The notes below the pieces were generated by a model. That model was not told where the DNA came from and made no database searches. It saw only the letters and a list, made by a program, of their open reading frames with translations. The translations under genes and the position numbers were made by a program. A stretch of 64,000 nucleotides of DNA from Branchiostoma floridae (Eukaryota > Chordata > Leptocardii > Amphioxiformes > Branchiostomatidae), in the NCBI RefSeq assembly GCF_000003815.2, contig NC_049997.1:13142261-13206260 (forward strand), written 5' to 3'. This document shows positions 1 to 64,000 of this stretch, one piece after another (positions within the stretch are counted from its first letter, which is position 1; every line of letters starts with the position of its first letter).

Positions 1-368
1 TACGTTCACAGATACTCAGCTCTAACTCAGCTGTCTAGTCACTATCCACGTTCACAGATACTCAGCTCTAACTCAGCTGTCTAGTCACTCTCTACGTTCA
101 CAGATACTAAGCTCTAACTCAGCTGTATAGTCACTCTCTACGTTCACAAATACTAAGCTCTAACTCAGCTGTCTAGTCACTATCCACGTTCACAGATACT
201 AAGCTCTAACTCAGCTGTATAGTCACTCTCTACGTTCACAGATACTAAGCTCTAACTCAGCTGTATAGTCACTCTCTACGTTCACAGATACTAAGCTCTA
301 ACTCAGCTGTCTAGTCACTATCCACGTTTACAGATACTTAGCTTGAACTCAGCTGTCTAGTCACTGTC
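1..368. repeat. 46-bp minisatellite, 8 tandem units
   Basis: Exactly eight consecutive 46-bp units begin at bases 1, 47, 93, 139, 185, 231, 277 and 323. Each runs from yACGTTCACAGATACT to the TCACT-TC segment. Units differ by a few substitutions (CTCAGC versus CTAAGC, TGTCTAG versus TGTATAG); the last is the most diverged. The array probably continues to the left of the window. No coding signal. Confidence 0.95.
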
Positions 369-2820
369 CACTTCTTGAGCTGCCAATGTGTGATCGAGAT
401 GTTGTTCACTGGCCAACGAAAACAATCCAAGTGGAAGAGAAATGTGTGGATTTTTGATCAGCGACTTTTTACTTAGAACTTTGTTTCCCGACAGCACCTG
501 CGAAAATGGATTGTCTACGAATACTAAAGAGGTCAGCTTTTGACAGATTGTCTACAAAGATTTTAGATTTAATGAAAATATCTGATTAATTGGTACTTCA
601 ATCTCAAACAAGTCTGGATCTATCGATATCAATAACACGTGGATTTCGCATGCATTGTTTCTGCTGATGGTATTGTAACATTAATTACTCAACAGGGTCG
701 TTCTGTGAATTGGTCTGAAACGAGATTGATATGATTGATATAACCTAATTGGAAAATAATCCTGGACAGATTGGTCCACAATAATCAAACGTATAGCTTG
801 AAAAGATCTGAATGTTTTGTACACGATCATTTTGCTGTTGTTTCTATAGGGAAGGAATGCTAGTGAAATGATAAAGGTTCGGTACACAGAAGATTTGGGA
901 ACAGGCGGACCTCGGAGGAGTAGCACAACTGGAACAAACCATGTAACATTCAAGGGGTGATAGCTCGGACTAAGAACAGCGAAGGAAAACCAGACTGAGT
1001 TTAGTTTGACAATGTCTGATTGGATCACGTCACAACCAATGGCTGTTGAGCAACGGCGATACGTTGATGAATGAAAAAAATGTAATTGATGTTTTTTTAC
1101 CCATTCTGTCATCATCAACATGCACATCTAAAACTTAAAGAAACTGTTTTTGTTTTCACGTGTCTAAGATGTTATCCAAATATGATGACCTGTTAAGATC
1201 AAACAGAAACTTTTTGCTTTGATACTATTAGTACAATTACATGTGATATGTATCATGTACCAAGACTTGTATAGTTCAATATTGGCAGGGTATGGTGATA
1301 TTGCTGATATTGTAAGTCGAGGTCCCTATTTTTCTATAAAGTCATTCCTTCAACAGTGATTGTATCAAATCTTAAAGAGCCAATCAGAAATGTCCCATGC
1401 CTGATCAAGTCACATGATATTTAAATTTCCCGCCACGATTACATCTGGTAACTCTACATCAGTTTCACCAGGTGCTGCATTTTTCTTGTAGGGTGCTCGG
1501 GTGTACGCCTCGTGAAGGACGTGTCCAAAAGTTCCAAACTCTGACGCAGACAAACTGCAGGTTTCTCACATCTTCGTGGAAATGTTTACTCAAAAAAAAC
1601 TGGCGAAGGGCTTCTGGAATACCATAGGCAAAAATGGCGGGACAAAGTTTAGTATGCAGCTCAGAACATTAACCTCGGTCGGATGGCCGGCTTTGGATTC
1701 AAAACTGTGACGAAGGTAAGCCTGAAAATTGTGTTTATTTTTAGGAAGAGCGAAGTATTGAATTTCATGCTTTCTTTCTAGTGTAGCCATGCAACAAACT
1801 GTGTTTTCATCAAATTGTGTGGCTGATATATTTCCCTTATCATTGAAAATTGAAATAAGTTATTGCCTTGAAGCTGTGCGAGAGTGAAATATGGCATTTC
1901 TAAAATTGGTAAGAAGTAGGACAGAAAAAAAAGTTAATGACGGATTTACCGAAGAAACGTCATCTTTCATGTTGAGGCGCTGCTCTAAATTGTCAACAAG
2001 TGCATTATATGAAACGCTTCATATAACTTTTTCGCCACATAACCGCATTGTTTTATTTATTATTCAAACGCGCACAGAAATATTTACATGCAAGAAATCT
2101 TGAGCTTGAGATTCAACGTTGCGCACCTTGTCTTTCGTCATGTCATTTGCTTGATTTTTTACATTTTTTACATTACAATTCAATTACATACTTCAACCAA
2201 TGGGAGAATGGCAATTGGGGGCTTGACCAATGACAGAGCGGCTGTGTGTCCGTCAAATATTTGCATATTTGTCCTTGTTTACCATTTCTATGTTTTAGCG
2301 GAAGTGAGTGTGGCTTAATCTTTGTGTATACAAGTACTGTTTATCATATCATAAACCATACACCTACACTTTAAGGAAGGTCAGTGATTTAAAGGTTGTG
2401 CGTACGGAAAAATGTGACGTTTAATGATTGATGTCATTGGTTTGTAAAACTGACAAGCGTTTCTTTTTGTTCATGTGGCCAGAGAGACTAGCCATGACAT
2501 TGGAAAGACAATGAATGCAGTGCCCTCAGCACCGCACAATGGTTGATGTTAGCTGACATTGGTACAAAGACTCCAAGCTTCCAGCTTCCGTTAAGGATCC
2601 AGCTAAGTCTTTGTTTACACCTGTTTTGCAACATTCAGTACACTGCCTTTGGAGTACAAAAGAACTTTGAAATTCGAAATGGTAAAACTGGAAAAAACTT
2701 TCGTGTTACTTTGGTTTTCCTTCAATTTAGCACATACAGATCCTTCGCCCTCCATGGAATTGTTTAGGTACCTGTTTTGATTATGGTTATAAAAGAAGTA
2801 AAATGCATTACAAGGTGGCA
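369..2820. other. Non-coding stretch, no supported gene
   Basis: AT-rich sequence with only short unsupported reading frames. The one coding-like hint is a plus-strand ATG at 1683 followed by 11 codons and a consensus donor (AAG|GTAAGC) at 1716. It could be a short first coding exon, but no neighbouring exon supports it. Nothing else is recognised. Confidence 0.5.
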
Positions 2821-3993
2821 GATTAGCACAGAATGCAAAATGCCTACTTTATGATTGATAGTTTTTCACAAACATGCCAGTCAATGTGCTGAAGAGTTAA
2901 ATTGTACAGTGGAAGAAAACATTAAAAGTTAGGAAAGTAAACAGTACAGGGGATACAACCTTCTGAGTTACAGCACTGGGATGGAACTAGACTACAAACG
3001 TTGTCTCAACAAATAAAAGGACAATCAAGGGTGGGAGATGGTGTTGTCCTTTAAGATATCAACCTTTGTTGAGGAGAGTTCTGAAGAGTTAGGTCTCGAT
3101 CGTATACCGTTTTCTACTCCGTATGATGTGTTTGGGGATAAGATCATAGAGAGTGGGGTGATCATATCTAGTACTGTACATTAACACCAACGTTCAGTTT
3201 GGCAACGTGTGTGCAAACACTGGCTACTGTACACCACCCGTGTGTGCAAATACTGGCTACTGCACACCACCGAGTGAGTCCGGGTATGGACACCTAAATT
3301 ATATGCCTTGTTTATAGGACTATGGAGGCTGGTGCGGGCTACTTGCCCGGAATTGAAAATGCTTGAGACTCAATGACCTATGTTTGGCTTGAAACACCAG
3401 GGCCCCTGTTCCCCATGGGGGCTTAAATACATAGTGCCGGCGGGGGGAACGCCAGAGCAAAGCTCCGAGGCATGGTGGTTACTTTGCACACAATACGATC
3501 TCCAAATTAGAACTGCGAAATACAGGTTTGATCAGAGCCGGTGGAGTTGGAGTTCTGCTATCTCCTTCCCTCTGTTCTCTGTTTGATCTTTCGCATGAGT
3601 AAAAGAGCCCAACTTTGAAGGGTTCCATGTTGATGTACATTCATAGATATGATCACCCCCTCTATATGGTTTTAGCTTTGAGCACCTTGTACGGATACGA
3701 ATACTGCATACGATTTGGACTTGGCTATTTAGAGCCCCCTCCACGGAGGTAGGTATCTTTTTGGACGGCACTATCTTTCACCCATGATTGTCCTTTCATT
3801 TGTTGAGACAAGGTTTGTAGTTCAGTTCCATCCCGGTGCTGTAACCTAGAAGGTTGGATCCTCTGTACTGATTACTTGCCTAACCTTTTCTGTTTTCTTC
3901 CACAGTACGATTCAACTATTCAGCACATTGACTGGAATGTTTGTGAAAAGAACTGTGAATTACAAAGTAGGCGTTTTGTATTCTGTGCTTATC
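2821..3993. mobile_element. Fold-back element with long inverted arms
   Basis: The left arm (from TTAGCACAGAATGC near 2823) is closely matched in reverse complement by the right arm ending at TTCTGTGCTTAT near 3992. The match is strong over the outer ~230 bp. It continues more weakly inward, for example GGGGTGATCATATCT near 3156 against its inverted counterpart near 3650, so each arm may reach ~390 bp around a central spacer. No transposase is visible. It could be a non-autonomous DNA transposon or an inverted duplication. Confidence 0.8.
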
Positions 3994-4948
3994 TTCTACA
4001 TTGAAATACATTTTATTTGTTTTATGACTAACGTTATCATCAAACCTGGTACCTTAACAATTTCCATGGAGGGCAAAATATCTGTACGTGCTAAATTGAA
4101 AGGAAACCAAAGTGACACGAACGTTGTTTTTTTCAGTTTCACCATTTTGAATTCCACTTCATAAATTTACTTCAAGAAGAAAGTAATTCCAAAGTGTGAT
4201 GGTGATTATCTTTAATTTTCATACACATACATCATTTTTCCTTAACTTTTATGTAAACAAATGTTGAGGGAGGTAGTAAAGTTTGTTAAGGAAAACAAAG
4301 GCTAGTTGTACCTATTAAATTTACAGAACATAATATTAGAGTGATATGACAATGGTTCTCCTTTATGTGTTTCAACCCAGTTGCAATCTCGTACACAGCA
4401 TATTTTTCTCAACCCTGCCTTGTGTGGAGGTCAACCAATACGTCAACACTTCACTCACACTCTCCCATTGATTTCATGCAAGTTTGTGTGAAGTCACCTT
4501 TTTCTCAACATGTCAATGTGTCTGCCTGTCTGTTGCTTTTCTTCGAAGATGGAGATAATAGATTTTTTTCTATTGCTTTTCTTTCAGAATTAAGATATCT
4601 GTACTTGTGTCTTTTTCTCCACAGTGTTTGTCTCTTATCTTCCAGGGTGGAGATATATTCTTATTTGTCTGTGTTTTTTGTCTTTCTTACAAGGTGGAGA
4701 CATGTCATCTTTTTTGACAGGTCAATCTGCGTGTTCTGTTTGTTTTCTTCCAGAGTGGGTGACATCTATGCTTTTGTCTTTTTTCTGGTCAGAAGAGATG
4801 AATTTTGAACGTGTAATAGTCTAGATGTATGCCTCTTTGTTCCTTTTGTTTGAATGTATATATCTTGACACTACATTTTCCATGTATGCCTTTTGCACCA
4901 TAATGATCCTTAACAAGAGACATGCAGACTTTGGCTTCAGCCTGCAAG
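3994..4948. other. Pyrimidine-rich degenerate repeats, no gene
   Basis: Between about 4530 and 4790, TTTTCTTCCAG-like and GGTGGAGA-like pieces recur roughly every 50-60 bases (TTTCAG, CCACAG, TTCCAG, ACAAG). They resemble a series of 3' splice sites. The reading frames here are low complexity (Phe/Leu/Ser-rich) and I do not accept them as genes. Confidence 0.45.
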
Positions 4949-5023
4949 GCAGAAGACAATTTCTGGACGATGGAGTTCATGTTGGCTGTGAGGCAGATCA
5001 ATGGAGAACTGAAGAACTCCTGA
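4949..5023 (+). CDS. Candidate terminal coding exon, unknown protein
   Basis: After a pyrimidine/AG acceptor (CTTCAGCCTGCAAG) there are 24 codons ending in TGA. The peptide begins AEDNFWTMEF and ends GELKNS. Third positions are mostly G or C, unlike the surrounding AT-rich DNA. No family is recognised. The minus strand over the same bases is also open, and no convincing upstream exon was found; the ATG exon candidate at 1683-1715 has a compatible phase 0 but is unproven. Treat as a lead only. Confidence 0.25.
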   Translation, partial: AEDNFWTMEFMLAVRQINGELKNS

Positions 5024-5037
5024 CAGTTTACTTGGAC

Positions 5038-5340
5038 TGATGTAGCCTAGACTGATGCAGCCTAGACTGATGTAGCTTGGACTGATGTGGCTTAGACTGA
5101 TGTAGCCTCGACTGTTGTAGCTTAGACTGTAGCTTAGGCTGATGTAGCTTAGTCTGCTGTTATATAGTAGCTTACTAATAGTCTGTTGTAGCTTGGATTG
5201 TTGTAGCTTAGACCAATGTAGCTTAGACTGATTACTAGCTTAGACTGTTGTAGCTTAGTCTACTGTTATACAGTAGCTTAGTCTGTTGTAGCATAGACTG
5301 ATGTTATACACTATCTTAGACTGTTGTAGTCCTCTGCACG
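5038..5340. repeat. Degenerate 16-17-bp tandem repeat (TGTAGCTTAGACTGA)n
   Basis: Repeated variants of TGTAGCTTAGACTGA / TGTAGCCTAGACTGATG, with interspersed TTATACAGTAGCTTAGTCTG units. Low-complexity tandem array with no coding content. Confidence 0.85.
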
Positions 5341-5869
5341 GAAGTCCCATGGAAAATTGTTTTGCTGTTTAAAAAGCTTAGGCAAAGGTTGATGCAGACA
5401 CTAACACTGGTATTAAAATTTCCTAACACTAAAACGAATCCTCAGCACTTACACCTAAGCCTAAGTCTTTGGAGCTAACCCCAAAATATTTTTCTTTCTT
5501 TACAAACCTTTGTGATTTATGTAGCTAAGTAACACATTGTTAGCTTTGGAGTAATATTACATTGTTAGCTTTGGAGTAATATTGTTCATTATCATATTGT
5601 ATTTGATACATTGTGAATTTTGAGACTTAATATGGTTCAAAATGTCAGCAACATTGCTGCAATAATTGCTTTGCAGTCTTGTATTTTCAAATGCAATTGA
5701 ACCCCGACTCATTGCACTCATTATTCATATGCATGAATGTATATAAGAATGAGTGTATGTAACTTTGTATGACTGTCTTCATGGTCAAGAACCCTCTCAT
5801 GGGATGCCAGTTTGGGAAGCTTAGATCATCTTACACCACTCGTTCCTGGCCTCCAACATTTCAGCAACT

Positions 5870-6097
5870 GGCTGTAAGTATGTATACATGGATGCTTGCG
5901 TGCATGCTTGTATGTATCCATACTTGTGTGTATGTATGTAATGCAGTGTTGTATGCATGTGTATTGTATGCATATACATGTACACAATGCATATGCATGC
6001 ATCTAATGTACATTTCTATGCATACTTGTACGCATATGCATGTGTACATGGTTTGTGCGTGTGCTTGTGCATGTGGACATGCGTCTATGTACGAATG
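5870..6097. repeat. ATGCATG/TGTATG-rich low-complexity tract
   Basis: Alternating purine-pyrimidine sequence dominated by TGTATGCATG words. The reading frames on both strands are Cys/Met/His/Tyr-rich artefacts of composition. Confidence 0.7.
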
Positions 6098-6325
6098 TAT
6101 AACGCTGCTTCACCTTTATCCGAGGGTTACCAATATCTGCTGTTGGTAAAATTTCAAAAATAAAGCGTACTTAGGGATATGGAGTAGACAGTCGTTTCAA
6201 ATGAAAACATTGACTGTGGTTTCAAATTTGCAATATTTTAGCAACCATTTAATACTCCTAAATGAGCTGTTTTTAAAGACAACAGATAAAGGTCACCCCG
6301 CGGATAAAGGTGAACTAGTGTTATA
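6098..6325. mobile_element. MITE family A, copy 1
   Basis: Terminal inverted repeats: TATAACGCTGCTTCACC on the left and GGTGAACTAGTGTTATA on the right, with inner TTTATCCG/CGGATAAA and a second inverted pair around CAACAG. The second copy at 56246-56467 has the same ends, which supports a mobile family of ~225 bp with no coding capacity. Confidence 0.8.
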
Positions 6326-6552
6326 TGCATGTGTGTACATGTGTATGCATTAGGGGTGAGTACTGGTCAGAAAATTCAGAACCAAGTTTGGATCAGGTCT
6401 GGACCTGAATCTTGTTGTCTGCGAAAACTTGAGAAATGCCAAAACCAAAAATAATGATCCATTTTGCTATAAAATTATTAGCCTTGTTTGCATGAAAATA
6501 ACTTTTAAAAATGTAAGTCGCTAACTCTTGTTATTTCCTTGGACCATTAGGC

Positions 6553-6870
6553 CAGGGGTAGATGTGTGAATGCTGTTCAGCACCAGGGACAGGGGGGATG
6601 CTGTTCAGCACCAGGGACACGGGTGGATGTGTGAATGTTCAGCGACAGTGGTGGATGTATGAATGCTGTTCAGCACCAGCGACAGTGGTGAATGTATGGA
6701 TGCTGTTTATAACCAGGGGCAGGGATGGATGTATGAATGCTGTTCAGGGACAGGGACAGTGGTGGATGTGTGAATGTTGTTCAGCACCAGGGACAGGGAT
6801 GGATGTATGAATGCTGTTCAGAACCAGGGACAGTGGTGGATGTGTGAATGTTGTTCTGCACCAGGGACAC
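6553..6870. repeat. 37-bp minisatellite
   Basis: Tandem units of about 37 bp carrying GGATGTATGAATGCTGTTC and AGCACCAGGGACA, with some truncated units near the left end. At least two adjacent units near 6760-6835 are exactly 37 bp apart. Reading frames through it are composition artefacts. Confidence 0.85.
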
Positions 6871-9592
6871 CCTTTATAATAGACGGCCAAATGTGTACCT
6901 GCACGAGCAATAATCTTAATTGTCTCTCTTTGCTTGAGTTCGTGGTTAATGATCTGATGTCTGCAGCAGAGTTGCAACGTTCACCTGCCGTCGACCTGCA
7001 ATGACTACTTCAACAGCTAGGGGTCCCCACTACCACGTAGGTTGAGGCCCAGCACATGAATGATGGTAACAGGTGACCATGTTTTTTTAGTGAAGGCCTT
7101 TACTGCACAATTTTGCCCCACTGGGCTAATCACAGGTCACATGTTATCAATCATATACATTTACAGCACACGTACAAAATATCTTATCTGCTTGTGTATT
7201 TTCGACTTCCTCTCGCTTTTTTGTAAAAAGGAGGGTCTATGTGCATTTTTCCTTGAGGTGTAGAGGATAACTGTGATTCGCCATAATGCAACGTTAAGGG
7301 TTATCGGTTTGGTATTCTTGAATCGTAATTGGTCCCTTTCATTCAACAAAGCATGCTATCCTGATATCACCGTTGCTCTCTTGTAGGCGATCCATTGCGT
7401 ACATATAGTCAGTCCCAATCCAATTGTGTTGGAACAAGACCATGCATTAGCGCCCACTTGTAAGTTGTAACAACGCTGCAGCCCATAGGACAAATCCCGA
7501 ACGTCGTACAAAAACGTAAAGATGACAAATTTATCAATAGCTAAACCATAATCTGAGTGTTAAGTCATTTATTCAACTTTCCCTGCCACGTAAAATAATG
7601 AAGGCATTTTTGGCCAATTCTATTCGCTGCACTCTCGTATCAGTTTTGGGGGTTCCAAGAGCATGTTATCCATGTAATCAAATCGGCATGGCCTTATTTA
7701 AAATAATAATGACCAGACAACCATATTCACGTTGCAATATAATGACCCTTTCAACATCAGACAAACAGGAATCCTATATTCAAATCTTTGGGAAATTCGT
7801 CCCTCACTATAGTCAAGCCCCATATATTTCAAGCATCGGTTGTAAAGCTTTACTAAATGCTTAAACCGATGTAAGTTATAAACCAACCCAAACTACTGCA
7901 CAAGGTACGAAAAGCTTAATATTGTGTCCATTTAAAAAATTTAGCCATCTGATTATCGCAATATCTCACAAAATGTAACTCACAAAATTTACTTGCCGTC
8001 AAATCTGGACATCCCTTTTGAGCGGACATTCTGCCAAAAAGGTGTACACTCTGGCGGACATTCTGGTGGGCTTTTCTCTATTATTCTAAGTGGACATTCC
8101 TCTTGAAAGCGATCATTCCTCTACAAGAGAATGGAACCCTACTAAATACAAGGACGCACATATATGACGTACCCTAGATGACGTATCCTATCACATCTAT
8201 ACTAAATGATCGTTTCATTGAAATGAAAGATTAGCCGACTTCCATATTTACAAACAAAGCAATAAGAAGATGTAAAATGTAAAATACAGACCAGTCTCTA
8301 AGGTGCTATTTATCATTAAAAGGCTATTTATCATCATTTTAGTGTTAGTCCTTAAGTCGAACATGTACATCTCCGTACCCAATGGTGCTATTCTTGCAGG
8401 TCACTTTCTCCGAGCCTGTAATAAAAAAGAAAACAAGAGCCTTGTAAGTGTGGAGGTACTATTGCGAATGTTCTCTTTTAATATTCATATTTCAGTGAAG
8501 AGATAACATTTTACAACGTGACACCTACAGTTGCATGCAACCAATATGGCACGATGAAAAAATATGAAATTGTAATTTCTGTTATCAAAATAAAACAAAG
8601 GTGAGGTAGCTGTATGGTAGGTTTGTTCGAAAGTAAGAATATTGCAACATTAACATGACAGGAACTTGGCCATGGTGGTACATTGGCGCGTGTGTTTCTT
8701 TGCGCAATATTGACAGACTAGCCTAGAGGCTGGATTTGCGTTTCTCCACCACCAGCAGGGAAATTGTTTCCCCAATGCTACAACGAAGGGAACATGGCGA
8801 ATATCGAGCCGAAACCTCTTGGTTCTGAGTCAATCGCTCTGTGACTCTATCAGTTACGCCGCACCGTCGCCACATAGACTGTTATAACGTTATATAAAAC
8901 TGTACTATCTAATTGGTTTTCTACGAATCAAGAAAAAAAGTGTCTACCTTTCCCTTTTCCTTCTGCACGTAGATGATGGCCTTAAGGAAGTGGACCGGCT
9001 GGTACCTATCAGTGACGTCACTAAGTCGATCTCCACATTCTAGAGTTTAGCAAAAGTTACAATGAGAGATTCAAATTACATCTGGTTGCAACGGAATTAT
9101 AAGGTATAGTTGCTAGCTTCTTACTAGTCGTAAATGTGCCTGTCGCGTGACTTTTTTGTTCTCAATATACCTTCATTTCTAAGCTATAGCCGCAAGCAAC
9201 CACCTCGAGTCCCCAAACCACATTGAAACAGTTTTACATAATTAACCCCACCCTGTCCCCAGCAACCAGATTTCCTAAGTCTCTTGAGAGGTTGCTGAAT
9301 CCGGGTTTGACTGCGACGTCAAATTATATTAACACTTTTTACCCAGAGTTGCTAACCTTGGATTGATGAGTTCAAGTATTCGTGTTTCCCAGAACTATCA
9401 TAGAGTGGAACTTGTTATCATCTATCACAGTAGGGGCATCTTCGTTGGATAGTTTTGAAGAACACTTGCAGATACTAGTAGATTTGTAAAGTTATGTGTG
9501 ACGGTCGATTAGTGTAATATTACCAGCTGCTGCCACGCCGCGTGCCTGTACATGTGAAGCTGGTGTGTTACGTCAAAGGAGGGTTATACTGA
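6871..9592. other. Non-coding DNA downstream of the kinase gene
   Basis: No supported gene. This is the 3' flank of the minus-strand kinase exons. A perfect 10-bp palindrome GTGACGTCAC (the cAMP-response-element core) lies at 9012-9021. A short minus-strand open segment at about 8949-9005 is bounded by AG and GT but has no partner exons. Confidence 0.45.
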
Positions 9593-17734
<8,142 letters not shown>

Positions 17735-20700
17735 TTTGGATTGCTGTATTTGTCTTGATGGTTTTCTTAAGAAAAGGATTGTGTTTACTTTTACAGGTCC
17801 GAATAGTGCCTGTTTATGGGACAAAAAACATCAACATCTCCCTTCATGAATAAATAAAGGTTCAAACAAATAAACAAACGCCAGTTTACTTGACATTTCT
17901 AGTCACAGAAATTATACTAAAAGACTATAAACGTTTATGTATTGAAGGTGAAACCTTTCCTGTATTAAAGTGGTCATGGATGATTATCCTGATATATGCA
18001 TAATCTAAGATAAGTATATGAATCTCAAAAGCAAGTCAGGTCTGATTCGTTAAACCGCTCTAAACCTTAAAAGCTAAACATAAGTACGTACGTAATGCTA
18101 TGAAGTCGATTTGAGGCACAGTAGAGTCTAAAAACACTTAGAATGCCGGAATCATAATAAATATCAAGAGCTAGCCCTGCGCTACCTTTTCAATCACATC
18201 ATGTACATACCTTTATGAGCCGACCTGTGATCCTTATATTCTCTCCTTGGTTACAAACAGTACAGAGCTTGAGCTATATAGACGTCAACAGACACAAAAC
18301 AAGAAGGATTCAGTAATCAACTTGAGTCCTTAAAATGTTACAAATCTGAATGCAGAAGACTTTGCCGAATGTATAAAACGTTACCACAGTCAAACTACAG
18401 CTAGCAAAGATTCGTTGTCGCGGGCCCGTATAAATATACCAGTGTTTGGGCGCGCCCGTGGTAGGATCTCCGTCTCGGACACTGCCGTCCTTTATCCGGG
18501 GTTCTTCACCTGTACCGGAACAGTTTACTCTAACACGCTCGGGCTGGGAAACCTGGTCAAGCGGGGAGGTCGTCAGGGCGATGTTATGTGGTCGGTGGTA
18601 GGGGTGAGCATTCTTACTAAAGGTGGTATCTTACTGCACTTGGGGCACCGGTGAGGCACTGTGGGGTTCGAAAGATTACTGAACGAATTTCAGAGATAAA
18701 GAACGATTTTTCTGTCGTTTTGTGTATTTTGCTGTCTTCAAGCCATACTTGGACGTATTACGCAATGTCTAGATTTTGGAAAGTGAAAATAACACAACAG
18801 TTTCGCTGCGAATGATCCCACAGTGCCGCACCGGTGCCCCAATGCAAGTGCAGTAAAATACCACCTTAATTCTGTACTGGTAACTATATGTTCTCCTGTG
18901 GTATCATAATGGTGTAATGATCATATCTGATGTTGCGATTTTTATACATTCATAACAAGGCACAGAAGTGAACATTCAGTTCCCATTCAAACTGTTGTAA
19001 TGTCTCAAAGTGTCACCGTAGTTTCATTGACATTGCAATCAGAAAAAAGCTTGCATCTATTATCAAAACGTCAATTTCTCAATAAATTATGCTAATGAAT
19101 AATATTGTCAATTTTTATTACACTAAAGTACCAGTCTCTGCCACATGACATAACATCATCGTTATCCCTCACGTTTTGTTAAAAAAACTATCTATCTATA
19201 TATCATGTTGGAATGTAGGTATGAATAAACTAAGGTACTCTCCTATAATGTCAATTTTTTGCGGTGCTTATACCTTCGAATTCATTCTCTAGTCTTTTTG
19301 ATCAACCAAACTAACTAGAGTGCCGGTTGCATCTGTTCAACGTCTACTTGTTACACAAAATGGAATTGAAATTTGGTTGCGGCACCCTTTTAGAACGTGA
19401 GTTTAGAGGACGTGTACACAATCTTATATTGGTTACGTAAATTATGAAGGAAACATTTTATCTATGACCTAATGTCCCATGCTTTTGAGAATTTTGTATA
19501 ATATTGTCATTCTTAATTTCTAATGGTCGTATTTTCGAAAACAAAGTCAAGTACGCCTAAAGAAATCGAACCCCTTTGAGGGCCTCTCACGATTTGCCCA
19601 TTCCCGAAAAGACAGAAATTTGGCAATTTGGCGGTCGTTTAGCCACTTTTCAGGAGGCGGTCGGGAGCGGTACTGCAGATTGGGCTCAATTAGGGTATAT
19701 GGTTCCGACTTGTAAAATGTGAATACATACAAGAGATTAAGCTTAAACCCTGTGAAAATTCCCTAACTTGGCCAAGACATTTATACCTACATTTAGAATG
19801 ACCTTTAAGAAACTAGTTGTCGTACAAGGATCGATTTGAAGATGCCGCGCGAGGAGCCCCTATAGCACCATGTACGCTCATGGAAGCGCCACCTACATTC
19901 ATGTAGACATCGTATCTTGTACGCAATGAGTATGTTCATGATATATTTGGACATCATCAGTTTTCCTTCAACAACTTAAGCCTTTTATTCAACTGTTCAT
20001 CTGCTCATATAGGGTGGTGGGACTGTCAGAAAAGCCTGGCCGTCACTCAAAAATATTTAAATGTAGACGTTTTTGTAAACCACAGATGTCGCGATACTGA
20101 TGTTTAATCATGCCCAAATTGGCTTTATTTTTTCTCATATACTAGTATGCAGAATGTGGATTTTCACACATTTAGAAGCCGACCAAAACTGTAGTCAATG
20201 CTCATATACACATATTCCAATAACTGTGTGCAATAAAATCGCCTTAAACTCAGGATAAATCACACTATTTACAAATCACACTATTTACAAAATTTAACAT
20301 CTAATTCTACGCGTATACACTTAGAGATTGTAGTTGTAACGGTAAATTTGATACTGTTACACGGTACATAGTACAGTCTCGAAAACATGACATCAAGAGC
20401 AAGCACATAGTGCTTATTAATATATTCAGGCAAACTCACTTCATCTATACAACAAACAATTCCACTATCTGATTCAAAAGCTTTGTACATTCCTGTGTGG
20501 CACTTACAATGATTATAGCAAAAGACAACAGCAGCAGAATTCGAAGATCAAATAATATCTGTTGTAGCAACGTCGTCATCAAATCTCAAGACGTGGCGCA
20601 TTCTACGAATGCCTGGATTAATTTGATAGTTCAATGTGTTATACGAATATTAGAAAAAAACTCTAATGGTATACATGAAGTCAGTTAACTGTTTGAACCG

Positions 20701-20887
20701 CATTTTCGTGAGGTAAAAACTTTTCTTGTCTAGACCATGCTCGTTACAAATCCAGATGTGTTTTCTTTATGTTTCAGTGGTCTTGAACTTTGACATAGTT
20801 GCGCACGATTTTTCAAACCGTGAACCAACTTATTACATCACACTCCTTATTGACCCCTTGAAATAAAAATCTCTTTGTGAGAAGCTA
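17735..20887. other. Intergenic DNA between the two LRR-death genes
   Basis: About 3.2 kb. Contains MITE family B copy 1 and otherwise no supported gene. A TTTATT at 20124-20129 (AATAAA on the minus strand), ~760 bp after the TIR-gene stop, could be its polyadenylation signal; unproven. Confidence 0.5.
18620..18867. mobile_element. MITE family B, copy 1
   Basis: Left end AAGGTGGTATCTTACTGCAC, right end GTGCAGTAAAATACCACCTT: near-perfect terminal inverted repeats that continue inward through GGGGCACCGGTG/CACCGGTGCCCC. ~248 bp, no coding capacity. A second copy is at 37076-37311. Confidence 0.88.
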
Positions 20888-21166
20888 CTACTCATCACTT
20901 TCTTCCTTAGAATCAAGCACGAAATACTCAATCATTCTGATCAGTTCCTCAAACAGAGCGCCCTTCCACGGGTCGTCATCCTGACTTTTGGTCATGTTGA
21001 TGTAGAGGAGCTGCGCGAATGGAATAGACATGGGCCCTGGCGGCGGCCATGTTGTCTTCTCCAGCATCACGGGGATGATCGGCATCTTCAGGGTCCGCGC
21101 AAGCGCAACTTCGTCTTGGCAGTTCGGGGACTCGACGTAAGGGGGCGTCACGCAGCTGACCACGAC
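20888..21166 (-). CDS. LRR-TIR gene exon 6: second half of TIR, stop
   Basis: Acceptor CTAG|GTCGTG. Encodes VVVSCVTPPYVESPNCQDEV then LKMPIIPVML and WPPPGP...FAQLLYINMTK, ending ...SKEESDE and TAG at 20888-20890. Glu594 in NCQDE occupies the position of the catalytic Glu in SARM1-type TIRs (C-x-x-E before a helix), by pattern comparison only. Confidence 0.9.
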   Translation of the reverse strand, partial: VVVSCVTPPYVESPNCQDEVALARTLKMPIIPVMLEKTTWPPPGPMSIPFAQLLYINMTKSQDDDPWKGALFEELIRMIEYFVLDSKEESDE

Positions 21167-24100
21167 CTAGAAGAGCATAAAACACGAAATGTCACTTTAA
21201 TACAGCTGTAAACATGAATATTAGTGGATGAAGGAGAATTCTTATTACACAACCAGTAGGTACTGACATTGCTTACGTTTCGATGTCTCTCAGACACCTT
21301 CGTCAGAGCTTCTATTAATAAACTGGAGTTCTAACTGGAGAAATTACTTCATGAATATTACTTCAAGTTTAGACTATGCGCCGCAGACTACGAAGTCTTG
21401 TAAAGACCTTTATCTGGCAACATTACTTCAGGTTGATCACGAAGCATGACGCATTTTTGCTAGTGTAATAGTTGGGTTCAAGCGCCACTAAATGACCAGT
21501 CCAGACCCTGTAGCCTAGCACTTTTTGGTTGGGCCCGTCAGCTAGCCGGCGGTGCGCCCTGGTTCGAATCCCAGGGGCCAGGGAATCGAACCAAGGCCTT
21601 GGTGGTGAGAGAGCTAAGCACCTACCACTAGACCCAGAGTCGAGTAGAACATACTACCCTAGCTACAGAGGTTAGGCTTTTATTTTTACCTTTTGTATAG
21701 TTTTTAACGGGATTTCTATTTTGTACTGTTTTGTTAATGTCTCGCTGCCGATACAAACTCCTAAAAGAACGTTAAAAAATGACAGAGCCTAACCTCTTCT
21801 TGGAGAGTAAGTAGACCTCTAGTCACCTATATCAGGACCGTGGGATTCGAATCTGCGTCAAAGCTACATGTACATACAGAAGAACGTACCTTGGCCTCCC
21901 TGATGCCCTTGTCCATCATCTGATACAGACTGTCCCCTCCTCCCATCTGCTTGATGTCCATCCAGCATCCATAGCCTCGCTCCTGCAGGCGATCGTGCAG
22001 CAGCAGTACCTGGTCCTGGTGGTCCCACTGGTATGACAGGAAAACCGCGTTCTCCTGATAAAACAAAAAGTTACAGGAAAAAAAATACCTGTCAGATTTG
22101 AAACACGTTTTGTACTATGTATAGGCCCAGTAGCAGTCATGTACAAACAAAATACTTCATCAGTATATTTTTCACGCATATTTTCTTCCTCCTTTTCGTG
22201 TTATTCTTCTTTACATCTCTTTCAAAAAGCTGCTATTACGCGTCATTACTAATAAACATGTACAACTGTATGCAGCATTTCAGTTACATACTACATGCTA
22301 GGCGTGCTTTTGGCGACACCTCATGGGAGAGGTTTGTTTATATGGTTACGATCACTCTGAATATGTTCTACCGATTGCATGAATGTAACCCCCATAAAAA
22401 GGATTTTTTTACACGTTGATAACTCAAAAAGGTGTATATGATGGATCTTTTGATATTTGATATGTGGGAAGGTGTTATCAAAACAAAGGAAAGTGTGAAT
22501 TTGGGGGCCCCCTTGCGGATTTGAAAGGTACTGCTGTTGAACTTCCGGTTTTGATATGTTCTGGATAATACGCCATGGCAGCTAGCTCTTGTGCTCTATA
22601 TAGACAAGAAGTGATATAGACTTGGGTACCCTAACAGCTTACTTTGAGGGAGTAATTCTACAAGGGGCATTCTTTCGAAGACTTTGAAAGAGGATGAGTA
22701 CATTTTTTAACACCTTTCTTGTTAACCATTTATGTGATGGCCCCACAGTCGTATCTAACTTCGGACGCTCTTGTTTTCTTATTTTCAATCAAATAATTTC
22801 GGCTTGCATGTTTGTGCATTACTTGGGCAATGAGTTTTTAACCTAAGCACAGGGAATAACAACAAAATAACACCAAACCTTCACGGTTATCTCTTCCGAT
22901 CGGACGATTGGTTGAACCCGCGCGGTCGGTGTGGGTCGTTTGCGAACTGACGAACCATCGTTCTCATCCTTTAGAGAAGCGCCAGGCTTTAAAAAATGAT
23001 AAAACAGATATCAAAACAATCAGCTGCTTTGACTATAGGAAAATTGGAGAGAAAAGGATGTCATAACAACTTTGACCTAACTCTAAAAAGCATATGCCAC
23101 GCTGACAAGACTTGTAAATTTTTGTGTCTTACCTTTTCTGGTTTTAAGGCAGATGCCAGCTCGTATAGACCCAGCTCCTCCAAGGTTCCCCCAAGACTGT
23201 CCATCGTGACCTCTGACCCTTTCTTCTCCTTCCACGTCATCAGCATCTGGTACATCTGGTCGTCCGGATGCTCCTCCTGAAAATCATAAAAAGGCAATCA
23301 GTAATTTCACCTTCTAAGGTGGTAAGCTTCACCTGGCAGGACACACAAAAACTGCAGTGCAGAAACACAATGTCACAGATAGCACCCAAAACAACACTTC
23401 ACACATTTGGTAACGTAGTAAAAGGAACACAAAGTTTCTCCGTGTAATTTTAATAGATTATCAATGATGGAAAGCTATCCTTTTTCATAATTGTTCATCT
23501 TGTAATATTTGCATACCATAATGTTGCAAAATTTGTAATACCCCGGTACCTGTATTTGATCGATGACGTCATCGCTTAGTCCCAAAAGACGGGCCGTTGG
23601 TTTGATCTGTAGTCGGTCCACGGTCAAAGCCAAGCGGCAGAAGGCTCTCTTTAGATCCTCTTCTAAACACACAAAAATTCATTTCATATTTCATATTCCT
23701 TCATTGTTTTCAACATTACTTTTCTCGCATAATCTAATAATCAATGGACGCTAATGTTTCTCTAGGATACTTTAGCGAATAACTATAGAGAGAAACAAAA
23801 AAGCATTACGTACCTTTCTCAGCTTCATCTTTGAGGAAGGCCAAGATGTCATCACTTCCTTTCTCACAGACGTCTGCGGGAGGGTATTTTAGGGGGTTAC
23901 CAGCAACCACTAGCCGTTTCAGACGGCTTAGATGGGAGAGGGAACTGGGGATCTTACTGATACGGTTATTCCTTATGTCAACGACCATGAGCTTAGGCAG
24001 ACTGCAGAGAACCTCTGGGAAGGTTTTGAACTTGTTTTCGTAGAGGTAGACGTCTCGAAGCCGTTTCAGCTTGTCCATTGTTGGAGGAAGGGCGCTGAGT

Positions 24101-25008
24101 TTGTTGTTGGACAACGCCAGATATCGCAGCTGCTCGAGGTCTCCAATCTCCTCTGGAACGCTTCTGAAACGAAACTCGCCTTCTTGTCCTGCAAACAGTT
24201 GCTCAAGAGACCTCAGCTTCAGTACCGGTCTCGGAAACTCCTCAAATTGACAGGAGATGATGGTGAGAGATTTTAGCCTGATGAGGTTTTTGATCTCATC
24301 AGGCAGAAATCTGATCGGGTTGGGGCCCACCACCAACACTTCGAGGTTCGACAAGGAGCAGACCCCTAGCGGAAGCTCTCGGAACTGATTGCCGTCAATG
24401 TACAGTTCCGTCAAATTCTTCAGCCTTTCTACTCCTTCTGGCAAGGTTGACAGTTTGTTGTTACTGACAACGACGGTCTCAAGATGTTGGAGAGAACAAA
24501 CACCAGATGAAAGTTCGGTTAACTTGTTACCACCAACGTAGAGTTTGGTCAGGTTTTGTAGTTGCTCAAATCCAGCGGGCAGTTCTGAAAGTTCATTGTT
24601 GCTCGCTACCAACATCTTGAGATTTCGTAGAGAGCAAATGCTTGCTGGAAGCGTCACGAGTTGGTTGTCGTTGATGTATAGCCATCCAAGCTTTTTCAGC
24701 TCGCCTACCTCGCTTGGTAGCTCGGTAAGAGTGTTAGTTTGGAGGTACAGTTCTTCTAAGTTCTGCAGAGAAGCTATTTTCTGAGGCAAACTTGTAAGCT
24801 TGTTGTCGTCTGCATCCAAACGGTAGAGTTTCTGTAGACGGCCGATGGATTCGTGGATGGTGGTCAGCTTGTTTTTGGACAGGTCTAGATATTCCAAGTC
24901 AGTGATGTCGAACACTTGTTCCGGAATGGACGTCAGACGTTTGTTAGTGAAGTCAAGGTAAAGTCGACCGTTGAAATTTTTGGGTCGTAGGTTCAGACTT
25001 GCCGCCAT
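20888..25008 (-). CDS. LRR-death-TIR protein (complete gene)
   Basis: Six exons: 23814-25008, 23550-23662, 23133-23276, 22879-22986, 21890-22054, 20888-21166; total 2004 bp, 667 residues, all phases consistent. Domains: 16 leucine-rich repeats (about 1-398), death domain (about 399-484), linker (485-520), TIR (about 521-655), short acidic tail. No signal peptide or membrane segment, so it is probably a cytosolic sensor/adaptor. By family knowledge, death and TIR domains make homotypic contacts (as in MyD88) and some TIRs cleave NAD. The order LRR-death-TIR is not that of Toll receptors or MyD88. Head-to-tail with the LRR-death-kinase paralogue 3.2 kb downstream, with homologous exon structure in the shared half. 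Confidence 0.9.
21167..21889. other. TIR-gene intron with SINE-like tRNA heads
   Basis: The only recognisable content is the convergent pair of tRNA-like segments described separately at 21534-21634. Confidence 0.55.
21534..21634. repeat. Two convergent tRNA-like (SINE) heads
   Basis: Plus strand: a B-box GGTTCGAATCC at 21561-21571 preceded by an A-box-like GTCAGCTAGCCGG. Minus strand: TAGTGGTAGG (A box) near 21621-21630 and GGTTCGATTCC (B box) at 21582-21592, with CTCTCACC between, resembling tRNA-Glu. The B boxes are 10 bp apart and face each other. No complete cloverleaf with acceptor stem is evident, so these are called SINE-derived, not tRNA genes. Confidence 0.65.
21890..22054 (-). CDS. 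LRR-TIR gene exon 5: first half of TIR
   Basis: TATCAG|GAG acceptor, AAG|GTACG donor, 55 codons, phase 0-0. Encodes ENAVFLSYQWDHQDQV (box-1-like beta A), then GYGCWMDIKQMGGGDSLYQM, matching the W-M-D-I...GGD...M-x-x-G-I pattern of TIR_2-type domains. Confidence 0.92.
22055..22878. other. TIR-gene intron with old interspersed repeat
   Basis: The stretch at about 22418-22560 (TAACTCAAAAAGG...GGCCCCCTTGCGG...GGTACTGC) resembles the start of the repeat at 58500-58640. No coding signal. Confidence 0.45.
22879..22986 (-). CDS. LRR-TIR gene exon 4: linker
   Basis: 36 codons in phase 0-0 between TTTAAAG|CCT and AAG|GTTTGG. Charged, Ser/Pro/Arg-containing linker (PGASLKDENDGSS ... VQPIVRSEEITVK) joining the death and TIR domains. 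No domain recognised. The exon is inferred from splice sites and open phase. Confidence 0.72.
23133..23276 (-). CDS. LRR-TIR gene exon 3: second half of death domain
   Basis: TTTCAG|GAG acceptor, AAG|GTAAGA donor, 48 codons. Encodes EEHPDDQMYQMLMTWKEKKG then TLEELGLYELASALKPEK, the classical C-terminal half of a death domain including the conserved Trp. Confidence 0.92.
23550..23662 (-). CDS. LRR-TIR gene exon 2: first half of death domain
   Basis: Acceptor GTTTAG|AA, donor CAG|GTACCG, phase 1 in, phase 0 out. Encodes EEDLKRAFCRLAL then RLLGLSDDVIDQIQ, the LGLS-x-x-x-I death-domain signature. Confidence 0.92.
23814..25008 (-). CDS. LRR-TIR gene exon 1: whole LRR domain
   Basis: Start ATG at 25006-25008 in CCAAGATGGCG context. 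The frame is open 37 codons further upstream, but the paralogue begins at the same MAA-LNLRPK, so this start is chosen. Contains 16 LRRs of 23 residues (for example LEYLDLSKNKLTTI) and the cap PLKYPPADVCEKGSDDILAF. Leaves in phase 1 at GAGAAAG|GTACGT, the same junction as in the kinase paralogue. Exactly two repeats longer than the paralogue. Confidence 0.95.
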
Positions 25009-28000
25009 CTTGGATATCCTGTGAATGAAGGTGAATAGTATACACAATGTTACTGTTAGGTCTTGTAAGTGACTTATGCATACCTCGTTTGAACTGGCTC
25101 TTATGGTTGCATGAAACACACCTATAAAGTGCTCATCGTTTCATAATAGGGATTGACAAAAATATTTGAATGTAGCTATAGATCAGAGATTTCTGCCCCC
25201 AGTTGTAGAGACTCCCTACAAATAAACTGCGCCGGAATGTAGGACTGAAGCCACCACGTAGCAAAACAAACCGACATAAGATGTCCTTCATACCACGAAC
25301 TCTGGCCCACAAAGCTCTCTGTTTGTCTAACTGCTGATGTTGAAAGATTTTAAGATCTTATATTCAACAAAGCTTTATATATTGAATTATTGAAATGCTA
25401 TCACGAGTGTTGTAAGAATCAATTCAATTCAGACCCTACGAGGACTGCAAATGCAAAGTAAATAAAGTTTGATTTGAGACCAAATACAGCACATGTAACC
25501 AATACATTGCGCTATAAACGAAATATATGCCAATCTATAAAAAGATATTATATATCTCAAAATTTCGCGGACAAAGCAAAATGTCTAAGAAGAAGAAATA
25601 TCAGCTCTTCTTAAGATAACAATACATGGCCTGTAACCTTTTGAATAATTTCTTTGCCTGCTTAACGGCATGCAGTCATCGTATAGTGTAATGTGTTTTC
25701 ATTCTATTGGTTCCTTTTTATCTATCATTTATTATCCATACTTATTTCTTTTGTTTAATTTATATACATTGTAATATTAAAAGTTAGTAAAGGGAGGCCT
25801 TCTCATAAGCAGAAGCTTTTGACCTCCCTTGCACTGTTATGTTCTTTTATGATTCATTTTCATGTATTCATTGTTTCCTTCTAAGTGCGAAACAAATACT
25901 AGTAATCAAATGTACTTATAACAAGGACTATGGTAAAGAACTGTGCATTGTGCACATGGGTGAACGAAGTGATCGATAATTAGTAGCGCACGATGATTGG
26001 TGCCCCTACGTTACTTAACTAAGTTGACAGGTGTCAACGGTTGCATTGACATTTGTGACGCGGTATTACATGGCTAATCTTTACGATGAAAGACCAATGA
26101 AATACAATTACTTCTTAACGATCGCAATGCTTTTGGAACGTGCATGTAATACATCTATACGGCTTCGCAACGTCACAGAAGGAGGAAGTAACAGAGCGCC
26201 CCCTATCGGATTTCCAAAGACAACGCCCCAACAGTTCCACCGCAATCGACCAAAAATTTAATACATACCTTGAGGTCGTTGTGGCCGTTGTAGTTCATTT
26301 AACGAACGTGTAGTAGATACAATGTCTTAAGTTAGCTCCTTTCAACTTAATCATGCATTAAGTTCACGTTTTGCTGATAAATGTTCTGAACGTAATGCGA
26401 CCACCTGTTGGATTGCACTTGCCACGAACAAACAAGAAACGGTATATAGTAGGCATAGCTGTACTAGGTTTCGGCTCGGAATTACTGTTACTGTCCTTTT
26501 CATGAAATAAGCCGACAGAAATGTGAAGAAAAAAAGACATAATCTAGACATACGCTCCAAACTACCAACAAATGCTATGAATAGGCACCGTTAGCATACG
26601 GTGACTGAGTTATCCTTCAGGCAATTTGAGACAAAAGGGCCAAGTAAAATGCAAATGGCGGACCCTGAATGTACGTCAGAAATTGGACAGGAAAAGGCGT
26701 GGTCACATGCTGATCATTGACAAACATGATCAATCGTGTTACGGTTTTGGTGTTGTTTTCAAACACTCTAACAGAAACGACCGTCTACGTCAATCTACAA
26801 CAACATTTCCCGCCACAAGACGTCAAAATATTGTAGGACGACTGTCCCAAGAAGGTCAACTTGTTGTCGTGAACCCATCGTAGGAAGAATGCAGTCAGAA
26901 TGGGGTACATTCTAGTATTGGTAAAACACATTTTCGAACCTGTATGTATTGTGTGAATATAACAACTTACCTGGACTGCGAGTGCCACCTCTTGTTGCCT
27001 TTCTTGCTAAAATCTGTGTCAGGCGGACGAAAACCTACACTTAAACAGTCTGAAACACAGCACCTCTTTACGTTTTGGTGTGGGGGCGTGTTTAGACCCT
27101 TTGTTTACCTTTTAGCTCACCAGGTTAGGACGACAGGTAACCGAGACAGGTGACCCTGGTAACGCCCTTTGTGAAGATCGGTGCGTGCGAGAGTGAATAG
27201 GACTTCATCAATGCATTGCGAGGCTGGCTCTTGTGTTAAAAGTCGTGTACTACTACTGTAGTGTATGTGTGTGTGTGTGTGCATGTCTATGTGTGTGTGC
27301 GCGTGCATATGTCTATGCATGTTTATATGTGTGATTGCGTTCTATATTATGATCAAAACTGACAAGGACATGTTCCTGTTAAAACTTTGTCCGTTTTTGA
27401 AGCGTACTCCAAAGTATATGATTGTTTATTTGTATTACGCTTCCTAGCGCCCTCGTTCAGATTTACATACTCTGTCATACATGCCCGAAATATACCATCT
27501 ACAAAGCCAAATAGTCAAACCTCCACAGGTGATTATCACTACATAAGTACCCTTTGGCAATTGCAGTCACTTTTCCGTGTATCCTAGAGTATTTCCCTAC
27601 TGTCTAATGCATTTTAAAAGAGTCCTGTCTATAATGACAAATTTGACAGTATCTGCTTGGAGCTCCGGAAATCTGTAAAAAAATCTACATACTAAACGAA
27701 GAAGGATGAAGCAAAACACTGCAACAATCTTGTCAATATTGAAAAGCATCCGCTAATCTTTATTCTACAGGACTTACGCAATAATGCAGCATTTTCAAAA
27801 CACAGGCACATGAGCATATGACACCTGTTGGACACAGGTGAACAAAAGTTTCTTAAAGATCCTTGGTGGAATGTGAACCATTATAAGTGTGTACAATGAT
27901 TTCAAGTACATTAATTGCCATTGCTTTGTGTACTTAGTAAGTGAAAATAGTTGGTCAGAGTGGGTAAGATTTCTACACTGCACTTATACAGTACAAAGAC

Positions 28001-30542
28001 ATTCACAGCCACGGGATACATTAACTCAGAAGATGGTCAATGCAGTGGCGACATCTAGCAGATCCAGAATGAACTGCAGCATGACAAGGACTTTCCAACA
28101 ACAGAACAGAATAGCAAAGCAAGCCTCTACTAAAATGATCTATAAAGACTTTCACATCATACATCAACAAATATCAATGCAGAAGTATGTCATAATTACA
28201 ACTAAATTGAAGTAATAGCAAAAGTAACAGCATAATCACTAAAACTTCTTAACAAGAACAGAATGCTGCTGTCGAAAAGAAGTGATACTAATATGGTAAT
28301 CAATGGGACATGACCTCACTACCTTTAAACTATGACCTAAATACAACTTGACCTTTATACTTACTGACCTGGTCCCAATAACCTTTCCACCTTTTTCCTG
28401 AATCCATTCAGAGACAAGGTAATAGTCCCAACAAAAATTGATAAGCACAAAACTATAATAATAAAGACAATCTATATAGCGTATATTTGTGTAGTACCAC
28501 TTTTGACAAGTCTTCTTGGTTGTATGTCATAGACATAGATCATATTCTACACATCTTTAGGTATTAAAATATACAATTGATTTCAAAAACACACCAATAA
28601 CTTGTACTCGCTGTTGGTTGATCGGAAAAGGGTAGCTTATATGCCATATTTTATCTACATGTATTGTCAGTATTTGGCGTGCCCAGAGACCTTGAAACTT
28701 AAAAAAAAAAAAAACAAGTACACTTCCATTATGTGACAACTTTCCGCTGTGCAAAAAAAATATGATGCCATAACTTGTACTTCAACAGAAAATCACTCTT
28801 CATTACTTTTCTCTGCAAAGAGAAAATCTTTCAGGCTTTACCCTACTAACATATACATTATAGTGACAATGCTCTGCTTATGCATGTATATATAAGTGCT
28901 GTCTGACACACACAGACCTTATATTTGAACCAAGTAATCAAAGTCAAAGGTTACAGTTTTCTGACCTATGACCTTAACAACCACTCTAATCTTCACAGAG
29001 CTTGCCATTATGCCAGATACTCTCATATTTATACATCAAATCAGCACAGCCTTTGTACAAGTACTCCTACAAAATAGAGTCTTCTCAAGTGCACATACAA
29101 TGTGCATTCCTTTTTATCAGTACAGAAATGCTTTTCTGTCTGCAAATTTTCTGTTAGGTTCAAAATTTCCAGCATAACAGAATATGAAAATCAGCTTCAA
29201 TGAAAAGATTAATCAAGGGTGAAATACAACATTCTACTTTGTTACTTTTAGATATGTGTTCGACAACGTAAGGTATGCAAATATACGGTTTTAGTCAAAC
29301 CTGTTCTAGTGACCACCTGGCCATTGCAGCCAAATTTGATCTACATTTGTATGCATTAAGAATCATAAAATATACAAAAGGCATAGTCAAGCAAATACTA
29401 TCCCACTCAAACCAGGAACAGTTACTTCAGCTATTGAGAAAAATCTACCGACAACGTCCGCTAACGTCTTCAAACGAAGGTTACTTTGAGAAGTGATGGC
29501 TTAAAATCACAGAAGCTACAAGAGAGTGGTTACAACATAATGCAGCAAGTATTGTAGTTTTCCACATTTTCATTATGTTGGAATTAATATATATATATTA
29601 AAGGCCAACAGTTTTGGTCCTCAATGTAAAAATTTGAAGATTTAAGTACTTTTGAGTGTATATGTGTGAAAACTAGGTTTGTGTCAGGCTACACTAGTGC
29701 CTTGCAATGGCATAATAGTGCACATGTTATAGACTGGCACTAATTCTGCATACGAATGAAGCATTTGTTAAATTCTACTGGCTTCAACACTGCTTCTTGA
29801 CAGTATTTCCTTATCATGGTCCTCTGTTTTTTTTTGGTCAAAAAATTAGTTTATAAAACAACACCGTTCAAAAGCTACAAAACTTGCATGCTAGCCTCAC
29901 ACACAAAATTTCTGGTCATAACACATAGAAAATACAACCAACTTAATTTCAACCTCTCAAAAAGAGCCTATATATCACATGGCTGAATATAGTAAGTTTG
30001 GTCTTACTGTGTCCTGTGTCCTTTCAACAAAAAATTTCCCTAACAAATTTACTGTACAAAGTAGCATACAAATTTTCTTTTTCACACATTACAATGCTAC
30101 ATGTATTATTAGGTACACGTGAGAGGATATTATCTAGTTTAGGTGGGGCAGAATGTTTATCATACATGTATTAGTAAGAAATCTGTGAAAAATATATAAA
30201 TGCAAGTGGTCTGCTTCACAAGAAGAACATAGTGGTAGTGAGGACATGTGATCATGTGATGATCACATGTCCAGAGGATGATTGTCACATGATCAGCTCA
30301 TGTTAGTGTCATGAGAACCTACTGGTCTAGGTGAAGGTTTTAATCTATTGCAAACAAAAAAGAACAACAACAAAAAAAGTGCTGGAATGGTTCTTTTGTT
30401 ACAAAATCATGAGTGATAATAATAATAATTGGTAAACTTAAGTATCGTGGCCGCAATGCGGGATTATTAGTGATATGAATGTGGCTTTACAAAGTACATT
30501 TACAGACTTTTCATTTCAACACGTTTGCAAGGGTGAAACTTG
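25009..30542. other. Intergenic DNA between LRR-TIR and tubby genes
   Basis: No supported gene. Contains a hairpin-forming GGGAGGCC...GACCTCCC near 25792-25830 that may be a retroelement 3' end, a TG-rich tract at about 27255-27335, and AT-rich sequence that may include tubby 3' UTR at its right end (TTTATT near 27758 is one possible minus-strand AATAAA). Confidence 0.45.
27255..27335. repeat. TG-rich simple repeat
   Basis: TGTGTGTG/TGCATGTCTATG low-complexity tract; reading frames over it are artefacts. Confidence 0.8.
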
Positions 30543-30747
30543 TACAATCAAACCTGTACAAGTGACCACCTCTGTATAAGGACCACACGGACGGACCACA
30601 CGGACATTGTGGCCCCTTTCTAGAGGTCCCTTCGACTGACATTATTTTTCTCATCGACTAAAGAATCCGGTCAATAGTGGTCACCTGTCTAAGGTGACCA
30701 TTTTTGTCAAGTTTCTTGAGTGGTCACTTTAGACAAGTTTGACTGTA
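30543..30747. mobile_element. MITE family D beside the tubby stop codon
   Basis: Left end TACAATCAAACCTGTACAAG, right end CTTTAGACAAGTTTGACTGTA, inverted repeats of each other with a few mismatches; GTGACCACC/GGTCACTT continue inward. ~205 bp, non-coding. A related left end (AGTCAAACCTGTTCTAGTGACCACC) occurs near 29293. It lies 79 bp beyond the tubby stop, so it is probably transcribed in the 3' UTR. Confidence 0.8.
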
Positions 30748-30825
30748 CTTGTGAGTATTCTGCCCCCCTCCCCCTTTTTTCTCTCCTATCAAATCTATTG
30801 CTCTGGGCAGACGGTACATGTTGCA

Positions 30826-30959
30826 TTATTCACAGGCAAGCTTTCCGTCGAAACTGCTGAGAGCGACAGAGAAGGCTTGGACGGCACAGAGAGGGTAGTT
30901 GTAGTCGCAGGTGAAGACGTCTTCGGCCACGCGACCAAACTGCATCACAATGTACTCCG
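30826..30959 (-). CDS. TUB: Tubby last exon: FGRVAEDVF to stop
   Basis: AACAG|CG acceptor. Encodes [20 protein letters not shown] and [11 protein letters not shown] at 30826-30828. This is the invariant C-terminal helix and end of the tubby barrel. Confidence 0.97.
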
Positions 30960-33900
30960 CTGTTGGTGAGAGATTCACACAAACATTACATTAAAGACAT
31001 TATTCAGTATTCAGATTAAGTCAGGGGTCTAGCCAGCGTCCGTTTTTCCGTCAATTGACGGAACTTTCCTGCGTCTGACGGAAACATTTTAAAACCAATC
31101 CGTCAACCTTGACGGACAAAAATCCTTGGTGGAAGCTACAGGCGGCTTGGGGACGCCGTCCACGGCCGTAAAAGCCACACACTGTTTGTTTTGCTATTGT
31201 TATGATTGTTGACAATGTGTGTCGGCGCCCTTTCGCATACCATAATCTCATTAAAACCCGTTTTTCAAGGTCTCAGTTCAGTCCTTCTAATTAATTTTCG
31301 CGGTTTTTGCGATGATTGTAATTGGCTGACGGAAAAAAATTTCGAGCTGGCTAAAGCCCTGGATTAAGTACTATAATAATATATTTGTTCAAACCAGATT
31401 GTTGATATGAAGGTCATCAACAAATTTTATAATAAATGTACAAAAAATTTGACTGTGTGAGAGCTCTCATATAAATGTCTTTTGATCTATAATCAAATTA
31501 AACAAAGGGGGAGTCTACTTACGATCATTGTCGTGGACAATCTGGAAATTCTTGACAGACGCCTGTGTGACACGGCCATGGAAGTTTAGCACATACGACT
31601 GGGTGTCTGTGGGCAGGAGAGAAATAACAATCAGTAAAAAGTGTGACTCTCACTGTCTATTTTACATTTACCCTAGAACACTGTACTCATGAAAATTTGT
31701 CAAAACTTTTACATGTGTAAAGGAGACTCTAAATGTTCTGGCCAGCAATATTTAGTACATACATGTACATAGATCTTTAAAATTCGACACTTTAGATGTA
31801 TGAGATGTGGAAAAGGCCATACTGGACCGTACCATCATTCCACACGGGGGTCTTGTTGTGTAGTTCCAGAATGCTGTCCATGTTTCTGTGCTGCCATCTA
31901 CTCAGCAGACTTTCACTGTCCTGTAGGTGTTAAAAAAAGTTAATATAGCAGGAAAACAAAAAATTAAAGCAAAATGTTATTTCTACTGAATTTCATCGAC
32001 ATAAGCTTGAGCAAGTTGAAAGGAATGGCATTCATCCTTTAAGTTTGGATGGTAACATGAAACCATCGGCCCCGTGGTATGAGAAAGCTTTAGGTGTTAG
32101 TTTCAATGCAGTAGGCTTACGTTTCTTGGTTTGATGGCGACTCTTTCGTGGTCCAGTGTCATTCCCGGAATAATGACCGTCATTTTCCTGGGTCCCTTGA
32201 AACCCAACACGTTAGTTTCCTGTTAAAAGAAGAAAACATACAAGATAAATTTCATGCACATACCACATTACTACAGTATAATTCTGTTTGAAAATATTAA
32301 CTTTCCATGGAAAAGAGAACTCTATCAAAACTTGTGAACAAAATAGTAGTAAGGTTTTATTTCTCTATAGTTTTTAAGAAAAATTTAACTCTAAGTACAA
32401 AAATGAATACCTAAATAAAACAGTCATTTGCTTTTAAACAGAACCTCAGAGCTTAAAAGATGGACGGATGGTAAGACGAACAAAACGAGTGATAAACAGG
32501 AGATGGATTGAAGGAGAGATATACAGTAGGAAAGATGGACAGAAGGAGAGACTTACGTAACAGATAGCTGCAATTTCTTGCCTGACGTTGGACCCGTCTG
32601 TCATGACCCCTGATTTCAGCGGGTTGGCCCCGTTATCGTAAACCGTAAACTTGGTGCCTAACATGTTCGACCTGGGACAGAAACCAGGGAGGCTCAGTGC
32701 ATGCTGGGACTTTTCTAACTCTAAACCCTTGTGACTAAGAACACTGCTGGAGGAGGTCTTGGTGCTGGAAAGGGGGAGGGGGGCGGGCAAACTGTTGCTT
32801 GCCAGGATAAGATTATATAGAAGAGTGGAGAAAAGAGGAGGATAGCCTTGTAGCGTCACCAACTTTCATACCACTTCCTCAACAACCAATAGGGACAAAG
32901 CTAGCTGTGATTGACAAATCAGTTAGACAACACCTTGATCCAATGTTTTTTGCCATAATAACATTTATTTAGTTTTGAGCATTGGAATTTACGAAAATTG
33001 TTCATATAAATTTTGCTTTTTCTCCCTCACAGCTTGCTAATGTCTATATTTGCAATTGAGGACTGTGATATTCAGTGCCTGAGAAAAGAAAGGGAAGAAC
33101 AGGCATGAAACTATGAATACAAGGACAGCCTTTAGAGGGACCTGCAGCCACTAATTCCACCAGTCCTGCAAATACAATTATTTTGTGACTTTTTCCAAAT
33201 GGACAAAAAACTGCCTGTGATTGACGTCAGATTTTACAAAACTTGACTTTTGTTTTATCAAGTTACAAGGTTTGAATTCTAACTGACATTTCATTTTAGC
33301 TTTATAATTCGTACAATTTGTATCTTAGACAATCAGTTGAAACTTGACATCTGATTGGTTAACAGAGCTGTCAATCACAGCCAGAAGCTGCCCTGATTGG
33401 TTGTTAGTCACATGCTTGACTCTTACATAGCAAACAGCAGCTAGTTCTTCTCGCATGTTGGAGGCATCCGGCATCGCCATGTTGGAATCCGGTGACACGC
33501 CACGGCTAAATATGGTGAACTTAGTGCCAAGCATATTGGATCTAGAACAAAGCAACGTTTCAATGTTAAATTTCAAAAAGGAACAACTTGCAGGACATCT
33601 CACTGCACTGGAAGGAAATAATCAACATCTGAGTAAGAATAATCATCATTTTTTTTACTGACAAAAGCAATCATTGCTAAACAACAACATAACAACAAAA
33701 TCATTTACACACAAAAGAATTATGTAAATCTGTTGTTTTTCTTATGAGTGAAATGTGGTACAGTAGAATTTAACCATTTTTAAAGTATAAGTAGTTAGTT
33801 ATCATTAAAAAACAACAATTACTGTGATCTATGAAATCATACTATTAGTCAAGTAACATTGTGACAGCCCTTAAAATGCAGAACAGTGCCTTTTTCTTCT

Positions 33901-36900
33901 AATTTTTGATACCAATTTCTTTTGGTGGAAATCACACTAACAGCTGAATGACTTCTACCAACACAGATGAACTTTCAAGCTATTTGGCATGCCGTTGATT
34001 TGATTGATTCGGCTGTGAGAAATACAGCCAGGGCTACCCAACTAGCCCAAAGGCTATTATCAAGGGCTAGCCCTGGTAAGGCCTGTATCACATTTCCAAA
34101 GCATGACCGGTCCGGGTCTGTTTGTGGAAAGGAAAAATAAAAATGTATACGGCACAAATAATGCCCACGACTATTCTCTTTACGTCTTGTGTAGCTTGGT
34201 GTCTTTTATATCTTTCTTTTCGTTACCAAAAATTAACACAAGACATATCTTCAGTCAAAAAGTACACACAGAACAATTCAGGGCTCTAGCCAGCTCGAAA
34301 TTTTTTTCCGTCAGCCAATTCCAACTGTCGCAAAAAAACACGAAAACACTATTCCAGGAGTTAGAGAGACTGAACTGAGATCTTGAAAAACGGGTTTTTA
34401 ATGAGATTATCGTATGCAAAAGAGCGCAGACACACATTATCAACAATCATAACAACAGCAAAACAAACAGTGTGTGGCTTTTACGGCCGTGGACGGCGTC
34501 CCCAAGCCGCCTGTAGCATCCACGAAGGATTTTTGACGGATTGGTTTTAAAAATTTTCCGTCAGATGCAGCAAATTTCCGTCAATTGACGGAAAAACGGA
34601 CGCTGGCTAGAGCCCTGGAACAATTTAAAACTTTTTGTTTCAGTTACTGGAGTGAGTCTATGGACAACAAGCATACCTAAGTTTCCCCACGTAACTCTCT
34701 CCTCCCCGTGACAAATCCGTGGCATCGACAGACACCAGGTAATTTGATGTTGTGCTCTTCTTCCTTTTTCGTCCAGCGAGCAGGAAAACCTAAAAATGGT
34801 ACATTTATAAACAATTAGAGTCATTGCCTGAAACTGATTTGATTTCTCTGTGGCATCTGACTATGCTAATGTTTGCAGCTGCTTAAACTATATTCTAAAA
34901 CAGATATGGTTCTGACCATGGTGCTAAATGCATGGGGAATTGTTGTTAACAATGACAAATCATGCCAACTACCGGCTTACTTGCTTGCTCAGTATAAAGA
35001 ATCAACAGGCTACTTTTGTAAGAGCTACATGAGCAAAGCACTGATCAACTTCTGTATTTCTAGGCCAATACAGTCATTCTTCCATGCAAAAAAAAAATCT
35101 GTAAAATTAAAACATAAGAGTATCAAAATAAGTTACTGTATAGTAGACTTAAATAACAATTTGTATCCTGTACCAGTCAATATTGTATAGCTTAAGAATC
35201 TATGTGTATATTGTACTAGATTTATGTAAACTGGTAGCTTTTTTACATTGCTTTGCATTGCAAATAAGCAACTTGACTTTATCTTAATATGTCAAGATCT
35301 CAAAGGAAATAACTTGCTTTCCCTTGAAAGTGCTGAAACTGAAGTGATTTTTAAACACACTTTCAAAAACATTGCTTTTGTGACACATTGAGACAATTTG
35401 GCATCAACTCCATTCAGTATTTCCAATCATGCCTCAAGATATCAAATGGAATGACTTGCTTTCCCCAAAAGGTGTTGAAACTTAGATTTAAGTGGTTTTA
35501 AAACAAACTTTCAAAAACATCTCTATTGTGCCACATTTGTAAAACTTGGCACAAACTCCATCAGTATTTCCCATGATGCCTCACCTTTTTCCCATCATCC
35601 CTCTCCATGTGTAGGTAGTACGTGGGGAAGACCCCGCGGTCCATGCCCTTCTTGTCGCGGGTGATGCGGCACTTGACGGTGTGGCCCTGCGGAGCGGGCT
35701 TCAGGACAAACTCCTCCAGGTTGTCAATGTCCACCTGTGGCGGCCCGGCGGCGTTGGCGTTAGCGTTGGCGTTGGGCTTACTGGCGCCGTTGCTGGTTTC
35801 TTGCGGCTAAAAATAGGGAAAACAGATTGTTATTGTTATTGGTTGGGCCGACCACTCTTTCTTCGCAGCCAGGGGCTGAATTGCTAGGAACTACAATTGG
35901 TGGGGCTAAATTGCAATAGTCTGAAGTGGCAGTCTGTATACAGCACCTAGGCTATAGTGACCTCAATACCACAGTAATTGCCCCAGCTGTGGCCAAAGGA
36001 CTGTATGTTTTGAACCACTCACACCAGGTAGTACAGTGGGTTCTTTTACGTGCTTGAGGTATGGCTCGCCTCAAATACAGGATGTCCATTTAACGTCCTA
36101 TCCACAGGACGGCCCTAACCGAAGGGGGAAGGACCCCTACTCTTTTTGATAAATCTAGTGGGATCTTTAACGTGCTCAAGGTGGAGCTCTCCTCAAACAC
36201 AGGACCTCCATTTAACGTCCTGTTGAAACAATGATAGGCATCAAAAGGAAATGTATTCCACTGACCGTCCCTGGCTTCTTGGAGCCTGAGCTTGAGCTTG
36301 AAGGGCGGGAGGAACTGGTCGCGGCCACGGGGACGGTGGTGGTCGGTGTGGCAACCGGCTGGCTCTCCGACTCTTGCTCCTCGTCACTAAAGTCATCGTA
36401 ACTGACACTTGATGAAATTCCCATGGCTGCCAGTTTACGCTCTGGAACAACATTATATGTAGGGATAAGACATTAGAGCTGAATACAAAATATCAAAGTC
36501 GAATACAGAGTAGACATGGAAATAACAAAAGTATTAAAAAATAAGGTTATATTTTAGGCAGTGCTTCTGCATGTGTGTGCACACGTGCGTGTGTATGTGT
36601 GTGCACACGTGCGTGTGTATGCGTGTGCGTGTGTGCATGTGTGTGTGCATGTGTGTGTGGGTGTGTGCATGTGCATGCGTGTGTGCATGTGCATGTGTGT
36701 GTATGTATGTATACATGCATGTGTGTGCATGTCTGTTTGTTACCAAGTCAAGAATGGCTGAATATATTAATTTGGTGTTATATTCGGTATGCTGGTAGTA
36801 ATGACAAAAAATGAAAATGATTAGATGTTGGGTCCCCTGGGGGTATTCCACGTACAGCAGTTTGAACTGCTAGTTTGACATCTCTTGTTCAGTAAAAGCT

Positions 36901-39900
36901 ATGGACTTACAATGTATGGGTGGTAGATAGCTGTGGTGTTTTGGAAAGATGTGTTCATAATAAATACTGTAAGGAAATCATAACGACATAAGAGAGCAAT
37001 CGTGAAAACTATGACTCGCTTCCACTTTGTGCTATATTTTCAGCCTACCAGGTGACACCAAAGTAGGCAACTGTTAAGGTGGACATTCACTGCAGTTGGG
37101 GCACTGGTGCGGCACTGCGGGGTTCGTTCACTGCGGCACTGTTTTGTTATGTTTGCGATTTTTAACATAATATGCACAAGTATGACTTAGAGGACAACAA
37201 AATACACAAAACGGAAGAAAATTTGTTCTTTTATCTTTGAAATTTGTTGAGTCATCTACGAACCCCGCAGTGCCGCACCGGTGCCACAAGTGCAGTTAGA
37301 GTCCATGCCTTTATGGGTTCTTCAACATTTAACAGCTGATGTTCTACCATATAGAGAGCCATAAGATCTGGAGCAGCCATCTGACATTTATACTGACAAG
37401 GCATATAATACACAAAATACCCTGCAGACCACAGTCTACAGATAACTCAGGCATGCTATCAAGAAATGGAGTCGGAGAGTGAAAGATAAATTCCAGACAA
37501 ATTATTGTCTGTTCAACCCAAAGACATTACCCAAAAGCAAAGACAATTAATGAAGAAAGGACTTGAAAAGAAGACAGGTTCCATCAAAGTATGACATCAA
37601 ACCTTTTGAAATCATTTCAAAATGGGGTCTTAATTGCACAAAGAAATGGAACAGAGGCCTGATTTCAAAGCACAACAGGACATGTCCTCTTATTTGATGC
37701 AATCATGTATCTACTTTAGAACCTATTCATGCATCTAATTTCAAAGTAATGAGTCCCTACACATAGGCTTTTATCAATCAAAAGAGGAACTCTAGCAAGA
37801 AGAGTTGAGAAACAGCACACTCCAGAGGAGTTTCATAATGTGCCTTAGCCCTAGGAATAGGAAAAAAACGTTGTTTCCTGTTTACAAATGTAGTCCTTAA
37901 AAAAAAGGTCAATAGGTAGGGATTATCTTTTTTATTATTTCTGCTTTGGTTAAAACTCTATTCAATACAGTTTACCAATTTGAAAGTAAAGCTGAAATAC
38001 ATGGGGATGTTTTCGATTTCAAACTTGTGCATAATGGTTACAAATATATGTGGATACATTTATCCTTCATTTAGATACATGTAGGACAAGCAGCTTTTTT
38101 GTTTGTATAGGAAGCACACTGAATAAAAGTTCTAACTGGAAACTCCACTGCCTATCCCCCCAAAAAGGCTAGGGTCGGCAGATTTTCTAGGGTAGGTCGG
38201 GAAACAGGAAACACAACATTTTTTTTTTCTTATGCCTTACCAATATGTGGCCAGAAACCAGGCAATTAGCTGGACATTGGAAATACCTTATTACAGAAAT
38301 AAAAGGCCACACAATTGCCCTCGGTAGTCAGGGGCAGCAGATTGAGCTCATGATGTCAGCAATAACTTAAGGGGCAAAACGTGGCAGCAACATGGTCCCT
38401 CAAGGACCAATTACAAACCACTGTAAATTCATTTACTTTCACATGGCTTTTAGCCAGGCATGCGTCAAGGCATCATTTGGACGCACTTTTCTCCAAATAA
38501 CAAGAAATTGGACACACCAGGCACCCTTACACTGGGGAGCAGATCCTCTGAAACGCATGGAATTCTGATTGGCCAGGAATGCCACTAGATTATTTGTGGT
38601 CACAGTCTACTACTGTGACCTCTCTGACAGTAATTTTGCCCTTCAGGCTACCTTAGAATGCATGATTTTAACATCAAATTCTTGAAAACTATGCAACATG
38701 GAAGGTGGATGCCCCCGGACCCCCCTACAATAGTTGCGCCTATATCACTTACCGTGACTCACCAAGAAATCTGGACTGCCTATAATAAAATCCTGGCTAA
38801 AGCCTGATCTAAGAGGGCGTCCTAAACCAAAGAAAGCTACATTGAATTCAGTACATACTGATTTAGTAGACATTGAGTCGAGTGAAGAAATAGGTACATG
38901 TAACTTTCCAAATGACACAACACTGGAAGCCGCCAGGCCTAGGGGATTTGAACCGTGGAATGGTAGATTCAAACTTAACAGCCCTAACTACCAAAGCGTC
39001 TATCTAAAATTCTAATAGAATCTGATGAAAATACAAAATTTATGTACCAGTCAAGAGAGGACTGAGGTTAACTAATATGACATTTGTGCCAGCAAATAAC
39101 AGCTTTATATGTAGTAATGTTTGAATAATGGATGAGAAAACGCAACTAGTTTGACACTTGTGACATTGAGACCTTTTCAGCCTTGTGATGAATTCAAGTT
39201 CAGTTGGGGGAAAACCTGTAATGACAGTGGGGATGCCGTATGGAAAATGCAACAAGAAAGAAAGAAACAAAATATCAAAACAGGAAATTCTTCTCCAGGA
39301 CCAAAGAAAGCCACTAGGAGGCTAAGTCTATTGTCACACATGACCTTAATTTCCCCGACATCTACCCACCTAATGTTAAATATTATTATTATGTTTTCCC
39401 GAAGGAAAATATATTGATTTTGATGGTGCAAATTCTTTAAAATTCTTTCTTCCTCCGAGCAGAAAAGGTCTACCCAACCTATGTAATTAGGCCATAAAGT
39501 TGGCTTTATAATTACAGTAACAAAGGGAAGAAAACATTTTGCAGTTGTCCAACCAAAATAAGGGACACATCATGTCAAATGGTCAAAGATGTTTTGTGGT
39601 CAGTCTCTTATTAGACAGAATCATAACTAGATTTGCTAATCAATAAGCAATCAGAAATGACATGTTTGAACAAATTGCATTGCCATACACTTACACAAAC
39701 ATACATGTTATTATTGGACATATGCACTCAACCGTGGTCAGAAGCAGACTTATTACCCCAATAGGTAGCATACATGTACATGTATGCCCTCAATGTGCAT
39801 ATGCCAGTATGAGCACACTCAACAATGCATTAGGAGGTTTGAAAGGTCTACTTCTGAATAACCTGATAGCTTTCCTTCTAGATATGTACTCGTAACAAAT

Positions 39901-42900
39901 TCTATTTTTGTACATAAGTGTCCTCAATGTCCATATGTCACATCATGAGGTTTGAAAGGTCTACTTTTGAATAATCTGATAGCTTTCCTTCTGGATCTGT
40001 GCTCCTAACATCTAGATGTATTAATTTGTACATGTGTGCCCTCAATGTGCATATGTCAGTATGAGCACACTCAACAACGCATCATGAGGTTTGAAAGGTC
40101 TACTTGAATAATCTGATAGCTTTCCTTCTGGATATGTACTTGTAACAAATTCTATTTTTGTACATAAGTGTCCTCAATGTCCATATATGTCACATCATAA
40201 GGTTTGAAAGGTCTACTTCTGAATAATCTGATAGCTTTACTTCTGGATATGTGCTCCTAACATCTACATTGTATATTTGTACATGTGTGCCCTCAATGTG
40301 CATATGTCAGTATGAGCACACTCAACAACGCATTAGGAGGTTTGAAAGGTCTACTTCTGAATAACCTGATAGCTTTTCTTCTGGATATGTGCTCATAACA
40401 AGTTCTATTTTAGTACGTGTGTCCTCAATGTCCATTTGTCACATCATAAGGTTTGAAAGGTCTACTTCTGAATAATCTGATAGCTTTCCTTCTGTATATG
40501 TGCTCAAAACATCTACATTTTGTACATGTGTGCCCTCAATGTCCATATGTCAGTACAAGTACACTCAACAATGCATCATAAGGTTTGATAGGTCTACTTC
40601 TGAATAATTTGATAGCTTTCCTTCCAGTGCTCATAACATCTTTATGCATTGACGTAAAATGTCAAAGGGTTCCCACATTGGGATCTTGTTACTAAGCAAG
40701 ATTTTCTAGTGGCAAAATTAGAGAGGCACATGCCGTGCTGAATACGTATTTGGGTTGAATGTCGGCAAGCTAAAGAACATTTGAGAAATAACACTTTTAA
40801 AGACATTTCTTCATTTCTAGTTCAATACATAAAGTGAAATAAACAGAGAGAATCCCTACCAACCGACCATAATTTTCTCAGGCACAAAATCGCTAACACA
40901 GAATTAATTTGCCTAGGCCTCATCATTTTTTGCGATAGTGCTTTGGTACGATGCTAATAAAGGGTACATAAGTCCTGGGCTATTACGGTATGCCTCGCAG
41001 CGTAAATTTCCTTCCACGTTCTTATGATCGTAAATTTCCGCGTCTCTCTAATCTTTCCCTGTCTCGGCTTCCCCCTCAGCCCTTTTCATCGCTTTTCTGT
41101 CTATCTATCTTCTGCTTGGATGAAGGCGTCTGATTGAAAAACATGGATTTTCTCGATCTGACGCCGACAAGGAAAGTCTGAATAGATTGAAGCGAGACAT
41201 AAATACCGGAGATAAATTCACCGAGAGATTCAGAGGCAAGATGGAACAAAGATTCACAAGCTGACTACTTTAGTCTTGACACCTTAAAAGAAAATCCTTT
41301 TATCTATTATACTCAATGGTAATTTACAGGTTTGGTTGAAAAGGTTGCTTATAACTAGCCACAGGATTCATTCTAAAAGATGTTGAAACATCGCTGTAAA
41401 TTCATTTATTTTCACTGGGACTTCATTTTGTGGTAGTTTGGGAAAGGTTGTTTTTGCCGTCTTTGAAGTTTGCGGTTTAAACAATTCTGTAGCACTGTGG
41501 TTAAACAACACAGATGCATATTTTGTGTGGTATTGAATTTACAGGGGAGAGGTCTTCTCAAAAACAACAACAATGCAATTTGTTTAAGATTCATGGTAGC
41601 TAAGGACTGTGCTACCTGGCAAAAATATACGAGGAGCAAGGGGCCAGCACCTATTGGGTACATTTGTATGTGTACATGATGGTAGGTATGCTGATAAAAA
41701 GGAAACTGAGACCACCTAGATTTCCGTCATGCACCAGCACAATAGCAAATAATTCAGTACCAAGGACAGGTATAGCCTAATGGTTGCAGATAATGGACAT
41801 AATCTGTATGTTTACATTTTGATCAAAGGTTAGGTATGAATCAGTCAGAAAACACTCACTAGGACCTGTTGACACAAATATTCATGGCTTGCTAAAAATT
41901 GAAGATTATAAACAATGCTTACACCAATTTTCAACAGACACTCTGAGCAACCAAAAATGACATACATAACAGAATTTCATGCATTCTATTGTCTTTTACT
42001 TTACACTGTGTGAACTACATGTATTCCAGCCAAAATATGAGCCACAAAAATCTAATTTTGGATGCTGGTGATCGCCGTCTGGTAGAAAGGGATCTTGACA
42101 CTGGGAAGTAATTACATGCAGGCGACCAGTACCTTTATACTCTCTAACCCAACTGTCTATCCCTCTAACACTCTTGTAATAAAGGCCTTCTCTAATGTGA
42201 TGTATAATGTGAGGCTTTACGATCAAGTCCGGGCCGCTGGAATTCAATATCCATTACCACTAGCGTTTTCTCCCACACTGCGAAAGCGGAGCGTGATTTC
42301 GGTAAGCCCTTCATTCCCGCGGGACGCTCCCAGCAGGTCGATGTTCTAGTTGTGTGCGTTGAATGCAAACTGTGACCTACATTTAGAATCCAGATTCTTT
42401 TCTATATTCACAATTTCCTAACATTCCTAACTGACCCCCGTGTCGAACCTTGGGAAAGGCACCTTATATCTATTTCCTTACTTCACTCAGGAGAAAATTA
42501 CTTACCTATCTTTGATTAAGAAGGTGCAAGAAGAATAGGGGAACATCCCAGTGTAAGATTCTTTACTATAATCACAACTTTCTAACATTCCTAGCAGGCC
42601 CCATTCTGTGTCTTGGGAAAAGTACTGAACATCTATTTCCTCACTTCACTCAGGAGAAAATTAGTTAGTACCTATCTTTGATTAAGAAGGTACAAGAAGA
42701 AAAGGGGTACATCCCAGTGTGAGATTCTTTTCTGTATTCACAACTTTCTAACATTCCTAGCAGGCCCCATGCTGTGCCTTGGGAAAGGCACATCTATTTC
42801 CTTGCTGTACTCGGGAGAAAATGAGTACTGTAAGTGTATTTAAGTTCACAGGGATTTAATTTCACAGTAGTGGGAAAAAGAAGTTTTCGCGGTGGTTTTA

Positions 42901-45900
42901 AGTTCACAGTAGCACCATGTACTGTAGTCTCTTACTGCCGTGGAAAATGTTCGCGGTGGTTTTAAGTTCGCGGGGAAGTGGCCACCGCAAAAACCGTGAA
43001 CATTAAACCACCACGAAAGTTTCTGCATTTACAGTACCTACATGTATATTTGATTAAGAAGGTACAAAAAGAATAGGAGTCCATCCTAGTGTGCGTGGAT
43101 CAAACCTTAAGGTCCAGAATTTATGTGGTTTGTACAATCTACTTATTTATGATTAAAAGGCAGTTTACCGATTATGAAAAAACATACACAAGAATAGAAA
43201 CTTGCCAATGAAATACTGTCAATTTCGAAGATCAGTCAGTAGCTTTGAAATGAAACTTTTCAATTCCAATGAACAAAATAAGGTCCTTTTATCAGACACA
43301 ATACCATTACTTTTAACATGAAATCCTAAATGATACACAATACAAATTGATACAAGAGGAAGAATAATTAGATACATACTGTGTGCGTACATGAAATGCC
43401 ACTTTATAAGCACCTCATAAAGAGATAGACATCATTTATTAGATATGCCGTATTAATATCCATATAAATTGATGTCTGGATTGATAAGCCCTTGGTTCTC
43501 ATTAAATGCTGCTTTATCATATTGAGTTAATCTATTATTTATTTATTCGCTTTGTCTAAGGTATGCATGTTGGCTACAAAATGCTTTAGAGAAAAGCAAT
43601 AGTAAAGCGACATAGTAAATGATATCTAACTGTGCTAGGAAAATGGATTCTGAGGGGGAAGTCTGTATTTTGAATCATGTGATAGGTGGGCCGTATTTAC
43701 TTCTGATGTATGTGTTCCGACCGGTCCGTATTTTACAGTACGGCACGGGGCTCCATATTTCAAAGGATTGGAACTCGTACGGGATTTCGTACCACCCTCG
43801 GTCCTGGCCCTCTCGCAGGTGGGATTGCTTGAAGACCAACGTTCGGGCCATACCTCGGGCAATGCAAAATGCCTGTTGTATTCTATATTCACATAGTATC
43901 AGGGGAGGATTCCAAGTCAAAGTTCCAAGCTTCTACTTTTATTCCGTTCAACATTTTCTCTTTAGAGTACATCCGAACCAAGAAGATAAATTTGCATGAC
44001 CTAGACAATATAGTAATGGAAAGGCTTAGAAATGCAAACGAATATTAGATAAGTTTAGGCAATTTCACATTCACATGCTTTCTGCATTTATATGATTATG
44101 ATCCACGGAAAAAGCCAATCTTATAATTGTATCGCAGCACTGGTGAGCCATTTCAAATGCTAAAAATGGAGTGCCATTTATTTGTTTTTAACCAAATGTG
44201 TCACGGTTTTTGGCTACATCAAATAATTTCTGTATATTTCCGAAGTCTACTTTCCTTGTTTTCTAATATTTCAAAGCGAAAAGAGCCTTTGAGAAAAAAT
44301 GTGGGCTGTGAGGAAAATTTGACCTACTTCATCTGTATTCAAGTCGTTCAAACTTTATAAATTAAAGAATTCGCATCATGCCCTGTTCTCATATATAGAT
44401 CTTCTCTTTCATTTTCGGAATCCAATAGATCAAATCTCAGTGGCTCCATCCTCTAGTTCTCCAATCAAACTCCTTCAGGAATGAATGAAGACGTCAATGG
44501 TGCCACAAGATCACCGAAGACAGATATTTATGTGCGTGCAGCACAAATAGAAGATGCATGCAGGCAGCCATCCATTTAGAAATGACAAGATACATGTGTA
44601 TTTCTGGACCCAGCTGCATTTCTATGAGGTCTGGCAGCCAAACTATATGCATCACTAGATGTAAAAGTATCCTGTATACACACTCTGGAAAGAGGCTTTT
44701 AGCCAGGCATGCGTCCAGGCATCAATTGGACACACTGTTCCAAAAATAATACAAAATTGGACGCACTAGATGCCCTGATGGTGCCCTTACACTGGGGAGC
44801 AGATCCGCAGAAAAGCATGAAAATTCTAATTGACCAGGGATGCCACTAGGTCACTTGGGTTACACTCTTCAACTGTGACCTCTCTGATGGTAATTTTGCC
44901 CCTAAGGATACCTTAGAATGCACCAATTTTAACATAAAATTCTCTAAAACTAAGCACCATGGAAGGTGGATGACCCCGGACCCCCCTACAATAGTCGCAA
45001 ATACATTACTTATCGTAACTCACCAAGAAATTTGGACCCCCTATAATAAAATCCAAGCTAAAAGCCTGGTCATGACCCGTTGATGATTTGTCACTCCAGA
45101 CATCGCAAAGTACACCAAAGATACAAAAATGTTTTCAGAAGAAGACCAATTTTTGAGGAATGACTAGCGTATTATTTTTTTGTCATTTCAGACTTTCCCT
45201 AGGCAAAGGAACACTGGCTGTACTTTATCGTGATCTCAACATTAGCTTGTTAATTTCCATGTCTGAGTCATTTGGTTTGTTTTGGGCTAAATTACAGATA
45301 CAGCACACGACCTTGTTCCAAATCTCTGGGGACAGCTTTGTTTATGACCTAGCAACAAAACAGCTCTGTTTATAATCTAGCAACAAGATAGCTCTGTTTA
45401 TGATCTAGCAACAAGAGAGTACTCTAATATTTAAAGGAAAATAAGATCATCTAGTTTTCTTCATACACCAGAACAATAGCAAATTATTCAGCACCAAGGA
45501 CAGCCTAATACATGCAAATATCAAAAACAATCTTTCTGCTTTACATTTTGATGCAAGCTAAGTTATAGTGCACTCATTGTGGTAAGTTTAAGATTCAGTC
45601 TCTGGAGAATAGGATTTGGTGTCGTTTTCCTCGCGTTTAGTATCCATGTTTAAGGATGGCTCCATTTATCCCTGGGGCTTGTATACACATGTATGATGTA
45701 CAGTAAAAAGGTATTACTAAGTGCCTCCACAGGAGGCTATGAATATTGCAAAACGAAGCCACCATTCTGCACTTTGGGAATGCAATATTCATTTTCACTT
45801 GTTGCCTCAGAACCCTGTATATAATGCAGAATAATCTTTAAAACCTCTGTCGAAAGACCAAGAGGTTAGGCTAGCGGCAGGCTTTTCGCGGTAAGTGACT

Positions 45901-48900
45901 GTTGTAGCGGGGTCCGGGGGCATCCACCTTCCATGGTGCAGAGTTTTTGATGATTTTAAGTTTTAATAGTGCATTCTAAGGTATCCTAAGAGGTAAAAAT
46001 ACTGTTACAGAGGTCACAAAAGAAGACTGTGACCAAAGATGACCTGGTAGCATCCCTGGTCAATCAGAATTTCATGCCTGTCAGAGGATTTTTTCCCCAG
46101 TGTAAGGGTGCCCAAATTTCTTGTTATTCTAATAAGAAAAGTGCATCCAGATGAAGCGTTGATGCATGCCTGGCTAAAAGCCTGGCTAGCGGACAAGGGA
46201 TCGAGAGGTCGGGGGTTCGATTCCTGGCGTTGCCAGATAGACATTGTGCCTTTGGGAAAAGCACCCAGGTGTACAAATGGGTACCTGACATTAGTTGGGG
46301 AGATAAAAGGCAGTGCATGGAAGGAGATGGGCTGTGTCTTCTCATACCATTGCCTTAGACACAGTGGATATCAACCCACTATCCCTTTGGCCTCAAAAAG
46401 CTATGCGACGTTCACTTATGCCAACTTTACAGCCTGTTCTCTTCTGTTATGGTAATGCGAAGTCATTTGAGTCAATATACAGCATAGTATCTACTTCTAG
46501 GAGCTTTTCCTGGTTCCATGGCTCTGTGGATTTGTTTGTCTTGTATATATGTACATGTCACAAGTCAGAAAGGGTCATCAAATTTCTTCAGCTATGTTGC
46601 CGCAATGATTTGGATAGTTGCTCATCTACATGTGTGTGAAACTGTATGCTAATTAAAGGTTAATGACCCATCCCAAGGTGTATACGGTGTCATAACACCT
46701 GGTCCTTTGCTGTAATCACCGAATAAAACCACTGAGTGAGCGAAGTAGTTAAGGTTTAGCTGGTGGAAAATCACTGTGTTGAAATTTTCAACACCAGGCT
46801 GGCCGGAATTCTATGTGTTACAGCGTCATAACCAACATGAAATGGGGTATTCCGATTGGTCCATGTCGCCTGGCTATATGATAATGTAATTTACTGTAGT
46901 GAATGTAAGTTTTAGATTTAGATCCTTTTATCTTCATCTTATGTCATTTTCTTTAAAATTGTATTCCAGGACCTACAGTTTGTCTAAAATATGATTACTC
47001 TATGTCAGTTTCTTATCTTTGTCTACAACCTCAAAATTACCAATCAAGAGGCAACTTGAAAAATTACGAGAATGAAAAAACGTCCTTATCTTGAATGACT
47101 AATGATGGAGATAGTCTAAAAAGCAGTTGAACCATCAACGATGTCGCGTCAAGCGCTCATAATTGAAGTAAGGCTTCGGACCAACATGCATTTCCAATAA
47201 TAATCCTTTCCTTTCAACAGCGCAATCAACTGATACTTATCCAAATCTTGCCACTTTCCTGACTCCAATATCTTTTAATTCAAGACTTGTATCTCTAAGA
47301 AAAACCAACCAGCTGCAATGCCAAATGAAAAACAAGACTTTGAACATGAAAAGAGTTTCATCCACGCAATTTAAAGAGGCTGCGTACATGAAAGGGCTCG
47401 TCATGCAAATGGTGAAGGGTCATGAAACATGGTCGTGACTGCTTGCAGAAACAAATTAGCCCTAACGAATTCACTCTAGTTGGTAAACATGTTGGGAACA
47501 GCTGGTTCTATAGAAATATCAGTTAATAAAAAATAAACTAAATATAACTAACTGAAAACAATTGCCATAATCAATCATCAATGAGGAAAATCTAAAATAA
47601 GTTTCGAGAGTAAAAATTACAAGTTTTTGAGTATATATTTGTTTTAGTCATTAGCTGTTCATTCAAGTACATGTGAATTTCAAATGGAATATACATTTTG
47701 TAAATGCAATACGTACATTCAAGCTAGCAATCTCCAAATTGCATGACATTGACACCTTTTGGGGCGTGCACCTTTCACACTGCAGAAAAGCTTGCCTATA
47801 AACGCGAGGAAAATCCGTCTGATGATTTGAAAATTCATGTAGCAGGGTCTAGAGAACCATTCATATTCCTCACACACTGTACATTGGTAGACTTATGGCA
47901 GAAGCCACTCCAGAAAAGGAAATCGCATTCCCAAACCTCTTCAGTTTCTGAGAAACGGCAAGTGGAGTGGAATCAAGAGTGGCATGCATATATGCATGGT
48001 TGGTGCAGGTGCAAGATTTACACAATAATCCTTCTTTTCCTCCCTTGCAAAGAAATAGATGTCGCCGTATTAAGCTTTCTATCACATACAAAATGTACCG
48101 GGGTCCCAATACTCGAGTCATATAATAGGCTATATTCCACCTAAGGAAGCAAATACTGAAACCCTTTCTTGGGATATTTGCCCACCTAATCCTCAAGGAT
48201 TGCTCTTCCAGCATCCAAACCATCTATTCCTCCTTGTGAAATCTAAGGTTGAAGAAGAGCTGATGGCTTACCGTATATATACGACCTCCTCAAGCATTCC
48301 ATTTCAGGACGGGCATTTTCCCGGCGCCAAATATTCCGCGTGCACCTGTTATCGTCGGTGTATATAATAATGTGGAAAAGAGGGAGCAATCACGACCCCA
48401 ACTCGTCTACACCAACGTCAGCCATGTTGCCTAGGTGCTCAGTGGGGGACCGCACACTAACGCTAGGGTGTGGGAGGAGTACTCCATTTCCTGTGCATCA
48501 CCGCCTTTGTTCTCCGCCCCGCACAGCGGCACAAATGAAAGGGATCACGTCTTCAATGGTAATTGAAGGAAATCTGCCCATATGAGCAGACATCATCGGA
48601 GAAGGGATGCAAGCATGGAATAGCAATTAGGTACCTGAATACACACGTAATGGCAGTACAGTGCCGTTAACTGCTGTCGGCAAAGGATAAAATTGGAGAG
48701 AAATTAAATCTTAACCAAGGCTGGTGATAAACGGTGAGCCTAATGCAATTCTGACGTAATTAGATCCAATCTTAATCTGTCTAATCTTAGTCGTTTCAGA
48801 CAGGACAATTTAGATTGCCGGTAGATCTCCATACTTATCTATTTTGAATAATAATTTTGCTGTTTTTGAAAAGCTTTTCTACTTTTTAGGTATGAAAAAA

Positions 48901-51900
48901 GAAATGTTCATGAACATGATTAATAATAAAAAAATTAAAACATCCCCATTACATTTTGGTCTGGTCCTTATTAGAGTGTTGCAGGTGCTACAATAGGGTT
49001 GTACCACTTATCTCAGTAGGGAGTAAAATGCGAACACAAACAACCTGCAAACAACAGACCACAGCTGGTCATTAGCGACATCAAACCTAACAACCCTTTG
49101 TGCAATCGTTAACCCACTCTTCAAACGAGACCTGGTACGATGAGGTTTTCAAAGACGACATTTCAAGGAGCAATAAAATTGACAAAACATTGGCTTAAAG
49201 AAAACTTGTACAGTTTGCAGCAATGTCTCTAAAACCACACAAATACAACTTCCCACCTGTCATTTTGATGCCAGAAGATGCCTCGGTACTGTTGAGTTTT
49301 TCCCAGGAAAAAATATCTGACAGGAGAATTAAACCACAAAACCTTCAACAGCAAGATGCCTCTGTGTAATACTTGCCCACAAAATTCTCCACTTTTTCAT
49401 GTAGGTTGTTGTAAGATTGACCATCTGGGCCATTTCCTTTTTAAAAGATAAAAGCGAGGGCATCAAAGACACACGAGATGAGAGAGAGGAGACGGCCTTT
49501 GCACAACTTCAAAGAAACTTCCGGAAATTTGTAAACCCAATCTGTTTGGCGTCAAATTTCAATGTATTTTCTATATTCACATGCTGTACAATGTAGATTG
49601 GGAAACCTTCAGCCACAAAGATATAGGACTACAAACTTAAGGCTACTAAGCTCTGATAGTAGAACCAATGTCAGCGTCCTAAGATTGTTGCTCAGATTCC
49701 AGCAAGAATGAACTGCGTACAGAAACATTTGTCGTAAGCCGTTTTGACGCCCTTAACATTTCAAGCAGGCCGCGACAGAACCAACCACTGACAAGGATCT
49801 AACAAAGATTAATAACCAAGGATTTCATTGGTGTTCATCCACAAAATCTTCCACTGTGTGACACCCGACTATGTGACGTTTACCAACGAATCTATCTAGT
49901 TCGCTTTATCCAATCGCCTGAACATCCGGACCGTTTCCCTTTCATGAGTTGAGAGCGTGGGCTTCAAAGTAAGAAGGAGCAAAACTAATATGCTTGACTC
50001 CCATATTTTGTCTTTGTTGTGACCTGTACTTAGCTCGGTTAAAGGAAAAATGTACAATCATTATAAAGGTCTTCATTCCTTCATAAAAGCTGAAGTTTTC
50101 AATACATAGTTATCGCAAGATATGCCTTCAGTTTGCTTGTACGGTGACCATATAACGGACATTACCAAGCCATCAATATGATATCTCGTTATCTCTACCT
50201 TTTAATCACTTCCGTCATTAGCGCAATGAAGAACAGTTTCTTTCGCGACGTTTCTGTGTAATTATCTGCAACATATGGCTGGATATGCGATACAAGGTAC
50301 ACCCCCTGGGGCAAAATGAAACCAATGCACATACAGGAAATGTAATAAAATACATCACGCATCGCCACTGGCAAATCCGTAATACAATAACTCCAGGAGG
50401 TAACAAGCGAAGCGGCCGTTTTCCTTTAAGAAATATTACCTCGGTAAGAAGACGCGAGTCTGCTCCTTGAAGGCATATTGCTTCTTATTTCAATATCATT
50501 ACTTTGAAGGTTACATAAAGGTCACATGTATATTTTTGAAAGTATTCTTCGACTCGCAGAAAGAGATTTAGGAATTGGAATAAGCTTAGAAAATCTAGGA
50601 GAAACTATACAAAATGAGGCATAGAATTGAACAGAAATTACAGGTAGTATTACTGTTACTGTAACAGTAACAGTTGTTTTACCCTTCTTCATGCTAAGGT
50701 AGCCGTTCAGTACCAAATCTTACTATTACCAGTAGGTTAGGTGGCAGGGGTAAGGTTAAAAGAAAATTAGGCAAATCAAAATTTACTGTTTATTTTTAGC
50801 CAATGAATCAATTATCATTAATTTACCACCCTTAATTGCTTGACTGATTATTAAATGACATGCATTTCTTTTTTTTTATAAATCGAGAAGCCAGGCTTGG
50901 ATTATTTAAAGATAAGACAAACTTAAGCATGAACATTTCTAATTTATGCACCTACAAAGCCTCTTGACATTTAATCAAATCTTGGCTAATAATAAAAGTC
51001 TGCATAAAGTATACATCAAGAGGTCATCATTAATAACAGGTAGGCAAATATCAAACACATTGAACCTGAACAAACTCAATCAGACTTCCTGAATAAAAAA
51101 AAAGATGGGGGGGGGGGGGGTCTAGGGGTATGTTTCCCAGGAGTATTTGAAATGTAGACCCTCTGAAATATTATTACCTACTAATTTGAGGGGCAAATTT
51201 TGCTGGTGGACATAGACTGGGTCAAGTAATATCTTAATATGCCAAATTTTGTCCAGCATGCACAGAGGATTGAATGGGCAAAATTTTCATCCTGCAGCAG
51301 CAAGATTCTGTCAAAAGACGGAAGAACCGTTATGGAAGCTGGCTAGGACCCTGCAGTACAGTATAGGGCTCCTGACTAGCATGCACCGCGGCAAAAATCT
51401 AGACGCACCACAATGGAAAATTACCTCTTGAATAGGACGTAACTGAAAGCAGAGGTCCCATGTTCAAGTACAAAAAATTCCTAAAAAGTTGACTGTTGAG
51501 CTTTGCAATCCATGATTTATTATGCATAAACATGCAAGTTTTGATGGGAGCACTGTGCTCCTATGAAAATTTTATAGGTGCACCAGCTATAGCTAGTTTT
51601 GGGGAGTATATTCCCCTAAAATGGGAGGGCTGCAGTAACTGTTGATTCTAATTTCCAGTTTTTGCATCTTTCAGCCATGGCGCGATCTTGACCCAAAGGA
51701 CAAAGCGGACTCGCATGCATTTTTCATCCTAAGTGCGGATAACGAGTTTCTGCCACGAGCAATGTCACCGGCACGTCACCGTGGCCGAGGCACGACATTG
51801 ATTTTTCAGGCGAGCAACGCGCGCACAGAGGGGGAAAACACATTTTATGGCCGACAAGGGTATTATTCGTCTGACGGTAATGACGATGTAGTGCTACATG

Positions 51901-54900
51901 ACAATGATGACACAACGGTACATTATCAAAGCCATTTCCAACTCATTTCCACATGGTACTCGAACATTTCTGAGAAAAAAGTAGCGTAGTTACAAAGCAA
52001 ATAGTTCCCTGGATGGAAAACTTGAATATGACTATATGTACTCTCTGAAACTATATTCTTTATTATTTATAATGAATATTTCCCCTAAGTATAATCTGAC
52101 CCGCCCTAGTAAAAGAAATTGGCAACCGTTACCTTTTTTGGGGCAAAGAATATTAAGTTTTCGTTCTCACATCTGAGAGATGGAAATGCACAATTTCTAA
52201 TTGTTCTGATTTCTATCACAAATTGTGCTGGAAAAATTGTGAAAACTGTACATTTGTATACCTTTTTATCTACATGTACAAGATAATGTTAAAAATGCCA
52301 GAATCATCATAAGTTTGACTTTAACAAATTAGTTAATTTGTGATCCAACAAAACAGAACAGTCTCAAATTCAAAATAATTTTTTTTTCAGCACCTTCACT
52401 GGAAACAAAACATTAATTTCATCAGGCCTTAGACAGTTTCCATATAAATATTCCAGTTCATAACTTCTTCAAAATTTGAGAACCTACATTGTACAAACTA
52501 GATTGTAATGGCCTAATGAACTAAATCCACACACACGAAAATCCAAGACAGACGTACGTGGCAGAAAAATGAACGTCTCTCAGAATAATCATCTATATAC
52601 GCCGACTTTAACATACGACGGCGTACGTCGTGTTTGATAGCCGTCATCCGTCTCACCCACGTACGACCCGTACGCTATAAAACACTGCCAATTACACACA
52701 GGGGCCACGCAGTCTGCACCCCTTATTTTTGTAGCCCATTACTTTTGCTGCCTTGCTTGCACCAATTTGACAATTAATCAGAACTGCGCTTCACTATAAT
52801 TTTATCATAAAAATCATGCATGAGTGAATAGACTACACAATGAGCTTTATCATATCATCTTTAAATTAGCATTATACAATGCCATGTACATGTATATCAG
52901 ACTTAATTGCACTGCTAAGCTTAGAACAATAACTTACCATTACTATTTTCTGGAAAAAAGGTTATGTGATTATGAATGAAATACAGCCTTTTTCATCAAA
53001 AATTGCAAGAATCAAGACTCAGCTAAGGTCATGCCAATTGATATCCTCGGTTCTCGGATTTTTTTAAATAAAAATGTAGCAAGCGGACATCATAAAAGCA
53101 TAGGGCATGGAGAAAAACTTGAATATGACTGTATTCACCCCATAAACCTGAGTGCACAAAGGCAAAAACTGGTCCTCTGGCTTTGTTTTCATCATATTTT
53201 ACCAGTTAAGCATCTTTTTTTCAATCTGAGAACCAAAAATTTAAATTTGTATGGCCTAAAATGGCTAATATTTCAACTTCACTGCTTTGTGCAAAAATAT
53301 TTCCAAAATAAAAAATTACAGGGAAACAAGCTTCTCCATAAAAGAAAGCGTTCTTGAATGATACTTTAAAGAGATACGTGACCCAAAAGGCTATACAATT
53401 CCCATCCTTCTGATCTATGTAACTAACAGTTACGGCATTTCAAACCCGTTGCTAACAGGACTTGCGTACGTATGTGGGTGTGCATATGTAAGAGGCTTAG
53501 AACGATGGCAGCAATGACGCACATGCAAGATAAGCATGTTATATAGTAATCACGCATCACACTTTGTCTATAATTGCGCGAAATTTAGCGTTACTGGTAA
53601 TTTGGACCTTATTCATCATATCTATGTTCTAACCGTTCAATTTTGATATAATCAAATCAGATATCTTTATTTATTGGTTTGGCTGTTCAGCACGCACAGC
53701 CAGGGCTGCCCAACTAGCCTGTGGCTATCAGGGTTGGACAAGTCCACTAGCCGTATTGTCGAGGGAAAGCAAAGTGCTGATCGGGCTAGTGCATTACCTA
53801 CCCCACTTGCCCGATGGGTCAAGTAAGGTTTTTCCATTGAGTGAGATTTTTATATACTTGTAATTACTATTTACAGTCATGACATCAAGCATTGGTCTAC
53901 ATAGAAAAAAAGATGAATGATAAGAGGGCCATTGCTGGAAGTGAAAATGCACATAGTGACATTGGAATTTGGGGAAAGTGAAAAATTGGTTCGGGCAATT
54001 AAATCTTTTATGTGCTTGCCAAATAGGACAAGTGATTTTCAGAAAACTTGGATTATTGCAAAAGCTTTCAAAACTTTCAAAACTCAGTTCAATAGTTGAA
54101 ACTCTGGGGAAACACTGGAGAAAGACACTCAGCAAAAGAGGAAATATCTCCTGTTTGTATCTTAACATTTATTCCCTAGTCAGAGGGTTTTTTTACATGT
54201 ATGTCTGCTTTGGAGGATATATATCCAAAAGGTTTCCTTAATGCCAGACATTCCAATGTGTTTCTCATGAGTTTCATGATTTTAATCAATCACTCCTAGG
54301 AGAAGAGCATAGCAGACAGCAGGCTGGCAGGTCCTTGTGTTTGGAGTGTGTGTGTGTGGGTGGAGTAGTTGTCTTGGATATTAGCTATGTTTCCTATTGG
54401 GTTTCACATGTGTGTCCTTCAGTCATACATTGGAATCACAATAAAAAAGTGTCCCAGAATGTGTCTATTGTATGACTTAGCTTTGCGAGCCGAATAAGGC
54501 AAGTGAATTTCAGAAAACTTGTCGAACCCACGCTTGTTACACTGTAGGCACTTAGTTCGAATGCGAGTTCTATATGGCATGGAACACGATCATTGAATGC
54601 CCGACTTAGGTAACTTATCTCGATCGTTTGAAGACTTTATAGAGTTCTTTGGGTGTCCAAATGCAATGCAACAGCTAGAAGGAATGTTGTAGAGTATGTC
54701 TATAATTTCAGAATTTTTGCATGTGTTTTTACTGTTCGAAAACCGCCCAGGGAACTAAATGATCGAATTCAAAGCCTTTGAAACAAGCGTGAACCCCGGG
54801 CTATTGCAAAAGCCTAGCCCAGCTGTAGAGACAAAGTAGTACAAAAGGATAAGATACACACCTGTTTCGGTGGTGGAGGAGCGCTGCTGTATTCTGGACG

Positions 54901-57900
54901 GTTCTTCCAGATCGTCCATGTCCAGGCTGGACTCCACGCGGAGGACCTGAACGTTGGTCGAGCTCCCCTCGTTGTTCAACATGTACGAAGCCGGCCCGTC
55001 AATTCCTGGAAAAACAACAACAACAAACAACCATATAAGGAGAAACCGACATGGAAAATACAAAACGTAGAGCCAGAACCATTGATTTCATTTTTCAAAC
55101 TGGATGAAAAAACATTTATCCTTTAAACACTGGAAAAATAAACAACCCTTTAAGGAGAAACCGAGATGGAAAATAAGGCCAGAACATTTATTTTTCAAAC
55201 TGGATGAAGTGACATTTTATACTTTAGCTACTGGCATTTTGGTTTCATGAATACGATATTATTCAAGTCTGCTCTTACAGTGTGTAGTTCAATGCAATAA
55301 ATTTGATCCAGTTAGTTTTTGTTAAACTTTGATGTGTAAATCAAAGCAAAAAAGACATGTTTGAAACCATCCTTTGTAATGGCTCAAGATAGTTTTTCTT
55401 TTTGAATCCAATTAGCGACATTATACTTTTACATGCCAAAGTCTAAAGAGTTTGAATTGGATTGGAACAACATTTGATTCAATTCTACAGGACAATCTAT
55501 ATGTTAGACTCCTTTTTTATCCGTTCAAGCCTTTTAATAAGTATTTACTGCTGAGTCAGTCTACGAATAGTAATGTGATGTTTAATGTTGGAAAATACAT
55601 GCAAAAGAGTTAAGAAATTCAAAGGTGTTGGACTAGTCAAGATTTGTTCATCTTCAGGTATCAGTATTAGAAAAGGTTTGACCCGGTTTAGCTTCTTCAT
55701 ATTTCTGTACTTTTTATATCTATATAATTTCTTCTTCTACCAGATTTTAATCAGACTTCATACTTCATCTTTAAAACAGATAACATATAAAACATAGAAC
55801 GTGAAACATTGAACTATGAAACAATACATGTTTGTGGTGCAAATGATAACTAATAACATCTATGACAACAGTGTCAATTTCCTAATAAATCTACAAACCA
55901 TGCAACACATTCAATAAGCAAAACAGTGTGAGAGACACAATCTTATGATAAGATTCACTTGAAGATAAAGACAAGATTAATAATGAAAGAAGCCCATGAA
56001 GATATAGATCAAACAAGATTTAAGAACAGAACAATATCACTATAAGACACCTAAAAAAGAAGCCAACATGAGTCTCCAGAAGTTTAAAACATTAACAACA
56101 GAAAGGTACCCTTTCTCCATGTGGTGTGACTTTTCCAAATGACCTGATTAGAACAAAGTTTTTTAGGTCACTATGGAACTTTATATGTGCAAAAAAGAAG
56201 TTAGGAGGTGGCCACTTGTTTTTAATTTCTGCATCTACATTTTTGTATAACGTTCGTTCACCTTTATCCGCGGATAACCTATATCCGTTGTTTCTAAAAA
56301 CACGGTACTTATGGACATCACGTTGACGGACGGCGGGTCCAAACTATACAACTGTGAAAATGTTGCAATTTGACATTGCCGTCCATTTACTTGATGTCCC
56401 TAGATATCTTATGTTTAGAGACAACGGATATAGGTTACCCCGCGGATAAAGGTGAATTGGCGTTATAGGGAGACATTGAGAGAAAAGTTTCCTATTAAGG
56501 TCTAGACGTGTTATTAATAAAACGTCACTGTCTTGAAGCAACGTCTGATTCCATTTCTTTACTGGCGAGACAAGTTGTCTTTCATAGATAGGCAAGACCT
56601 TTATCCGAAAAAGATGAGTTGACGATTGAATTTTTGAATGTCCCTGCGTGATATCAAGTTTTCTATTACAGGGGTTGGCATTGCAGTTCATGTACAAAAT
56701 GTAATGGCCTGATAACCCTTGGACGGTAAAATTACTAAAAAGTATTGATCGGGTTAGCATAAATGTGTTTGCCAAATTGGGCCATCGCCTTTTTTCCGTG
56801 TGTAATTATTGGTCTTCCAGGTTTTCTGGTCTGTGTTCACATTGAAAAGCATTTCTTGCTTGAAATCTGAGCAATGTTTTTAAATGTCCGGCCACCGAAA
56901 GGTTGTTTTGTGCTAGTAGACATGGCCATATACTGGCCCTAACCGGATCAAATTTGTAAACCATGTTGTTGTAAGATAGAGTCACCCCAAAGAAAGTTAC
57001 ACAGAAAGGCTTTTGTCTACTCTACAAGTCAGAGAGAGTTGTTTTCACGCCACACCACCCTAAGCTTTAGGACAATACGCAACCTTGTTTGGCGTCAACC
57101 ATTTCGTAAGAGTTGTCCCGATCTGGAAGTGAATGAGAGCGTTATCAAAACAGGGTTGGTGAAATGTTTGGCGCTGACCACACCATGCCATACACAAAAA
57201 TCACATGACTCAACAACAAAATTATACAAATACTGTATGTATAACATAACAAATTACATTCATGAAAACTATGTGACACAGTATATATAACCACAATGTA
57301 TAACAAACACTGAATACAGCATGAAAAATAATAGCTGGTTGAAGCTGGGCTAGGTCCTGGTTATTAACGGTGCACACACCAGTTCTTCCGCGACAGGGGT
57401 CCGAGCTAGTGCGCGAGAAAAAAGTGACGAAAGGCTTCCGAGGGTCCATGTTTGAGTTGACATTTCTCATTATTTCCTGCGAAATGACATTCAACGGTTA
57501 CATGGCTGAAAAGCGTAGGAAATGGTGTGTTTTCGGTACAAATTGTGTTTTGGTCCGCGTCTTACTTCCGGGATATTCCTACGCCTGAATGTGATTAGGC
57601 TCGTGACCTAGATTGACCTCTGAAGCGCTGTGTTAAGCCTAGTTGTAATGCCGCGCGCCGTGGATGATTAAAAAAACTGTAGTACTAGAATTTTCTTTAT
57701 AATTAGCTGGATTACTCGTTAGGTTTTCCTCTTTCTGACAGTATCAGTCGTGTTTGCCGGAAAAATCATCTTCATGTTTTTCTTTCAATGCCAAAATGCC
57801 CGATTTTTTGCATTATTTTTCACGTGAAAATAATGTTTTTTCCCTCAATTTTTTTAAAATCAGAGAAGTTGAAGGATCGAAACTTAGTTTGTCTTGTAGC

Positions 57901-60900
57901 TAAAGGAATATGCTTTCACCAGATATACAGTTATTTTGCTTCAGGATAATTCCCTGGTAGAGCTGGTCGCTAGACTTTAGGGTATGCCGCCTCCAATTGA
58001 AACCCCAAATAAACTGGTGTGTGCCCCCTTAACTGTTGCAATATTTTTCACTGAGTTTGTTTCAAGTCTGTTTTCCAGTGTTCTCGCAAAGCCTTTTCAG
58101 CATAGTGGGCCCCTACACTGTGACTTTGTTCCCCTATGCAGTGATTTGGGCCCCTATGCTGAGATTTGAGCCTCTATGCTGTGTTCAAACCAAGAGAAGG
58201 GGACTTGGAAAAGAACAGAACTGAGCAGTAGGCTTGGGTAGGTGGAAGTCTCCTGCAGTATTTACACAGACTGCTAGGAGGCATCACACAACTGCTAAAT
58301 GCTACATGCAGGTGGCTGCAACCCAATAATATTGTATTCAACAGACTTGGAGTTGGAAAGTGTTCAGTAGAACAGGTACTAAAACAAAATGATCACAATG
58401 TACAGCAGAGATGTACATTTATTACCTTTGCCAGAATGGCTAAGGTTATGTTTTGGGCTTGTGAGTCTGTGTGTGTGTCTGTGTGTCTGTCTGTTAACAG
58501 CATAACTCGAGAAGCCTTGGATGGATCCCGGTGATATTTGGTAGGTGGGTAGGGGTCGGGAAAACGAAGGTCAAGTTCGATAATGGGCCCCCTAGCGGCT
58601 TGCTAAGGTACTGCAGCAGAAACTCAATTTTTGATATCTCGTGTTCTGGACATGCTTTGGTTGTGATTTTTGAGTTGTAGATAGCCCTTGGGGCTGAGAG
58701 TAAGTGCTGTGAGTTTGGACCCCCTAGCTGCTTGTTTGGAACTGCAGTTGCCGATTTCCTTTCAAACTTTGGACGAGAATAACTCGAGAACGTGTTGATG
58801 GATCGTCATGATTTTTGGTATGTAGATAGCCCAAGTAACAATGTACATAATGTAATACTAATTATGCAAATCAGCAGCTAATTTTCATAATTAATGAGGA
58901 AAGTTTCTAAATCCACTGCATTTCATTATACGACTTTCAAACTTGTCACATATATAGATGAGAAAGAGAGAAATCTCAATGCATATCAATTATGCAAATG
59001 ACGACCTCATTTGCATAATTAATGAGAAAATATAAACGTGTTGACGGATCGTCATGATTTTTGGTATGTAGATAGCCAAAGGGACGACTTACATGATGGA
59101 ATTCTAATTATGCAAATCGACAGCTAATTTGCATAATTAATGAGGAAAGTTTGTAGATCCACTGCATTCCTTTATATGACTTTCAAACTTGTCACATTTG
59201 TAGCTGAGAAAGAATGAAATATCAATACACATTAATTATGCAGATGATGATCTCATTTGCATAATTAATGGCAACATATGAACGTGTTGACGGATCGTCA
59301 TGATTTTTGGTATGTAGATAGCCTAAGTAAAAGCGTACATAATGAAATACTAATTATGCAAATTAACAGCTAATTTGCATAATTAATGAGGATAGTCTAT
59401 AAATCCACTGCATTCAGTGATAGGACTTGTCACGTATGTTAATGACATGCTTGACCCTATATGTTGATTTAATCATACCTATAGATATCCATATATGTGT
59501 GTTTAGTTGTACTGTAAGTAGTTGTTATACATGTAGACCTTACGAAAGTCGCTGTACTTTTGTCGTGTCAATAAAGATTGTTGTGTTGTGTAACTGAGAT
59601 GGCAGAGAGTAAGAGGTAAAAACTATATGTTTGGGTCCCCTAACGTCTTTTCTTGAACTGCACAAGCCGGTTTAGTTTCAGACTTTGAAAGAGAATAAGT
59701 CAAGAAGGGATGAAAGGATCATCATGATTTTTGGTATGCTGATAGCTGAAGTGATGCTTCATACAATGTTTATTATGTAAATAGGGATCTCATTTGTATA
59801 ATCAAGGGCGACATTTTATGAACCAACTCCAGGCATATGAAATAAAATGTAATGAATAACACATGTATGTCTACAGACATCATTCTACATAACAAACCTG
59901 GTTTATTTGGCAAAGGTATGTGTTCGTGGAACTCTAGTTATACATTGTTTTGACGTAATTCTGTTTTCAGTTCCTTTTGCCATGCTTTATCAAATACTTT
60001 TCAAACTTCAAAGAGTCCTAATTTTCACCTTATTAAGTGTAACATTTGCAAAGGTCTTTCATCATGGCAAATAGAAAATCCTTATTATCACAGGCCTCTA
60101 AAAGGCAGGCAAATATATTTGTATAGCATAATGACAGGGCTTGAAATCCTTTTTTCTGCATACCTGCACTGGTGCAGGCAACATTGGAAATTACCTGCAC
60201 CAGACAAATTTTACCCGCACCACTCTGAATTTAAGAAGCATGGATCATACTAAAAACTGTTCAGAAACCATTGCTAATATTTCTTTCATACTTCATAGGT
60301 GGTAACAGTCAATGCAGCTAATACAATCCATGTACACATACATTATACGACAATATGTATGAAACCCAGTACATGGACCAGTGCAGGTTAGGTGCAGGTG
60401 GACACCAGAAATACCTGCACAGCTCCAATTTTACCTGCACTAACCTGCATATGCAGGTGGTATTTTGAGCCTTGATGAGCTGGTAATGTTAGCAATATGA
60501 CAAGCCTGTGTAAGCAAATTTATATTCTAACTTCAAAGAGAGAAAGTACTGTACAGTCCATATTACACAATTTATACATCAATTATAACATGAATACATC
60601 GATAGAGTCTGATGAAAGAAGAAAAACTGCATCGTATGTTTAAATTTGCCCTTGCAAAAAAGTACTTCCTTGATTTAACATTTACAAAGCAACTATACTT
60701 TCTTTGCCAGTTTTGCCTGGAAGCTAAATTTTATAATGTTAGAAAGAAGAAGAAAGAGTGGCATTTCTTTGATCATTAGAGTCAGATGAAAGAATTCAAA
60801 CTATATTGTATGTTTAAATTTGCTCTTACATAAAAGTACTTCCTTGATTTAACATTTGCAAAGAAACTATACTTTCTTTGCCAGTTTTGCCTGGAAGCTG

Positions 60901-62647
60901 AATTTCATAATGTTAGAAAGAAGAAGAAAGAGTGGCATTTCTTTGATCATTAGAGTCAGATGAAAGAAATCAAACTGCATTGTATGTTTCTTACATAAAA
61001 GTACTTCCTTGATTTAACATTTGCAAAGAAACTATACTTTCTTTGCCAGTTTTGCCTGGAAGCTAAATTTTATAATGTTAGAAAGAAGAAGAAAGAGTGG
61101 CATTTCTTTGATCATTAGAGCCAGATGAAAGAAATCAAACTGCATTGTATGTTTCAATTAGCTCTCACAGAAAACTACTTCGGTCCTTAATTTGACATTT
61201 GCGAAGAAACTTGAAACTTTCTTCCGCACATTTGCCTCGAAGCTGAATTTCATGGTGTTAGAAAGAAGAAGAAAGAGTGGCATTTCTTTGATCAGATAAG
61301 CCACTGAAAGTAAACCCTTACGGCTTTCTCTGTAGCGAAACGGTAGTACACAACACTTAGAATTCAACATCAAAGAAGCGGGAATTCAAAAGAAATAACA
61401 CCCAGCCCTCCTTTGATTTAGTTTAAAATTTTTTTCTTGAAACTGAAAGCCAGACACAAATGAAAGCCAGACAGAAGACACTTATGATGTTCCTAACTTT
61501 TTATTACCCGTCAAAGTTTGTACAAAATTTCTTGGGAACTGCCAAATTCAAATTACTTTCGTTGTTTTGAAAGACTTTTTGATAAATATATTTTTTTCAT
61601 CCCATTGCACTGAGAGATAGAAAAAGAGTCCAACTTATTTTTAGTATTCAGGTTCTCGAGACAAAAATGCTATCATACAATGTACGTTTACTTAAAAAAT
61701 ATCCGAAAACCTGGGGGCCCGGGGGAAATTCTAGACACAGCCTCCATATGTACTTTTTCTCATTCTCGTCTTAACAAGATGCACCATCTTTATCTTTTTT
61801 GTTTATCGGACTGGAAGATCATCATGAGTCTAGTAAGAGTGTCTGTACCTTGCTACACACAGATTGAGAGTCTCAGAATAAATCATATATTCAGATTGAA
61901 ATTCTCCTCCCTCTTTTTCTGTTAACATGTTGTAGTCTAGCCAAATTTTTGCTCAAAACTAGCTTGAGAAACTAGAAATAATTGGGTGTGGCATTATACA
62001 AATTATAAAAGGACTTGATAACATGATTTACATTTGAGTGACTTTTACATACAATCTTTAGAAGTTAGTGGATTGACATATTCAACCAGCTTTTCATGTT
62101 ATCCGTACTTGTATTGAATTGTTCTGCCAGTTCATTCTAGTGACGCTGAAGAAGAGTGATGGATATCACTCGAAACATCCTGAAGTAAATCTCTATTCTT
62201 AACCCTTAAACTGCCAGAGTTTCAGCCCTATAAAATTCTATCAGTGCCAGGGTTGGCCTCCAAAAAGAACCCCCCGAACAAGGCCAAAGTCCCTAACTTC
62301 CGGGGTTCGTGCGCTACACGTGCGCCAAGCTGCTACTTCAGGGGAATACGCTATCCTGGATATATCCGGGCACGGCACACAGGGCATGTAAATGTGTGCC
62401 GGATATATCCGGGCATGGCAGTTTAAAGGGTTTAAAAAAATAAGTCGCATCTTATTGTAAAGTTAAACAGAATGATGTCACCCTTACCGTGGTACATGGT
62501 GTTTTTACTGTTGTGTCCGTACATGAGCGGTCTGGTTTCGTCCCGGTTGCGCCGCGATCTTGCCGAGCTTGAACGTGGCTCGTCGCTCGCCAGGACCATT
62601 CCGGGCTGGGACCGGCGCTCGCGCTGCTTCTTTTCTAATAACGCACG
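30826..62647 (-). CDS. TUB: Tubby-like protein gene (5' end not in view)
   Basis: Exons in transcript order: 62488-62647, 54862-55005, 36266-36441, 35585-35806, 34677-34789, then either 33427-33541 or 32557-32671, then 32121-32219, 31833-31920, 31523-31606, 30826-30959. With one alternative exon this is 1335 bp, 444 residues plus stop, with every junction in phase. The C-terminal ~260 residues form a complete tubby domain ending in FDGKLACE, nearly the vertebrate ending. Tubby-family proteins bind PI(4,5)P2 and carry membrane receptors into cilia with IFT-A; the N-terminal [12 protein letters not shown] helix matches the vertebrate IFT-A-binding helix region. The initiator exon is not seen. 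TUB versus TULP3 assignment is unresolved; an invertebrate chordate may have a single orthologue. Confidence 0.93.
31022..31361. mobile_element. MITE family C (hAT-type), copy 1
   Basis: Starts CAGGGGTCTAGCCAGC, ends GCTGGCTAAAGCCCTG (terminal inverted repeats). Perfect 8-bp target duplication GATTAAGT at 31014-31021 and 31362-31369. 340 bp, in the intron before the last tubby exon. Internal CGGCTTGGGGACGCCGTCCA is shared in reverse orientation with copy 2. The 8-bp duplication and CAGGG ends are typical of the hAT superfamily. Confidence 0.93.
31523..31606 (-). CDS. TUB: Tubby exon: [21 protein letters not shown]
   Basis: CCACAG|AC acceptor, GATC|GTAAGT donor, 84 bp. Encodes the highly conserved [18 protein letters not shown] segment. 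Enters with two bases, leaves with one; both junctions fit. Confidence 0.96.
31833..31920 (-). CDS. TUB: Tubby exon: RWQ...TPVWND
   Basis: CTACAG|GAC acceptor, GATG|GTACGG donor, 88 bp. Encodes [20 protein letters not shown] and KTPVWND, matching the vertebrate tubby domain. Confidence 0.96.
32121..32219 (-). CDS. TUB: Tubby exon: [13 protein letters not shown]
   Basis: AACAG|GAA acceptor, AAC|GTAAGC donor, 33 codons, phase 0-0. Encodes [20 protein letters not shown] and [10 protein letters not shown]. It joins equally well to either of the two alternative upstream exons, both of which end in CY at a codon boundary. Confidence 0.97.
32557..32671 (-). CDS. TUB: Tubby alternative exon B (canonical-like)
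   Basis: 115 bp between GTCCCAG|G and TAC|GTAAGT. Encodes (R)[20 protein letters not shown] and, later, RQEIAAICY. Its VYDNG matches vertebrate tubby most closely. Same length and phases (enters needing one base, leaves at codon end) as exon A, 755 bp upstream. If spliced after exon A it would be read in the wrong frame and meet TAA within 13 codons. Confidence 0.95.
33427..33541 (-). CDS. TUB: Tubby alternative exon A (diverged copy)
   Basis: 115 bp between GTTCTAG|A and TAT|GTAAGA. Encodes (R)[20 protein letters not shown] and, later, REELAAVCY. Clearly homologous to exon B over all 38 codons, open, with consensus splice sites, so under coding constraint rather than a dead copy. The variable part is the loop after the GTKFT strand. 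Not disrupted. Confidence 0.95.
34005..34082. repeat. Short interspersed repeat (shared with 53.7 kb)
   Basis: GGCTGTGAGAAATACAGCC followed by AGGGCTACCCAACTAGCC resembles 53682-53730 (GGCTGTTCAGCACGCACAGCC, AGGGCTGCCCAACTAGCC). Element class unknown. Confidence 0.6.
34279..34617. mobile_element. MITE family C (hAT-type), copy 2, inverted
   Basis: Starts CAGGGCTCTAGCCAGC, ends GCTGGCTAGAGCCCTG; perfect 8-bp target duplication GAACAATT at 34271-34278 and 34618-34625. 339 bp, opposite internal orientation to copy 1 and highly similar. Its right edge is about 60 bp from the tubby exon at 34677. Confidence 0.95.
34677..34789 (-). CDS. TUB: Tubby exon: phosphoinositide-binding GRKRKK segment
   Basis: TTTTAG|GTT acceptor, CTTAG|GTATGC donor, 113 bp. 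Encodes [18 protein letters not shown] and [13 protein letters not shown]. The basic KRKK stretch contains the positions known in tubby to bind PI(4,5)P2. Leaves with AG, which both exon A (A) and exon B (G) complete to Arg. Confidence 0.97.
35585..35806 (-). CDS. TUB: Tubby exon: start of tubby domain
   Basis: TTTTTAG|CCG acceptor, AAAAAG|GTGAGG donor, 74 codons, phase 0-0. A Pro/Asn/Ala-rich linker (NANANANAA) leads into [31 protein letters not shown] and RDDGKK. High GC in third positions compared with flanking introns. Confidence 0.97.
36030..36225. repeat. SINE-tail-like interspersed repeat
   Basis: Two similar segments containing TTTAACGTGCT / TTTTACGTGCTTGAGG and CTCAAACACAGGACCTCCAT / CTCAAATACAGGATGTCCAT, each followed by TTAACGTCCT. 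This text recurs widely in invertebrate deuterostome genomes; I class it as a dispersed repeat. Confidence 0.55.
36266..36441 (-). CDS. TUB: Tubby exon: N-terminal acidic/serine region
   Basis: TTCCAG|AG acceptor, ACG|GTCAGT donor, 176 bp. Reads (E)[20 protein letters not shown] then a Thr/Val/Ser-rich and poly-Ser stretch to [22 protein letters not shown] parallels the vertebrate KGISSSMSFDEDEEDEE region. Confidence 0.93.
36571..36730. repeat. GT/GCAT-rich simple repeat
   Basis: (TG)n with GCATGTG and CACACGTGCG interruptions; all three plus frames are open only because of composition. Confidence 0.9.
37076..37311. mobile_element. MITE family B, copy 2
   Basis: AAGGTGGACATTCACTGCAG at left; GTGCAGTTAGAGTCCATGCCTT at right, with inner GGGGCACTGGTGCGGCACTG / CAGTGCCGCACCGGTGCC. 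Same family as 18620-18867. Confidence 0.85.
38446..38806 (+). mobile_element. MITE family F, copy 1
   Basis: Begins GGCTTTTAGCCAGGCATGCG, ends TCCTGGCTAAAGCCTG. Shares TTGGACACACCAGGCACC, GACCTCTCTGACAG and GGAAGGTGGATGCCCCCGGA with copies at 44693 and 45878. No coding capacity. Confidence 0.85.
39750..40640. repeat. Higher-order tandem array (113 + 137 bp dimer)
   Basis: GGTTTGAAAGGTCTACTT (or a near match) starts at 39836, 39949, 40088, 40201, 40339, 40450 and 40582: spacings 113, 139, 113, 138, 111, 132. The short unit carries TCCTCAATGTCCATATGTCA; the long unit carries GCCCTCAATGTGCATATGTC and AGCACACTCAACAA. The repeating block is therefore a ~250-bp dimer of two related monomers. Confidence 0.9.
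42393..43090. repeat. ~165-bp tandem repeat, third unit split by a MITE
   Basis: GATTCTTT...CACAA-TT-CTAACATTCCTA recurs at 42393, 42557 and 42723, each followed by CTTGGGAAAGGCAC-like, ATCTATTTCCT and TTTGATTAAGAAGGT. The third unit is interrupted at 42828 and resumes at 43035. The CTTGGGAAAGGCAC and ATTTCCT...CTTCACTCAGG wording resembles a SINE body. Confidence 0.85.
42828..43034. mobile_element. MITE (CTGTAA family) inserted in tandem repeat
   Basis: CTGTAAGTGTATTTAAGTTC at left and GAAAGTTTCTGCATTTACAG at right are inverted repeats, flanked by TA. The interrupted 165-bp repeat shows the empty-site sequence in its sister units, which fixes both boundaries. Related CTGTAAATTCATTTA-TTTCAC sequence occurs near 38412 and 41394. 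Confidence 0.85.
44693..45068 (+). mobile_element. MITE family F, copy 2
   Basis: GAGGCTTTTAGCCAGGCATGCG to AGCTAAAAGCCTG, ~376 bp, very similar to copy 1 throughout, same orientation. Confidence 0.88.
45850..46440 (+). mobile_element. tRNA-derived SINE, interrupted by MITE F
   Basis: After removing the MITE the head reads GGTTAGGCTAGCGG|ACAAGGGATCGAGAG with A box, then B box GGTTCGATTCC at 46214-46224. The body has TTTGGGAAAAGCACCCAGG, AAATGGGTACCTGACATTAG, GGCAGTGCATGGA and TAGACACAGTGGATATCAAC, as in SINEs common in deuterostome invertebrates. Not a functional tRNA gene. Confidence 0.85.
45878..46184 (-). mobile_element. MITE family F, copy 3 (in SINE, 8-bp TSD)
   Basis: Left end CAGGCTTTTCGCGG, right end GCCTGGCTAAAAGCCTG, inverted relative to copies 1 and 2. 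Flanked by GCTAGCGG at 45870-45877 and 46185-46192, a perfect 8-bp duplication of SINE A-box sequence. The CAGG ends and 8-bp duplication suggest a hAT-type element. Confidence 0.92.
54862..55005 (-). CDS. TUB: Tubby exon: N-terminal region
   Basis: TTCCAG|GA acceptor, ACAG|GTGTGT donor, 144 bp. Encodes (G)[20 protein letters not shown] then [20 protein letters not shown]. Low similarity to vertebrate tubby, as expected for this variable region. It is placed in the gene because its phase (two bases in, one out) fits both neighbours. Confidence 0.8.
56246..56467. mobile_element. MITE family A, copy 2
   Basis: TATAACGTTCGTTCACC + TTTATCCGCGG at left and CCGCGGATAAA + GGTGAATTGGCGTTATA at right; inner ACCTATATCCGTTGT / ACAACGGATATAGGT. 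Clean ~222-bp palindromic-ended element, same family as 6098-6325. Confidence 0.92.
58500..59420. repeat. ~245-bp tandem repeat in old interspersed element
   Basis: CGTGTTGA-GGATCGTCATGATTT starts near 58793, 59037 and 59283 (spacing about 245 bp). Each is followed by TATGTAGATAGCC, AATTATGCAAAT and CATAATTAATGAG. A related start (AACTCGAGAAGCCTTGGATG) is at 58505. Confidence 0.85.
60135..60474. mobile_element. Candidate MITE with CAGGGCTTGAAAT ends
   Basis: Left CAGGGCTTGAAAT and right ATTTTGAGCCTTG are imperfect inverted repeats; the interior repeats ACCTGCAC and TGCAGGT many times on both strands. No clear target duplication, so the class is uncertain. Confidence 0.55.
60605..61295. repeat. 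165-174-bp tandem repeat, ~4 units
   Basis: GAGTCAGATGAAAG-type starts at 60605, 60779, 60953 and 61118. Units contain AGTACTTCCTTGATTTAACA, TTTGCCAGTTTTGCCTGGAA and AGAAAGAAGAAGAAAGAGTG. The third unit has a short deletion; the fourth is more diverged. Confidence 0.9.
62199..62435. mobile_element. piggyBac-like MITE
   Basis: TTAACCCTTAAACTGCCA at left and TGGCAGTTTAAAGGGTTTAA at right: inverted ends beginning CCC next to a TTAA-like target, as in piggyBac elements. The interior carries GGATATATCCGGGCA twice. ~237 bp, non-coding; lies 53 bp from the tubby exon at 62488. Confidence 0.75.
62488..62647 (-). CDS. TUB: Tubby exon: N-terminal basic helix
   Basis: TCTAG|CGT acceptor, CACG|GTAAGG donor, 160 bp. 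Encodes [20 protein letters not shown] then Ser/Arg-rich sequence to [17 protein letters not shown] corresponds to vertebrate RALLEQKQKKKR, the conserved N-terminal helix. Starts in phase 0, so at least one upstream exon with the initiator Met is needed. Confidence 0.93.
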
Positions 62648-64000
62648 CTAGAAGGGAGAGAAGTGCATTTTGGGAGTAAACAAGATGTCCCAAGAGTCAA
62701 TTCAGCATTTTTGGGGGTCAAAACACCTTGGCTTAGTTTGAGCTGTTGGGGATGATTTCAAATGTTCATAATGAGATCAAAAAGAACATAATTCCTTAAG
62801 GATTATAAGACAAAAAATTGGCTACATAAAATTTTGGTTCAATGTGGAAATATGAACTGCTTTAAAAATCAAAAATGTTACTTCTGATCAACAGTGTCTA
62901 ATTCCTGTGACTAATATTTTTTTTCTGCAGCATACATGTATTTTGGGTACTAAGGTTATAGACAATCCATATCCATCAAAACTTTAGAGCAAAATAAAGA
63001 CATAGAAATACAAATATTTGGTAGACTCTCTCATTGGTCAAATTACTAATTGCCAATCTCTCATTGGTTGAACTATCACTTGATAGACAGTCCGAGGATG
63101 GGTCCATTTAGCTAGGCTCACAGATTTCCCAAATGAGAAAATTTTGTTTGTACGGCCATTCTGGACATGTGCTGATCGGATTGAATTTTGCCAAATGAGC
63201 ACTTAGGTACTTACATGAAGCACTAAGTGCTAGTATGGTTGCTTAAACATAAAATAAACAAGGTTCTGCAATTTCTCTTTCGCTACTTAGTGCTAAAGCT
63301 TTGTTGGACACAGACCAAACACATTAAACTTGAAATGTTTACCGGGTTTGTATTTTTCTAATGACATCTCCATTGCGAATTTATAACACTGTGAATTTGC
63401 ATTTCCAATGTGTTAATTGTACAACACAATTTCTGAAAATGACTTCAACTTAAAACATGGCAAAAAACTTGAAGTCTTTCCCCTATCTTGCAGGAAATCT
63501 TGGAAGGAATGTGTTAGGAGAGACATTAAAATGTGCGGATGAACCCACTGGACAGAGCCGCTTGGAAGCGCAGTGTGAAGACTAGCAAACTGCTGCCTAC
63601 CCGTGTCAGGGATCCCAGCAGCAGTATAATCAAATACAGTATACCAAAAATGATTTTTGCTTGTTTTGCTTACCCCATGGACAATTCTTATATGAAGAAG
63701 AATATTCTTGCAAGAAGAAAATGTAGAATAAAATTCTAAGCAAAACAAGAAACTACCGAAAAATCTTAATTCTCACGCAAAGAACAATTTTCTTATTCTT
63801 CTTTGGTGGAGAAAATTTTTCTCACACCTAAGAATTTTCTGGAACTTTAAGCAAAATCTTGTTTTTTCTTATGATACAAGACAAAATTCTAGAAATGCTT
63901 GCTTTTTTCTAACTCTTAAGAAATACAAGAAGTTTTGCTCTTGATGTACGAAGTATTCTTGGTGTAAGAATATCAATCTCAAAAATGTCTAAAAAAAATT
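62648..64000. other. Upstream tubby intron, nothing recognised
   Basis: AT-rich sequence with TTCTT/AAGAA-rich text near 63650-63950. I searched by eye for a tubby initiator exon on the minus strand and found none. Confidence 0.5.

What the first reader, a model, noticed from the sequence alone, without database searches (positions are those of the whole stretch)
32557..33541. Mutually exclusive duplicated exons in the tubby barrel
Seen: two consecutive minus-strand exons (33427-33541 and 32557-32671) encode homologous versions of the same 38-codon tubby segment ([15 protein letters not shown] versus [15 protein letters not shown]). Both are exactly 115 bp, both enter completing an Arg codon, both end at a codon boundary with a strong donor. 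115 is not a multiple of 3, and reading B after A gives TAA within 13 codons; skipping both also breaks the frame. So exactly one must be used. Inference: the gene makes two tubby isoforms differing in a surface loop next to the phosphoinositide-binding region. I do not know of this switch being described.
Basis: partly seen in the sequence, partly recalled or inferred. Interest (0 to 1): 0.88.

Follow-up and report, generated by a model that had tools for sequence, protein, structure and literature searches.

The report
Lancelet tubby gene's two-version exon
A lancelet (amphioxus) tubby gene carries two neighbouring, related versions of one exon, arranged so that a working protein can contain only one of them; the choice would change part of the pocket with which tubby proteins grip membrane lipids.

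Summary
Confirmed: adjacent minus-strand exons A (33541-33427) and B (32671-32557), 115 nt each, same phase, ordinary splice sites, encode homologous versions of one 38-residue tubby segment (21 of 38 identical; silent sites saturated, dN 0.39). Exactly one keeps the frame; both or neither breaks it. The window holds no third copy. The species is a lancelet: exon A is 98-100% identical (40 residues) in predicted proteins of three Branchiostoma entries, the only hits of its search. B looks ancestral: it departs from 1 of 23 columns invariant in 67 fetched non-lancelet segments, A from 7. On mouse tubby, the exon is part of the PI(4,5)P2 pocket: it completes Arg332 and holds Tyr343, Asn348 and Arg363. 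Both versions keep the arginines; A has Phe343 and Ser348 (Ala in one relative). Most likely a genuine mutually exclusive pair, policed by frameshift and nonsense-mediated decay, tuning lipid or cargo binding. Not shown: RNA reads, use of B anywhere, or altered binding. The three lancelet database entries all carry A; no lancelet protein with B was listed. A known kind of switch, in a gene where I found none described.

The parts
33427..33541 (-). Exon A, alternative (lancelet-specific) version of the 38-residue tubby segment, 115 nt
32557..32671 (-). Exon B, alternative (ancestral-type) version of the same segment, 115 nt
34677..34789 (-). Shared upstream exon; ends inside the codon for the residue equivalent to Arg332; holds Lys330, Asn310 and the basic stretch 301-305
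32121..32219 (-). Shared downstream exon ([12 protein letters not shown]...)
32672..33426 (-). Intron between A and B, 755 nt, with an imperfect hairpin (arms about 33405-33340 and 32950-32881) of unproven meaning
35585..35806 (-). Tubby-domain exon further upstream
36266..36441 (-). N-terminal exon (earlier N-terminal exons not mapped)
   Evidence: the script used 36440 as first base
31833..31920 (-). Tubby-domain exon
31523..31606 (-). Tubby-domain exon
30826..30959 (-). Last coding exon with the stop codon (30828-30826)

Best explanation
This is a true pair of tandem-duplicated, mutually exclusive coding exons in the lancelet gene of the TUB/TULP1-3 type. SHOWN from sequence: the two exons have the same length, phase and splice geometry, homologous products, and a frame that stays open only with exactly one of them. 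INFERRED: the spliceosome joins the upstream exon (ending 34677) to either A or B and then to 32219; transcripts with both or neither meet a stop upstream of several exon junctions and are removed by nonsense-mediated decay, so exclusion is at least policed by the frame. Which exon wins is probably set by RNA-binding proteins acting on two exons with donors of similar strength. INFERRED: both products fold as tubby domains and keep the basic lipid-gripping residues, while A changes neighbouring pocket and loop positions, so the isoforms probably differ in phosphoinositide affinity or selectivity, or in the cargo they take to cilia, rather than one being dead.
For: Equal length, phase and open frames, stop on double inclusion or skipping. 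21 of 38 residues identical although silent sites are saturated (pS 1.01, dN 0.39). Donors within the gene's own range. Exon A 98-100% identical over 40 residues in P0001, P0002 and P0003; the three tubby domains differ at 2 of 258 positions. B keeps 22 of 23 columns that never vary in 67 non-lancelet segments. Pfam Tub scores are nearly equal, 319 bits with A and 323.5 with B. The exon holds pocket residues. A human survey counts 377 of 629 exclusive-exon clusters whose exon lengths would break the frame on joint inclusion (PMC5740500, section 7).
Against: No RNA evidence at all. No lancelet protein with exon B was listed: none in the 120 rows shown of 454, and none of the 189 fetched proteins holds B's own words; clustering at 90% could hide it, or B may not be annotated. 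B's DNA is known to me from this one genome only. In the human survey joint-inclusion reads were seen for only 83 of the 377 frame-breaking clusters, so decay alone is rarely the whole mechanism, and I found no convincing regulator. Human TULP3 has Cys at the Asn348 column, and Tyr343Phe did not substantially change binding in mouse tubby, so A's pocket changes may have little effect. No usable structure model of A was obtained.
Confidence: 0.8

Rival explanations
1. Only exon A is used today; B is the ancestral exon, displaced and silent or nearly so, and there is no functional switch.
For: The three lancelet database representatives all carry A and no lancelet B protein was listed. B's acceptor has an AG-free stretch of only 19 nt and no match to the simple branch-point pattern within 60 nt.
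Against: B is open, with ordinary splice sites and 22 of 23 invariant tubby columns, after silent sites between A and B have saturated. A long-abandoned exon would not be expected to keep this. Clustering at 90% identity would merge a B isoform with an A isoform.
Confidence: 0.13
2. The two exons are alternative but without functional difference: redundant copies kept because each can rescue the frame.
For: Both keep Lys330, Arg332 and Arg363, and Pfam scores are nearly equal. Tyr343Phe is a neutral control in mouse tubby.
Against: A departs from 7 of 23 otherwise invariant columns, yet is almost unchanged among the three lancelet entries, which looks like selection for a distinct version.
Confidence: 0.1
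3. Assembly or annotation artefact: the second exon was put here wrongly.
For: Such things occur: the Calidris pugnax model P0004 carries two identical copies of this segment, one out of place, which I take for an assembly error.
Against: A and B share only 61 of 114 bases and no detectable similarity in their flanks. In the Tub family search of this genome the only other locus is TULP4-like and lacks such an exon. Exon A sits in predicted proteins of three Branchiostoma entries.
Confidence: 0.02

Closest known systems
Tandem-duplicated mutually exclusive exons with frame-breaking length (PKM exons 9/10 and FGFR2 IIIb/IIIc are recalled examples; survey PMC5740500)
   Same: Two homologous neighbours of equal phase and length, length not divisible by three, embedded in a folded domain, joint inclusion gives a stop.
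   Different: The gene: I found no such pair reported in a tubby gene; 'tubby' and 'TULP' do not occur in the main texts of two human surveys. RNA evidence is missing here.
Vertebrate TUB / TULP1 / TULP3 tubby domains (PDB 1i7e, 1s31, 8fh3)
   Same: Same domain; exon B is of their type.
   Different: They have one version of the segment in each predicted protein seen, save the Calidris model; lancelet exon A departs at 7 of 23 columns invariant in the 67 segments compared.
Competing RNA structures (docking site and selectors, Dscam type; PMC6071210, abstract start seen)
   Same: A long intronic hairpin begins 21 nt after the donor of A.
   Different: No selector for each exon and no conservation evidence; 26 of 418 window segments fold at least as well for their G+C.

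Membership tests
Mutually exclusive tandem-duplicated exons | Adjacent homologous exons of equal phase and similar length | tested here: met
   115 nt each, same phase, 21 of 38 residues identical
Mutually exclusive tandem-duplicated exons | Both have working-type splice sites | tested here: met
   AG acceptors and gtaag donors, scores in the gene's range
Mutually exclusive tandem-duplicated exons | Joint inclusion or joint skipping gives no functional product | tested here: met
   Frame breaks in both cases
Mutually exclusive tandem-duplicated exons | Junction reads to each exon that bridge the other | not testable with these tools
   No RNA data held; A is seen only in predicted proteins
Mutually exclusive tandem-duplicated exons | Both exons conserved in related species | tested here: inconclusive
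   A: yes, three Branchiostoma entries. B: none of the 120 listed of 454 hits is a lancelet; 90% clustering can hide it
Exclusion by steric clash or U2/U12 mismatch | Donor to branch point under about 50 nt, or mixed splice-site types | tested here: not met
   Intron of 755 nt; both exons have GT-AG sites with gtaag donors; the 50-bp limit is from PMC5740500
Exclusion by competing RNA structures | Docking site with one selector for each exon, conserved pairing | tested here: inconclusive
   One hairpin, z -3.6 against shuffles, but 26 of 418 window segments as strong; no second species for covariation
Tubby domain proteins | Pfam Tub over its cut-off with either exon | tested here: met
   319 bits with A, 323.5 with B, cut-off 27
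Tubby domain proteins | Lipid-site residues Asn310, Lys330, Arg332, Asn348, Arg363 | tested here: inconclusive
   B isoform 5 of 5; A isoform 4 of 5, Asn348 being Ser, Ala in P0003. Binding itself not testable here

The most novel reading that the evidence does not exclude
Lancelets, with one TUB/TULP1-3-type gene found in this genome, use a splicing switch to swap part of the tubby PI(4,5)P2 pocket itself. B is the standard pocket; A is a lancelet-specific pocket (Phe343, Ser344, Arg345, Ser or Ala348, the Lys of B lost) held nearly fixed across species, giving a second lipid or cargo specificity in particular cells, a job that vertebrates may instead have divided among TUB-family paralogues.
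Probability: 0.35. Interest if true: 0.68.

Novelty: new member of a known kind. Interest (0 to 1): 0.5.

Why it matters
Tubby proteins read membrane phosphoinositides and take receptors into cilia, and the tubby domain is used as a PI(4,5)P2 sensor. A natural, conserved second version of the pocket exon offers a ready-made comparison of which pocket and loop residues set lipid or cargo choice, and a possible case where splicing does what gene duplication did in vertebrates.

Tried and rejected
Exon A as a TULP3-like version: rejected. A shares an Arg at position 345 and a non-Asn at 348 with human TULP3, but over 39 positions A matches TULP3 at 18 and B at 21; against the mouse TUB segment (40 positions, best single gap) A matches at 20 and B at 25.

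Steric or U2/U12 exclusion: not met. Distant branch point for B: not supported, since the AG-free stretch before B is only 19 nt.

RNA hairpin in the A-B intron as a docking structure: z -3.6, 0 of 100 shuffles fold as well, but 26 of 418 same-size window segments reach the same G+C-corrected energy, so it is not special here. Its copy number in the genome could not be tested (genome search busy); no copy elsewhere in the window or L005 by blastn.

Splicing-factor motifs, 11 patterns in 8 introns: one TGCATG at 32258 (p 0.03, uncorrected; place) and more TGTT-type matches upstream of A (28 against 16.0 expected, 0 of 200 resamplings as many). The pyrimidine-rich stretch after B (11 TCT in 120 nt, 0-5 in the other flanks) overlaps a small tandem repeat. 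Too weak to name a regulator.

Structure prediction of A-carrying proteins: P0001 (mean pLDDT 37.7) and P0003 (45.9), both of low confidence and not used; no fold search was run.

A third exon copy: none in the window.

Full report
WHAT IS THERE. The window lies in a 513-Mb genome (G000, contig C19). The 342-residue A isoform assembled from its minus-strand exons is identical to the C-terminal 342 residues of a predicted protein of a Branchiostoma floridae x B. japonicum hybrid (P0001), so this is a lancelet. The A-only and B-only frames run to the end of the domain; A+B stops at the 13th codon after A; skipping both frameshifts. The stop of A+B lies in exon B with four junctions downstream, that of the skipped form in the next exon with three, so both should be targets of nonsense-mediated decay (inference).

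BEYOND CHANCE. A and B share 21 of 38 residues without a gap (score 122; maximum of 2000 shuffles 44). In the window each finds only the other above chance level. They share 61 of 114 bases, and blastn of the exons with 300-nt flanks gives only short chance-level matches. Silent sites are saturated (pS 1.01) while dN is 0.39: the duplication is old, and protein sequence was held.

RELATIVES. A search with the A segment alone had 3 candidates, all Branchiostoma: P0001 and P0002 100% and P0003 98% identical over 40 residues. Their tubby domains differ at 2 of 258 positions, one of them inside A (Ser/Ala). A search with the B segment gave 454 proteins, 120 listed; no listed row is a lancelet, and the named rows are vertebrates as far as I recognise the names. 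All three lancelet representatives carry A, and none of the 189 fetched proteins holds B's own words. The database is clustered at 90%, so a B isoform would fall into the same clusters; its absence does not show loss, but use of B is not shown either.

WHICH IS ANCESTRAL. Of 189 fetched proteins 186 gave the segment (3 dropped without a match); 3 are lancelet, and the other 183 give 67 distinct segments with 23 columns that never vary. B departs at one, a Leu that A shares; A departs at seven: that Leu, and Val to Ile, Tyr to Phe, Asp to Ser, Asn to Ser, Lys to Ser, Gln to Glu. The sample was gathered by likeness to B or to the whole B isoform, which favours B-like segments; human TULP3, outside it, has Cys at the Asn348 column.

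WHERE IT SITS. On the mouse tubby chain (1i7e) a single numbering offset, 240, fits all six residues named in papers: Asn310, Lys330, Arg332, Tyr343, Asn348, Arg363. Arg332His and the Lys330/Arg332 double alanine mutant have reduced PI(4,5)P2 affinity; Tyr343Phe, in the pocket, does not substantially change it (PMC10445746, passages). Asn310, Asn348 and Arg363 are named as lipid-site residues in PMC11013449 (passages), citing a structure paper that I did not see. So the exon junction falls inside the Arg332 codon, and the alternative exon carries Tyr343, Asn348 and Arg363. A and B both restore Arg332 and keep Arg363; A has Phe343, Ser344, Arg345, Ser348 (Ala in P0003) and Glu364, and lacks B's lysine at 351. 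The second lipid site (301-305, PMC10445746) lies in the shared upstream exon and is intact. I infer that A still binds membranes, with altered contacts or partners; I do not infer loss of binding.

HOW THE CHOICE IS ENFORCED. Steric clash and U2/U12 mismatch are excluded by the 755-nt intron and the site types. What is certain is the frame rule, which applies to 377 of 629 human clusters; [quoted passage not shown] The A-B intron holds an imperfect hairpin, but 26 of 418 window segments fold equally well for their G+C. Motif counts name no convincing regulator.

THE GENE. A Pfam Tub search of the whole genome gave 4 matches at two loci, this gene and one on C9. The C9 gene matches weakly, has a shorter stretch in place of the A/B segment and looks like TULP4 (the name is my reading). 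The search scores exons apart, so a missed relative is possible.

LITERATURE. Nine answered searches of an open-access library gave no description of exclusive exons in a tubby gene. I saw listings and starts of abstracts; passages of six papers, one section of one of them, and a term search without hits in a seventh. In two human surveys 'tubby' and 'TULP' do not occur in the main text (PMC5740500, PMC9741552).

VERDICT. It is a new member of a known kind of splicing switch; expression of both forms and the functional step are untested.

Noticed in passing
34275-34617 and 31022-31365: Two inverted copies (about 86% identical) of a roughly 340-bp repeat lie in the introns before exon A and before the last exon; paired in the transcript they would loop out exon A, B and three further exons, an arrangement that can favour circular RNAs.
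   Followed up: partly
32881-33405: Imperfect hairpin inside the A-B intron, starting 21 nt after the donor of A; perhaps an inverted-repeat transposon remnant, perhaps regulatory.
   Followed up: partly
P0003, position of mouse Asn348 within exon A: The one difference inside exon A among the three lancelet entries is at the Asn348 column (Ser or Ala), as if that pocket position were freed in the A form.
   Followed up: no
P0004 (Calidris pugnax predicted tubby): This bird model carries two identical copies of the same segment, one far N-terminal; probably an assembly error, but it suggests that birds have the same exon borders.
   Followed up: no
L005 (G000:C9:12192000-12201900): A second, diverged tubby-family gene, TULP4-like by my reading.
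   Followed up: partly
23806-25140 (-): A 444-codon open frame without introns that encodes a leucine-rich-repeat protein.
   Followed up: no
12250-13131 and 13869-14562: Runs of N, which explain the low G+C reading of that stretch.
   Followed up: no
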